Below are positions 1-64,000 of a stretch of DNA of 64,000 bases, one piece after another. Source of the stretch: Hyperoplus lanceolatus. Lineage: Eukaryota > Chordata > Actinopteri > Uranoscopiformes > Ammodytidae. A program made the translations under genes and the position numbers. The stretch lies in NCBI GenBank assembly GCA_026929865.2, contig CM049416.1, positions 5,073,501-5,137,500 on the forward strand. The letters run 5' to 3'. Within the stretch, counting starts at the first letter, position 1; each line of letters opens with the position of its first letter. The notes beneath the pieces are model-generated. The model was not told the origin of the DNA. It worked only from the letters and a program-made list of their open reading frames with translations, and made no database searches.

Positions 1-170
1 CATCTGTTGTATGGGCAAGTGCAATACCACGCATGGCTAACCTAAAGCGTGAGAGCACGTAGCTGGACGCAGAAACGAGAGAGGACGGGAGCGGAGGAGG
101 GAAAAGGAGGAGGGAAAGAGGATGGTAATTCAAGGCTGCAGGTTTAGTTTACCTGTCGTGGCAGCCAGAC

Positions 171-171
<1 letters not shown>

Positions 172-252
<81 letters not shown>
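172..252. repeat. (GT)n microsatellite, about 40 units
   Basis: Uninterrupted GT dinucleotide run. The Cys/Val reading frame that crosses it is an artefact of the repeat and not a gene. Confidence 0.98.
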
Positions 253-254
<2 letters not shown>

Positions 255-2400
255 AGAGATTCTACAAGTGCACAAGAGAGTTGTCGGGTTAGATTGCCCA
301 GTCCGATAAGTCCTCAGTTCCCATCTGGGAGTAGGAAGGCAACAAGTAACACTAGAATAAGTGGTCCTCCTGGAATAAATAAAGGCTTCTCCTCAATGCA
401 GAGGAGAAGGGGAATTGGGAAGGCAATTGAAACGTTTACAGGACTGGGATGAGCTGCTGCTGAGCGAGTAAGAAAAGAGTTAAGACAACAGATTAGAATT
501 AAATCAACTCGCCCTGATTCAAAAGTGTTTGAATGTTACATAAAACCAGGACGATTGTTTGAAAACCGAAAACAAAGACATTTTGGTCATTGTTTTTCAA
601 AGTTTCGAAATAGAAAGAAAAAGGAGGATTGTGCTAAATCCAGTGGTCAAGGCCAAGTTTGGAAAGGGCTTGCTGTGTTTTGAGGCATTAACTGCATAAT
701 AAACAACTTTCAATCACACACAGACCAAAGAAAAAAATGGCTCATAATGCATGACACATATTGCTTTACGAACCAATGTGTCCAAAATGTATTTCAGTTG
801 CACTTTTTAATTGTTTTTTAATTAATCAAATAATTAAGGAAATGGTTCACAATAGAATCTTAAAATATCCTTATCGTAAATATGATTCAATATAATGTTA
901 TTGTTTAATGTGTTTTTTTTTAATCACACAAAAGTTACACAAAGCAACCATTAACAGTTGCAAAATTAACTTGTTATTGTTCTTATTGTATCTGTAATCT
1001 TTACATTCAGTGGAGCTGAACAAAATTTCAATGGAAGCAAGCTTGTGAACTTGAGGAAGCACTAAACTATAAAACTGTCCCACTACCCCCCCACACCGGC
1101 ATCAACTGCACCAGTGTTTACTACCACCGTAACCACACAGCAGTACACTTTCATACAAAGACACTGCCTCTGATTGAGCAAAAGGCCATTAAAGTGCATG
1201 TGAGAACAGGGGAAACGTACAATGGAGAGGAAAAGGGTGTTGGCCTGGGGGAGGGGGGGGGGGGGATTAAGTGGGAATTTCAAGTGACAAAAACAGTAGG
1301 TAATCAACAGCAACGGTAGATGCAAGACAGGAAGGGTGTAAAGCATGAGGACAAAAGTAAGCTGTGTAGCCTTGGCCCTTAAGGAAAGACAGGGAGGTTT
1401 TCATTAATTGTCCTCACCCACCAACCTGTGTTTCCTTTCTAAGCTGGAACGTGCAGGGCAGCAGTCTTCACCGGCCACTGGGTTGGTCTGAACTAAAAAA
1501 CTAAAATCGATTATTTATCTTAAAAAAAAAAAAAAAAAAAACATGTTATTTTCAAAAACCAGGTTGATGGCATTTAAAAAATGAATCATCATCTTTCTAA
1601 CATTAATTTTTATTAAGTCCATAATATTAATTCACAATATCTTTCAAATGTCATTGTAAATGTCGATAGGTCTCTGCAAAACAACTCTACATTGTACGTA
1701 AAGCACCTGTCGGTTTGTCCCATTGGCTTGCATGTCACCTCAGGGTGAGTAATGCTGGCCATCTGGGGTCTGTTGCAGGGTGTGACTGGGTGGGTTGTAA
1801 ACCCTGAAGGGAGAGTGACAATTGTGACATCAAAAAGCCTTTATTATTGCTGCTTGTGTAACATTTATGTCAGCAAAGCGTAGTGAAGCAGCTTAAGAAC
1901 ATCATGTGATGAGCAACGAAAGAATGACAATCAATCAGAGATAAGCAAAACTAAATACCGCTGATAGTTAAGTTCCAGCCTCACTTCAACCTGTGAAATC
2001 CCATTCACAGAAACCGATGGAATCACTGCAGTGCAGAAATGTACACTAAGTTCCTTCATACAGTCGTTCTCGCAGGTAAAAAATGACTCTTTACCTCTCA
2101 CCAATGGCATGGATGTTTTTCCCAACGTTGGTTGACTGACATCCAGGAGCTGGCCCTGCTAGGAGAACTTCAATCTGAGATTGTTCGACGTCAGACTGTA
2201 TAATATAAATGTTGATAAAAGAAGCTTTTCAACAAGGCCACATGGTGTGGCTGTTTAACAGGGACCAATGCTAGCTTCTCCCCCAAATTGCGGAAGCTAA
2301 TTGGATAAGCTTGGTAGAAATTGTGTTATGTTAATGTTATTTTTACATCTGGTCAATGTTAGCTGAAGTGCACTCAGAATCCCACATTATACAAAAGGGA
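253..2400. other. Unassigned stretch
   Basis: No coding region or known repeat was recognised. It holds a G-run of about 20 bases at 1246-1265, broken by a single A, that could form a quadruplex, and an A-run of about 20 bases near 1521-1541. Short open frames here have no family resemblance. Confidence 0.5.
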
Positions 2401-2408
2401 AGGTATGT

Positions 2409-2662
2409 ACGGTGGCCCTGAAGTGCAAATCACAACGCAAATAGGAAAACACGACAACAAATTCACAAAACACAACAACAAATGATAAAACACAACGTCA
2501 CTGACTTCTACCAGAAAAGGTAGGGCCTACCTGCCATCATAGGAACCTCACTGATTGGATAGACACACTGATAGGCAGTGTATCTCACCAATCAGTTGTG
2601 TGTTGTGTTTACTACTTTTTGTTGTGTTTTTTTACGATTTGTTTCCACTTCAGGGCCACCGT
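2409..2662. mobile_element. Short MITE with 7-8 bp target duplication
   Basis: A 254-bp non-coding element. Its ends are inverted copies starting ACGGTGGCCCTGAAGTG. The flanks repeat AGGTATG (2401-2407 and 2663-2669); counting one more base gives an 8-bp duplication with one mismatch (AGGTATGT/AGGTATGA), as expected for hAT-type insertion. The inner ends are rich in AACACAA-type runs on one strand and their complement on the other, so the whole unit could fold. There is no transposase, so it must have been mobilised by another element. The hAT assignment rests only on duplication length. Confidence 0.8.
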
Positions 2663-2692
2663 AGGTATGAAGTCTATGTATGAGATACGAAC

Positions 2693-2740
2693 GATGGATG
2701 GATGGATGGATGGATGGATGGATGGATGGATGGATGGATG

Positions 2741-2819
<79 letters not shown>

Positions 2820-2820
2820 T
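2693..2820. repeat. Compound tetranucleotide repeat (GATG)n(GATA)n
   Basis: About 12 GATG units run into about 19 GATA units. The array begins about 30 bp beyond the right end of the neighbouring MITE. The Ser-Ile-Tyr-Leu frame on the minus strand is a repeat artefact. Confidence 0.97.
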
Positions 2821-2829
2821 GATTGATTT

Positions 2830-5039
2830 TGTTTTAACTTCACTTCATCAACATGTTGGAACACCCACAACCAAGATAGGAATAAAGATAACTTTTAGAG
2901 TCACGACATGCCTGCAAATGGCCCCTCAATTAACAGCAGTTGAGTATTTATTTATTTATTGGTTTGATTGATAAGTAAAACGTACGCCATGCGTGTCCCA
3001 AGGGGTAAAGGCCCCTTCATTGAATTATTCAAATGTATCATCGTATCTACCTGTCTGTCGCAATGTCATTCACCTGAGACATTTCTTAATGTTCTGCCAG
3101 CACAGCAGCTTGGCTAATCGCTGCAAAGAGGAACGCTGACTGAAGCTATTTTAGGAGAGAAGCCAAGACAGTGGACTTGGATTGATGATTGGATGGTATA
3201 CTGTCAGCATATCCTGTGGGAACACAACAATTCAAAATGTGTCCACAACATGAAGTCGCAGTTCAGCTTGGAGCTAAAACTGGCAAAGACTGTGCATTCA
3301 CTAGATAACAGAGTAAAGTGATATGGCGGAGAAAGAGAGAGGCTTCCAACCTGAGAGAGGAGAAAGGAAGAGAGAAATGAACAGGCTTTCATTGTGGCCT
3401 TGACTTTCCATCTCTAGTTCTCACGGCCATGCAACATGTTAATCGGCGGGAGGGTCAGAGGGGGCAGGAAGGTCCCTCTCAGAATACAGGAGGGGTCACA
3501 GGGGGTTAAAGCCAACGCCCGGATTGTATAATTGCCAAGAGTTTGTTGACGCGTTTATCTGTTTTCTTTTATTGAGCAGCACGAAAATGAATTGCTGAAT
3601 TATTAATACACTGGTTGATTGCTCTTCGCCACAAAGTGACTTTTGTCTGGGATGTTTCTGCTCCGGGTACATAAGCGAGCATTTAAACAGTATGGTTGGA
3701 ACTGGGAAGTGTTCTATGTTATTTATAGGAGCCTATGCATTTGTTTCATTATGTTAAAAAATATATATATTCTATTTAATAAGAATAAATTAATTCACAA
3801 TTATTGCATCAAGATGAACTAACCAATACAATAATATAATTTATAATAAAATATTTGTTTTATACCTCCTCGGGGAAAGCCTAAGAACTTTTTGAGCTCA
3901 ACACGGTGTATTAATGGGTTATACTTATATGCCCGATACCCGAAAAGAGTATCTAACCTAAGCATAGAAAGCATCTCTTTGAACTTGAATCGGATCGTCA
4001 GAACATGTTCTGAATGTGATAACATCATATTTCATATGCCTTTATACCTCAACAAATCATCATTATCCTATATCACATATCACCCTATTTTCATATTTCA
4101 ATCAAAGATTATTTTTCCATTTTGTTTAGATTTAGCAAATAGATAGGAACGCTTCACCTAGAACCTGGTTTATTTGATAGCTTTCAGCGCCCTGCCAACT
4201 AAATACAAACCTAAGCCTTTAAAAAATAGAATCAGCTCGATTGTGTAAGCTGTTATTTCAGCCATAGCAACCATGCGTGACCTCGGGAATCTATTAAAGA
4301 GTGATGCCACCCAATTCCCTGGAGAAGAAAAGCTGTTTTCAGCCAGTAAAATTTCATAACTGGAGATGTGCCAAGTTATCAGAATATGTATGCTTGATCT
4401 TTGACCTGTGCACTTATTTGGTTAACAAATATAATTTTCGAAAATAATACATTTTAATATTGTTTAATACTCTTTTTTGCAGAGTCGGCCCAGTTTTGTA
4501 GTAAAAGAGTATCACACAGAATGCAATGATAGCATAGCAAATGAATTGACATTTGACTATTGATTACAATTTGAATTGAAATGTTTAGCTGAGCAGGCTG
4601 GGCAATATGGAGACACATATCACAGTAAATAACAGCAATGTATATAGCCAGAGCATAAATAGTTTTTATATTTGATAATGTATCAAATTAAATCTGGGAC
4701 AGCCAGTTTTAGAGGGCCTTATGCTGGCGATAAAATATATAATAGTATTATTATCCATAATTTACAGGTGCTATGCTTGAGTACAGCCAGTGCAAGCCCA
4801 GACTCAGTTTATCCACATCCACCCTCAGCCAGTACTAACACAGACCATAATTTATAAGGACTGGACAAATTACTATGCAGCAGAGCCAAACCCAATGTTA
4901 TATTTTACTTTTTCTTTCTTTTTCTACTATTCTATTCCCCATCACCACAATTGGACCTTTTACAGAGACATCGCTATTTGGCTAGAGCATTCATTCTGAC
5001 AATGATTAATTCAAAAGGCTGATGTTGTGCACATTCATA
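2830..5039. other. Unassigned AT-rich stretch
   Basis: No gene or recognised repeat. The block at about 3530-3680 looks repeat-free, carries TAAT/ATTA-type motifs and reads like a conserved non-coding element, but nothing in one sequence can prove that. Confidence 0.4.
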
Positions 5040-5230
5040 TGTGGGCGATGCGGGACAGAATAAGTGTCAAAAGAATAAAATGTCCGCACAATAGCTTCAC
5101 TTTGCCACGCACTGACACAATGTTTCGACCAACAATTTGTTCTTCCTCAGGTTTAAGTGATTACTGTGACCTATGAACCTTATCTAGTTGTATCGCATCA
5201 CGTGACCAGGAAGGTGATGCAAAACAAAAT
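5040..5230 (-). repeat. Possible Penelope-like or LINE tail relic
   Basis: Read on the minus strand, the segment contains CTGAGGAAGAACAAATTG followed closely by GTCGAAACATTGTG. That resembles the conserved phrase found just after the endonuclease of Penelope-like retroelements and their tails in fish. No open frame survives, so the family call is tentative. Confidence 0.3.
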
Positions 5231-5377
5231 AAATATATAATATACACAGTAGATTATATTTACACCAAACCAGAGAAAGCTACACATTAAGAAAAAAACA
5301 AAACGATTACTAGATGTAAAGGTACAAAAACAGCAGTGACTAAATATGGCATATAACATGTCAAAACAATAACTCCT

Positions 5378-5382
<5 letters not shown>

Positions 5383-5426
<44 letters not shown>
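5383..5426. repeat. (AC)n microsatellite
   Basis: About 22 uninterrupted AC units. Confidence 0.97.
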
Positions 5427-5428
<2 letters not shown>

Positions 5429-5762
5429 TAATAACACTTGTCAGCACTACCTCACTCCAGACAGAGACAGTTACAGAACAATAGGAGATACTGAAATTTC
5501 AAATGTTCATGTGTAATTATAGCGTGAGTGTATGTGTGTCTGGGAATATTTGAAGAGTCCTGGAAGAACATGCTAATTAGACGGTTGACATTTAAATAAA
5601 AGCGCACATCCTGTTGTATTGATTCAAGCTAGTTAACCTTGAGCGAAACTGCTTGTGTTGGCAAACCCTCGCCTGCAGCATTTACCCTTTATAGGACACA
5701 CAGGATGCACAAAGAAAGATTGATCACATGATTTGTATCATTCCAAAACAAGTTTAAGTGTT

Positions 5763-5785
5763 TGTGTGTGTGTGTGTGTGTGTGT
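5763..5785. repeat. (GT)n microsatellite
   Basis: About 11 GT units. The following 600 bases up to the hAT-like element hold nothing recognised. Confidence 0.95.
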
Positions 5786-7170
5786 AATTTCTTTGACACA
5801 CACTACACCTGGTGACTAAGTCGACAAGCATCTTCACTATGCTTTCATCCCAACGGATTGTTTTCTTTGTGGCTTATCATCCCTCACTTTGTGTTCTCTG
5901 CACTGCTTTAGCCATAGCTAATCTGTAGAGCTTTTTTATTTGCACTTTGACAGTCTATTTTTCTTTGCAACGTCCTTTTACCCATCTCTGCCTCTGGCAG
6001 TGATCACCTTTGAAGGCCCAAGGAACTCCAACAGTTTTTTTGTTTTTTTATTTTTTTCCGATCGGTCCTGAAACGAGCCGTCTGGACTATTCTGCGCTTT
6101 CATCGCGGGTTTTCCGTCACATCTTCAAATATTTTTTCAAACAGTGTTTACTCAGTGAGCGCTTTCCAACACCGCCCTGTTTCACACACATTGTAACCTG
6201 GGGGTGAGCAGCACGTAAACTGTTATGTAAAACCAACGCTGCTGTCCATACTGGTTCCATTTAAGCCTTGCAAACAAAAGACCAAAACAAAATCAGCCCG
6301 ATATTTATTCATTACTATGATTACGCAAGCTGAAGGTGTTCAACCATCCCTTCGAATGAACCACATGGTGACGTATTGGTTGCTTTTGGAACACTGTATA
6401 TTAGGGCTGCTCGATTATGGCAAAAATGATAATCACGATTATTTTGATTGATATTGTAATCACGATTATTAAAGACGATTATTCACTGTAGGGATGCCTG
6501 AAAATGAAAATTCTGTCAATTATTTCAACATTGCATAAATTAAACTCCCAAATAATGTTCAAACATACAACCAAAAAGCCATCCTAAATAAACAGTGAAA
6601 CCTTCCAATCTAAGAGTAAAATTAATATATTACCAGGGATGTGATTGTGACCAACTCATTTATTTGCACGTTGAGGAGGTATGAATCTACGAAAAGATCA
6701 ACTTATTGCCTTTTTTGTGCAGGTTGAGTTGCTGAAAAAAAACTGCACAGCAGCTGCCAACGTAGCCTAATATTCAGACTTCAGAATTTGCATCAAAGCC
6801 CTAATGATCATAAAAACAAGAGGCTTTATTTAAACGATGTCCATGGTGGTTATTGTAATTTTTTCGGCTGTAGACTGAAACTAACGGAGGGAGGCGGCTC
6901 ACTGTATATTTTCTCTAGTCGCGCTGTCAGTTTGGTGAAATGGCTCTGTGTATGCAGGCTCAAGAAATACAATCCGATCGCGGAAGCCTTCCACATCATC
7001 AACGTGAACGGGCAGGATATCCCCGTTTCATTTTAGTCGTAAAGCCACAGGGCTTTTCTGTGCGGCGGCTCACACTGGCGAGGTGTCACTGTGAATGACA
7101 CCGTTACCCACCGTTACGGAGTTCCAACTGACAACTCGCTATTTCGATCGCGCAAGGCTTTTGTGTTTCG

Positions 7171-8140
7171 ATTTGATTGATTGATTTTATTTTATTTGTG
7201 TATGGACATGACAATGACATTGGACGAACCAGATGCAATGTTTTCAGTGTATTAGCATAAATGCTAGTTTACAACACCTGTCCACAGGAGGCTTTTAAAA
7301 ACAACAAAATAAACAAGTCAAAACAAAAACAAGATCAAAATACTGATAAAAACTGACAATTAAGAGTAAAAATGCAGAATACAATGGAGTACAGAGCAGC
7401 AATATAATGAGTCAAATATATATATATATATAGGATACGTTGAGTAAAACAAAGGCAGCATGATCAAACAATACACCAGTTTTATTATTAGTATTATTAT
7501 TTGTGTGAGCACTGTTGATTTGATTTGAGCCGTTGTTTAAGTTCTCTGTTAAAAGTGTTGCTATTAGTCTCTAGTTTTAGACTAGTGGGCAAGAGGTTCC
7601 ACAGTTTTGCCCCCTTTGCAGAGAAAACAGACTGACCGAAAGATGTCTTGTGCATTGGAACAAGACAATCACCATTGATGGAGGCTCGTGTATTTGCCCG
7701 ACGAGAGCTCTGACGTCTGATGGCCAATTCAGACAATCCTGATGACATTTTGAACTGTTTTAACTTGTTCATTAGAGTACTGTGGTTTACCATGTCAAAG
7801 GCCTTTTTTAGGTCTAGGAACACTGCCCCAACAACATTTCCTTTATCCATTGAAGCTTTTATGTTTTCAAGCAAATAACAATTAGCTGTTTCAGTTGAGT
7901 ATTTCTGTCTAAACCCAAACTGCTGTGGATGAAGCAGCTGGTTAGACTCTAAATGTTCAATTAGTTGCTCAGCTATAATTTTCTCCAGAACCTTTGAGAC
8001 AACAGGAAGAATAGCAATAGGCCTATAATTACTCGCTATGTCCTTGTCTCCTGATTTATAGACAGGGGTAATTATTGCAGTTTTCCATCTTTCTGGGAAT
8101 GTTTTGGTTTGTATAGATTTAAGATCAGTCTTGGGCGAGT
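7171..8140 (-). mobile_element. L2/CR1/Rex-like LINE fragment
   Basis: The minus-strand LINE fragment ends (3') in a short TGATTGATTGATT tail at its left edge and is truncated at its 5' side near 8140. It sits inside the hAT-like element, so it inserted later. I could not fix a target duplication. The first 45 or so residues of the open frame that crosses its 5' edge belong to the hAT-like element and not to the LINE. Confidence 0.75.
7497..8140 (-). pseudogene. LINE reverse transcriptase, internally deleted
   Basis: The frame carries reverse transcriptase motifs: FPERWK, then NYRPIAILPVVSKVLEKII, FGFRQKYSTETA and the catalytic-region motif FLDLKKAFDMVNH. It then jumps directly to C-terminal LINE sequence (AKGAKLWNLLPTSLK). 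The middle of the polymerase, including the YADD active-site box and the GVPQGS region, is missing, so the protein could not work. The motif style fits the Jockey-superfamily L2/CR1/Rex1 group. Endonuclease and N-terminal part are absent through 5' truncation. Confidence 0.8.
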
Positions 8141-10056
8141 ACTTTAACTTTATGCTGAATAAACCATTGCACTGCAATCGCTGAAAGCGAAAGTGTTCGG
8201 GCGGGGCGGGGCAGAGCGGAGCGCACACAGAAGGGTTCGCTGCATTTACCACACAAGACACGGCGTGGGACACAATGACCGTTTTATTATGATTATCTTG
8301 TTTTCATGATCGAGGAAAATCGTAATCGAAATTAAATTTCAATTAATCGCCCAGCCCTACTGTATATGCAACCTAGATAGTAGACTTAAAAACATCTCCA
8401 AGTATAATAGGTGTGCCCTTATTGATTTAGTTTCATGTTAGGATGCTGCTGGTAGAATTTAGCTCAAAACACAAGTGTGCCTAGCATTTAGCATCTAATC
8501 TTCTTAGGAAGAGGGTTTCTCCAGAAGGTAGGCTATACCGGAAGTGAAACCTCAAGGGGGAGAGCTCAATTGAGACTTTGTATGACAACCCAAAGACTGG
8601 ATTGTCCAAAGGAGCCTACTCAAACTAGGGTGGTAGCTAAAAAAAAGCATCCCTTTGTATTGACCATGGTTGAGACGTATTCCTTCTATAAATGCAACCA
8701 TTGTGTGTCATTCTTTGTGTTTTTGTAACTGTTGTGGGAACAATTGGAATTCCACAGGTCATTTGTTCATTGTGTGACTTGAACCTAGCTTTAATTGTGT
8801 TTTGTCGCACCTTTCCTAAAATCACTTCCTGTAACTGTAACCTGCTACCTCGGTAGCTAATACCCCCAGCTCCCCTATGGTTCACTCTCTTCTCTTTTCC
8901 TCTGGGTAGGGGTCTCCAGTCTTGTGTAGCCTGCTTTGGGCCGAAGCACTGGACTGTTTTCCTTACGGCAGAGATACAAGAACTTTCCTATGATTCCTGA
9001 TAAACTGTTAACCTTGAGCCAAGAAGTTTATTTAGCGCCGGCAGCTACAAAACACAATCTGCCAGCTAAATGCCAAGCTCCACGCCAACTCTGCAAAGTC
9101 CGACTTGCTTCCTCCAACCTGTGCCATTCGATCACTGCACAGGAAGGAATGCCTTCAAGCTCATCTAACCTGGCCCTGTCATCCCACGCAGATCAAACAC
9201 ACACACACAAACACGCAAAACAAAGAAACACTCCTGGCGCACATCTAACTTATGCACACACACGCGCACGTACAGCAACACACACACACACTCTTGCTCT
9301 AGTCTTGCAGTTAATGACATTTTGATAGATTACATAGAGGGTTTTACTTTTATCTCTTAAATAAATGTTATTTGAGAAATTATACTGTTTTTTTAATGTT
9401 GCATAATACTTAGTGTTGCCAACCTCTACTTTCATAACTCCAAAACCCGTCAACCTTTACTTGCTATTGATATCGTCATTCTGGTCGTGCTTATTCAAAT
9501 AAATATCAATCAGAAGTCCAAATTCATAGTATATTTAATGAGATAATGTATCTATCGGCTATACATATTCCCTTTTCTAAGGATGGTGACCAGAAGTGAA
9601 TTCATTGATAGTTAAATTATGTTATTCCCTATAAATGCTGATACCGCTTGATAGCCGGAAGTGAGTGAAACCCTCCAATTCACTGCATTATTTTAATGCA
9701 TCCAAACTGTACAGACAAAAGCGCTAATTCCTTTTCATGCATCGAAGCCAGTGTCTGTTCACCAATGTCACCTGCCTATTTATTGTGTCGAGGCAAACAA
9801 TGCGATTTTGATGTGAAGATTGCTACCGGGATATGACAATGAGATATCTTCGACCTTAGGCCGAAAACAACAAGTGAACCCTGTGGGGGCCGTGACTGTT
9901 TTAAATTAGCCATAGATTAGGGAGAAAATGAAATTAATTGATACGCATCTGAAAGTCATTTATTCACTGAGGTAAAGAGGGCAGGGCAAGAGGTGATGGG
10001 AGGGATGAAAAGGGTGAATGGATTTAGAGAGTGATCGACCTTGGCTTCAGCCCGCA

Positions 10057-10103
10057 AACACACACACACACACAACACACACAGACACACACACACACAC
10101 ACA
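10057..10103. repeat. Interrupted (CA)n microsatellite
   Basis: CA units with two small interruptions. Confidence 0.95.
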
Positions 10104-11890
10104 GCTGCAATGTTGGTCCTTATCAGTGATTAAGGGAGATGAAGCATTGTGCATTACATTGCGTCATCATTTATCTGTCTTTCTCTCTCTCTTTTAATCA
10201 ATCTCCCTGCCCACACAGTAGCTTCCTGACCGACCCAGATACACTTACCGGCAATACTGCATTCTGTATTAGTTTGTACGCATTGCTCGCTGTATCCGGT
10301 GACCTCCTCTGTGTCCTTTGAACCCCTCTATGATTGTACACTGCCCTGAAATTCCTCACAGAGCTTACTGGATTTGTGTAGCACTTACTGTGGAAAAATG
10401 TACAATGTATACCTTGGGACTAAACGTTTTTGGCTTATAAAGCTTTGTATTGGCAACAAATCACACGGCTACTGTTGAATATGTGAAAGGGGTTTCAGAT
10501 TGATGAAGCTGCTGTTTCTGCAGTTCCCTTTAGCTTTACCGTATCGGGCATTTTAGCGTCTTTTAAAGCTTGGCTCATTGTTTCGGATGCATGGCACAAC
10601 TTGACAGTGTTCTTTCACGCAAAACGGCTCTACATAGATTATCCTACCCAAGAAAGCAACTAACTGGTGAACATAGTGCAGCAATGTTCAGCATTTATCA
10701 GAAACAGATGTTTCTCTTGGGTTTGTTGGTAGAGCCAAGAAAACAACGCTAAGCAGAAACATGACTCCAAATATATGCTAATGTTGCTCAGTGTTTGCCA
10801 AATGAGCAAATAAGCAAATTTGCCAACACATTTGTCATGCTAATGTTATTAGGTAATAAATGTCAAGTTCTTGTGTACAACTTCTTTCTATTTCCCCCTT
10901 CAAGATCTGCTTTGCATGTTTGATACATGCCTGGACAATAAGTAGACACTGCATGATTCATTATGGCTATCATTTATTTGTCGGTGTCTAAACCAATGTC
11001 TTGCTCTGTCTAGTAAACAACACAAGATGTATGTAACCTTATCAACTACAATTACATTCTCAATTTTTGTAGATTTGTAGTAAAGTAAAATATTAGTCCA
11101 AGGCAGTGCATTGCAAATGTTTCCTTGAGAAGACATAATGTGGCTATGATGTCTCTTGACTTACGTTTAGATTTGTACTCCCATGAATATGACAGAAGTG
11201 GAAGGTAGTAATGAGTAGTCATTAGGCAAGAACTCTGAGCGAACGAGAACTTGGGCGAGACACCAGACGAGAGGATACGATACATAGACAATTACTCATC
11301 CCATACACAGGCTAAAAACAACACAGGCACACTTCCACAAGTACAGGCACACTGGATTTTAGAACAACTGGATTTTAGAACACTCTTTCGCATTCCTCCC
11401 AATAACCCTCTTCCTCCTGCCACGGCCAAACCCAAACCGTCCACTTATACATGCATTCATTGACCCACTATCTGTCTGGCTCATTGACAACAGCACGCTG
11501 CTGATCGCTACAATGAGGTTCAATGTTATCTCAACCTGTCCATCAGTAAACCAGAAGAAGCGTAGCGTCTCTTTGGTTGCGGCTTAACGCTCAGTCTGCT
11601 CTACTGATGAGCCAGAAACACTTAGAGGAACTACTTAAAAACCCTGATCCACCGTAGCTTTGCAACTAGCACAACATGATTTGACTTTTATTCTTTGTCT
11701 TTTCAGCATTGGTTATAGTATATTAAAACAGGGTCTAGTTCCTGTTTGCAGTTGGGTCAGTGTGCAAACCATCTAAGAACCGGTTTGCTTTTCACTAGCA
11801 AAAGAGCAACATCATAACATCGCTAACTTCAAACACAACAGCACACTCTACCGCATTTTCAAACATGTTATTACTAGCTTTTCTTTGCGG

Positions 11891-11942
11891 CCCTCTCAAA
11901 CAGCCCTCTCAAACAGCCCTCTCAAACAGCCCTCTCAAACTG
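11891..11942. repeat. 13-bp tandem repeat, four copies
   Basis: Four head-to-tail copies of CCCTCTCAAACAG; the last copy differs by one base. There are no spacers, so it is a minisatellite seed and not a CRISPR array. Confidence 0.95.
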
Positions 11943-13640
11943 TTTCAGTATAAAAGGGGGTATAGGAGTATAGGAGTTCCATAATTTAATGATGATGTTT
12001 GTATGGGGTTAACAACACTGACCTGAGATACTTGCTCCGATGTCCCTGACAGTTGGTGAGATGTTAAGAGAACTACTGTATATGCAGCCTACTCTTTCAG
12101 GCCTGGTTACATGTTACATCCCTAGAAGGACATAACTACATAACTAGAAGGACATTTTATAAAGAAGGAGATATTATATTTACCACATGTTCTACCAGAT
12201 ATTACAGTGCTCAGCTTTTGTTGGCAGCTGTTTGGAATTTATTAGCTGTTTCCATACAGCGGTCTGGTTTACAGTTCCAGCCAGACTAGAAACAGCAGGT
12301 ACCTGTAGATCGCCAAGAGATAAATGGTTTGGAAACACCTGACATTTGTTAGGGCTATAGGGTGTGTTATAATTGTAGTAAAACAGTTTGACATGTATAC
12401 CAGTTGGAAAAGCGTGCCCAGTGCCCACGGTATTAAAGTGGTATTGTTGGAGGATAAGTGCATGGGTGGGCTCCCACCTACTGTCAACATTTGATGAGGT
12501 GTTATTACAGTTGAAAGAGAGAGGGAAGGGAAGTAAAAGTCATTCCATACTTGCAGGGAGCTTGTTAAGCGAAATTTAAACATAAAAAAAATTAAAGATG
12601 ACAGAAGGAAAAAAGTAGCTGAACATAAACCTGTACCTAATGAAGTCAGGGGCTGTTTTAAATAAGTGCCCTTTTATGAACAATTACTACCACGTATTCA
12701 AAGGGTCTATTTTAAAAGCTGTATTTGGCAGTCAGCAGTGGCCTGCTGTCAGCGCAAAATCACAGTCTGACTTAACTGTCTGAGACATAATGATGGTGAG
12801 GTCAGCTTTTTTCCGTTCACTGATTATGAGCTTGCTAAAATAATAAGGCTTCTGTTGTTATTTCCTTTCATTGTTATTAACAATTCCCCTGCCGATACCA
12901 AATCCAAACAATTAATCCAACCTACTGACAGGTATATACAGTATAGTGAGTGTCTGCTGGAAATGCACTGAGGAAGAGGATGTACTACAGAATAAATAAT
13001 TAAACACATCTTCACCTCATCACTTCATATAGTGGAAAAAACTTGAGGAAGTGGTGGATGATGCCACCTCTAGCTTCTTGTCCTTGAAGGCCACCGTAGC
13101 TTCTGTAAATTCTCTCAACAAGAGGGGTTAGCAAGGGAGCGTCACACTGTACATTTAAGGTAAAAAACCCAAACCCAGGACACTCACTGAGTTGAAAAGT
13201 TGAAATATGGGATTTATTTCCAAAGCCGGTAAGAGGAATGGACTGCAGAGGCAAGTGAGGCGAGAGATTTGGCCTGAATTTTTCATCATCTATCATTTGA
13301 ATACATTTATTAAAAAAAAATATTTCTATTTTTGGTAACACTTTACAATAAGGGTACATTAATTAATGGTTAGTTAATGCTTAATAAGGTTTAACTAACC
13401 ATTAGTTAACTGTTAACTAATGTGTGTAGTAAGCATTTACTAATGGTATTCATGTTAACTAAGGTATTAATTGCTACATTATGTAATGTTTATAATTATT
13501 CTATATTAACCTTAGTTAACTCATTAATTAAGCTTGAACCAACAGTTGATTAATATAAGAATAAGCATTAACTAACTGTTAACAAATGTCATTTTTGTAA
13601 CATTACTAAAGCATAATTAACCATTTATTAATGCTCTTTG

Positions 13641-14030
13641 TGACCCTTATTGTAAAGTGGGAACCATTTATCCATTAAGTAACACTTAATAAATGCACAC
13701 CAGTGCTGAATAGGCATTACTGAAGCATAATTAACCATAATAGGCATTACTTAAGTGTAATTAACCATTTACTAATGGACTTTGTGACCCGTATTGTAAA
13801 GTGAGAACCATTTCTCATGAATTAACACCTAATAAAGGCATACTAGTGCTGATTAAGCATCACTTAAGCATAATTAACCATGTCTTAGTGTTATTTGTGA
13901 CCCTTATTGTAAAGTGGGAACCATTCATAACTTGTTACACTTAATAAATGCAAAACAGTGCTGAATAAGGATTACCTAAGTACAATCCATCAATCAACAT
14001 TGCTCTTTATGACCCGTACATTCTCTATAA
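13641..14030. repeat. Tandem end-like modules inside left arm
   Basis: Units starting TGACCCTTATTGTAAAGTG occur at 13641, 13785 and 13898, with a partial one at 14010; spacing is about 144, 113 and 112 bp. The unit is a near-copy of the element's own terminus in inverse orientation. Mirrored copies lie in the right arm at about 19050-19340. Such repeated terminal modules are a feature of foldback-type elements. Confidence 0.8.
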
Positions 14031-14534
14031 TAACAATATTAAACATACTACAATATTTCCAACTGGAAATCAATTCATGACAACAATCTGTTATCAACAC
14101 AATTCAGTCACAATTTAAAAAGAAAGTAAATGTTATTTTATTTAGAATCTTTAGTTTTATTTGGAAACACGGCTCTCACATTTGACATGAATACCGTCAA
14201 AGAACTCCAAAATAGTTTCTTCAACAAATTATATCCAGTTCAATGATTTTCTCTGAAAGTAACAAACAGGAGGAAATGGATTACTAACAGCAATGGTGAA
14301 ACACACTGACTCAACAGTTAGGTTTAACAGGTAAATATGTATTTTCTACTCTCTTCCTTGAAGTGTATATATCATTGTTGCAACATAAACAAAGATAAAA
14401 TACACAAAGAACATAACAGTTCCATTTTTTATTATGGACTAAAGATAAAACAAAATAATGATCACTTTCTTGTGACTAACCACTAGTTTAACCTGGCCCT
14501 ATCACTGTTATTTGAATGAACACATATGTATTTA

Positions 14535-14590
14535 ATTTAACCTTTATTTATACTCGAAAGATCAGTTGAGGGGTGACCCTCATTTATAAT
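14535..14590 (-). repeat. LINE 3'-tail relic (left arm copy)
   Basis: The plus strand reads TTTATTTATACTCGAAAG followed by GGGTGACCCTCATTT, matching the 3' end of the LINE inserted at 16534. The mirror copy sits at about 16416-16470 in the other arm, so this relic predates the palindrome. Confidence 0.65.
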
Positions 14591-16533
14591 CTCTCTCTCT
14601 CTTTAGATCCAGTTCTTGGGTTTGCTGGCCACTCCAGGCCTGGGTGCTCCTCTCCAAATGAAGCAGTTGGGCTGGAATCCAAGAATCTTGTCTAATCACC
14701 AAGTTGATGTACATGGAAAAAATTTAAATAATTAGTTAACAGTTCAGATGCATTTTTGTTTCCTTTATCTAAATCATTATAGCATAGCATTACGGTTCCA
14801 CATTATGTATTATTATTATAACATAATGCATTGCATTGCTGAAACTGAAATATCTTTGGTACCTTAATCAAATAAAATTCGCACTGAACCTTTAACAAGT
14901 TGACACTATTTTTTCATTCAAAAAACATGTAATCTCTATGACGATTCTACACATGCTCAGTTTAAACCCATTTTAGCCTGGAATAGCAACGTGCACTTTG
15001 AATATGGAAAAGGCTTACATGTGTTCACATATGGTTTGGTGTCTATAAACACACACTTTATTTAGCCACCACTACAATTACTGCTAAAAGTTACCTGTGA
15101 AGCTAGCCAGCACAAGCCTCATGCTAACGGTGCTATGCTAGCGGGAGGCTGCATCACTAATATATTTCACATTATTGATTTCTTACATACACACACACAA
15201 CTTTACCATCTCACGAATACCTTAGTTAACTCACCAATAATTTCGTTGGGCTAATGGCAGCATACTGTAATTGTAACCACCACGGGTCTTTTGTGAGACT
15301 AAAGCACATAGCTGCTGGCCTGCTGCTTCACTGTCCAGACACACATCCTCTTTCTTGCTGGCTGATCGCTGGGCGAGTTCAAGTGCTTGTAAAACGTGGG
15401 TAATCCTAATGTCAATAAGGTTTGTAAAGAAATATTTTTCTTAAGTAAAGTCTCCAAACATATTTTCACCTTCCCAAAGTTGAAAATACATTGCATACAT
15501 ACATGCATTCCCTCTACAGCCATTGTTGATTATCAATAGCCTATTATTGATCATTTAAATCACCTATAGATCTAGTTTTTTACTGGATCCTGGCCACTGA
15601 GAGGATAGAAAGACGGATGTGTGCCTGGACAGTAAAGGCAGCAGCTGAGCTACGTGCCAGCTTGACCTGACCGACCCATTATTCTCACACAAAATACCAG
15701 TGGTGGTTACAGTTATGCTGCCATTAGCCAAATGAAATTATTGGTGAGTTAATTAAGGTGTTAGTGAGATGATATAGTTGTGTGTATGTAAGAATACTTT
15801 GAAATATATAAGCGACACAGCCTCCCGCTAGCATAGCAACGTTAGCATTAGCACGCTGCTATATGAGCAGCGTTAGCATGAGGCTTGTGCTGGCTAGCTT
15901 CACAGGTAACTTTTAGCAGTAATTGTAGTGGTGGCTAAATAAAGTGTGTGTTCATGGACACCAAACCGTATGTGAATAAATGTTAGCATTATTCCATATG
16001 CAAAGTGCATGTTGCTATTTCTTGCTAAACTGAGCTAAAGCTGAGCATGTGTTGTGTAGAATCGTCATAGAGATTACATGTTTTTTGAATGAAAAAATAG
16101 TGTCAACTTGTTAAAGGTTCAGTGAGAATTTTATTTGATTAAGGTACCAAAGATATTTCAGTTTCAGCAATGCAATGCATTATGTTATAATAATAATACA
16201 TAATGTGGAACCGTAATGCTATGCTATAATGATTTAGATAAAGGAAACAAAAATGCATCTGAACTGTTAACTAATTATTTAAATTTTTTCCATGTACATC
16301 AACTTGGTGATTAGACAAGATTCTTGGATTCCAGCCCAACTGCTTCATTTGGAGAGGAGCACCCAGGCCTGGAGTGGCCAGCAAACCCAAGAACTGGATC
16401 TAAAGAGAGAGAGAGATTATAAATGAGGGTCACCCCTCAACTGATCTTTCGAGTATAAATAAAGGTTAAATTAAATACATATGTGTTCATTCAAATAACA
16501 GTGATAGGGCCAGGTTAAACTAGTGTTTAGTCA

Positions 16534-18494
16534 TTCATTCATTCATTCATTTCCTTTATTTATTCTCGAAAGATCAATTGAGGTTACCCTCTTTTACAAT
16601 GACGTCGAGACAGATACACAATATACAATGAGAATACACAACAAGCTTACAAAGAGACAACAACAATTAAAACATTCAGATCAATTGAATAAAATAGAAC
16701 AATAGCCTAATTAAAACAGTTACAAGTGGAGTGGGGCTGATTCAAAATAATAACTTTAAATTGGTTAACAGTTATGAGTGTATTTATTTTAATTTGATGT
16801 TGTAGGCTGTTCCAGGAGTCAGGGGCACTGTGGCTAAAAGCAGTCTTACCAAGGTCAGACCGGGTGTATGGAACATATAACATGAGCATTTCAGTTGAGC
16901 GGGTTTGATAAAGCCCATCTGAGATGTGCAGCATTGTTGTCAAATAGAGTGGCAGCTTTCCGGTCAGGGCTTTATATATAAAAATATGCCAATGTGCATC
17001 ACGTCTCTCTTTAAGAGAGGACCAACCAACCTTTTCATATAAAAGACAATGGTGAGTGTCATAAGCATCTCCTGTAATGAACCTTAAGGCAGAGTGAAAA
17101 ACGGAGTCTAGGAGTTTAAGACATGATTGAGATGCATGCCTATAAACCACATCACCGTAATCAAGGACAGACATAAAAACTGCCTCAATAATCCTTTTCC
17201 TACTGAACAACGGGAAGGTGGCTCTGTTCCTATAAAAATATCCAATCTTTTGTCGCAGACGACAGACAAGATTTTTTATGTGAAATTTAAAAGATATTTT
17301 CTCATCTATCCAGATGCCGAGATATTTATATTCAGTGACTCTTTCAATTTGAGATCCATTATTTGTATGAATATTAAGATCATTAAAATGTATAGTTCTT
17401 GCTCTGGAGAAACACATATATTTTGTTTTGTCTGTATTAAGAACAAGCCTGAGGTCCACTAGACAGTCAGGGTGTTAAAAGAGCTCTGAAGGTTCTGAAC
17501 AGATTGATGGACCGAATCAGAAATGCAATACAGTACAGTGTCGTCAGCATACAAATGGGCTTGACAGTTTTGTAGCGATGAAACAATGCTATTGATGTAA
17601 ATTGTGAATAGGACTGGACCTAAATTGAGCCCTGCGGAACACCATTTGTAACTGTTAAAAACTCAGTTTGGTGGCTTCCCAGTTTTACTGACTGCTGTCT
17701 ATCAGAGAGATAATCCCTAAACCAGCTACATGTAGAATAATCAAAACCAATATCATGCAGCCTCTGTAAAAGCAAATGGTGATCTAAAGTATCAAAGGCT
17801 TTTGACAGATCAACAAAAAGTGCTGCACAGTGCTTTTTATTGTCGATAGCTGTAACAATGTTGTCTAAGACCAAAGTGACAGCAGATACAGTACTGTGAC
17901 CTGCCCTGAAACCAGATTGAAATGGGCTCAGAATGGAAGCACTGGATAAAAAGGTTTTCAACTGATTATTAATAACTGATTCTAGGATTTTTGCCAGGCA
18001 TGGGAGTTTTGAAATTGGCCTGTAATTATTGAGATCACTTTTGTCACCCCCTTTATGCAATGGGATGACATGAGCTTTTTTCCAAACTTTAGGAACAATA
18101 CCGGAGGAGATGGAAAGATTAAAAATATGGGTTATTTGTTTTGATATTATATGTGTAGAGAGATTGATTGAAAATGGGTCCAAATTGTCCTCCCCCATAT
18201 ACTTCCTGGGGTTGATGGCTAGAAGCGCATCTACAACAACACTTGTTGGAACTGGAACAAGGCTAAAAAGAGGAGTTTGAGAGACAGGCGCTACGTTACT
18301 ACTAGTTGTAGAGGGTGTACATCCTCCATTCTGAAAAAGTTGACCAGCAGCTAAAAAATGTTTATTAAAAGCTAAACCAATCTCTTTCTGGTCATTTAAA
18401 ATCTGACCATTTATTTTTATCTGACTGGGAACAGTGCTAGACTTGTTTTTATTATAATTGACAGCCTTCCAAAATAATGCAGGGTTGGAGTAGC
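16534..18494 (-). mobile_element. L2/CR1-like LINE, 5'-truncated, in palindrome right arm
   Basis: About 1.96 kb, minus strand. The 3' end at the left shows ATTCATTC repeats, followed by the tail phrase CTTTATTTATTCTCGAAAG. A 5-bp duplication AGTCA flanks it (16529-16533 and 18495-18499), as shown by comparison with the unoccupied site in the left arm. The 5' truncation falls in the linker ahead of the reverse transcriptase; the endonuclease is missing. Confidence 0.85.
16707..18198 (-). pseudogene. LINE reverse transcriptase and C-terminal domain, frameshifted
   Basis: The upstream piece (17620-18198) carries NNYRPISKLPCLAKILESVI, SGFRAGHSTVSA, the catalytic-region motif LFVDLSKAFDTLDHH and GVPQGSI. 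One base appears lost right after GVPQGSI (near 17620). The next stretch, including a YADDT-type active-site box on the minus strand near 17540-17560, is in another frame. The downstream piece (16707-17459) carries KYLGIWIDEKISF, DYGDVVY, the conserved HSALRFITG block and the C-terminal SAPDSWNSLQ block. Motifs fit the L2-like group. At least two frame breaks separate the blocks, so the copy is dead. Confidence 0.85.
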
Positions 18495-19649
18495 AGTCAC
18501 AAGAGAGTGATCATTATTTTGTTTTATCTTTAGTCCATAATAAAAAATGGAACTGTTATGTTCTTTGTGTATTTTATCTTTGTTTATGTTGCAACAACGA
18601 TATATACACTTCAAGGAAGAGAGTAGAAAATACATATTTACCTGTTAAACCTAACTGTTGAGTCAGTGTGTTTCACCATTGCTGTTAGTAATCCATTTCC
18701 TCCTGTTTGTTACTTTCAGAGAAAATCATTAAACTGGATATAATTTGTTGAAGAAACTATTTTGGAGTTCTTTGACGGTATTCATGTCAAATGTGAGAGC
18801 CGTGTTTCCAAATAAAACTAAAGATTCTAAATAAAATAACATTTACTTTCTTTTTTAAATTGTGACTGAATTGTGTTGATAACAGATTGTTGTCATGAAT
18901 TGATTTCCAGTTGGAAATATTTTAGTATGTTTAATATTGTTATTATAGAGAATGTACACGGGTCATAAAGAGCATTGTTGATTGATGGATTGTACTTCGG
19001 TAATCCTTATTCAGCACTGTTTTGCATTTATTAAGTGTAACAAGTGATAAATGGTTCCCACTTTACAATAAGGGTCACAAATAACATTAAGAAATGGTTA
19101 ATTATGCTCAAGTGATGCTCAATCAGCACTAGTATGCCTTTATTAGGTGTTAATTCATGAGAAATGGTTCTCACTTTACAATAAGGGTCACAAAATCCAT
19201 TAATAAATGGCTAATTACACTTAAGTAATGCCTATTATGGTTAATTATGCTTCAGTAATGCCTATTCAGCACTGGTGTGCATTTATTAAGTGTTACTTAA
19301 TGGATAAATGGTTCCCACTTTACAATAAGGGTCACAAAGAGCATTAATAAATGGTTAATTATGCTTAAGTAATGTTACGAAAATGACATTTGTTAACAGT
19401 TAATTAATGCTTATTATTATTTTAATCAACTGTTGGTTCATGCTTAATTAATCGGTTAACTAAGGTTAACATAGGATATTTATAAACATTACATAATGTA
19501 GTAATTAATACCTTAGTTAACATGAATATCATTAGTAAATGCTTACTAGACACATTAGTTAACAGTTAACTAATGGTTAGTTAAACCTTATTAAGCATTA
19601 ACTAGCCATTAATTAATGTACCCTTATTGTAAAGTGTTACCCTATTTTT

Positions 19650-22600
19650 TATAGTGCAATACAAGTGACAAACAAGACACATGTGACACATCGCAAGAGT
19701 TTGGTTTAGTTGCCGTTGCTTGATTTATTAGTTAGTTGTTTTTGGGTTTATTAGATTAGGAGGAGGAAGTTCTGAATCCGACGGACCAATGCGCGGCTGG
19801 TCCAGGCTTCCTAGTTGAGCCACAAGACCTGTAGATGGTTATTAGACACCCCCCCTCCCCTCTCTCTCTCCAGGACAGGACTGTTTCTCTGGGCCTGGGG
19901 AGCAGCTTCCTTTGTAGAAGAGAAGTTTAGCAAGTATTGGGGACATGCTGGTGCTCCCATCTTTCAGATATGGTTGGGGGGGGGGGGAGGTAGAGTAAAA
20001 CAAGAAAGAGACATAGATAAATGAGGAGCCTATGCCAAGTAATTGATTTAACAAAAATGTAGAATGATGAATAGATATAAAATAGATCTTACACAGTAGC
20101 AGTCATCCTAGTTCCTCTCATAATCCAGTCCCTGTGTCTCTTGTTTGTCTGGGTAATGCGATGCCTCGTAAACTTCTGAAAGCATTGACAGCCGCTATAA
20201 AAATCCAGACGTCATTATGATTTAGTCTGAACCGCTCCCCAGTGCAGCAGTTTCTTCATCTTCCCCTGACATGGCTGCTGAACACAGGCCAGGGAGTGGT
20301 GCACGCGGTGAATGGGCCACAGTGATCCGTCATCTTGGTTACAATTGACTGCACAGTTCAACCTGACTGACGTTTCTTTAGTCATAATAAACAAATCACT
20401 GCACCGTTTTCCTCTTGAGATGGGCAGGTTGGCTGCGGTCCAACAACGTTACAATAGCCAGTCATCTCAGGCCAACACACAAAAAACACACATGGTGAGT
20501 TCCGCTCTGCCAAAACCAAACCAATATCAAGGGGTCAATATGAGGTCAGTCTGCTCTATGATGTGTCTGCTACCTGGAGAAAAAAATGTATGCAGACATT
20601 AGATTATAGGTCAGAATATATGCTGGGATTTACCCAACAAGAAGTTGTGTCTGACGCACTACTGATGGGTTTTTACCTGCAATGAAAAGGATCACCCTAG
20701 GTTCATGTTTGAGGTTAAACATCCGATGTATTACTTTTGTTTGAAAATCTGTGTTATCTTTGCCTAAGTTTTAATCTGTTGTTGTCCTTTCGTCCCTAAA
20801 GTGGCTGCATGCTTCACTGTTTAAACATGGAGGCCTGGAGCACAGCCATTGATTGACTGAGATGTTATCGTTTTGCTCCCGAAAAAGCATTGCATTTCTG
20901 ATAAACTCAAACCAAGAAAACAAAGGGCATGATGTGGACATGTGAGTGTGATAGACAAGCTACCCTGCGATGGATTATCTATTGCAGGGGGAAAACCCAC
21001 ATGTGTCTGGAAAATAATACATTAGTTTAAGGGCGTGTGTTATATTTTGTAAAATGGTTTCAAGTAATGTCATTTTCGCATTTAATATTCAATGGGCCAT
21101 AACCACAGTGGTTTTGTTCTGTTCCCTTTGGTCCCCTTAACATTTTCAGTTTCCTAACACTTGGCAACTCACTCAAAACTGTTCGAGCTCATGGCAGTCT
21201 CAACAAGATGTCTATGCAGTCAGCTGATGGAGTTCTGGAGAAAGAACATTTGTGGTGTCTTAACTACGCTTTGGGGTTTGTTCATGTACATTTGTTACAC
21301 TGCCTGTGACTGCTGAATTGTTCCAACATAAAGGCGTATCTGCTTCGTGTGAAACATCTTAAAAAATGGCGAAAAACCACCTCCTACGTAGTGTAGCCGT
21401 AAGAGTTCTGTACTTTTTCACCATCTCGTTAACTCACTCTTTGTTAGATTAAAATGTACTAGATGAAAATCTGAGTGCTACTTTAAGTTACGAGTTGTTA
21501 CTTTATTAGTATTAATATGTATTTAGTTAACCTATAGGCTATAACAGCAAGCATGAGTTAGAGAATTATTTCAGATTTCTCTTATTTTTGTGTTTACAGT
21601 AGATTCTTCAGTCTGTGAAAGTCAAGGCATTGTTTTCCATCACTTACTTTAACTCTCCGTTAATTCATCATACAGTGAAGAAGATTTATTGATCAGGAGT
21701 CAGGACTTTTGGGTTTTGATCTCCAGTTAAACCCAAACAGTGAGGGCAGATCAGGATAAATACACAGTACTTTCCACGCTGCTGGAGGTCTTGTGTGAAC
21801 ACAGATCTGCAGTTTAATGGCGGCCCTAGTTTCTTTCTGCCTCAGTTGCTTCTGTCATTTCTCAGCTTGGCACTGAAGTTATTTTATTGCTGTTGATTTG
21901 ACCGGCTGTTGCTTTGTACTGACATTTTACCCGGCTGTCCCGCACTGAAGCTTTACCCCGGCCGGCCCCGGAGCCGAAATGATAAAAAACAGACTTTTCT
22001 CAGTTCATCTGTCAAACAGCTGACACACTGGCATCTCCAACCTATTCCACCATGGTTCTGCTGCCTGTCTGTGGTTATCTTGAATCTTGTTTTAAAAATG
22101 AAGTTTCAAATTGTACAACCATACAAGGAATTTAACTGGGGGCTTGAAGTAAAACATTCACCATTTCGAAGAAAAACAAGAATAAGCGTTTACGTAAAAT
22201 GACTGAGCGAAAGACATTCATATTAAAAACATTAGACCTAGTCAAGACACTGGTTGTTAAAACACAGCATACTTTCCGATTGAAAACATTTAATTGTAGA
22301 TGTAGCAAATCTCATTATTTTTCTTCCAAACGTTGTTCTTGGTGAGCAGCATGAATTAACAATAAACATAGTGCTTGATTTATAGGTCACCGTTTAAAAA
22401 AAAATTCTCATCCCACCCAACACCAGAATATAATATATATATAAATAAATACAGTAACAGAAAAACAATTGATGGATACAAATGAAAAATAGAAAAAGAA
22501 AGAAGAGAAGAGAAAAAATAAAAATATAAAAGAGATGAACAACAAGAAACCTTGGCTTCCATTGGTTTATACAGCTACAGTCGAGGAGTTTTAGCAAAGG

Positions 22601-22980
22601 GCCGAGCATGCTGATACAATACCTGTTGAAAAACACCAGCAATCAGACAGGAGGAAGAACAGTTAAACCATTACAGAGAGAAGGTTGTCACTACTTTGGA
22701 AATGTTTGCTAGATCCTCTATGTGTAAACTTTATATTTTCTAATTGCAAAAACTACATGATGTCTTTCAGCGTTACCGAGCCTGAGAAAGTGAAGATTTC
22801 CAAGTTAAGAGTATTCTTCTCCTGGTTTAAAGTGTTGCAGAAGCAATCATGTCAAGGGAGGGGCTATGCAGGTGTTCCAAAAATGGAAAGAAGTGAGCAA
22901 TGCTTTATGGGAGGCAGCTGCCCCCCTGTAGATCCACCCCTGCTCTACAGTATACTGCTGTTCACTAGTTTTTAAAATAG
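19650..22980. other. Unassigned stretch
   Basis: No gene or recognised repeat. A G-run at about 19974-19987 is notable. The AT-rich segment 22380-22560 gives hydrophobic minus-strand frames that are compositional artefacts. Confidence 0.4.
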
Positions 22981-23201
22981 GTTGTGTTACAACCTGGCTC
23001 AATGGTTGTAGCAAACAAAGGGGAGGCCACACATAGTCTATATCAACATAATAGATTTAATAAAGAATAAGGTGAACAACCAAATACAACAGAAACAAAA
23101 GTGCAGGCTGCAGGCCAGGGAAGGGTAGAGTCAAGGCTCTTGCGTCAAGCCTGCTCAGGTGAGCTGCATCCCGTTAACGTCACTATAACAGGTGCAAGAA
23201 G

Positions 23202-24227
23202 TTACCCTTTTCCAGCAGCCTGAAGGAGTACGGCACCAGCTCCAACATGGCTGGCAGCAACATGTAATATTACTGGCTGATCGAGGCTGGGAACTAGGAG
23301 GACTGGGACAGAGCATAACAAAGTTTTAACATCCGTGAAGGCTTTCTGACATGAGGTGGACCAGATGTACTTGGATGTGGTCTTCAGCAAGTCAGTCAGA
23401 GAAGCCACCACTGTTGAGAAATTACTGCAAAACTCAAAGACTCTGGAAAACCTCTGCCGGATGGGCTTAGCGTTTCCAACGTCAATATCATGCTCTATCA
23501 GATTTGTCTTAGACGGCGAGTCTCCCAATAAACCTGAATAGTTTGCAATCAGTTCAGCAAACTCAGTTTGCTTCTCAACAGACAAATGAGCCAAGCCATC
23601 CATATTCATTAGACATTCAGAGTTCTTGAGACAACCATGCAGTACAGAATTGTCTGGCACTGCCACATCTTCCCCCCCACTAACAACTGACTGCAACACT
23701 ATACCAGCAGACAAAACTGGGCGCACTTCCGAAGGAGTGTGTGAAACCTCAGATTCATCCCGACCATAGTATGGTTTCAGCAGGTTTATGTGACAGTACG
23801 TTTTCTTAACCCCCAGATGCCCACTCTGGTCATGCGAACACTGCATCACTTTATTTTGATACTTCATTGGTCCTACAACTTGGTGAACTGGATCACCAAC
23901 ACCATCCAAACCCTGTGGGACCCACTTACGGACCAATACCTCATTCTGCAGGAAGTACCCACTAGCTGCACTCTGAGCATCAACGCTAGGCCGCACCTGA
24001 TCAAACAGTTCTCTCAACGAGGCATCCGCTCGTTGCTCAGTGCTAAGTTCCTGTTGGGAGATAGACAGAGAATTAAGCACAGGCAAATTCCTCTCACAAT
24101 CCAATTCTTCATGGTCAAATGCAAAATCTTGCGTTTCTGAATCTTTTGCTGTCATTGCCTGTGTCACAGCACAAGCGGTAAAGACCTCAGGGCATTCAAT
24201 TTTACCATCAGTTGGGTTGTCCAGCAT
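23202..24227 (-). mobile_element. Gypsy-type (Gmr1-like) LTR retroelement pol fossil
   Basis: A minus-strand remnant of a Ty3/gypsy polyprotein. Recognisable parts, in reading order: an integrase zinc-binding motif (HDQSGHLGVKKTY), a linker with INLLKPYYGRDESE, a pre-polymerase block (LIEHDIDVGNAKPIRQRFSR) and an RNase H-like block (FTDVKTLLCSVPVLL). Integrase therefore lies ahead of polymerase and RNase H, the arrangement described for the Gmr1 group first reported from cod. The fossil is broken, with several large internal losses. No LTR pair was found; the DNA at 22985-23130 could be part of one. Probably old. Confidence 0.8.
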
Positions 24228-24299
24228 CGGTGTATATGCATCAGGTGAGAATAGAAAACCAATGTTCTAAGATTTGGGTATAACCAAAACAAATGTGAA

Positions 24300-25197
24300 A
24301 GGTCTGCCTCTGCAGTGGATCAGAATCAGGGTCAATTTCATGGATTTGCCGAGCTGGGCTCTGAGCATTGCTTTTAACTGGATCAGACTAGATGAGGTGG
24401 AATTCATCCTAGCCAACCAAAACTAATTTCCACCAATCGTTTGCCAATAAACCAGTTTTGCCTCCCATTTGGACTTTATTTATGATGTTATCCCCAAGCA
24501 GAAATAGTGAAAGTAGTGTACAGAAAAATCCCCATATGTGTTTATGTGTGGCATTGCTTGCCTGACCCACAGCATGAAATGAATACACGAACATGAAACC
24601 CAAACAATCCCTTTAAACTCTGACCTCCATGAATAGTTTTAGACGTCAGATTCAGGTTTCTCTCCTATACTCGTCTCCCTCTCATCCAGATGTTGGCGGA
24701 TACCAGAAACAGATTTCTCAGGGTCAGTAAATTAAAAAGCCGACTTATTGACTCATCCGATCTCTGTTACTTTAAATCAGTGTTGACATCCATCCATGTT
24801 GCTTTTCTATTAGTTTCATGTGCAGTTTGCTCACATGCATACCAAACCACACAGAGAGATTGAATGGTTTAGAGGAAAATGCTGGGAGTCATTATCTAGA
24901 TTCAATAAGAAAAGGTTGGTGTTGTTTCATTCCCCTGCAGGTGACCATACACCTTAAATAACTCCAACTCCACCAGTGAAATCTTCTGGGGCCTCGGGGT
25001 GTTCTCAGTAACTCACTGACCCCTGGATCATGTTACTGCTTTGCAATAATCTGCTGCAGTTTCGTTGTTGTGGCTGTGCACTACTGAATGCAGCTTGTGG
25101 TATTAAAAGGTGGAGTCTGATTTTGAAGAAAGCTTGTTGTCAAAATCACTTTTTGTTAGAATAGGTGAAAATGTCCGCATGATTTGCTACCTTTACG

Positions 25198-25200
<3 letters not shown>
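24300..25200. other. Unassigned stretch
   Basis: Nothing recognised on either strand. Confidence 0.4.

Positions 25201-25286
<86 letters not shown>
25201..25286. repeat. (TG)n microsatellite, about 43 units
   Basis: Uninterrupted TG run. The 590 bases after it, up to the next MITE, hold nothing recognised. Confidence 0.98.
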
Positions 25287-25288
<2 letters not shown>

Positions 25289-25877
25289 ATGAAAAAAAAA
25301 TGGTGTTCATCCACAGCCTAGGCTCTGTAAATGGGCATTTGGTTGCTAGCTACGGTAGGCCCCCTTTGTTGATATACCCGTTTACAGATACTAGGCTGTG
25401 TTTTAACACCGGATTTCTTTTCCGCTACTTTCATTCCAGTTGCGGATCCTGAGCGGATATTCACTGATTGACAAAAAAAAGTTGACAACAATCTCATGAC
25501 TACAAGAATATAAACTATTTCATGATAACAAACAAAACAAAGTATTTTCCGTTTCTTTTTAATATCAAAAGGTCCTTTATCCCCAAAAAAGTGAGTGTTA
25601 TGTGGAGATAACGCAATCAACCCTTTATCACAGTAGGTTGTTTCCTATTATGTTCATTATCCTCTGATAACGAGACAACAAGAAGTTGGTTCCTCTTTTT
25701 TGTTATAATAATATTCGATTTCTCCATAAATATCTCGCTATATCACCTGATCACCAGAATTAAATAATAATTATAAGCACAAATGTTCCCTGTTTCCGTA
25801 GTAAATTATGTTGCACAAGAGGTCAATTCTTTACCCGGATCATGCTTACTGCCAAAGTAAATGTGCACTTTTCACGT

Positions 25878-26928
25878 CAGGGCTGTACAGTGCGACAGTT
25901 TTGATCGCATTTGCTACTGAAATTGATCACGTGCGATGATGAATACAATTCCACTGGCACGAGTGCGACAGCTTGCTAATGAGCAGATGCTGTCAGTCTG
26001 AGACACAGAGGAGTGCTGCACAACACTGCTTAGAGTGCTCTACATTAACACTCTCCAAATTCGGGTAAATGTATTCTTAGGCAAGTAAGTTATTGAGTCC
26101 ACCCTCCACTTTGGCTGGTGAAAGATGTGTGCTCGGGACCTGTGCTTGTGCGGCGATTAATACACTTCACCAACGGTAATAACCGGAAGGAGACGGCACA
26201 CAGTTAAGTTAGCGCGTGTGCAAACAGAACATTTCCTGTGCGCCTTCACATTAAAAGCCTGTTACTAGCCAAACGTGAGTTGAACAAGAAGTTAGCGCAT
26301 CACAGCCCTGCAGTGCGCTAGCTTGAAAATCAACTGCTTCAGCTGCAGAGAGCAGTCAACAGTAGTCTTTTTAAACAACGTTTGAAATAACTGATAAGCC
26401 ATTGAATTACTACTCCCAACACATTCACAACAACCTATTTAACTTATTCCAAATTTTACCAATATGTATAGGCCTACTTATTTATTTAATAGGCTATGTT
26501 TTATGTTTTAAAGTTTGGATTTAATTAACAGAAGGACATTTAACAAAAAAAAATATTATTATGAATATAATAATGATATGTATATATACAGAAAATATAT
26601 AGATATTAATTTTATGGGGAGAAATAATTCTGAATCAGCAAAAAATTACAATTGGCAGGTTAGATTGTTTTGTCTAAATTGCAATCAGTGCACCCCTATT
26701 AATTTTTCTACAATTATTACTGCACACACTAGGATATGATATTAATTGAGAATTTTAAATGAGACCAAGATGACAGGCTAAAAGGTAATTAGAGCGAAAT
26801 GCATGGGTTAAGGTTATGCAAGTTTTCGATCATACTTTGTGTGCTACTGAATTTATTTTTGTGCTACTGATTTTTTTTGCTTACTAGCACCAGTGCTACC
26901 ACATAAAAAAAATAAGCGTACAGCCCTG
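25878..26928. mobile_element. hAT-like MITE, 1.05 kb
   Basis: The ends are inverted and begin CAGGGCTGTAC, the typical CAGGG start of hAT ends. Inner DNA near both ends carries matched words (TTTGCTACTGAAATT on the left, GTGCTACTGAATTT on the right side). No transposase frame. The flanking bases (TTTCACGT versus CACGCGTA) do not form a clean 8-bp duplication, so either the site has mutated or the exact boundary is off by a few bases. Confidence 0.7.
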
Positions 26929-27396
26929 CACGCGTATGTTTAACCAACCAGTGTGTGAAGAGAGAGCTTTTGGTAGTTGCAGCCAACCACACATGTTGCA
27001 TCTGTTGCATCTGCCGAAACCTGGGAGCGCAATGTATTCATGAGTCCTGTTTGTGCCAAAGCAGGCATCTGTGCATCTGGTTTGGATCCCACTAGATCTC
27101 ATGGCTGCTTTTAGATCACACACGAAAACAAAACATAATGATAACCATGACCATTGTACTCAATGTTTTTAGTCTCTGCGACAAACAAATTATGTGTGAT
27201 CATGCTGGTTAGATTACATAGTTGGAACCCAACCGGTGTCTTCATTATTTATTGGCATGTGTTTACTGATAGCTAACCAATGAATACAGCTGGGATTTGA
27301 TCATGAACAGGCAAATTCAGTGACATATAACGTGAGAACAAATGAGTGCTTAGCCTGTGATGTTTTGATCCAAATCCTTAGATAAACCAGAGCAAA
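26929..27396. other. Unassigned stretch
   Basis: Nothing recognised. Confidence 0.4.
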
Positions 27397-27605
27397 CGCC
27401 TGGGGCCTATTTCAGGTAGCTGGTTTTGAGGCAACCCAGAGTTTGTTCGCTCTGAGTTAGTGGAAACTCTCGGTTTTCCGTTTCAAGAAGCAGGTTCAGT
27501 GCAACCGAGAGTCAGTTACTGCGGCAACATACGCCGTGGGTCTAACCTGCTGGATAGGTGGTTAGACCTACCCTGAGTTTGTTTTCACTTTACGCTGCAG
27601 CTCCG
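27397..27605. repeat. Harbinger-like element end, relic
   Basis: Begins GGGGCCTATTTCAGGTAGC and contains a second internal version (CGTTTCAAGAAGCAGGTT near 27480) plus repeated ACCCAGAGTTTG / CCCTGAGTTTG words. This layout is common at the ends of teleost PIF/Harbinger (ISL2EU-like) elements. No matching opposite end was found, so it is a fragment. The region 27606-28440 between it and the next block shows nothing recognised. Confidence 0.45.
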
Positions 27606-28468
27606 ACTGAAGAAAGAGTCACTGTCACAACGCGACCCTGTACAGTTTAAAGCAAAATCACTCCATAGAAATCTCCATCGGGATGTTTTTATCATTTCCT
27701 GATGATTTTACGTTTGATCGATCATTTGATCAGTAGCCTTGTTCTCAGCCCTCGTTCGTTCATATGCGGCCACCTTACACCTCGTGAACATGCTTTACAT
27801 TCAGATTAATAAACCTATTGTATTGTATGTATCTCGTTATTTATTTTTATCATTATCAGTAGTTTTTTAACATCTGTGCCACTGAACATAGGCTATTTAT
27901 GTCATGTTGAAATGTAATTCTGCGGCTGCACACGATCGTTACTGTTCACTTGTGTCATCCCAAAGTCACAGACAAGCCTCGTTAAATAGCCCAATATGAA
28001 TATAGAAATAATATAAAAATTTAAACTGTGATCACTAGAGGACAAGGGATCTGGTAATAAAACAATCAGGATCTACAATGGAAACTGTCACCTTATGTGT
28101 CAAACGTTAATATCTTTCACTCCCCATTTAAAAGAAGCGACAGTCTGTTTACTGCACAGTAGGCCTATTATAGCTTGCCTACATAATAGGCTACATCGAA
28201 TATAAAACACTGTCAGCAGTGCTGTGCAGCGGCAGCTTGATAATTTTGTTGCTGCTGATATGCATAACTTAATTCTTAAAATAGACGTGCTTCTCATACG
28301 GAAGCAATGATGCTCTTGACAAAAAACGTTTGCACCGTTTTTTTCTGAATTGCCGAAGTGATTAGATCAGAGTTATGAGACTATCCCCGTTCATTCTTCT
28401 CCATAAGCTCATAAATTAATATTTCTTACTCTAGTGGGAGGAGCGGAGAAGTTTTTTTTTTTTCTTTT

Positions 28469-28720
28469 TTGAGAAGTGGAGAAGTGGGAGGATCAAGCAT
28501 TTGTTTCTTCTGTTTCCATGGTGAATCATGTTTTCCGCCCTTTCCCCACCCCCACCCCCCCCCCCCCCCACCCCCCCACGAAAACCCAGTATTAAAACCA
28601 CTACCCCCCGGTCCTTGAGAAGTGGAGAAGTGGGAGGATCAAGCATTTGTTTCTTCTGTTTCCATGGTGAATCATGTTTTCAGCGATCCATTGACGATGG
28701 CTTTTATGCACACACTCCAC
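28469..28720. repeat. Duplicated 67-bp block around a poly-C tract; Harbinger-related
   Basis: Two essentially identical 67-bp copies (28469-28535 and 28615-28681) start TTGAGAAGTGGAGAAGTGGG and end at ATCATGTTTTC. Between them is a C-rich segment with a run of 14 C and several shorter ones. The DNA from the second copy onward (GTTTCCATGGTGAATCATG to GATCCATTGACGATGGC) matches, in inverse orientation, the segment 35270-35330 inside the Harbinger relic. Confidence 0.75.
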
Positions 28721-28739
28721 CCAAGGACAGATAACCCCA

Positions 28740-29600
28740 AAACATAATGCCATAGGCCTTCAGCGATCAACGACGCGGAGGTATAACAATAAAAGGATGT
28801 ATTATACCTCTCCTGTGCCTCAGGTCTGTTCTGTTTGAAATAGTCTTGTCAATAAAAGCAGCTATTCAATTAGGTTTTTTTTAGGCCTTGTAGTTTCCAC
28901 TGTGTTCCCCTGTTCCGCTGTGTTAAAGTGTTAAGCACAGTGTCAATGTAAAATACCAACGTCATTGTTTGTTCTGTCAACTATATCTTAAATATACATA
29001 TGCACACTCTAAATATAGAGTGTGGGATTCTCACAGCACTGGAGTCACAAGATACACAGGGTGATACATCCGCACGTGTCCTCTGAAGACCTACTCAGTG
29101 TTGATATGGAATACATTTTTCTGTTTTTCTTATGTCCCACTCATCTATCTTTCCACACATCCATCACTCATCATGCAGCCGGGGCCCCCAAAGGTGTAGA
29201 CCTTTACTTATCTTTCTTTCAGGCGCCTTGCTGTTCCTTGTGGGAGCTCGACCGAAGACAAGGCGTGTTCCCCACTCCAAAACGTAACTTGGGACGTTTT
29301 GGTTCATGGTGGGCGTCTTGAAACCCTTACGTAACCAGGGGTACACAACCTTTTTTTTTAATCTATTTTTTATTTTTCTGCTTTCGTCTTTCCCTCTTTT
29401 ATCCCTCTCTGCAGTTCCACATTCTAGACCTTCTTCTACCCGGGACGCTCACCTCTGTCAGGGAAACCTCTCTCCATATGCTTTCCTTTCTCTCTTTGTT
29501 TTTCCTTAATTTCCAAGTCTCTCCCTCTTTCTTTTTCCAGCGGGTGACCCTTCCTCCTCTTCCACATCCCTGTTTCAGAACAACAAAGACTGTAACCCCA
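28740..29600. other. Unassigned stretch
   Basis: Nothing recognised; the last 270 bases are pyrimidine-rich. Confidence 0.4.
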
Positions 29601-29601
29601 G

Positions 29602-29603
29602 AC

Positions 29604-29672
<69 letters not shown>
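29602..29672. repeat. (CA)n microsatellite
   Basis: About 35 CA units. Frames on both strands through it are artefacts. Confidence 0.98.
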
Positions 29673-29676
<4 letters not shown>

Positions 29677-30071
29677 CCCCAGCGTCTCAGGATCAATTAC
29701 TGAATTAGCATCCCAGACTGGAGTACCAGGGACTTAATGGGAGAGAGAACAGGGAGTTATTTTTTTAATCATTCTGTATTTCCCTTCCATTATTGTTTCC
29801 CTCGTGACTTCCCTCTCATCTGGCTTACACGGCTGCCTTCTCTTGCCTGCATAGTCTCCCAACAAAGTAAAAACAAAATTAAACAAAAATGCCAGTCAAT
29901 ACAAGTTCATGGTCATTCATTTTTTTGGCAAAGGGTGAAGGAAGAGTTTTCTGCTCCAAACTACACTCGCAGTAAAATCTTTGAATTTCTTCTTTAAAGC
30001 TGCATGAAATACCACACCATAAATAGACAAAAGTCCTTTCTCTTTCTCTCCTATTTTAAACTGATTGGATT

Positions 30072-30106
30072 CACACACAAACACACACACACACACACAC
30101 ACACAC
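30072..30106. repeat. (CA)n microsatellite
   Basis: About 16 CA units with one interruption; a matching GT run lies at 30216-30240. Confidence 0.95.
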
Positions 30107-30574
30107 TGTCTGGCCTTTAACCAGAGCCATGTCATTTTTTTGACAGTAACATGAACCTATTCTTTTTTAATCTAATGTATAGTGTCATCCACCTATAGAA
30201 ATTACCTTCATTTTCTGTGTGTGTGTGTGTGTGCGTGCGTGAAAACGAGGTAGGCAGACACACAGGTTTTGTCGCTACTGTAAAATACCTAACATAATGC
30301 CATACATCAAACACCACACTCATCTCTCACATTCCTGGTCTATATTTGGATTACATTTTTCAATGGATTACAACTGCAGCGGGCCCCAAAGAGGCTTCTA
30401 GCACAGGTGTTCCAATGTTCGTCACCAGGGCTAGCATTGTTGGAAGGAGGTTTGGGGAGTAGTGTGCGTCTGAGAGTATACCCACATTTAGCCAGTTCTT
30501 CTTGATTAGATTGGTGGTTGTGTGATATCAAACAAAACCATGAGTCTGTGCAGCCAAGCTTGCAGCCCTACAAG

Positions 30575-30720
30575 GTTGCAGTGCTTTGAGCTAAATGCTA
30601 AAGTATTCATGCTAACAAGTTGGAAGTGCTATCGTGCTGATGTTTAGCAGGTTTGTCCACTACCTAAGTTTTATTGTGTTGGCATTCTAAGATTTGATAA
30701 TTAACATTAGCTTTACAGGT
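30575..30720. repeat. Degenerate teleost dispersed repeat
   Basis: Contains GTGCTTTGAGCTAAATGC, then ATGCTAACAAG and GCTGATGTTTAGCAGGTTTG. This word order is familiar from a very common teleost interspersed repeat. Decayed, with no clear ends. Confidence 0.45.
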
Positions 30721-31062
30721 ATTCAGTCACATAACAAGTATTTAATTTCAGTCGATCCACGAGGATCTTTCAGTCTGGCCAAAATTGTGGACGAAACCAC
30801 TGACTGACAAAGTTTATTTATTTATTTATTTATTTATTTAATCTTTATTTCACCAGGAAGGTCCCATTGAGTTACAGTAACTCTTCTCACAGGGAGTCCT
30901 GGCCAGGACAGGCAGCAGAAAAGAAGTTGCAGAATTTGCACAAGGCCACACACACACACACACACAAACAAAGTACACCACAATTGACACTATAATGCTA
31001 AAAGTACACTTCATAACAGGCTATACAAAAACAAGCTAATACATACAGCTAAAAAAAACAAA

Positions 31063-33217
31063 TTAAAAATAAATAAAAGGCATCAGGTTAAAAACAGTTG
31101 CATTGTTCTTTTTTAGAGCTGATTGTAACATGTTTTTAAAGGTACTGAGTGGTGGGAGTGATTCCAGGTTTAGAGTGGCTTGAAGTTCATTCCAGACCTT
31201 TGGTGCATATGATGAGAAAGCTGTTGTACCCAGTTGTGTTCTTGCTAGTGGTGTGGTTAATAACATATATTCTGATGACCTTGTTTTGTAAACACTGTTA
31301 TGGAAGGAAAGCATTTGAAATGTAAAGGGGTAGTTTACCCATTAGTGCTTTCGCAATAAAAATCAGTGCATGTAGTTTCCTTCTAAGGGAGAGGGAGGGC
31401 CATTGTACAGCCTCATACAGAATGCAGTGGTGAGTTCTAGCTGAGGCACCTGTGATGAAGCGCAGGGCTGAATGGTAAATTACATCTAGTTTGTTTAATA
31501 GCGATGAGGAAGAATGCATATAAATGAGGTCACCATCATCTATTACTGATAAGAAAGTGCTCTGCACTAACCTTTTCCTTGCTAAATGAGGAAAACACTT
31601 TTTCATGCGAAAAAAGAAACCAAATTTAGGTCTAAGTTTTTTTAAAAGGCTCACAATATGGACCCCGAGAGACAGCTTATCATCAAGCCAGATACCTAAG
31701 TATTTATAAGACGATACTCTCTCTATTATCATACCATCCTGAGTTGTTAAAGTGATGTTTATTAGAGAGCGTGAACGGGTAAAAATCATTGATTTAGTTT
31801 TTGTAGCATTTAGTACCAACTTTAAGCTTACCAGAGATTTTTGTACTACACTAAAAGCAGACTGTAAATATGTAATTGCTTCACTGACTGATGTGGCAGA
31901 TGTATACATAATGGTATCATCTGCGTAAAGATGAATCTTTGTTTGCTTTAAGTCCCTACCTAAATTGTTTATATAAATGGAAAATAAAATGGGGCCCAAA
32001 ACTGACCCTTGTGGGACACCCATTTTTACTTCCAGCAAAGATGAGGTACAGTTATCCAATGCCACACACTGAGTTCTACCACTCAGGTAATTAGTGAACC
32101 AGCTTAATACAATGGTACTAAAGCCTATACTTTGCAATCTCTGCAGGAGAAGGTGATGGTCCACAGTGTCAAATGCTTTAGAAAGGTCAATAAATAAAGC
32201 AGCACAAGACTTCTTGTTATCTAAAGTATGTAAGATATCATTTGTAACTGAGGTTACAGCAGTATTTGTACTATGTCCTTGTCGAAAGCCAGACTGAGTG
32301 GGATTCAAAATGGAGTTGTCAGATAAGAAATGTTTTAGTTGCTCATTCATGAAAGACTCAAGCAGTTTGGCCAAGACAGACAGTCTGGAGATTGGGCGAT
32401 AATTATCTAAAACCGAAGGGTCTCCGCTTTTTAAAAGTGGAAGGACAAATGCAGATTTCCATGACTTTGGGATAGAACCACAGTGTAGACTAAGATTGAA
32501 GATGGAGGAGATAGGGCCAGCAATCAAGTTTGCAGCAGTTTTAAGAAAATATGGCTCAATCTGGTCTGGCCCAGCAGACTTTTTACAGTCCAACCCCAAC
32601 AGGGCCTTTTGTACTTCCGCGGCAGATATTGGAGTGAAGTTAAAATTATTTAGACTTTCATTAGATGAATCAATGATGGAGGTTCCACTATCCATGGGGG
32701 TGGCTGGAAGTGTTGACTGAGTATCTCTTCCTGCATTAATAAAGTGCTCGTTGAAAGTATCTACCATGCTTTGTTTACCCCTATCTTCACCATGGCTTGT
32801 TGTAATGAATTCAGGGATAGCGGGAGGTGGCACATCACCTGAAGAAGATTTAATAGCTTTCCAAAATTTTTTAGGATCACAGAGGTTTTCATTTATTAAA
32901 TTCAGATAATACTCACTTTTTGTAGTTTTTATTAGTCTTGTGCATTTGTTTCTTAATACCCTATAATTTAACCAACATTTGTCATTATTATTTCTTTTTG
33001 CTTTTATCCATGCTTCATTTCGTTCTCTAATTGCAGTTGCAATGCTGTCATTAAAGCAGGGGTTGTCTCTGCCCCTCACTCTATATCTTGTAGTAGGAGC
33101 ATGTTTATCAATTATGGCTAAAAAAGTCTTCTTAAAATAATCCCATGCCAGTTCAACATCATCCATAAAACACACTAAATTTAAATCACTTTGATAGATG
33201 TCATGAAGAACTGCTTG
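31063..33217 (-). pseudogene. LINE reverse transcriptase and C-terminal domain
   Basis: A long frame (M at 33175, 625 residues, to 31298) with a complete polymerase: NYRPISRLSVLAKLLESFM, SGFRQGHSTNTA, LFIDLSKAFDTVDHH, GVPQGSVLGPILFSIYINNL, the active-site box HLYADDTIMY, then KYLGIWLDDKLSL and HSALRFITG. The C-terminal end continues in another frame at 31063-31314 (YKTRSSEYMLL, FSSYAPKVWNELQ), so one small frameshift lies near 31300-31314. Apart from that and the stop before it the protein looks well kept, suggesting a fairly recent copy of an L2-like family. Confidence 0.92.
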
Positions 33218-33892
33218 CTAATTAAAGCGTTTGTAATTTAGTTTAAAAATAAACCGCGGCTTGGTTTTAGTCATTTTACAATTTTTAACACAGGCAACCA
33301 TACAGTGATCACTGACATCATTACATAAAACACCGGAGGCAGAGTACTTGTGTGGGGAATTAGTCAGAATTACATCGATTAATGTAGATTTGTCCATTCG
33401 TTTTAGATTGAGGCGTGTAGGTGACTGAACTAGTTGCGTCAAATTTAACGCGTCGCAAATGTCTTTTAACGGTGATGAAGGCGAAAGCCAGTCCCAATTC
33501 AAGTCTCCCAGAACGATAAACTCATTGGACAGTTCTTGCAGAAAATCAGATAGCAGAGCAGTTGCCGCAGCTACAGCTGATGGTGGGCGGTAGCATCCTA
33601 CCACAGTCAATGAAGTGTCATTGGGGAGATTTAACTTGACAGCACACAGTTCAAAAAACTTCGGTCTTGTTATTGTTTCGACGGAACAGCAATCAAACGA
33701 AGCCTTTGCATATATGGCTACGCCCCCTCCTTTATTCACACGATCCGTCCGAAAGAGATTATAGCCATCGATATGAATCATGTTGTTTGTAATTGATGGT
33801 TTGAGCCATGTCTCTGACAAGACAATTACGTCACTTTCTGTCATTTTAGCCCACAGACGAATAGCGTCGATTTTGTTAATCAGACTGCGCTG
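33218..33892 (-). pseudogene. LINE apurinic-type endonuclease domain
   Basis: About 225 residues of an exonuclease/endonuclease/phosphatase fold as used by LINEs to nick target DNA. Motifs in order: SDVIVLSETWL (catalytic Glu), GGGVAIY, VVGCYRPP, IVLGDLNWDW (catalytic Asp/Asn), LIDVILTNSP and SDHCMV (the SDH box). The frame opens directly at the 5' truncation, so no native start exists. It ends at a TAG (33218-33220) where the downstream reverse transcriptase continues in the same frame, so a single stop separates the two domains. Confidence 0.88.
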
Positions 33893-33899
33893 CAAAGTT

Positions 33900-34470
33900 C
33901 TTGAGAGTCCTCAAGAAATGTAGGGAAATCTTAATAGATTAAGAATCTCATACAAATGTGGGATTGTTAGCGGAGTTACTTGAGTACTTGAAAGGGATAA
34001 GGATTCAAATCACCATTTTGGGAGGTCCACATATTCTTGGCACGGTTCCAAGGTCTTATATTAGAAAACAATGGTAAGAACTTTTCTAACTTAGTCCTTA
34101 GGAGTTCAGCCTCAAAGTAATACAAGTTCATGTTCTGGAAAAGGTTCCAGCAATCTTTCATAAGTTTCTAGGGTCCTTAAAAGAGTTCCCTGGAGACTGA
34201 GAAAATAGGTTTCCTTTTTCTTGAGTTTTAGATAAATATCAGACCCAGACAAAAGGAAAATACTGACACTATGTATGTGTGTGATACATATTAATTGTGG
34301 AATTGTGTTTTTTGTAAAGATTGATTTCTGATGTCTATCAGAGGATATGTTCTTAAAGTAAACCTGTGTGTTTCTTATTCATGATTAAGAATTCCATTTT
34401 ATTGATTCAATACTATTGCCAGGAGTTGAGTTGTAGATAGCACGAGTTTCAGTGTTTTAGAATGCAAGCA
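33900..34470. other. Unassigned stretch
   Basis: No gene seen. The block 33900-34200 repeatedly uses words such as TTCCAAGG, TTCCAGC and GGGTCCTTAAAAG and may be an unrecognised old repeat. Confidence 0.35.
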
Positions 34471-34474
34471 AACA

Positions 34475-34526
<52 letters not shown>
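34475..34526. repeat. (CA)n microsatellite
   Basis: About 26 CA units, followed by imperfect CA-rich DNA to about 34550. The 600 bases after it hold nothing recognised. Confidence 0.96.
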
Positions 34527-34533
<7 letters not shown>

Positions 34534-35147
34534 ATTCACACACACAAACACGCTGCCCTGAGTAAGAGCGGTTTACAAAAAGCAGTGGGCGAAAAGGCCA
34601 AGTTTTGACAAGTCCCTCTCCATCCCACTCTTTCACTCGACCCATCCCTCTGTTATCCCCTCATCTATTTTCAGCCGTCGCTCTACTCCCATCTCTTCTC
34701 GTCCCAGACATGTGGGCAGGAGTTTTTTTCCCCCCAAGAGAGGACAGACACACAACATGAATTATTTCCACAGTCCTGTCCTGTATGAAGGGACAGAGGG
34801 AAGGATTTAGGACAGCGGAGGCACTCCCCATCCTGTACCTCATTTTTGAAAAATAAATGTTTTTGCACTACATCAATTCATAGCTTCGCAGTCCACTTGA
34901 TCTAGTTACTAACGTGAACCTGCACTCCTACAGTTAGTCATAAAGTAGATGCATGTACTGTCGAGACGCCCTTAAGCCAACAGTATGCTTTGCTTTCATT
35001 GAAGTGCTTTCAGGTGGCCCAAAAGGACCCTGACACCTTTTCTGACATTGAAAGGTATTTCCAAAAACCTGCCATGATTTAAGATGCTATCTAAAGTATG
35101 GTTTGTTTTTCAGTTTTAAAATACACAGAGGTCCATGTCTTAACAAC

Positions 35148-35725
35148 AGGGGCCCGTTTCAGAAAGTTGACAAACCCTGTGATGGGAAACTATTAGTTTT
35201 CGGTTTCATAACAGCTGATCAGTGTTAGTTCAATCAACTGAGTATGTTCACTCTGTGGTCCTGACGATTAGAAAAAGCCATCATCAATGGATCGCTGATT
35301 GAACACGTTTCACCATGGAAACAGAAAGAAAATAAGTAAATAAAGTGGGCTTCATTTAAAAAGGCATATTGTCTTTATTAGACACTTAAAACGAAAACGT
35401 TAAACTAAGACCTCACTCAGGTTCAGGTTTAATGACAGGGCTGTTGTAGGGCAGCACCCTCCTTTCATTGTGGCAATGTTATTTAGAATAAGACATGCCT
35501 CAATGATAATGCATCGACTTTTTGGGGTGACCCTGAGCCTACGAGCATCAAAATATTCATATCAACCCTAGCTTGTGTTCTGCAGTGAGCTAGGTTGTAC
35601 CTCTGCTGTGGGCCAGGCTCAAGATCAGTACGTAGAATATGACATAAATGTACTAAATTAAGTTCACTGAATGTGGTTTGCAATGGTTCCCAATGTGTAC
35701 CATCAGGACCGGAGAGTAAAAAACG
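35148..35725 (-). mobile_element. PIF/Harbinger-like transposon relic
   Basis: The left end starts GGGGCCCGTTTCAGAAAG, a common end of teleost Harbinger elements. The minus-strand frame (ORF 35483-35824) shows RYNLAHCRTQARVDMNI, close to the conserved YNRAHxRTRxxVE block near the C-terminus of HARBI1-like transposases. After a small frameshift near 35523 it continues as SRCIIIEACLILNNIATMK, the expected LHNIA-type block. Upstream transposase parts with the catalytic triad are missing, and no right end was found. Confidence 0.65.
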
Positions 35726-35829
35726 GGCGAGCCAGCATATGAGCGTAGGCACACGATGAAGGAAGAGAGAGAGATAATGGAGGGGAAGTGAAGTGACTGG
35801 GCAGCTAGCAGACAGCAATGTCAAAACAT

Positions 35830-38600
35830 TGTCTGGTGGGGAGATGATGGATGGAGAGAGAGAGAAAAAGAGAGAGGGATTATGATTTAGGAGGAAGAGA
35901 GTCTTTCATTCATCTTTCATTGCACTTCCCTCACCTTGTCACTGGTGAAAGTGTGTGTTCGTGTGAGAGACGGTGGTGTATTTCTCTTTTCCAATGTCAT
36001 GAGTTTTTGGTTTCTCTCAAAATGTTTCCTTGATTTTTACTGTGGGTGCTGTTGATGTTTTTTTTATGAAATAAATCTGTTTGTTTTTGCTTGTGAAGCC
36101 GAGTGCCTCCGTCTGCAGGCCCTGTGATGAGAGAGGGGATCTGATTTCGGTTTGACTACAAGGAGAAATTTCAGGGAGTTCAACGCGCAATGTTCATGTT
36201 TAGCTAGAGGACAGTTGAGGGAAGCTGAATGTACACAGGATATTAGTATTTGACCTCTAATCCTCTTAAATCTGTTTTACAGTAAAATCCCTTCACTATG
36301 GTTCTTGTGGGTAACTCCTTTGCCACTAAAGAATGTTTATGTGTGACAGTGTTTCGTGACATTTTAACAACTTGGATGTCTTGATCCTCAAGCTGTTTTC
36401 AAAAGGGGTTTGCAAATTTCAACAAATGGATTTGAACAGTTTGGCTACTAACTATCACCTATTCACTTTACAGCGTGACATTTAAATTGGACAAAAGCCA
36501 AATGAGTGTGTGTATGATGGGTGGAATTCTTATTGCTTCTTCTTCATTTAAAGCTAAGTTGACAGCATAGCAATCAACCAACTGACAGGCCATGCTTCCA
36601 ATACAATAATGGAAGAAATAGAATTACAGTTTCTGAGAACCAATAATAATATATTTTGACATGAAACCTCTGGCATACAGGCTTTTGACTCATTAGAGCA
36701 CCATACAGGACGCACAACCTATTCCCCACTATGAGGCACTTTTTTTCTTTGCCTGGCAAACTCCACCAAGTACCAAGCTGACAACTGTGCCACCTTAGCA
36801 CTTTACTTTCACATTTTGAGTTAAGAGTTAGAGTTTTTAGGGGACAAGATCTGCAAATTAAGCCGTTACCCTAGCCCCATACAGACCTATGGAGACCCCC
36901 CTCCTCCGGCTCAACAGTATGAATCTTACTGCTTGCCTGATCCACATTATACATGTCCGGACGAGTCTGCGGACAGTCGTTGGTGTGTATAATGCAGACA
37001 GTATTTTTGTGTCTGTAGCGCCACCAGACTCACCTTTTTTATATTTCCACCAATAGCATAGGATATAATCTCAAAATGAATCTTAATTGATTCAAAAAGT
37101 TAAGACACAGTGTCTAGAGAGGGTGCCAGACTTAAGTCTTTTCAAAGTCTTTTCACTTCATACATCAGAATACTCTGAAAAGTTTTCAGAGTATTCAGAT
37201 GTATGGTAGGCTTTAGTTGACATAGGCACAATCGGAGCTACTGCTGCCCTCAATCAAAACCAGTCTTTGCGGTAGTTGAAGGGACAATTTGGAGCTTGTG
37301 TAGTCAATGTGCCCCCCGTTGACTTTATTGCCGTCTTGCAGTATGAAACATGAATTTTTTCAATGGAATTGTTGTTTTTAAAACCAAGTCGTTAAATACA
37401 GCATGCAGAATCAAAACAGTAGACAAAATACAGTAGCTTGTTCTGGAACTGTTTCCAGGAGAAAATTACAAACAGTTATTTCCCAGCAGAGAAATATTGG
37501 TCCAGCATGCTTTTTAGGAAGGAGCTGTGGGACCGGGAACTAAACTTAGTCGTCCTACTGTTGAGAAAGTCATCTGGAATCGACATCAAAATATTACTGT
37601 GCCACCAAAACAGCAGAACAACTGTCTTAGATAAAGACTTTACATATTTTTGAGCGATTTACTACCTTTTATAACAATGGTCACACCACATCAAAATTAT
37701 GAAACTTAACCAGTCAAATCTGGAGGCTTTCTCATTGGATGCAGCCACCAGGGTTTCGCCAAGTCCACTTGGGAGAGAATAAAACATTTTGACATATGGG
37801 AAAATGAGTAACGCTCCTGGGAAAAGCTACTAAATTCTTTCCCATGTAGATGACAAGCGCTGGTCCATTCTGCTGTTTCCTAGTTAGAAATGCTAATGCC
37901 AACAAGGGAGTGTGTCCGCTGATTTGTGTGCATTTGTGTGTGTGCAGAAGGGCCAGGGATTTTATGTATGGGCTGGTAGTGTAAAAGCGAGTTATTTCCT
38001 CCATATATTTCAAGCTGTTACAATGACATTTAATAGTGGAAAAAAGAACGACCACATTGACCAGAGGTTTTTTATGAGTCATTTAAAAAAGACGGCTGCT
38101 GTCTAAACCCTAATGTTGTATTATTGACATTAAAAAACAATTGAGGCAGGAATAAAAAGTTATGAAGAATTTGAGAAGTATGGAGCATCCTGGGAAACAG
38201 GAAATCTACCGCAGAGTATTGTTGCCATTAGGGAAATCACGTTATAACGAGATAAAGAGTTTGGACATGTGATAGAAACGTTTGATAGCACGTTTTAATT
38301 TTTTTCAAAACATGAAATTTGCAGAAGGACAAATATCTGTGTTGTGTGCCATGTTTTTCCCAGTTACCCTGCCAAACCACTCTGTTAAAGACCGGACGTT
38401 TTAACGATTAGGGAGATAAAAGATTATATGTCCCTAGTGGCATCAATAGTGGCCTTACAAATCAGTATTCAGAGGACGCTGGGTACAGAAATGTTTGCCA
38501 TCTTGACGAACAATTTTAACATTCATGTGTATTTATTATCTTTTTGCCGAGAGCTAAATAGAGAATATTCATACCACATTTAACTCTGTATGGTACAATT
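35830..38600. other. Unassigned stretch with one hairpin
   Basis: No gene recognised. GA-rich at 35835-35880. The only clear structure is the hairpin at 37159-37205. Confidence 0.4.
37159..37205. repeat. Near-perfect 47-bp palindrome
   Basis: Arms 37159-37181 and 37183-37205 are reverse complements over 23 bases with one mismatch, around a single G. Each arm reads CATACATC[A/T]GAATACTCTG. The loop is too short for a microRNA hairpin; it could extrude as a cruciform or be a collapsed MITE. Confidence 0.9.
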
Positions 38601-38604
38601 TTAG

Positions 38605-39085
38605 CCACCACCAGTAGCTAGTTAGCTTAGCATAGCACAATGACTGGAAAGACCAGCTAGTCTGGCTTAAAAATTCAAATAATAATAACACCCTATATAC
38701 ATTATGTGTTCATTTGTTTATACGGTACCGAAGTGTAAAGAAGACATGCCATGGTTGTTATGGATGTTTTTGACTATTTTTGCTGGGTGCAGTAACTGTA
38801 TATTGTCATATTTAAACTTTTTTGTGTTGGTTAGACCAGTGTTTCTCCTACCTCTCCTGGAGTACTCCCTGTTCGGCACGTTTTACATCTCTCTCTCTGC
38901 TTCAACACAGCTGTTTCAAATCATGACCTTCTTATGCCTGAAGCTGCCTGATAACAAGCCGATCATTGATCATCAGATGAGGTATTAAGTGTGCTTTAGA
39001 GGTGCTGGTGGACATATTTGGTTCTCTTTGGACAGAGCTAGGCTACGTTTTTCCCGCTGTTCCCAGTCTGTTTTAAGCTATCTCC
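38605..39085. repeat. Decayed teleost MITE-like repeat
   Basis: The left end reads TTAGCTTAGCATAGC then AATGACTGGAAA. The right end, read on the minus strand, gives TAGCTTAAAACAGACTGGGA then AGCTCTGTCC and CCACCAGCACCTCTAAAGC. These words in this order are typical of a very common teleost non-autonomous repeat that starts TTAGCTTAGCATAAAGACTG. The open frame 38704-38988 within it is not a gene. Confidence 0.5.
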
Positions 39086-39089
39086 ATAT

Positions 39090-41700
39090 GTGCTGGACAG
39101 ATGTAAGAGTGGTATCGATCTCAAATAATTCCTTTAATTAAGTTAGGATGGTCTCTCTCTGGAACTGATTCCAAGATGCAGCCAGATTTAGAAATTGATA
39201 CGCTATGATTACGAGTGATGGGATGTGAGGGTGGGCTTTTGCTTTGAAGTCTGTCTTTTGTTTTTAGATACAGACATTGAGAGAGAGACATTAGTGAAGA
39301 AACAGCAAATAAGTCAGAAGTGGAATTCAGCCCAGGGCCAGAAGGAGAATACTGTGGCTCTGACCACTACAGTCACTTGGAACAAATGCATATAGTGCGA
39401 GGAGATGGTTCAGACTCAAGAAAGGACTGGATGGTTTCTGATCCAAAATGGCACTCTCAACACCAAGGTCCAAGTCCTTGTTTCATAAAGCATTCAGTTC
39501 AAAGGTTTTTGAATTCCCACATTTCTGCTGGCCTATCTCTAGCCTCTGGTAAGAAATTACTTCCCAATTTGGCTGCCATTTGACAAGTTTTCCAAATTCT
39601 GCTAAACTCAACAAAAACAGTATCAATAGAAAGAATGTGGTGACGTCAAAGATTCTAAAATTGCACAAGGTTCTGTGTCATCCCCAAGTTAGTTTGGCAT
39701 TACTGTATTACTGATGCCAAATATTTCAATTTGTGTGACAGCTTGGCAACAAAAGAGTCATAAGATCTTGTATGTTGGGAGCCTCTAGCCAGTCCGATCC
39801 CTGTTATGTCATCATATTTTCAATAGTGAGCCTCTTGCATCCACACATCAAGTAAAGGGCAAAGCCCTGTGCTTATCTTAATCAGGATCAAACTTGTCTG
39901 CTGACAGAGGTGACCTATGAGTTTTACTCTACAACTGAATACTATGGAAAATGATTATAGCACGGTAGCATTCATTTGGAGTCATGTTTCAGTTACATGA
40001 TGAAAATAAGTCGAGTACTCACCTTCTGACCTGCACTGAGGGACATATATTTGTCTTTATCTCTCACCTTGTACACTAGCTAGTCGCTAACTGTGTCTGC
40101 CTGCTGTTTGTTGCTGGGCAGAGGGTGTCCAGTGGACTTGACAGAATTTTTTTTGTACCAAGCTAAACATATCTGACGAAAAAAGTAAAGAGCTGAAAGA
40201 CAATAACAAGCTTCATGGAGCTGAGGTTGAACTGTAGTCATAAGAGTAATTCGTCATGGGTTTGTCTTTCACATTAACTTTAATGATTTGAGCAGAGATC
40301 CTTCAAGCTCACTTTTTGGATGCTACTTATTAAACTATGATTTGATGGTTTAGTTATGTACTAGAATTATTATTTACACTTTTTTCAATGAAACAGAAAG
40401 CTCTAACAAAGTTGGTGTATTGGCTATCCATGTGGTGGAAATGCTTGAAATTAAGAAATGAGGAATCTTGTGGGGGCATGTTAGGTTATAATAATAAAGA
40501 AAAGATGAACAGATTAGTTTTAAATATCTAAAACAAAGAGATTTTTTTTGTGGATAGCTGGATGGATACAGTAGACAAGTGTGCTATTGAAGTGTTACAA
40601 CAAAACTCTGTTTTCAACAAGTGCTGAACCTTGTGAGCAGCATCCAGGTTTGACCGGTGGTGTCAAAGCAAGTTCAGAATGACATAACAGCTGCAGCAAA
40701 AGTGTATTCTTAGAAGCATGGACATCAAAGGAGCCCATTTCGATCTCAGCTGATGCCCTCAGTTTGATGAGTTAAATTCAGAATTGCAATGACCGTGCTG
40801 TATTTTTATTGAATCCACTTGTAATAACACCACTCCTCCAAAGCATGCATGTGGGCCAAGGAGCTGTCAAATTCAAGACCGGCTCTGTCAAATGACATAA
40901 TAAGGAACGACGTGACCCAAGTTATTTGCCTTGCCGTCTTCTCTGTGTTTTGCTAAGTGCATCAGGTTTTCATTCCCTAAAGAAAATGGCTAATGCTTAA
41001 AGGCAGAACTACCTTCTAATAACTCACTTAGCACATTAATAAAAACTTGTTTTCCAATGCCATGTTTCACACCTCACAATACGGCTGTAAACATTTAATT
41101 GCCTGCGATGGGTTTGTTGGATATTAATGAAGTCCTGAGGCTTTGATCACACAGAAGATTACAGTACAGTACACTGGCGATAAAATGTTTATCGAGTCAT
41201 CGGTTGTCACGCTGATTCCTCTTATCTTCTCGAAAAAACATCAGTCGACAAGCCAAAGATAATAAGGCGACAGTTAAATGTGCCTGTCTGACTGACAGTC
41301 TGTCTGCTTGTGGTCAGAACTGGATGAGCAGGGACGTATTTATCCCTTCTTTGTCTCACATTGTGAGGGAAATGTTGTATGGCAACATGTCTAGCCAAGC
41401 TAGAGAGATGGTAGTCGGTAAGTCGGACAGTCCATCACATTGTTCTTGCAACTTGCAATGAATCCTAGTACCTGTGCAAGTACTGTATATGTGGCCTCTT
41501 GCCTTGTGATTTGAAAATAACAAAAAAAAATCACTAGAGGGAGGGAAAACAGCAGGAAAAGAGAGTCACTGACCATAAAAGGAAAGAAGAGCATTATGAT
41601 CATCTTTTTTTAACCTATGAAATACCCATGGGACTTACATGGACCGTACAGTATTCTATTTAGTCTACATATAATTTTTTTGTATTGAGCATTCTAAATG
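39090..41700. other. Unassigned; possible conserved non-coding block
   Basis: No gene or repeat recognised. The part at about 40850-41320 is repeat-free and has mixed composition with several homeobox-like TAAT words, so it is a candidate conserved non-coding element. Confidence 0.35.
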
Positions 41701-41702
41701 TA

Positions 41703-43461
41703 GGGGAGAACGGGGGAATCTGAGGCATCGGGTAATGTGAGCCACCCCCTGTATCTAGGCAACGGAAAACATTTTTGGTCATGTGAGATATCTGTTTTCA
41801 AGCCCCTCTCATTTCCCCATGGCCCCGAAAGAGAGGACCTCATGGTGCTGTGTTAAGCATGTTTTTTTCACCAAAATAGGTATTTTGCATGTAAAAGTAA
41901 ATTTTCTTGCTGTTAACTTAGTCATCTGTTGTGCCAAAGCAAAAGTATTCACGTAGAAAAACTTCTATCATACGTGTTGATGAACTACCAACATATACAA
42001 ACCATGTGATGATATTAGCTAAAGATTAGCCTGAAATGCTAAGAGAGGTAGTTTTTTCTCAAATTGTGGTGGTGGGGGAAAGTGAGCCAAATGCTGTGGG
42101 GGAAAGTAAGGCACTGTCTCACTTTCCCCCACCATGAGGCACAAGTTAAGTTTAGTCTTAAACATATTTTAATGTAATATTACATAACATATGTTTTATT
42201 TTAATGTCATACACATTGTAGAAAAGCCATCATGCCAAGGAAATACACCAGGAAGACGACCTGGGGCAACCACACGGAAAGAGCACCTTCTCATCTTTCC
42301 CTGTAACCTTCAGGGCTGGGATGTAGAGTAGGCCTAGTTGTAGAGAATGACAGGCTGATGTTATAATCCAGTTGGGTCTTCTCCTGTGTTCTGAGTCCCA
42401 GGCTGTTCTCGCTGGTTCTGATTTTCCTATGCTTTGACCCCCAGACACAAGGTGGCTCTAAGGGTCCTGTGTTCTGACCCCCAGACTGTGTTCTAATCTA
42501 ACTGGTTCTATCTTTCATTTGGATCTTATTAACACCTTTTGAATTATAATATGTTGTATTTGATTTTGTTCAGAGTTACTTATTTATTTATTTATTATTC
42601 TTTCGGACAATTCCACCAATACACAATTTTCTCTTTCATATCTTCACACATCTTACTTTGTGTTGGCCGAAGGGTGACGGAAGAAGCCAAAGGCTTATCA
42701 GGTCCCGCCCCCATTTTCATCAGATTCGGATTTAGATACACAGTTATTGTTTCAGAAAATTATAAAAATAAAAAATAAAACAAACAATAAAAAAATAAGA
42801 AAACAAACAAACAGACGCGTGTTGAAAACACGCGGTCAATGGCATTTAGAGACCAACTTAGCAGTTCTCAGCTCAGTTCAGTTTGTCTGTGTCAATGCAA
42901 AGTGTGAAGTGGCCTTGTATGTGGCCTGTTCAATTTCTTATCTGGTAGTCTAAACACATCTGCAAAAGTATTCAAAAACATACAAGTCTGTCTGCTGGCC
43001 TCTATTATTCGTTACAATATTGTTATGATAGTGACATTCACATTGTGCTCAGCTTATTAGTCTGTAATTTTCAATAATTTTTTAAACATAATTTGTTTTG
43101 AAATTGTGTTTAGAAAATTTGCTTTGCTTAATGGACCAAACCCCATCATTCTTTTACTAGTCTGACATTAGTTCTGGAATGTGTGGCTAGCTTTCAGGAT
43201 CCTAACTGGTTCACTTTACCCCCTTGATTTTTCTGGTCTGTCTCAGTTTACCCCACAGCTGGGGTAAAGTGAGCCACATGACAACTTTTTTTAAAACAAT
43301 CATATTTTCACTGCCCTTTGTCTTGAAAAAATTCTGCTAATGCCCATTTCTAGGAAACATCTTGAATTAATGGGAAATGTGTAAATTTTAGTGATAAATC
43401 ATTTTAGCTTGCTTAGAGGGGAGCAAATGTAAAAAGTGGCTCAGATTACCCCGTTCTTCCC
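41703..43461. mobile_element. DNA element with TAGGG(G/A)AGAACGGGG ends
   Basis: The left end reads TAGGGGAGAACGGGGGAATC and the right end, inverted, TAGGGAAGAACGGGGTAATC. Both termini are preceded by TA, compatible with a TA target site, but the duplication is not certain. Inside, the phrase GGGGTAAAGTGAGCCA or its complement recurs in both orientations near 41733, 42073, 42100, 42118, 43209, 43247, 43258 and 43434, forming stems at 42096-42131 and 43245-43274. No transposase frame. An A-rich stretch sits at about 42755-42810. Confidence 0.65.
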
Positions 43462-43463
43462 TA

Positions 43464-45685
43464 CTTTATATTTATATGGTGCACTTTATCTCTACACTTT
43501 CTATCTGCACTGTGTCCTTGCACTACATTTGTGTGTATTTTGTGTCTCAGGTGTTGCTCTCCATTTTTTTTCTCCTTCTAAATTGCATTGTTGAGAGGAG
43601 CGTGAGGCCTAAGAATGTCATTGCCAATGAATGCTGCTGTAATTATTGTGCATTTGACAAATACACTTCCTCGAATTTTGAATTTTTTAGTAAATTTGCC
43701 AGTATCTTACAGCCTTGAAATGAAAATGTCTCGAACTGTCACGCTATTAATGGGGTAGAGTCTAAAGTTGTTATCCTGCTTCAGTGATAAAATGCTGACT
43801 AGCTTTTTAATTGAGTCTCACTGCAATTTTACAAACTTCCAACAACAAAACATAAAATATACAAGGATGTAATAATAAAACATCATGTTTTAAAGACCAC
43901 AACCAGGCTTTCAATATGGAATGAAGTGTTTCAAAGCGTCCACACTGACACACACACAGAGAGAGGACGTGTGGTGGGACACGGCCCCTCGTAATGGGTC
44001 ACATCCTCCTGCCGTTGTCGTGACGATACACCCGATGCTTGGAGACTAATCCACAAGGAAGTAGAGATGAGCGTTAATCACTGCTTCACTGACTGCACGC
44101 AATGCAGATTACACACACACACTTGAACTCCAATACAGACACACACATGCATGTGTACAGTACATATATGCATATGATACATTCTGCTTTTCATATTAAT
44201 ACTAAATATTTTAACCTATTTTAACTATAAATTGGAAAAACTTATTGTAACTTTGTAATCCATTGAACAAAGTTAATCATTATATCAGTTGCTTCCCTAT
44301 CTTTCTTGAGTTTCAATTCATTTGAGAACATTACTTATATTTAGCTATATTATAGTTTTATTTTGATGGTATTGCAGAGTAAGTGCATTAAGTACAGTTA
44401 AACTGGATTGTCACACTTGTATAATTTTTTATTACAACAGCTGGCAATGTTGCCACATCCTGTTTGTTAATTCATTCATTTCTTGCGTTCCAATGCCAAT
44501 ACCCATACTTCCCTGTTTAGTATGGTAGAAAAAGATTGAGGATGTCCCAATACATGTGGTCAGATGCAGCACACTGAAAAATACCCGGTTGCCCTACTGC
44601 ATTCAGTGAGGATTTTTAGTGAGTAAATCAGCATGATCTTTTGGTGTTTCTGACCCACAATACACTGCACAAAATAAGTTATGTGAAATTGATGGTCCCT
44701 CAACCAGAAGACCAGTGAAAAAAAAAACGCTATGCAATGGATATATAACCAAGAAGCAAGTTAAAGGCATGATATCATGATGAAATACAGAAGTAAAAGT
44801 ATGTCCCAATTGTATGCCTACTGCATGATTTTTATGATCAGCTGTAGTATGTACAAAGGAAAAAGAAAAGGAAATGCAATTTGGTAGTGTTTGGCTTGTT
44901 GGTTAAATTTCCTGTCAAAATCAAATGTAACGCAGTTTTCGAATGTGACGTGTCGTGGACATCCTGAATGGCAGACTTTCTTCCCATCAACACATGAGCA
45001 TACAAGTTGTGACTCAAAAATAAATACAAATAGCAACTGTTGTTGTTTCGTCGTCATGGATTTGATTGATTTTCCCCACAGCTGTCTGACCAGCAAGAGC
45101 CCACAGGACTGGCTTCCTACATTATATTACTAAATCACAGCTGTTCCACGAGGGGGTTAAAAAGCAGGCTTTATTTCTCCTCTGAGTGAAAGGCAGACAT
45201 ACAGTAATCCGAAGGTCATAGTCTAGCATAGGGGTGGCCGAGCGGGGCCGTTAATCCTCCTACAACATCATCAGTTGTAGGATATCCTCAATATCAGCTG
45301 GAGTGAATACATCCGTTTGGGCTTTAGGCGTACTCACTCTACTCTGATGAAGTGGAAGGCTTGGCTAGAGTGTTTGTGTGTGTAGGGGGGGGAGTCACTG
45401 GGAGAGGAACAGAGTGTGAAGAGGACAGAGGAAGAGCGGGTGGGTTTACTATCAGATCCGTGTGGATTATGAGGCCTTTTCATCAGCTGAACAACCAACG
45501 TCCATTCATAAAGTGGTTTTGCGCGTCACAGCAATATCCTCCAGCTTTTGTCCAATTGGAAGTCTCCCTAACGTGACGTACGGGCGTCTGAGCCATTGTG
45601 ACCGTTAGCTCTGATAAAGGCGATGGTACACTGATATGCACAAACAACAGTCAACGGCAAGATGACAGCTACCATGAAAGCAGCT
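43464..45685. other. Unassigned stretch
   Basis: Nothing recognised on either strand. Confidence 0.4.
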
Positions 45686-45689
45686 TATT

Positions 45690-46331
45690 AAAGCACTGTC
45701 AATAAATAATAATTAAACAAAGTTCAAACTAAAAAGACTTACTTGGACATCAAACAGCTTCTTTATTAATGATTTGATTTAAAATATATCCTTTTGAATA
45801 TAAAATGTTTACTGGTATTTTTTCTCAACAGATGTGGGTTTGTTATCATTCATCCAGCATAGTTTACAATGGGGCCAACATTTGACATGGGGTGGCAGTG
45901 GCGAAGTGGGTAAGAAGTTCGCCTCTGGTGTGCAGGGTCGGAGGTTCGAACCCCCGTCTCCCCGCCACATGTCGAAGTGTCCCTGGGCAAGACACTGAAC
46001 CCCGAATTGCTCCCGATAGTTAGCTTACTTAGCTTAGCACCCTAGTGCTAAGCCTACCCTGCGTGGTAGCTGCTGCTATCGGTGTATGAATGTGTGTGTG
46101 ACTGGGTGAATGTGTACAAAAACAATGTAAAGTGCTTTGAGTCTGTGATAAACGGAGATATAGCGCTATACAAGTCCATTTACCATTTACAAGTTTTCCC
46201 CATTTCAAAAACAGCGATTATCTACTCACCATCCGCTGTCCATAGTGTGTGTACCAAACAAATCCGGTGTTTAGGGCTGTGTAAACAAAGTTCTCTAAAA
46301 TGAATTAATTTTTACACACTGTACCTTTAAG
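45690..46331. mobile_element. Possible TTAA-type MITE carrying a SINE
   Basis: The right end, inverted, reads TTAAAGGTACAGTGTGTAA, a phrase very common at one end of teleost TTAA-flanked elements. The left end (TTAAAGCACTGTC, 45689) is only a weak match, so the boundary is uncertain. The SINE lies inside it. Confidence 0.35.
45890..46192 (+). mobile_element. tRNA-derived SINE
   Basis: An RNA polymerase III promoter is visible: A-box-like TGGCGAAGTGGG (45899-45910) and B box GGTTCGAACC (45943-45952), at normal tRNA spacing. The body follows, and the 3' part reads GTGACTGGGTGAATGTG, then AAAGTGCTTTGAGT and AGCGCTATACAAGTCC, ending in CCATTTACCATTTAC. This tail is widespread in fish SINEs and is thought to be borrowed from a LINE. 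No good cloverleaf continues past the B box, so it is not a tRNA gene. Confidence 0.85.
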
Positions 46332-46334
46332 TTG

Positions 46335-47235
46335 CTGATCCTTTGTTTGTAAAAACAACATCAATCCTTTGACCCACTGACATCACTATAGTTTTAATTT
46401 TCCTCTATTTTAAGGCTTTTCCAGGCTTTCATCTAAGCCTCTTTCAGTTGCTGTTCCTTTCAGGGGGGTTGCTCCCTCCTCTTTAGCAGGTGAAATGCAC
46501 ACTTAATAGAGTCTGGAGATTCACTTGGCTAGTCCTAACCTTCCACTTCTTTCCCTGATGAACTCCTATTATGGTTTTGGCAGTGTGTTTTGAGTTTGTG
46601 TCTTGCTTGATAAGGGATCAATTTACATCTCTCTGTAAATAACCAGACAAAGTGTTTTTGTAGACTTCTGAGTTTATTCTGTTGCTGTCATCGAGTGTTA
46701 CCTCATCGATGAAGATTCATGAGCCGATTCCAGGAGCAGCCATTCAAGTCCCAAGCCATGACATGACCTCCACCGCTTTTCTGTGTTTGGGATCATGAAC
46801 AGATCATTTCTTTCGCCACATGTTAGCCTTTCCATCAGTCTGGGAAAGATTCATCTTTGTCTGCACAACACTCCATGAAACATTTTCCCAGAACCTTTGA
46901 CTTTCAACTCATCATTTTTAGGGAAAACTCCAATGTGGCCTTCCTATTGTTATTGCTGTTGAGTGGCTTGCATCTTCGGCTGCTGCCTTTGTACCTTTAG
47001 TCCCGTCTTTGGCATGTGATACCCTTACTCTTTCCTCACTGTTCCACTAGTTTTGGAGGCACTAGTCTTCTTTCAACTTCCAATATCTGATTTATTGTGA
47101 TCCTTGGAAGAACTGCATGGATTGGCATTGGTTTATTTGATGCTTTAGTAGAATGTTTCAGTTTATCTGAAAGTATTATTTGTTTCCAGGGAATAGTTGA
47201 CCAGAGAAGGCTGTGTGCCAAACCAGATGTCCTGT
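46335..47235 (-). pseudogene. Tc1-like transposon relic, strongly decayed
   Basis: Read on the minus strand the segment follows the order of a teleost Tc1-like transposase. The plus strand keeps recognisable phrases: AGCCATGACATGACCTCCACC (46755), CTTTCCATCAGTCTGGGAAAG (46828), AACTCCAATGTGGCCTTCC (46926) and GAGTGGCTTGCATC (46960). No open frame survives, one part is deleted, and clear terminal repeats were not seen. The match is from memory of the family, not a search. Confidence 0.7.
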
Positions 47236-47239
47236 ATTG

Positions 47240-49270
47240 AACAGGTCCAGGTATTTACCAGGTCTTCCTTATTAATTCATCTTCAATCCAATAAGTATCG
47301 GTTACATTACTCAGCTGTTATTCAGGTTCAACAGTCTGCTATGTAAACCATTCAATGGCGGACTGAGTTGTGATTGTGTGTCCGTGGACCTGGTCAGGAT
47401 GAGATGGTTGGCTCCTCCCACATTTGGCCTGTCCTCCAGTCTTTTGGCGGTGGTTTAAAGGTGCTGCTTTGCAAGACGTGCAGAGGATAGCGCACAGCAC
47501 AAAGTTACATAATGAAGCTTCCATTACAGAGTGTTTCTTGGAAATGCTAAAAGTCTCATATATTTATGGCAGGACACTCCAAACCGCTTTTAGATTTACT
47601 TAATATAACAAAATCACCCCTAGGTAGACTTACAGTGGAATAGTTGAAGAGGACAGAAAGACTGCCTTTGTTGATCGGGGTTTTCCCAAGCAACTGTGAT
47701 CCATTTATTAATAAATCCAGACTCTGGGTCGCTACAATGGTGGTTGTCATTGAAATTTGCCATAAACAGTGTTATGTAACTTTGTTTAATAAGAAAAATA
47801 CTTTTAACCCTTGCAAATTATAAAATTTTACTGAGTAAGTGTACTTCCATGTTTAAACATTAATCATAAAGCTTATTTTATCAAAATTACACCATATCTC
47901 AGGCTGGTCAAAGCAGACAACCTGAGCCCCAGACCCTTAGGGAATAGAGGGAAACTTATATTACTGTGCCGATGATAGGTTGTAGTCATTTTACTAATTG
48001 CAAATTTTGTTTTATAATACCTGATGCTGAAATACATTTCAATCAAGCTTTATTTATACTCTAGAGATCATCAGGGGTGACCCTCATTTGCAATGACGTC
48101 CAACTCATAGGGGCCTTAAGGCGACACCTGCATTATGATATAATCTTGAGGGGACCCATGTTAAATTTTACTGCTAAGGTCTTTATTAGTTGAATGGATG
48201 CTGTGATAACCCAATGACCTAACTACAAACTGGTTACCGATCATTAACTAACTTTGGTAAGAATATCACAAGTGGAACTGATCACACTGTTGTGCTCCAC
48301 AGTTCAAATAAATATGACTTTGGGTCCAACATGCAGCCATGTGACAAAGCCATCAGTAAGAGGCCTGGTCATACGCCAGCTCTCTGTATCTCATGGGGCA
48401 CTGTGCCAGTGTGTTTTTTCCCAAGACAACTGCTGAAACTGAAGGATTCAAGCCCTAAACATTTGCTTGTTTTCATAGCATTCAGCTACAACAGCTTACA
48501 CTAAGTGACACTACTCATCCATCTACATCATGTGAACTCAACAGCCTTTGACCTCTCTGATGTAGGCAAACATAAACCAATCAAAAAGATGGCGTGTTTC
48601 TTCGACCTTTTTCCAATAATAGAGCTCTATCTCTTTATTCAACCTTAACTTCTGCCATGCACACATTTCACATTGCAGCTACTCCTGACCTTCTTTATTT
48701 ACTGCTGAAAACTCCTGAAGGCCCTGTTGTGGAAAATATCTTTTTTTGGTCCTCTGTACAACGACGAGAAAAAATAATGAAACTAGCAGACACTGCTCTT
48801 TATTTTTTTCCCAAATTTGTTTGGGTCCCTGTCCTGAAGAATGTAGCTGATGCGAAGAGAAAAGAAGCAATATAGCCCATCAACTATTTCTATTGGACGT
48901 CGTTCAACTATTTCTAAAGGGACTACAACCCAACCAGAACATAGTAGGAGTACTGTAGCTGTGAGCACAGAGCTGAAAGACATAAACCTGTCAGCAGCTC
49001 AAGCTCATTCTGCCAATGGTTCCTCATGTACAGTAGTAGTACATGAGGAGAAATACTCTGCTGAGTCATGCTACTTTTCACTTGAAGCAGAGAAAACAAT
49101 TGTGGGAAATTACAGGGCAATTTGAACTCTGGTGGGCTATTCTTTGTGTTTATGATTATAGCTAAACTGACGACCAAACAAAATCTATTTTGTATATTTA
49201 TTCGTATTATCTCAGCTTGTGTTCAGGATATATAACCTGTGATCACGAGATAATAAAGCTTGTTTCCATT
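47240..49270. other. Unassigned stretch around a LINE tail relic
   Basis: Apart from the LINE tail at 48048-48102 and a 10-bp-stem hairpin at 49022-49048 (CCTCATGTAC and its complement around a 7-base loop), nothing was recognised. Confidence 0.4.
48048..48102 (-). repeat. LINE 3'-tail relic
   Basis: Reads AGCTTTATTTATACTCTAG, AGATCA, GGGTGACCCTCATTT and AATGACGTC, the same 3' tail as the LINE at 16534-18494. Only the last 55 bases or so are present: an extreme 5' truncation. Confidence 0.7.
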
Positions 49271-49276
49271 CATTAA

Positions 49277-49743
49277 AGGTGCTGTAAGCTGAATGGTTCT
49301 TTTTAGCTAACTTCCGGTTAGTTACTGCAGTTAGCAGTCCCCTCGCTCGTACCTACGTCACCACATTAATGCACTGCGGTCTTCAAGCAGCGAGTTATCC
49401 AGCATCATCTCAGACCCATAAGTGTGATAAAACATGATAAAAGCCATCAAAACAGACATTGTGAAGGATTTTTACCTGCTGCGCCATTGTAGGCGAATAA
49501 ACATTCACCCATCTGTTGCTCTGCGGGTGCACCGGCAGTGAGACGGGTGCTGGTTTGTAGCGTTCTTTCTTCTGATTGGATACTACTTTCGGGATCCCCG
49601 AACAATTTAATTTGACGTTTACATGCAGAGCGGGTCACGGAGAGATCGGCTTTATGAAGCGTGCACACTATATAAGTGATCACTGTATGAATATAGAGAG
49701 ATTTAATACGTATATTAACCTAAATATATCGCTCACTTCACCT
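49277..49743. mobile_element. TTAA-flanked MITE
   Basis: 467 bp with TTAA at both edges (49273-49276 and 49744-49747). The ends are inverted: AGGTGCTGTAAGC on the left and, inverted, AGGTGAAGTGAGC on the right. TTAA targeting is used by piggyBac and Kolobok transposases; none is encoded here. Confidence 0.65.
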
Positions 49744-49747
49744 TTAA

Positions 49748-49830
49748 TACAAGCCCAATTCCAAAAAAGTTGGGACGCTATGTAAAATGTCAATTAAACA
49801 GTATGTGATCATATTTTTATATAAACAAAA
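49748..49830. repeat. End of a common teleost DNA repeat
   Basis: Reads CCCAATTCCAAAAAAGTTGG then GACGCTATGTAAAATG, the familiar terminus of a widespread fish DNA repeat. No partner end was found, so it is a fragment; it abuts the TTAA-flanked MITE. Confidence 0.4.
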
Positions 49831-50129
49831 CAGATAATGGAAATTAAATAATTGACGGGCATAGCCGCTCGCTGCAACGCACAGGAAAATGTGAGACTAA
49901 ACCAACCCAGATGGAATATAATCAAAGAGGCTATGAAAACAGAAACATGCTAATCGCAGCCGTTATCGCCAACATTTGACAAGCACTTGTAACACACCAA
50001 AGTAAGTGTTGGTTTCCTCACTTGAGTGACTGAATACATTTATTTGTATTAGTGCTTGCACTGCATTGACGCCACAATCTGCTCCCCACGGCGTGTGAAT
50101 ACTCAAGGTTATACATGTGTATTTGGTTT

Positions 50130-50470
50130 GGTTTGGATTGGATTCACTTTATTGTCATTGAAATGAGGTTTCAACCAGAAGTGCAAAAGAGCAGTAATGT
50201 GCAGTGTGTACATGTATTGGAATAGTATAGTGCAATATGACAGTAGAGTGCAAACAATATAGCAGTCAGTGCAGTATGAGCAGTATAGACAGATCTGTAC
50301 AGATTAAGTAAGTATAGTGTACAGTAAAATACATGCAAAGTAAATTTGCAGTACTTTTTTCAGTACACTATAAGAGCAGCATAGAGGTGCAGTAAGTGCA
50401 GTATATAAATAGAGTACTATGGGTGTGGATACGTACATTCAAGTAGAGGGATAATTGTTCAGTCAAGTAA
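50130..50470 (-). repeat. LINE-tail-derived repeat
   Basis: Begins GGATTCACTTTATTGTCATTG, typical of the 3' end of fish non-LTR elements on the opposite strand, and continues as low-complexity DNA with repeated GTGCAGTATGA / AGTATAGTG words. No coding remains. Confidence 0.45.
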
Positions 50471-51361
50471 TATGGATTCCTGTATGACAGCTCTTGTTTT
50501 TGCTTCGTTTCATCTAGTATTATTTCTTAATTTGGTGCAGTGACTTCCAAGAGTGTCTGCTGGCAGGTGGACTATGTCACAGTTGGACAAAGTCAAAGGA
50601 TGACTCAAAATGCTGGAAAGAATCACTGCCTCTTCTTGGCCGTGATGATACATTCTTTCTTTTATTTCAGTGAGTGTACGTATCCTTAAAAACATCTGTG
50701 TTTGGGACTGAGGAGGCCCCTCGCTTCCTAGAAGCACGTTTAAAACATTGAGTGGAGCCATCACATTTTGTCCAGTGAGCAGTGAGCCAAGACAGGCTAC
50801 AACAATGCTCAGGGTCACATCAATAAAAACTTAGTGGAAGGACTTAACCATGAGCAATGACAGGTTTATAATCACTTATGAAAGCCAGACTGTACATGAA
50901 GGTCCACTGTAACAGCCATAGGATATTTTAGACGTCTATTGTAGCTGATGTACAGTGAGTGTAGAGCAGAAAAAGCAGTGGGTAAAAGGTATGGCAGGAT
51001 TAAAATAGTGTTTCTAGGCAGAATGCTTAACCATTTGCATTTCTTTGTAGAGATAGACAACCTGATTGTATTACACCCACAAGCTAAAAGCACAGGATGT
51101 TAACAGCATGGGCTAATATTGAGTCATTGTGCAGATGTTTAATGTTGATGTCATTTGAACTGCTTTTGGGTAGTTTATTTAATCCACAACAATGCGTCGC
51201 TCTCCTGTGAAAACCAAGTATCTGTAAAATGTCCACTTTTCATGAGCTCAGAAAAAACCGCTCTGTTGTCAGCCTTGGGATATATTAAAAAAGCTCAACA
51301 TTTACTAAGATGTATTGGGTTCAAGTATAAAATAGCATACATTTCAACTACAGTTCTTTAA

Positions 51362-51415
51362 ATTAGTACTTAAGTACCGTACTTGAGTAAATGTACTTAC
51401 ATTTTACCTCACACC
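51362..51415. repeat. Fragment of a teleost MITE end
   Basis: GTACTTGAGTAAATGTACTT is a phrase found at the end of an abundant teleost MITE family. Only one end is present. Confidence 0.35.
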
Positions 51416-51716
51416 ATTGATCAGACTGGTGTTTCTAGACTACACACTAATCCTGAGCATGCTGGACAGAATGGACACTGTCCTGTTTGTGTTCACTATT
51501 CTTCCCACAATGCAATACACAAAGGAGTTGGTCACAGCTGGAAAAAATAAAGCATCTGATGACATAATTTCCTGTTGGTTTAAATTGGTAGATCATGTTG
51601 ATTCTTCTATTTATATTCTAACTGCTAAAATCTTAGCTACTCTTTGATGAGTAGTATGTATTGTAAGGTTGTTATTAAGGTAGCATCATAATATACTAAT
51701 AGTCTAGCAGCAAGTG

Positions 51717-52160
51717 CTCAAAAAAGGCTTTAGTTTTCGAGATTTAGGCCCTTCCGAATAGGGACAACTTGACAAAAAAGCCCATAACTTGGGAATGCTC
51801 ACTCTTTTCTTCATCAGATTTGCTGAGGCACTAACCAGGTGTCTGTCCCACATCACAAAAAAGTTAGAATGTAATTTACCAAAACATTTATTGAAATACG
51901 GTCCTGTAAACATAGCTTTAGTTTAGGCGGAAATGGTAATTTTGTGGTGATAGGAAAAGAGGGCTCCTTTACTTTTCTCTCAAATATCACCAACACATAA
52001 ATCCCTACCAAATACACTTTTAAATGTATTGTCTAGGATGCTATTGATCAATAACCAGTGGTTTTATGGAGATATCTAGAACAGTTCTATTGCAAATGCG
52101 ATTTCTTTATGCGTGTCACTGCTCTGAAACAGCCAAATTAGAGCATTCCGAATAGTGTAT
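51717..52160. repeat. Left long inverted repeat of Academ-like element
   Basis: Matches 62977-63411 in inverse orientation nearly end to end; for example GGACAGACACCTGGTTAGT on the right is complemented at about 51830-51850. The frame seen through each copy (MWDRHLVS, NLMKKRVSIPK) is the same in both only because the DNA is repeated; it is not a gene. Confidence 0.85.
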
Positions 52161-52802
52161 AGGGAGCATTAGCATTTAAGTCAAGAATGTTTTTTGCTCA
52201 CTCTGATGGTCATAAACTACACAAATGAATTACATCACCAAATGGTCAGTATTTGAATAAACCAATAAACTTAAAAAAAATAAAAAAATAACTGAGATAA
52301 CAACAATGTACAAAAAGCAAATATTTAAATCAATATCTCCTAACTAAATCAAAGTTTCATTTCAGTAGTCAGAACTACACAGTGAAACAAAGTGCATTGA
52401 TACATTTATATAGCTTTTTATTTAAGCAGTTGGACACACTCTGTCACTATGGTTACAAAACATTGTAGCAAAATTGCCGCAGCAGCAGCCAATCCAGGAG
52501 CGGCGTTTTCCCGCTCTTTTGAGTTCTCAGCAGAGATTTACTCTGAAAGTGTCAGAAGATCCAGATAGTTACAGTTCTGTTCAAATCATCCCAAATGAAA
52601 AGAAATATGAGATGTACCAGGATGGAAAGAAGCCTCCAATCTAATGACAGATGGGACTAACAGGTAACACGAATGTCCAACTATGATATTTTATTCATAT
52701 TTTAAAGAATAAGTTGTTTTATTTGAAAGATGTAGGCTGACAGAAGCTAGCATAAGTTGACAGTTGGTGTGTGTTCCATATTCACCAGAGTTCACTGTAA
52801 AG

Positions 52803-53456
52803 ATGGAGGCCAGAGAGCCAGCAGAGGCAGCAAGCCAGCCATGTCCACTTACACTGGACGCAAAGTTGTGCTTGTTACGCGAAAACGCTCTACAAGGAGA
52901 TAGAAAGGATCCATATGTGAAAAACCCCACTTTGGAAGGACTCAAAACCGTATTGAAGGTTGCCCAGGAACGAGATGATGAGGTTCATAAGAGACTATCC
53001 CCCCACTCAGCCAACATACTGTCTTTCAAGGTCAAGGTTTCATATCACAGATCATGTAGGGCCAATTATTCAAGTGGAAACCATTGTCTTACAACCATTA
53101 AGCAAGAACCAGCCGAAGATAAGCGTCAAAGTAAAAGACCGTCCAGGGACACTGGATTTGACATCCGCAGCCAGTGTTTCATTTGCAGCCAAAAAGCCAC
53201 AAAAAGAAAAGGCCTGACCCCTGCCAGTACTGGTACAGGTGAAAGTACAAGGTCAACGGTCCTCAATGCAGCATCAGAAAGGTTTGATGAAATAATACAT
53301 CACCGTATGCTGACCCATCAAGATCTTTTTGCCTATGATTCAAAGTATCACAGAAGCTGCCTAGCACACTATGTTTCAGAAAGGAACATTTCAGCAGCCA
53401 GAAACAAACATCTGACAGAAAAGAAGTTAAGTGAACACCAAAGAGCTTTCATTTAG
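52803..53456 (+). pseudogene. N-terminal zinc-binding region of Academ-like protein
   Basis: ATG at 52803 opens about 218 residues (MEAREPAEAASQ...). Two similar modules are visible. The first has KVSYHRSCRANY near residue 83. The second begins with CFICSQ and ends with DSKYHRSCLAHYV after a stretch of about 70 residues (KGLTPAS, SERFDEIIHHRM). The C..C plus H...C pattern suggests zinc binding and probably DNA or protein contact. The frame ends at TAG (53454-53456), but similar coding continues beyond it. No promoter was identified upstream; 52480-52660 is the likely leader. Confidence 0.7.
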
Positions 53457-53496
53457 CTTACCAAAGAATTAACAAAAACAGTTTTTTTCAAGGGAT

Positions 53497-54414
53497 ATGA
53501 CTGTCACAACATTGAGTGCGGTTACTGAGAGCTATGTACACAAACTGATCATAGATGAAGAACCAGCGATGTACACATCTTGGAAGCTAAGGGAAAAGTT
53601 GATCCAACATTATGAAGATAAACTCATCTTCATTGAACGTCCTGGAAAATCTGATCTACTCTGTTCCGGTGGTATTACTGTTGGCCAAGAAGCTTCCCTC
53701 CTCAGAGAAAAAATAACAGAAGAAAGGGAAACTGCCTCCACAGAAAACAGAGACCCTCACTGACACTCAAATCCTACACCAGGCTGCAGGTATATTGAGG
53801 AAAGCAATGGAAGAGGTTGAGCATGAGCCTCAATTCTACATAAGCAGTGATAGGCTTTCCCTTCTCCAGTGCAGTGCATATGTGCCAAACACGCTATATC
53901 ATTTTATGAACTGGTGTGTTGATTCAGGTGCGTTTAGAAAAGTGCAAACCTGTGATGAGGACCCAGCTATGAAGGAAAATCTGAGTGTAATAACCTTTTG
54001 CCACAATCTAATTGCACAGTGCTGCAGCAGACGTACACCTATCACACTAGGACTTGGTATTATGATCCATCAGGAGTTCGGCAGCAAGGCCATTATCGAC
54101 AAGCTACACACAATGGGTCATTGTGTGTCTTATGATGAAGTGCGTCAATTTCTAACATCTGTTGCAGCAGATCAATTGAATGGAAGCAAAAGTGTTTACA
54201 TCCCAAATGGACTGACAAGAACCACAGAACATGGGATAATTGATGCAGCCATTGACAACTTTGACCAGAATGAAGAGACACTGGATGGCAAGAATACAAC
54301 ACATGCAATGGCAATTGTTGTATACAGAAGGGGTGACCAACCCCATCCAAAGAATTCCAAAGAATTTCTCACTGCTCTAAACAGCTGTGACTTGGATAAT
54401 GAAGACGTTCAGAG
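53497..54414 (+). pseudogene. Transposase-like core, first part
   Basis: The coding sequence continues in two frames (53497-53763 and from before 53795 to 54414) with a small frameshift near 53730. Recognisable family blocks: SWKLREKLIQHYEDKLIFI, AGILRKAMEEVE, VITFCHNLI, TLGLGIMIHQEFGSK and AIDNFDQNEETLDGKNTTHA. In the last block the Asp at about 54254 is the probable first catalytic acidic residue of a DDE-type transposase (inferred from family motif position). The exon ends at a GT donor (54415). Confidence 0.7.
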
Positions 54415-54704
54415 GTAAATGCAAAAGTCCAAAAATGTAACAAATACAAACTTGAAGCCTCTGTTACAATTGAATATTGGAGAAAGATTAGTCTCAAGTA
54501 ACATTACTTTGATGTGCCAAAACATGATCTGTGGTAAAGCCGGAGCCCGAATTGTACAACGACCTGTAATGTAATAGAAAAAATTACTTTAGAGGGTCTT
54601 TAATATAGAAATAATACTTACCTTTTCTTTGTACTGAGACATTAAATATATACATACTATTATTAAGGAAACACATATAACTTAAGCTTCCCCTCTGATT
54701 TCAG
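54415..54704 (+). other. Probable intron
   Basis: 290 bp, bounded by GT (AGAG/GTAAAT) and AG (TTTCAG/GTACATC). Joining the two sides keeps the reading frame (EDVQR then YIKPQRRSE), and the preceding open frame ends just inside the donor. Confidence 0.75.
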
Positions 54705-55256
54705 GTACATCAAGCCACAAAGGCGATCTGAACCACCAGCAGTTATACCACAAGTCCTCAAATCAGACAGCACAAAGGCTCAAGCAACAGAGTGCCTGGA
54801 CTTACTTTGGAAGGTGAGCCGTATCATGAAAGAAAAAAGAACAGAGAATCCCAGGATGGTCTGCATTCAATGCTTGCATATCCATGTCAAAAAATCCAGT
54901 AGCCACAGTACAATACATGCCCTTCATAACAGCTTCACTATCAGACCTATCCACCATATATACAGCTCTTTTGAAGCTCACACAGCTTTCTGAAGAACTG
55001 GGACAGAGCCATATTCTTGTAACTGCTGATCTTGCTATCTATAGCAAAGCACAAACAAATTCTCTGGAGTAAACCTGAGGCATTGGATGGGAAGGTTACA
55101 ATGAGAATGGGAGGCATGCACATCACCATGGCCTTTCTTGCAAGCATTGGAAAGTTGTATGCTGACGGTGGTCTCTTCGACATAATAACTGAGTCTGGTG
55201 TGTATGCTGAGGCAGCAGCTCGAGGGACGCTACAAGGGAAACAGTTTGCAAGAGGT
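54705..55256 (+). pseudogene. Transposase-like core, second part
   Basis: Blocks in order: YIKPQRRSEPPAVIPQVLK, IPGWSAFNACISMSKNPVA, STIYTALLKLTQLSEELGQ, HILVTADLAIYSKAQ, MRMGGMHITMAFLASIGKLY and ESGVYAEAAARGTLQGK. The Asp in TADLAIY (55028-55030) is the likely second catalytic acidic residue. Frame changes lie near 54836 and 55058. Coding is cut at 55256 by an LTR-element insertion and resumes at 57922 with the expected next block. Confidence 0.7.
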
Positions 55257-57921
55257 TGTTGTGGAATTGTTTATTACAGTCATAATAATTATGTGTTTAC
55301 ATAGACTAGTCCCAGAGGCAGAGCCAGCAGATGGCTAAAACACCAGGAACATCAACATGGCTGATTCTGTGTTGGGACAACTTGCACTGGGCAGGGAATG
55401 TCCTGAACAACAACCAGAGAATGGACTGCAGTTGCAGTCCCAGGTGCGGAGAGGCAGTGAGAGAGTGGGAGACTGACTGGCCGGAGAGGAGAGACAGAGA
55501 GGGGTCCACAGGGGGGTGAGATGCACCAAACACACAGTGACTCTCACTGTCCAGTAATATTATTATTATTAAATGCTTAATTTCCCCATCTGAATTGTCT
55601 ACACCAGAATTGTTAGTGTCACGCTAGGTGATTACATTTTTGGCTAATTATGGTATAACATATCTAATTTGTTTTGATAGACAACTGAGTATTGTACTGT
55701 ATCCAAGGTCTCCATATTTACATACCTCTCTTGCAGGTGAAAACTCCACAAGGACATTTACCCAAAACACGGCTATAGGCCGGGCAAGTGACTGCAGTGA
55801 CTAAAGTAGTGTTAGTTTAACCACAAGAGCATGTTTCCTTTATACACACACAATTATGAAACAATTATTTAATGATAGAAAAGTACTTCTAATATTGCGC
55901 TATAGCATCATTTGTCAGTAGAATTTTCTAAAAATAACAGTGTGTAAGACGGAATGTTATTATTCCCAAGCCACACAATTTCCAAAAAGGGATAATCATT
56001 TTTAAATGACTTCAGAATTTTCAAAATGAGTTAAGCCTCTGCAGAGCAAAACTTTATACATGATCATGGACTGACTGACTAAGACTGACTGTTTAATTCT
56101 TTTACAACTTTTTCCTAATTCACTCTTACTGCGTTCTCCTTACAGACAGAACAATGCAATAGATAAGTCTTTTCTCCCTCTCAGCAGAGCTGATAAGAGC
56201 TCAGGAGAATGTTTACCAAAACAATGTATGTTTCTAGACAGAAGGGCAACCCATGTTTTGACCAAATTTAGTTTATCTTACACATGGTAGTAAGAGAAGG
56301 GGGGAAATAGAAATACATAATTTACAAATAGCACCAATTTGTTTTAACAAAGCTTCAAAAAACTATTTTAAACTAAAGTATGTATTGTGTCCATAACAGC
56401 GTTTAACATTGGATTCCTTTCAGAGAGAGAGAGAGAGAAAGGGAGTGTGTGCTGGTGTGGTTGAGTGACCATGGGACACCAACATTGAGTGCCTGTGTGT
56501 GTCCGAGAGAGAGCGTGCAAGGATGAACGTGCATGTGTGTCTGATTGCATTTGACAGCCTGCATGTTTTTGTTAGAGAAGGAACGGGAAAGCATGTGTGT
56601 GTGTGTGTGTGTGTGACTGACTGCATGCATGTGTGTGAGAGGAAGGAGAGATTGATAATCACTCTTTCAACAGGTTTAGCACCTCTGACCACCAGAAGAA
56701 AGAAGATCTACATTGATAAAATGTTTAAATTTGATAAAATCCTGCGACCTAAAAGCCACCATAGCGATACACAATAATACCCATTGTATTGTTTTTGTCT
56801 TTAGTTCACTTCATCACCTCTTTGTCTGGTTAAAATGTGTTCACACATTTGTTTAGAAAACTTTGATCTAGAATATGATGACACCTGGACACCAGGCCTT
56901 TGATTTATGCTAACCTTTAATTATATCCTGCAACTTAACATTACCCTTACGGTATATTAATCTACATTTAATAGTGAACATCAATTCTTTCTTACAACAT
57001 TTTATTTAGTTTTGTTTAGAATTATACTGCCATATAACATTACTTTTGATTTAAATCTTTTAAGCATAGCTGTTTAATTTTTTTAACAGAACTGTCTGAA
57101 CATGTTTTCCTCTTTAACGATCTATGAGTTTTGTTTTTTCCAAATGATCAGTTCTGTTAGTTAGTATAGTTAGTGCAGAGGACCTTTTGACCTCCTTTCG
57201 CTAATTGTGAGGGGGCATGTTTGTTTCTATGTGTATAGGTGTGGATGACCTGTGACCTCTGTCCGCCTATTTTTAATACCCTGCCCACTGGGATAAGACA
57301 CTTGAAAAGGCCACTCTGGCCTTGGCGGACAATCTCACAGGCCATCCCGTAGAATTTTAATGTACGCTTTTGCCATTCCATATAAACATGTTTAACCTTT
57401 AATTATTAGAATTTGTTTTTAGAATGATTATTATTGTGATTTAATTATAATCAGAGAAGGAAATGTTGTGGAATTGTTTATTACAGTCATAATAATTATG
57501 TGTTTATATAGACTAGTCCCATCTTGACTCTAAATATTCGTAAGTTAATCAACAAAAGTTCTGACCTGACCTTATGGTGAAGGTTGTTATGTTCTGAGAT
57601 ACTCAAACTGCGTAAGGAATGTATGTTTTGACCCAGATGGCTCCGGAGAACTATGTCTGTAAGATAACTAACACTATATCTGGCTGAGGAGAATCTTGTA
57701 CGTAGGCTGGAATGTTCGTGCGTAATTAGATTTCCCTATAAACTCTCTGTATGACCGCCTATCGTTGGTCATTTCACACAATCCCATTGCTGTATTGTTG
57801 TCTTGACTCATGTTTGCAAACATTAAAGATCTGTTCTATTTTTGTATTTAAACATTGTGTCACCTCGTATTAATTGACAAAATTCTCATCTTTTAAAGGT
57901 TGATATTTCAATTCCACGACA
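55257..57921 (+). mobile_element. LTR retroelement fossil (retrovirus-like), broken
   Basis: Inserted in the Academ-like gene with a 4-bp duplication AGGT (55253-55256 and 57922-57925). The right LTR is 57464-57921 (458 bp), begins TGTTGTGGAATTG and ends CAATTCCACGACA; it has a TATA-like CCTATAAACTC and a possible poly-A signal. A purine tract lies just before it. At the left edge only a short piece of the matching LTR is kept (55257-55314). The interior shows no recognisable gag, pol or env. Broken, with large losses; the family within LTR elements is open. Older than the second LTR insertion, judging by its state. Confidence 0.85.
57464..57921 (+). repeat. Right LTR of first LTR fossil
   Basis: Complete-looking 458-bp LTR with inverted TG...CA termini that are complementary over about 12 bases. 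Confidence 0.88.
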
Positions 57922-57925
57922 AGGT

Positions 57926-59190
57926 GTTAGGAGCATCAAGCTTGTGTCTGAGGCTCTGTGTAGGCTTTTCTGGATGGCAATGGTTTCCTGGTTTAACAAA
58001 CCAAAAAATCCATTGAATGGTGCACAAGAGCACCTCCTGTGAGAAGTACAGCATGCTTTTCATGGCAACAATCAGGCCTGTGCCAGACAGGTCTTAAATC
58101 AACTGGAGGCAGACCTTCCTGAGCTGAGGGGAACAATACAGCTGTTTTCAGAGAGCGGAGCTCAACAATCAGCAACATTTAGGTATTGGCTGACTTTCAT
58201 CGAAGGGGCAGATCTCTTACTTAGAGTTCTGCGTTCAGAGCGTGAAGCTAACTTTGAACTTCATCTCAACTGCATGTCTGAAGTAATATCATGGTTTCAG
58301 GCTGCTGGCAGGACCAACTACGCAAAGTACATGCCTGTGTACATAGCTGAAATGAAAGCCCTTGAAAAAAGCCAACCAGATAGCCACAAATTCATGAAGG
58401 AAGGAGGTTTTGTTGTGAGACGCTCAGATGACAATTTAACTGTGTCGCCACGGATCAAGCCCTCGAACAGACCATCAACAGAGAAGGTAAGAGTCAATGA
58501 GGCATTATCGGCTTCACTCTCAGAAAGGGGCTCTGAAAAGATGGCTCATCACAAGGCATGTCACCAGCGAGTACCGCCATGCCATGACAGAGATTTGCGA
58601 AGGAGCAACACATGCACACAAATTCCACAAAGAGCATGGAGCAGCCCGTATGGACAGGGATGAGAAGGAAACTGTACAAATAATACAGTTTTTACAAGAC
58701 AGGCAGAACCCATTTGACCTTGATAAAGTTCCTGATGAGCTCATTAATATTGCTAGCGGCCAAGTAGCGTCACAAAAGGTGGCACACGATCTCTCAAGCT
58801 TTCTGGAAGTTGGGCAAAAGCAAAATGCAGTTCTCATTGATGAAGGCCTAAAGAGTGGAACACCAAAAAGTTTCTGGGATCCTGAGAAAAGACAGAAATT
58901 GGCAACATTCACAGATATGAAAACATGCATAGCAAGCAGTAAGTCTAAACAGCTTCACATGGATTCTGATGTGCTCTTCAGAAGATTACTGGCGGTATCA
59001 AAACAAAGAGACGTGTCATTGGAGAAAGTAATGTGCCATGAATTGGCTGCTGTCCCACCCTCTCTCTTCTATGCTGATGGAGCGATGAGAAAAACCACAA
59101 AATCTGACCTTGCAAAGAAACTGGAGTGCGTAGTTGAAGTGATGCAGGAGCTGCCGGACAACCACAGAGAAATCGGCATATATAATTGAT
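57926..59190 (+). pseudogene. Transposase-like core, third part
   Basis: Resumes with GVRSIKLVSEALCRLFWMAM, then FRYWLTFIEGADLLLRVLR, CMSEVISWFQAAGRTNYAKY, MPVYIAEMKALEKSQPDSHK and FVVRR. After a frame change near 58430 comes ATDQALEQTINREGKSQ, whose Glu (58465-58467) is the probable third catalytic residue, then GFTLRKGALKRWLITRHV. A well-kept 230-residue frame (58497-59189) follows. TGA stops lie at 58039 and just before 58500. The blocks and their order match proteins seen widely in fish and cnidarian genomes. Confidence 0.7.
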
Positions 59191-59484
59191 GGCATGGATA
59201 TGCTTCAATGTCTCCATGATTCAGCTTTTCAGACCTTCAGTGAGCTAGCAGAATGTGTCCTAAAGAAGATCCTGTCACTTTTGATTAAACCAGAAATGAA
59301 ATGTGTGGTCATGGTGTTTGACAGGTATGACAACACAAAGTCAATCAAAGCCCTGGAGAGGCAGAGGAGAGGTGCATGTGATGTTAGACCTACACATGTA
59401 ATAACTGGCAACACAAATGTTTCCAAACTACAGGAAGTACCTGAGGAGTAGTGGCAACAAAGCTGCGCTCTGCGTATTTGTGAG
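59170..59484 (+). pseudogene. XPG/FEN-like nuclease, N-terminal half
   Basis: Reads YIIDGMDMLQCL (Asp at 59188-59190), then CVVMVFDRYDNTKSIKALER with QRRG. XPG-family nucleases have an N-terminal Asp in an IDG-type motif and a VFDG...K...RR block, so both match. Frame shifts are present near 59185 and near 59430. The second LTR element cuts the coding sequence at 59484. Confidence 0.65.
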
Positions 59485-59823
59485 TGTGGTAGCCGAATCC
59501 CCCATGGCTTGACAAGACAAAGGTAGTAGACTGGACTTATCATCAGTGATCAGGTTTATTCAGAAGGAGATTCCAGAAGACATACAGAGGATTTCATGGT
59601 AGCAGTAGCAGCAGGCTGAGGCCGCAATGGCACTGTCGTTGCTAGTTAGAGAACCCGTTTATATCTGTGTGTGGGGTGTATCATGTGTTCTTAATATCTG
59701 CAAATAGACATATCGTTTCATCACAACAAGTCAAGCACATGTCCTTACAGGGATCTGACCTTAACCTTTAGATTCTATTTGCTCAGCAACTCTGGTGAAT
59801 AGAGGCTATTCAAATCTACAACA
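59485..59823 (-). repeat. 3' LTR of the minus-strand LTR element
   Basis: 339 bp; direct copy of 60747-61082. On the minus strand it begins TGTTGTAGATTTG and ends GGCTACCACA. Confidence 0.92.
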
Positions 59824-60746
59824 TTCCTCCATTTAGAATTAACTAATTCTACCAAAACAAGATGTAACCAAACATATTTGAATAGCCTAACAGAAACCTC
59901 CAACAAAACACAGAAACACTCTTTATGAGTGAAGTAGAATACAATGCATAGATGAAAGCATTACTGCAGTAAACTACAAAAGAAAGGGACCAACAAAGCA
60001 ACTGCATAAACACAGAACGAAGATAAAAAGAGAATAGGGTGCAAGAGCCCTCTGCAGCCGAAACTCAAGAGTCTCAAGTTCAGATATATTTAGCCATGGT
60101 CAGCTTGCATGGGAAATGTAGTCCATCCAACTTTGGCACAGAGGACGGCTCCTCCATTTCAAACTTGGCAGACTCCGCCAGACGTGGCCAGCCGCCCAGG
60201 AAAGTCCAAGATGGTATGCGGTTGGCATGCGTGTGGCCATCTCCGTTATCAGCCATGACCACGGAATGCACTTGCGACAGCGCGGGGGCCGTAACCCGAG
60301 CATTCAGCTTACTTGATGACAGACGTTGGTCTCCAATCTACTTCCTCAAGTTCTTTAGCGTACATAAGGCACAGAGCGACTTAACAAGCTCGAAACCAGT
60401 CCAGCCTTTTTCCCAAAGTCTTAGTCAATAAAACGGGCACACGGTTCTTTGTTATAACAGTGGAACTACTGGATACCTGGCCATAACGGAGCCTCTGTGA
60501 AGTCCCCCAGACCGACGCTACGCCGTGACCTTGAACTTTGACACAGAGCACTCTCATCCGAGTTCACATTATCTCCCGTAGCAGTTCTCAGTTATTTTTA
60601 GATACTGGAACAGACATGAACCTTTCAACTTGGACGTTCATCCGGGATTCCCACTTTGTTCTGCATTTCTCATTTCATCAGATGATTTCCGTCCAAGTAC
60701 AGGTAGATTCATCGTGTTCCTGTTATATCCTGTTCGTGACGCCAAA

Positions 60747-61082
60747 TGTGGTAGCCGAATCCCCCATGGCTTGACAAGACAAAGGTAGTAGACTGGACTT
60801 ATCATCAGTGATCAGGTTTATTCAGAAGGAGATTCCAGAAGACATACAGAGGATTTCATGGTAGCAGTAGCAGCAGGCTGAGGCCGCAATGGCACTGTCG
60901 TCTAGTTAGAGAACCCGTTTATATCTGTGTGGGGGTGTATCATGTGTTCTTAATATCTGCAAATAGACATATCGTTTCATCACAACAAGTCAAGCACATG
61001 TCCTTACAGGGATCTGACCTTAACCTTTAGATTCTATTTGCTCAGCAACTCTGGTGAATAGAGGCTATTCAAATCTACAACA
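60747..61082 (-). repeat. 5' LTR of the minus-strand LTR element
   Basis: 336 bp; direct copy of 59485-59823, differing at only a couple of small sites. Confidence 0.92.
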
Positions 61083-61086
61083 TGAG

Positions 61087-61672
61087 CAACTACATCGTCA
61101 CTGCTGCCCCACAGAGAATACACCCAGCTGACTCCATCATCTTGGCTGGTGGATTTCAGAAAGGTGAGGAGGTGAAGTACATCTGTAAAGCAGGAGTCAG
61201 CTGTTTGACATCTGTGTACAGTGATCAGGAAGAGGCTGACACAAGAATGGTGTTACATGCCATACATCTCGCAGCAGAGTCGTATTCCCAAATGATCGTA
61301 AGATGTGATGACACAGATGTGGAAGTACTGCTTATTTATTATGCAGGCAAAAGAATGTTTAGGGAATCTACAGTGTACATGCATACAGGCCATGGCATGA
61401 GAGAGAGGTATATCCCCATCAACCTCATATCAGAGAAACTGGGAAAAGACATTTCCAACTGTCTACCAGCATGTCATGCGCTCACTGGCTGTGACACTAC
61501 CAGTAGCTTGTTTAGAATAGGAAAAACCACAGCATTCACCAAACTAAAGAATCATCTCAACCAGCTCAAAGATTTGACATATTTTGGACTTTTTGCGAGT
61601 TTGGAAGAGTCCTTGCCAGTAGCAAGAGAATATGCATTATTTCTTTATGGGAAAAAAAGGAAGATGGAGTAA
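61087..61672 (+). pseudogene. XPG/FEN-like nuclease, catalytic C-terminal half
   Basis: The frame resumes after the LTR element and carries SDQEEADTRMVLHAIHLAAE, then IVRCDDTDVEVLLIYY, HTGHGMRERYIPINLI and HALTGCDTTSSLFRIGKTTA. These correspond to the XPG-I acidic motif (EADxxL), the following acidic DDTD pair, and the helix-hairpin-helix of the GCD...GIG..TA type used by flap nucleases to hold DNA. The acidic residues are intact. A one-base slip in an A-run near 61655 ends this frame early; coding continues in the next frame. The fold call is from motif recognition only. Confidence 0.7.
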
Positions 61673-62076
61673 TGTGCTCAAATTTGGATGAACTAAGATT
61701 CATTGTTGCATCAACAACAGATGCAGCCTCTTCATATCTGCCACCAACCGAGGATGCATTTGCACAACATGTGCAAAGAGCAAAGTATCAGACAGCAATA
61801 TGGTGCCACAGCCACATACCGAAACCACTATTGTGGTGTCCAATCGGTAATGGATGGATTGTCAAAGATGGAACGATTCAACCAGTCCTGTTTACCAAAC
61901 CCGCAGCACCTACAGAAGTTAGAGACATAACACACTTATATTGCAAAGATGCAAACTGTGGAGAAAGTGGAAAGTGCCAGTGTCTCTCTGTTGGCCTTCC
62001 CTGTACGGAGTTCTGCACCTGCTGTGCAGAATGTCAGAACGTGTCTCCAAATGTGTCTGAAGAAGCTGATATTTGA
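61655..62076 (+). pseudogene. Cysteine-rich C-terminal tail of Academ-like protein
   Basis: Begins around MCSNLDELRF and continues LPPTEDAFAQHVQRAKYQT, then a typical C-terminal cluster: CKDANCGESGKCQCLSVGL, PCTEFCTCCAEC. Ten or so cysteines in 30 residues suggest a zinc-binding tail. Stop TGA at 62074-62076. The 900 bases up to the right inverted repeat are AT-rich, non-coding, and include a possible ATTAAA signal near 62270. Confidence 0.7.
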
Positions 62077-62079
62077 TAT

Positions 62080-62976
62080 CCTTGTATATACTTCACTGCT
62101 TATAAACACACATCTGTATATGTGTATGAAAGATCCAAATACTTTGAAATGTTACAATATATTAAAATATTGACATGGTTATTATACTTTACACTGTATT
62201 TTGCCAACCTCAAACATGGATTTAGAGGATATTGATTTAAATAGTTGTTTTTATATTCATGTTTCAATTAAAGGACTATTGACAACACTCGTTTATTTTA
62301 AATGGCCCATGTTTTTATTTTCAAATGATGTATATGCATATGTGTTTTGGGTGTTACCTACAACTCTATGTGAGTAAACGTTACTGCTTGCAACTTACCT
62401 TGCCTGGTACTTTCATTGTGGTAACTGTTTATATCACTTAGCTCCTTCGGAACCTAGAGCAATATTGACTTACTCAGAGTGGGTTACACGGATATAATAG
62501 CAATTACACCACTCAAACAGGCTAAACTGATGTATTGGTCAGGCTTTGAAGTAGATATTTACTTGTAAGCATAGAAGGTCAGCATACAACTCATGATCTG
62601 ATTATGTAATTCATGAAAATATGCATAACTCCGCTAATATTTGAAGGTTTTACCACAATTTGATTCCCTGAATGCCAGATAAATGAAGTTGGGTACTTTC
62701 TAGCATGTTTTAAATAGCACCACTGCCTTGTCCATCCTTGAAAATGTAGGATTAGACACCATAATCTTGATCCTAGGTGCTCAACCCAAGCTACTGGTAC
62801 TATAAGAGCTGGTGGTGGCCATTTTTAAAAATGGGCGCCATAGGAACAATTTGTGATGGCCCTATAGCAAAAAAATCTTCCTTAAGGCATACTCTAACAG
62901 TGTGCCAATGCTCATGTATGTGTCATAAAAAGCACAATGCATTCACATATCTGCTGGACTATAGGCTATTATGTCA
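62080..62976. other. 3' non-coding part of the Academ-like element
   Basis: No gene seen. A short frame at 62777-63055 runs into the inverted repeat and is not supported. Confidence 0.5.
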
Positions 62977-63411
62977 CCTATCCCCCATTCGGAATGTCCT
63001 AATTTGGCTATTTCAGTGCAGGAGTACTTCTAGAGAAATCTCATTAGAAATGTAACTGTAATAGATATCTTCATACAACCACTGGTTATTGTTCAATAGC
63101 ATCCTAGACAATACATAAATGGTATATTTGGTAGGGATTTATCTTTTGGTGATATTTGAGAGAAAAGTAAAGGAACCCTCTTTTCCTATCACAACAGAAG
63201 TACCATTCCCGCCTAAACTAAAGCTATGTATACAGGACCCTATTTCAATAAATGTTTTGCTAAATTACATTTTAACTTGTTGGTGATGTGGGACAGACAC
63301 CTGGTTAGTACCTCAGCAAATCTGATGAAGAAAAGAGTGAGCATTCCCAAGTTATGGACTTTTTTGTCACATATCCCCTATTCGGAATGGCCTAATTTGG
63401 CTCTTTTTGAG
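62977..63411. repeat. Right long inverted repeat of Academ-like element
   Basis: The partner of 51717-52160. A motif of about 30 bases, ATTCGGAATG then CCTAATTTGGCT, occurs twice: at the inner edge (62987-63015) and near the outer edge (63380-63408). The left copy carries matching complements at its two edges. It may be a transposase binding site present in duplicate. Confidence 0.85.
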
Positions 63412-64000
63412 GGAGTGGGATAGTTCTAAAGAATAACCAAAAAAACACATTTCCCCCAAAGTTAAAAATGCTCAACAATCAGTTTCATGAACGGGACATT
63501 CTCAAGATAAAAAAAAATCATTGTTGGGGTTTGTTCTACCTCGGGTAGGGGTACCTGAAAATCTGAGGGCCCCTCCTGCTAGTCTATAAAATAACATAAG
63601 TGAAAAAATGCATTATGCAGGATGGCCCATTTCATAATAATGTTGAGTATACTGTTGGATTTAAATGATTAAAGCATGAATATGTACTTCACTTGAATGT
63701 TGCCGCTGATTAAGGTGGAGCTAATTGAAACTACTCCTACTACTGGAATTATTACACATTATAATAAATCACTCTTTTTTTATTATTACACTTTGTAATA
63801 TTAATCTTAATCTGCAAGGTAACTAAATATGTGAGATAGAAGAAAAAATTTCCCTCTGAGATGTAGTGGAGTAGAAATATAAAGTAGTATAAAATGGATA
63901 AACTCAAGGGTTATAGAAAGTACAGGTGAAATCTCCAAGTGGTACTTCAATACAAAGACTTAGTCACTTTCAATTATTGCTGATTAAAAAAAACAAAAGG
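63412..64000. other. Unassigned right edge of window
   Basis: Nothing recognised; AT-rich. Confidence 0.4.

Follow-up and report, generated by a model that had tools for sequence, protein, structure and literature searches.

Positions 51717-63411 of the window (the whole 64-kb stretch of DNA analysed) are enclosed by two long terminal inverted repeats, the left at 51717-52163 on the plus strand and the right at 62977-63411 on the minus strand. When the last 14 kb were compared with the whole window by blastn, 51744-52163 paired with 62977-63395 over 420 columns at 87.9% identity (E 1.4e-149), a pair also seen as two ungapped pieces of 92% and 82% identity. Similarity is solid from 51744; in a MAFFT alignment of the arms it continues, after a gap of 11 bases, as far as CTCAAAAA at 51717 and the mirror of this sequence at 63411. 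The ends that an earlier note on this DNA had placed at 51717 and 63411 are the limits of the aligned arms, and its inverted repeats of about 440 bp are confirmed. The same blastn search found no other copy of the repeats in the 64-kb window at E 1e-5. The stretch 63353-63406 has an 85% identical repeat, 62960-63013, along the inner side of the right arm. Allowing one mismatch at most, the motif CATTCCGAATA occurs four times in the 64 kb, each time inside one of the two terminal repeats, at outer and inner positions, a count reached in 1 of 100 shuffles. The transposase may bind motifs of this type.

The coding region between the repeats was traced with protein relatives. The open piece at 61058-61672 retrieved 93 relatives, 5 of which carry the name Dissostichus; 11 longer relatives came from a search whose scoring used 135 residues starting at 58043; and P0102, taken from these 11, gave as a query at least 68 matches, P0102 itself included, among the best 7,991 candidates scored, some of about 1,600 residues. 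By tblastn, the chosen relatives match the window as a single ordered chain on the plus strand from 52851 to 62070, in keeping with the ordered coding blocks that had been claimed. One of them, P0094 from Dissostichus, spans 54062-59238 with 75-94% identity per piece. The ancestor of this copy encoded a single protein of about 1,500-1,600 residues in which a transposase was joined to a nuclease. The order of the parts, the conservation of the candidate catalytic residues, the predicted folds of the relatives and the damage to the copy were all computed here.

The chain has breaks of three kinds. The 290 bases at 54415-54704 (plus strand) have GT...AG ends (AG|GTAAAT ... TTTCAG|G) and P0094 is continuous across them, so that this stretch is probably a spliceosomal intron. 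Breaks of the second kind are two long insertions of the LTR type. In the one at 55257-57921, across which the relatives are continuous, 55257-55314 recurs at 57464-57521 with 98% identity; it ends in TGTTGTGGAATTG...CAATTCCACGACA, is flanked by the 4-bp repeat AGGT and is an LTR-type remnant whose first repeat has been reduced to 58 bp. The other, at 59485-61082, is LTR retrotransposon-like, with direct repeats of about 340 bp (59485-59824 and 60747-61083) that are 99.1% identical and 4-bp flanks of TGAG. It is young and 1.6 kb long, it splits the nuclease coding sequence in two, and P0001, P0007 and P0101 are continuous across it. Since only about 920 bp lie between its repeats, this element is probably non-autonomous. 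The third kind is seen by tblastn and alignment outside the intron, where the reading frame changes nine times and meets three stops. None of this (the two insertions, the intron, the frame changes or the stops) had been noticed in the earlier note. The transposon copy is dead, and despite its decay all of the candidate catalytic residues are still encoded.

That decay bears on whether the locus might instead be a host gene, i.e. a domesticated transposase. The probable intron and the retained catalytic candidates are what such a gene could display; however, the coding region lies between 88% inverted repeats and is disrupted by two insertions of retroelement type as well as by nine shifts of frame and three stops, making a host gene highly improbable. 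What 51717-63411 almost certainly represents is a decayed copy, no longer coding, of a large DNA transposon of the cut-and-paste type with terminal inverted repeats. Its close similarity to proteins of Dissostichus and Epinephelus makes a bony fish the most likely host.

Public gene models matching the transposase under host names (P0094, P0146-P0149, P0160 and P0162-P0164) include Beta-glucanase (Dissostichus), Ankyrin-1, Sprouty-related and Flotillin-1 (Nymphon); these are likely misnamed or chimaeric. Transposase relatives were also seen in two bacterial records, a Sedimenticola metagenome-assembled genome (P0144) and a Bathymodiolus symbiont contig (L001), which are probably host DNA within symbiont assemblies.

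On the plus strand the protein begins with two Cys/His repeats of zinc type at 52851-53492 (tblastn: P0113 46%, P0099 48%), the first CxxC of which is degraded in the window copy according to the alignment. A linker and winged-helix region follows at 53473-53730 (P0099 46%, P0095 62%), a winged helix being predicted at about residues 214-302 in the model of the relative P0103. The RNase H-like core then occupies three stretches: a first half at 53738-54414 (P0094 80%, P0095 75%); a part in three frames at 54705-55256 with the second Asp and a conserved His (P0094 75-81%); and, in two frames at 57922-58530, a helical insertion and the catalytic Glu (P0094 77% and 94%).

Asp 54254, Asp 55028 and Glu 58465, proposed earlier as the DDE residues, all have codons that match conserved alignment columns. 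Among the sequences that have a residue at the position concerned (alignments A1 and A2), the Asp at 54254, in DAAIDNFD, is conserved in 22/22 (A2) and 19/20 (A1). Three residues later, 54263 is D in 22/23 and 19/20; 54254 is our candidate for the first catalytic Asp, with 54263 as the alternative. The second Asp, at 55028 in TADLAIY, is invariant (32/32 in A2, 37/37 in A1), as is a His at 55119 that lies 30 residues past it (32/32 in A2, 38/38 in A1); in the window copy, which reads GGMH here, the His is present and the C/D is absent. The Asp of TDQ is likewise D in 32/32 and 46/46, and the catalytic Glu at 58465 (TDQALEQTINRE) is E in 31/32 (A2) and 45/46 (A1).

In the model of a relative, these conserved D, D and E residues are carried by a predicted RNase H-like core, with helices at 720-895 between a strand at 682-686 and the Glu helix. 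Among the 50 structure matches listed for this model, 26 fall at residues 201-330, 17 are DDE transposase or RAG1 chains (ISCth4, Hermes, RAG1) and 7 are HIV reverse transcriptase chains. In having helices inserted ahead of the Glu helix of an RNase H-like core, the protein is like RAG1, Hermes (hAT) and ISCth4, and the model hints that the insertion domain may be of the RAG1/Hermes kind. Pfam hAT or RAG families were found neither in the window pieces nor in 13 of 14 relatives; the sole hit, a hAT DNA-binding domain, is at residues 21-68 of P0095, an N-terminal piece with no tblastn match to the window.

A Pfam family does match the core. PF20231 (DUF6589) scores 45.7 in P0150 against a cut-off of 27, over residues 113-426; by alignment, this span takes in the second Asp at residue 124, the conserved His at 153 and the Glu at 378. 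It is slightly below the cut-off in P0151 (24.5) and P0156 (22.8), and well below it in P0096 (13.8) and in the window piece 58043-58663 (12.4). Because the match in P0150 spans the second Asp, the His and the Glu, we conclude that DUF6589, a Pfam "family of unknown function", is part of the DDE transposase core described here. Our literature search found no mention of DUF6589.

Beyond a region at 58521-59162 (plus strand; P0094 82%) lies the nuclease, its first half in two frames at 59161-59484 (plus strand; tblastn P0001, P0007, P0101) and its second half at 61083-61672 (plus strand; P0034 82%, P0001 63%). The earlier note had assigned an XPG-like nuclease to 59170-61672; the nuclease stands, but that block includes 1.6 kb of unrelated DNA, the insertion at 59485-61082. 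The motifs IDG, VFDRYD, EEADTRM, DDTD and GCDTTS..RIGKTTA are present in the window. The codons of note are Asp 59188, Asp 59320, Lys 59347, Arg 59368 and Lys 59459 in the first half and, matched to alignment columns, Glu 61232, Asp 61238, Asp 61310, Asp 61316, Asp 61493 and Lys 61523 in the second. In the relatives and the window alike, seven acids occur in FEN1 order as D, D, E, D, D, D, D, and these acids together with a Lys/Arg pair are conserved in nearly all of 46 relatives.

Structure prediction and a profile search had been proposed as checks on the nuclease, and their outcomes differed. Carried out on relatives, the prediction yielded models of good confidence, in which about 380 residues resemble FEN1, EXO1 and XPG. 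Profile searches of window pieces and relatives found no XPG family: Pfam XPG_N and XPG_I were absent from 10 window pieces and from sets of 8, 6 and 27 proteins, not all of which include the nuclease. The nuclease is thus, by its predicted models, of FEN1/EXO1/XPG fold, yet outside those families by sequence profile. It resembles FEN1, EXO1, XPG and GEN1 in fold, in the order of the acids, in a Lys/Arg pair 7 apart and in having IGK downstream of the final Asp, whereas Pfam and PDB profiles found no sequence similarity to them and it is fused to a transposase. In FEN1, the seven acid positions have a metal-binding role. Relative to FEN1, the nuclease of the element has an Asp in place of the second Glu (the fourth acid), and the spacing from its second to its third acid is longer (102 against 72). 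At the level of fold, the case is for a nuclease of FEN1/EXO1/XPG type that has kept its metal-binding acids, though it is invisible to sequence profiles.

The C-terminal part at 61675-62070 (plus strand; P0101 57%, P0013 53%) contains a CXC-like stretch at 61939-62037, in agreement with the Cys-rich tail reported before. PF03638 (CXC, Tesmin/TSO1-like) is above its cut-off in P0151, a relative from Strongylocentrotus purpuratus (30.0 against 23.5), and in no other relative scanned. The A1 profile also matches LIN54 in PDB (E 0.0034). The tail may bind DNA.

Blastn, tblastn, alignment and the models of relatives together bear out the combination of a DDE-type core with a nuclease of XPG/FEN type, enclosed by long inverted repeats. 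The nuclease of AcademX transposons is of XPG type. The Academ superfamily and its AcademX lineage were reportedly named by Kapitonov and Jurka in 2010 and Kojima in 2020, and Academ is said to have been first described in Strongylocentrotus purpuratus. Three AcademX features, i.e. terminal inverted repeats, a DDE/D core and a nuclease encoded with the transposase, are found here, and the term AcademX-like used in the earlier note fits the nuclease lineage of Academ as given in the accessible part of PMC10045372. The element very likely belongs to this lineage, a placement based on these features and the published description; transposon identity and AcademX-like lineage taken jointly have a probability of about 0.8. 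The name Academ does not occur in the shown names of relatives from three protein searches. The copy, in which no difference from AcademX was seen apart from its being broken by two insertions, is a new but dead member of an already described kind of transposon. Judging from the portions available, PMC4746887 records Academ copies in zebrafish, medaka and stickleback and PMC4705583 in southern platyfish, and their presence in fish is thus not new.

In the part of PMC10045372 available, AcademX has target duplications of 3-4 bp and AcademH, of the same superfamily by published definition, has 9-10 bp and encodes a helicase; its author relates the difference to nuclease and helicase. No helicase family was found at E <= 1 in 8 relatives or at E <= 0.5 in 6 others. 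Among 400 pairs of ends tried for a target duplication, the mirror ends gave no match. Off the mirror there were five 3-bp and two 4-bp matches, which we attribute to chance since a grid of this kind yields at least one 4-bp match for 73% of random pairs of places. KolobokE, KolobokD and KolobokP, the last two reported in animals, also combine a DDE transposase with an accessory nuclease according to the accessible text of PMC9587614, but those nucleases are lambda-exonuclease-like, DEDDh or His-Me rather than FEN/XPG type.

What the nuclease does may be approached by analogy. Cleavage and joining by DDE enzymes take place at 3' ends; at junctions, it is the 5' strand that FEN-type enzymes cut. 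A nuclease of FEN type fused to a DDE core would therefore be in the best position to release or trim the 5' ends, as host FEN1 presumably does after retroviral integration. Under this scenario, the zinc-type repeats and winged helix would probably bind the inverted repeats, each with an outer and an inner copy of the motif; the DDE core with its helical insertion domain would cut the ends and join the 3' ends to the target; and the FEN1/EXO1/XPG-type 5'-nuclease would process the non-transferred (5') strand of the transposon ends, removing donor flank or a 5' flap before or after strand transfer. The element would thereby supply its own flap nuclease. We propose trimming of the 5' strand tentatively, at slightly under even odds.

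RAG and Hermes form hairpins, and Artemis opens hairpins for RAG. If the core has a RAG1/Hermes-like insertion domain, it could leave hairpins on the donor flank for the nuclease to open, a role to which the 17 of 50 DDE transposase or RAG1 matches and the helices ahead of the Glu helix lend some weight but which we consider unlikely. The nuclease could also take no part in end cutting, acting in target choice or later repair or having a regulatory or structural role. The sister lineage AcademH has a helicase (PMC10045372, in the part available), so that a nuclease is not required in all Academ elements; however, conservation of the seven acids and the Lys/Arg pair in nearly all of the 46 relatives points to catalysis under selection, and a role outside end cutting seems unlikely. 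Returning to a nuclease that cuts at the ends, a doubtful but more specific proposal is that one chain holds both a hairpin-forming RAG1/hAT-like core and its own FEN-type nuclease, which opens donor hairpins or trims 5' ends. If true, a single protein would do the work of RAG and Artemis, or of an integrase and host FEN1, and the nuclease would help to set the short AcademX duplication as against the 9-10 bp of AcademH. The hint of a RAG1/Hermes-like insertion, the DUF6589 assignment and the nuclease fold make the job of the nuclease answerable with intact relatives.

Elsewhere in the window there is a second long inverted repeat, 13334-14477 against 18495-19641 (97.0% over 1,147 columns), with LINE-type reverse transcriptase sequence between its arms (minus strand, 17620-18510; match to RVT_1 at E 8.7e-23). 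A further inverted repeat lies inside it, at 14473-15355 and 15607-16533 (87.6%). This arrangement is perhaps a recent inverted duplication.
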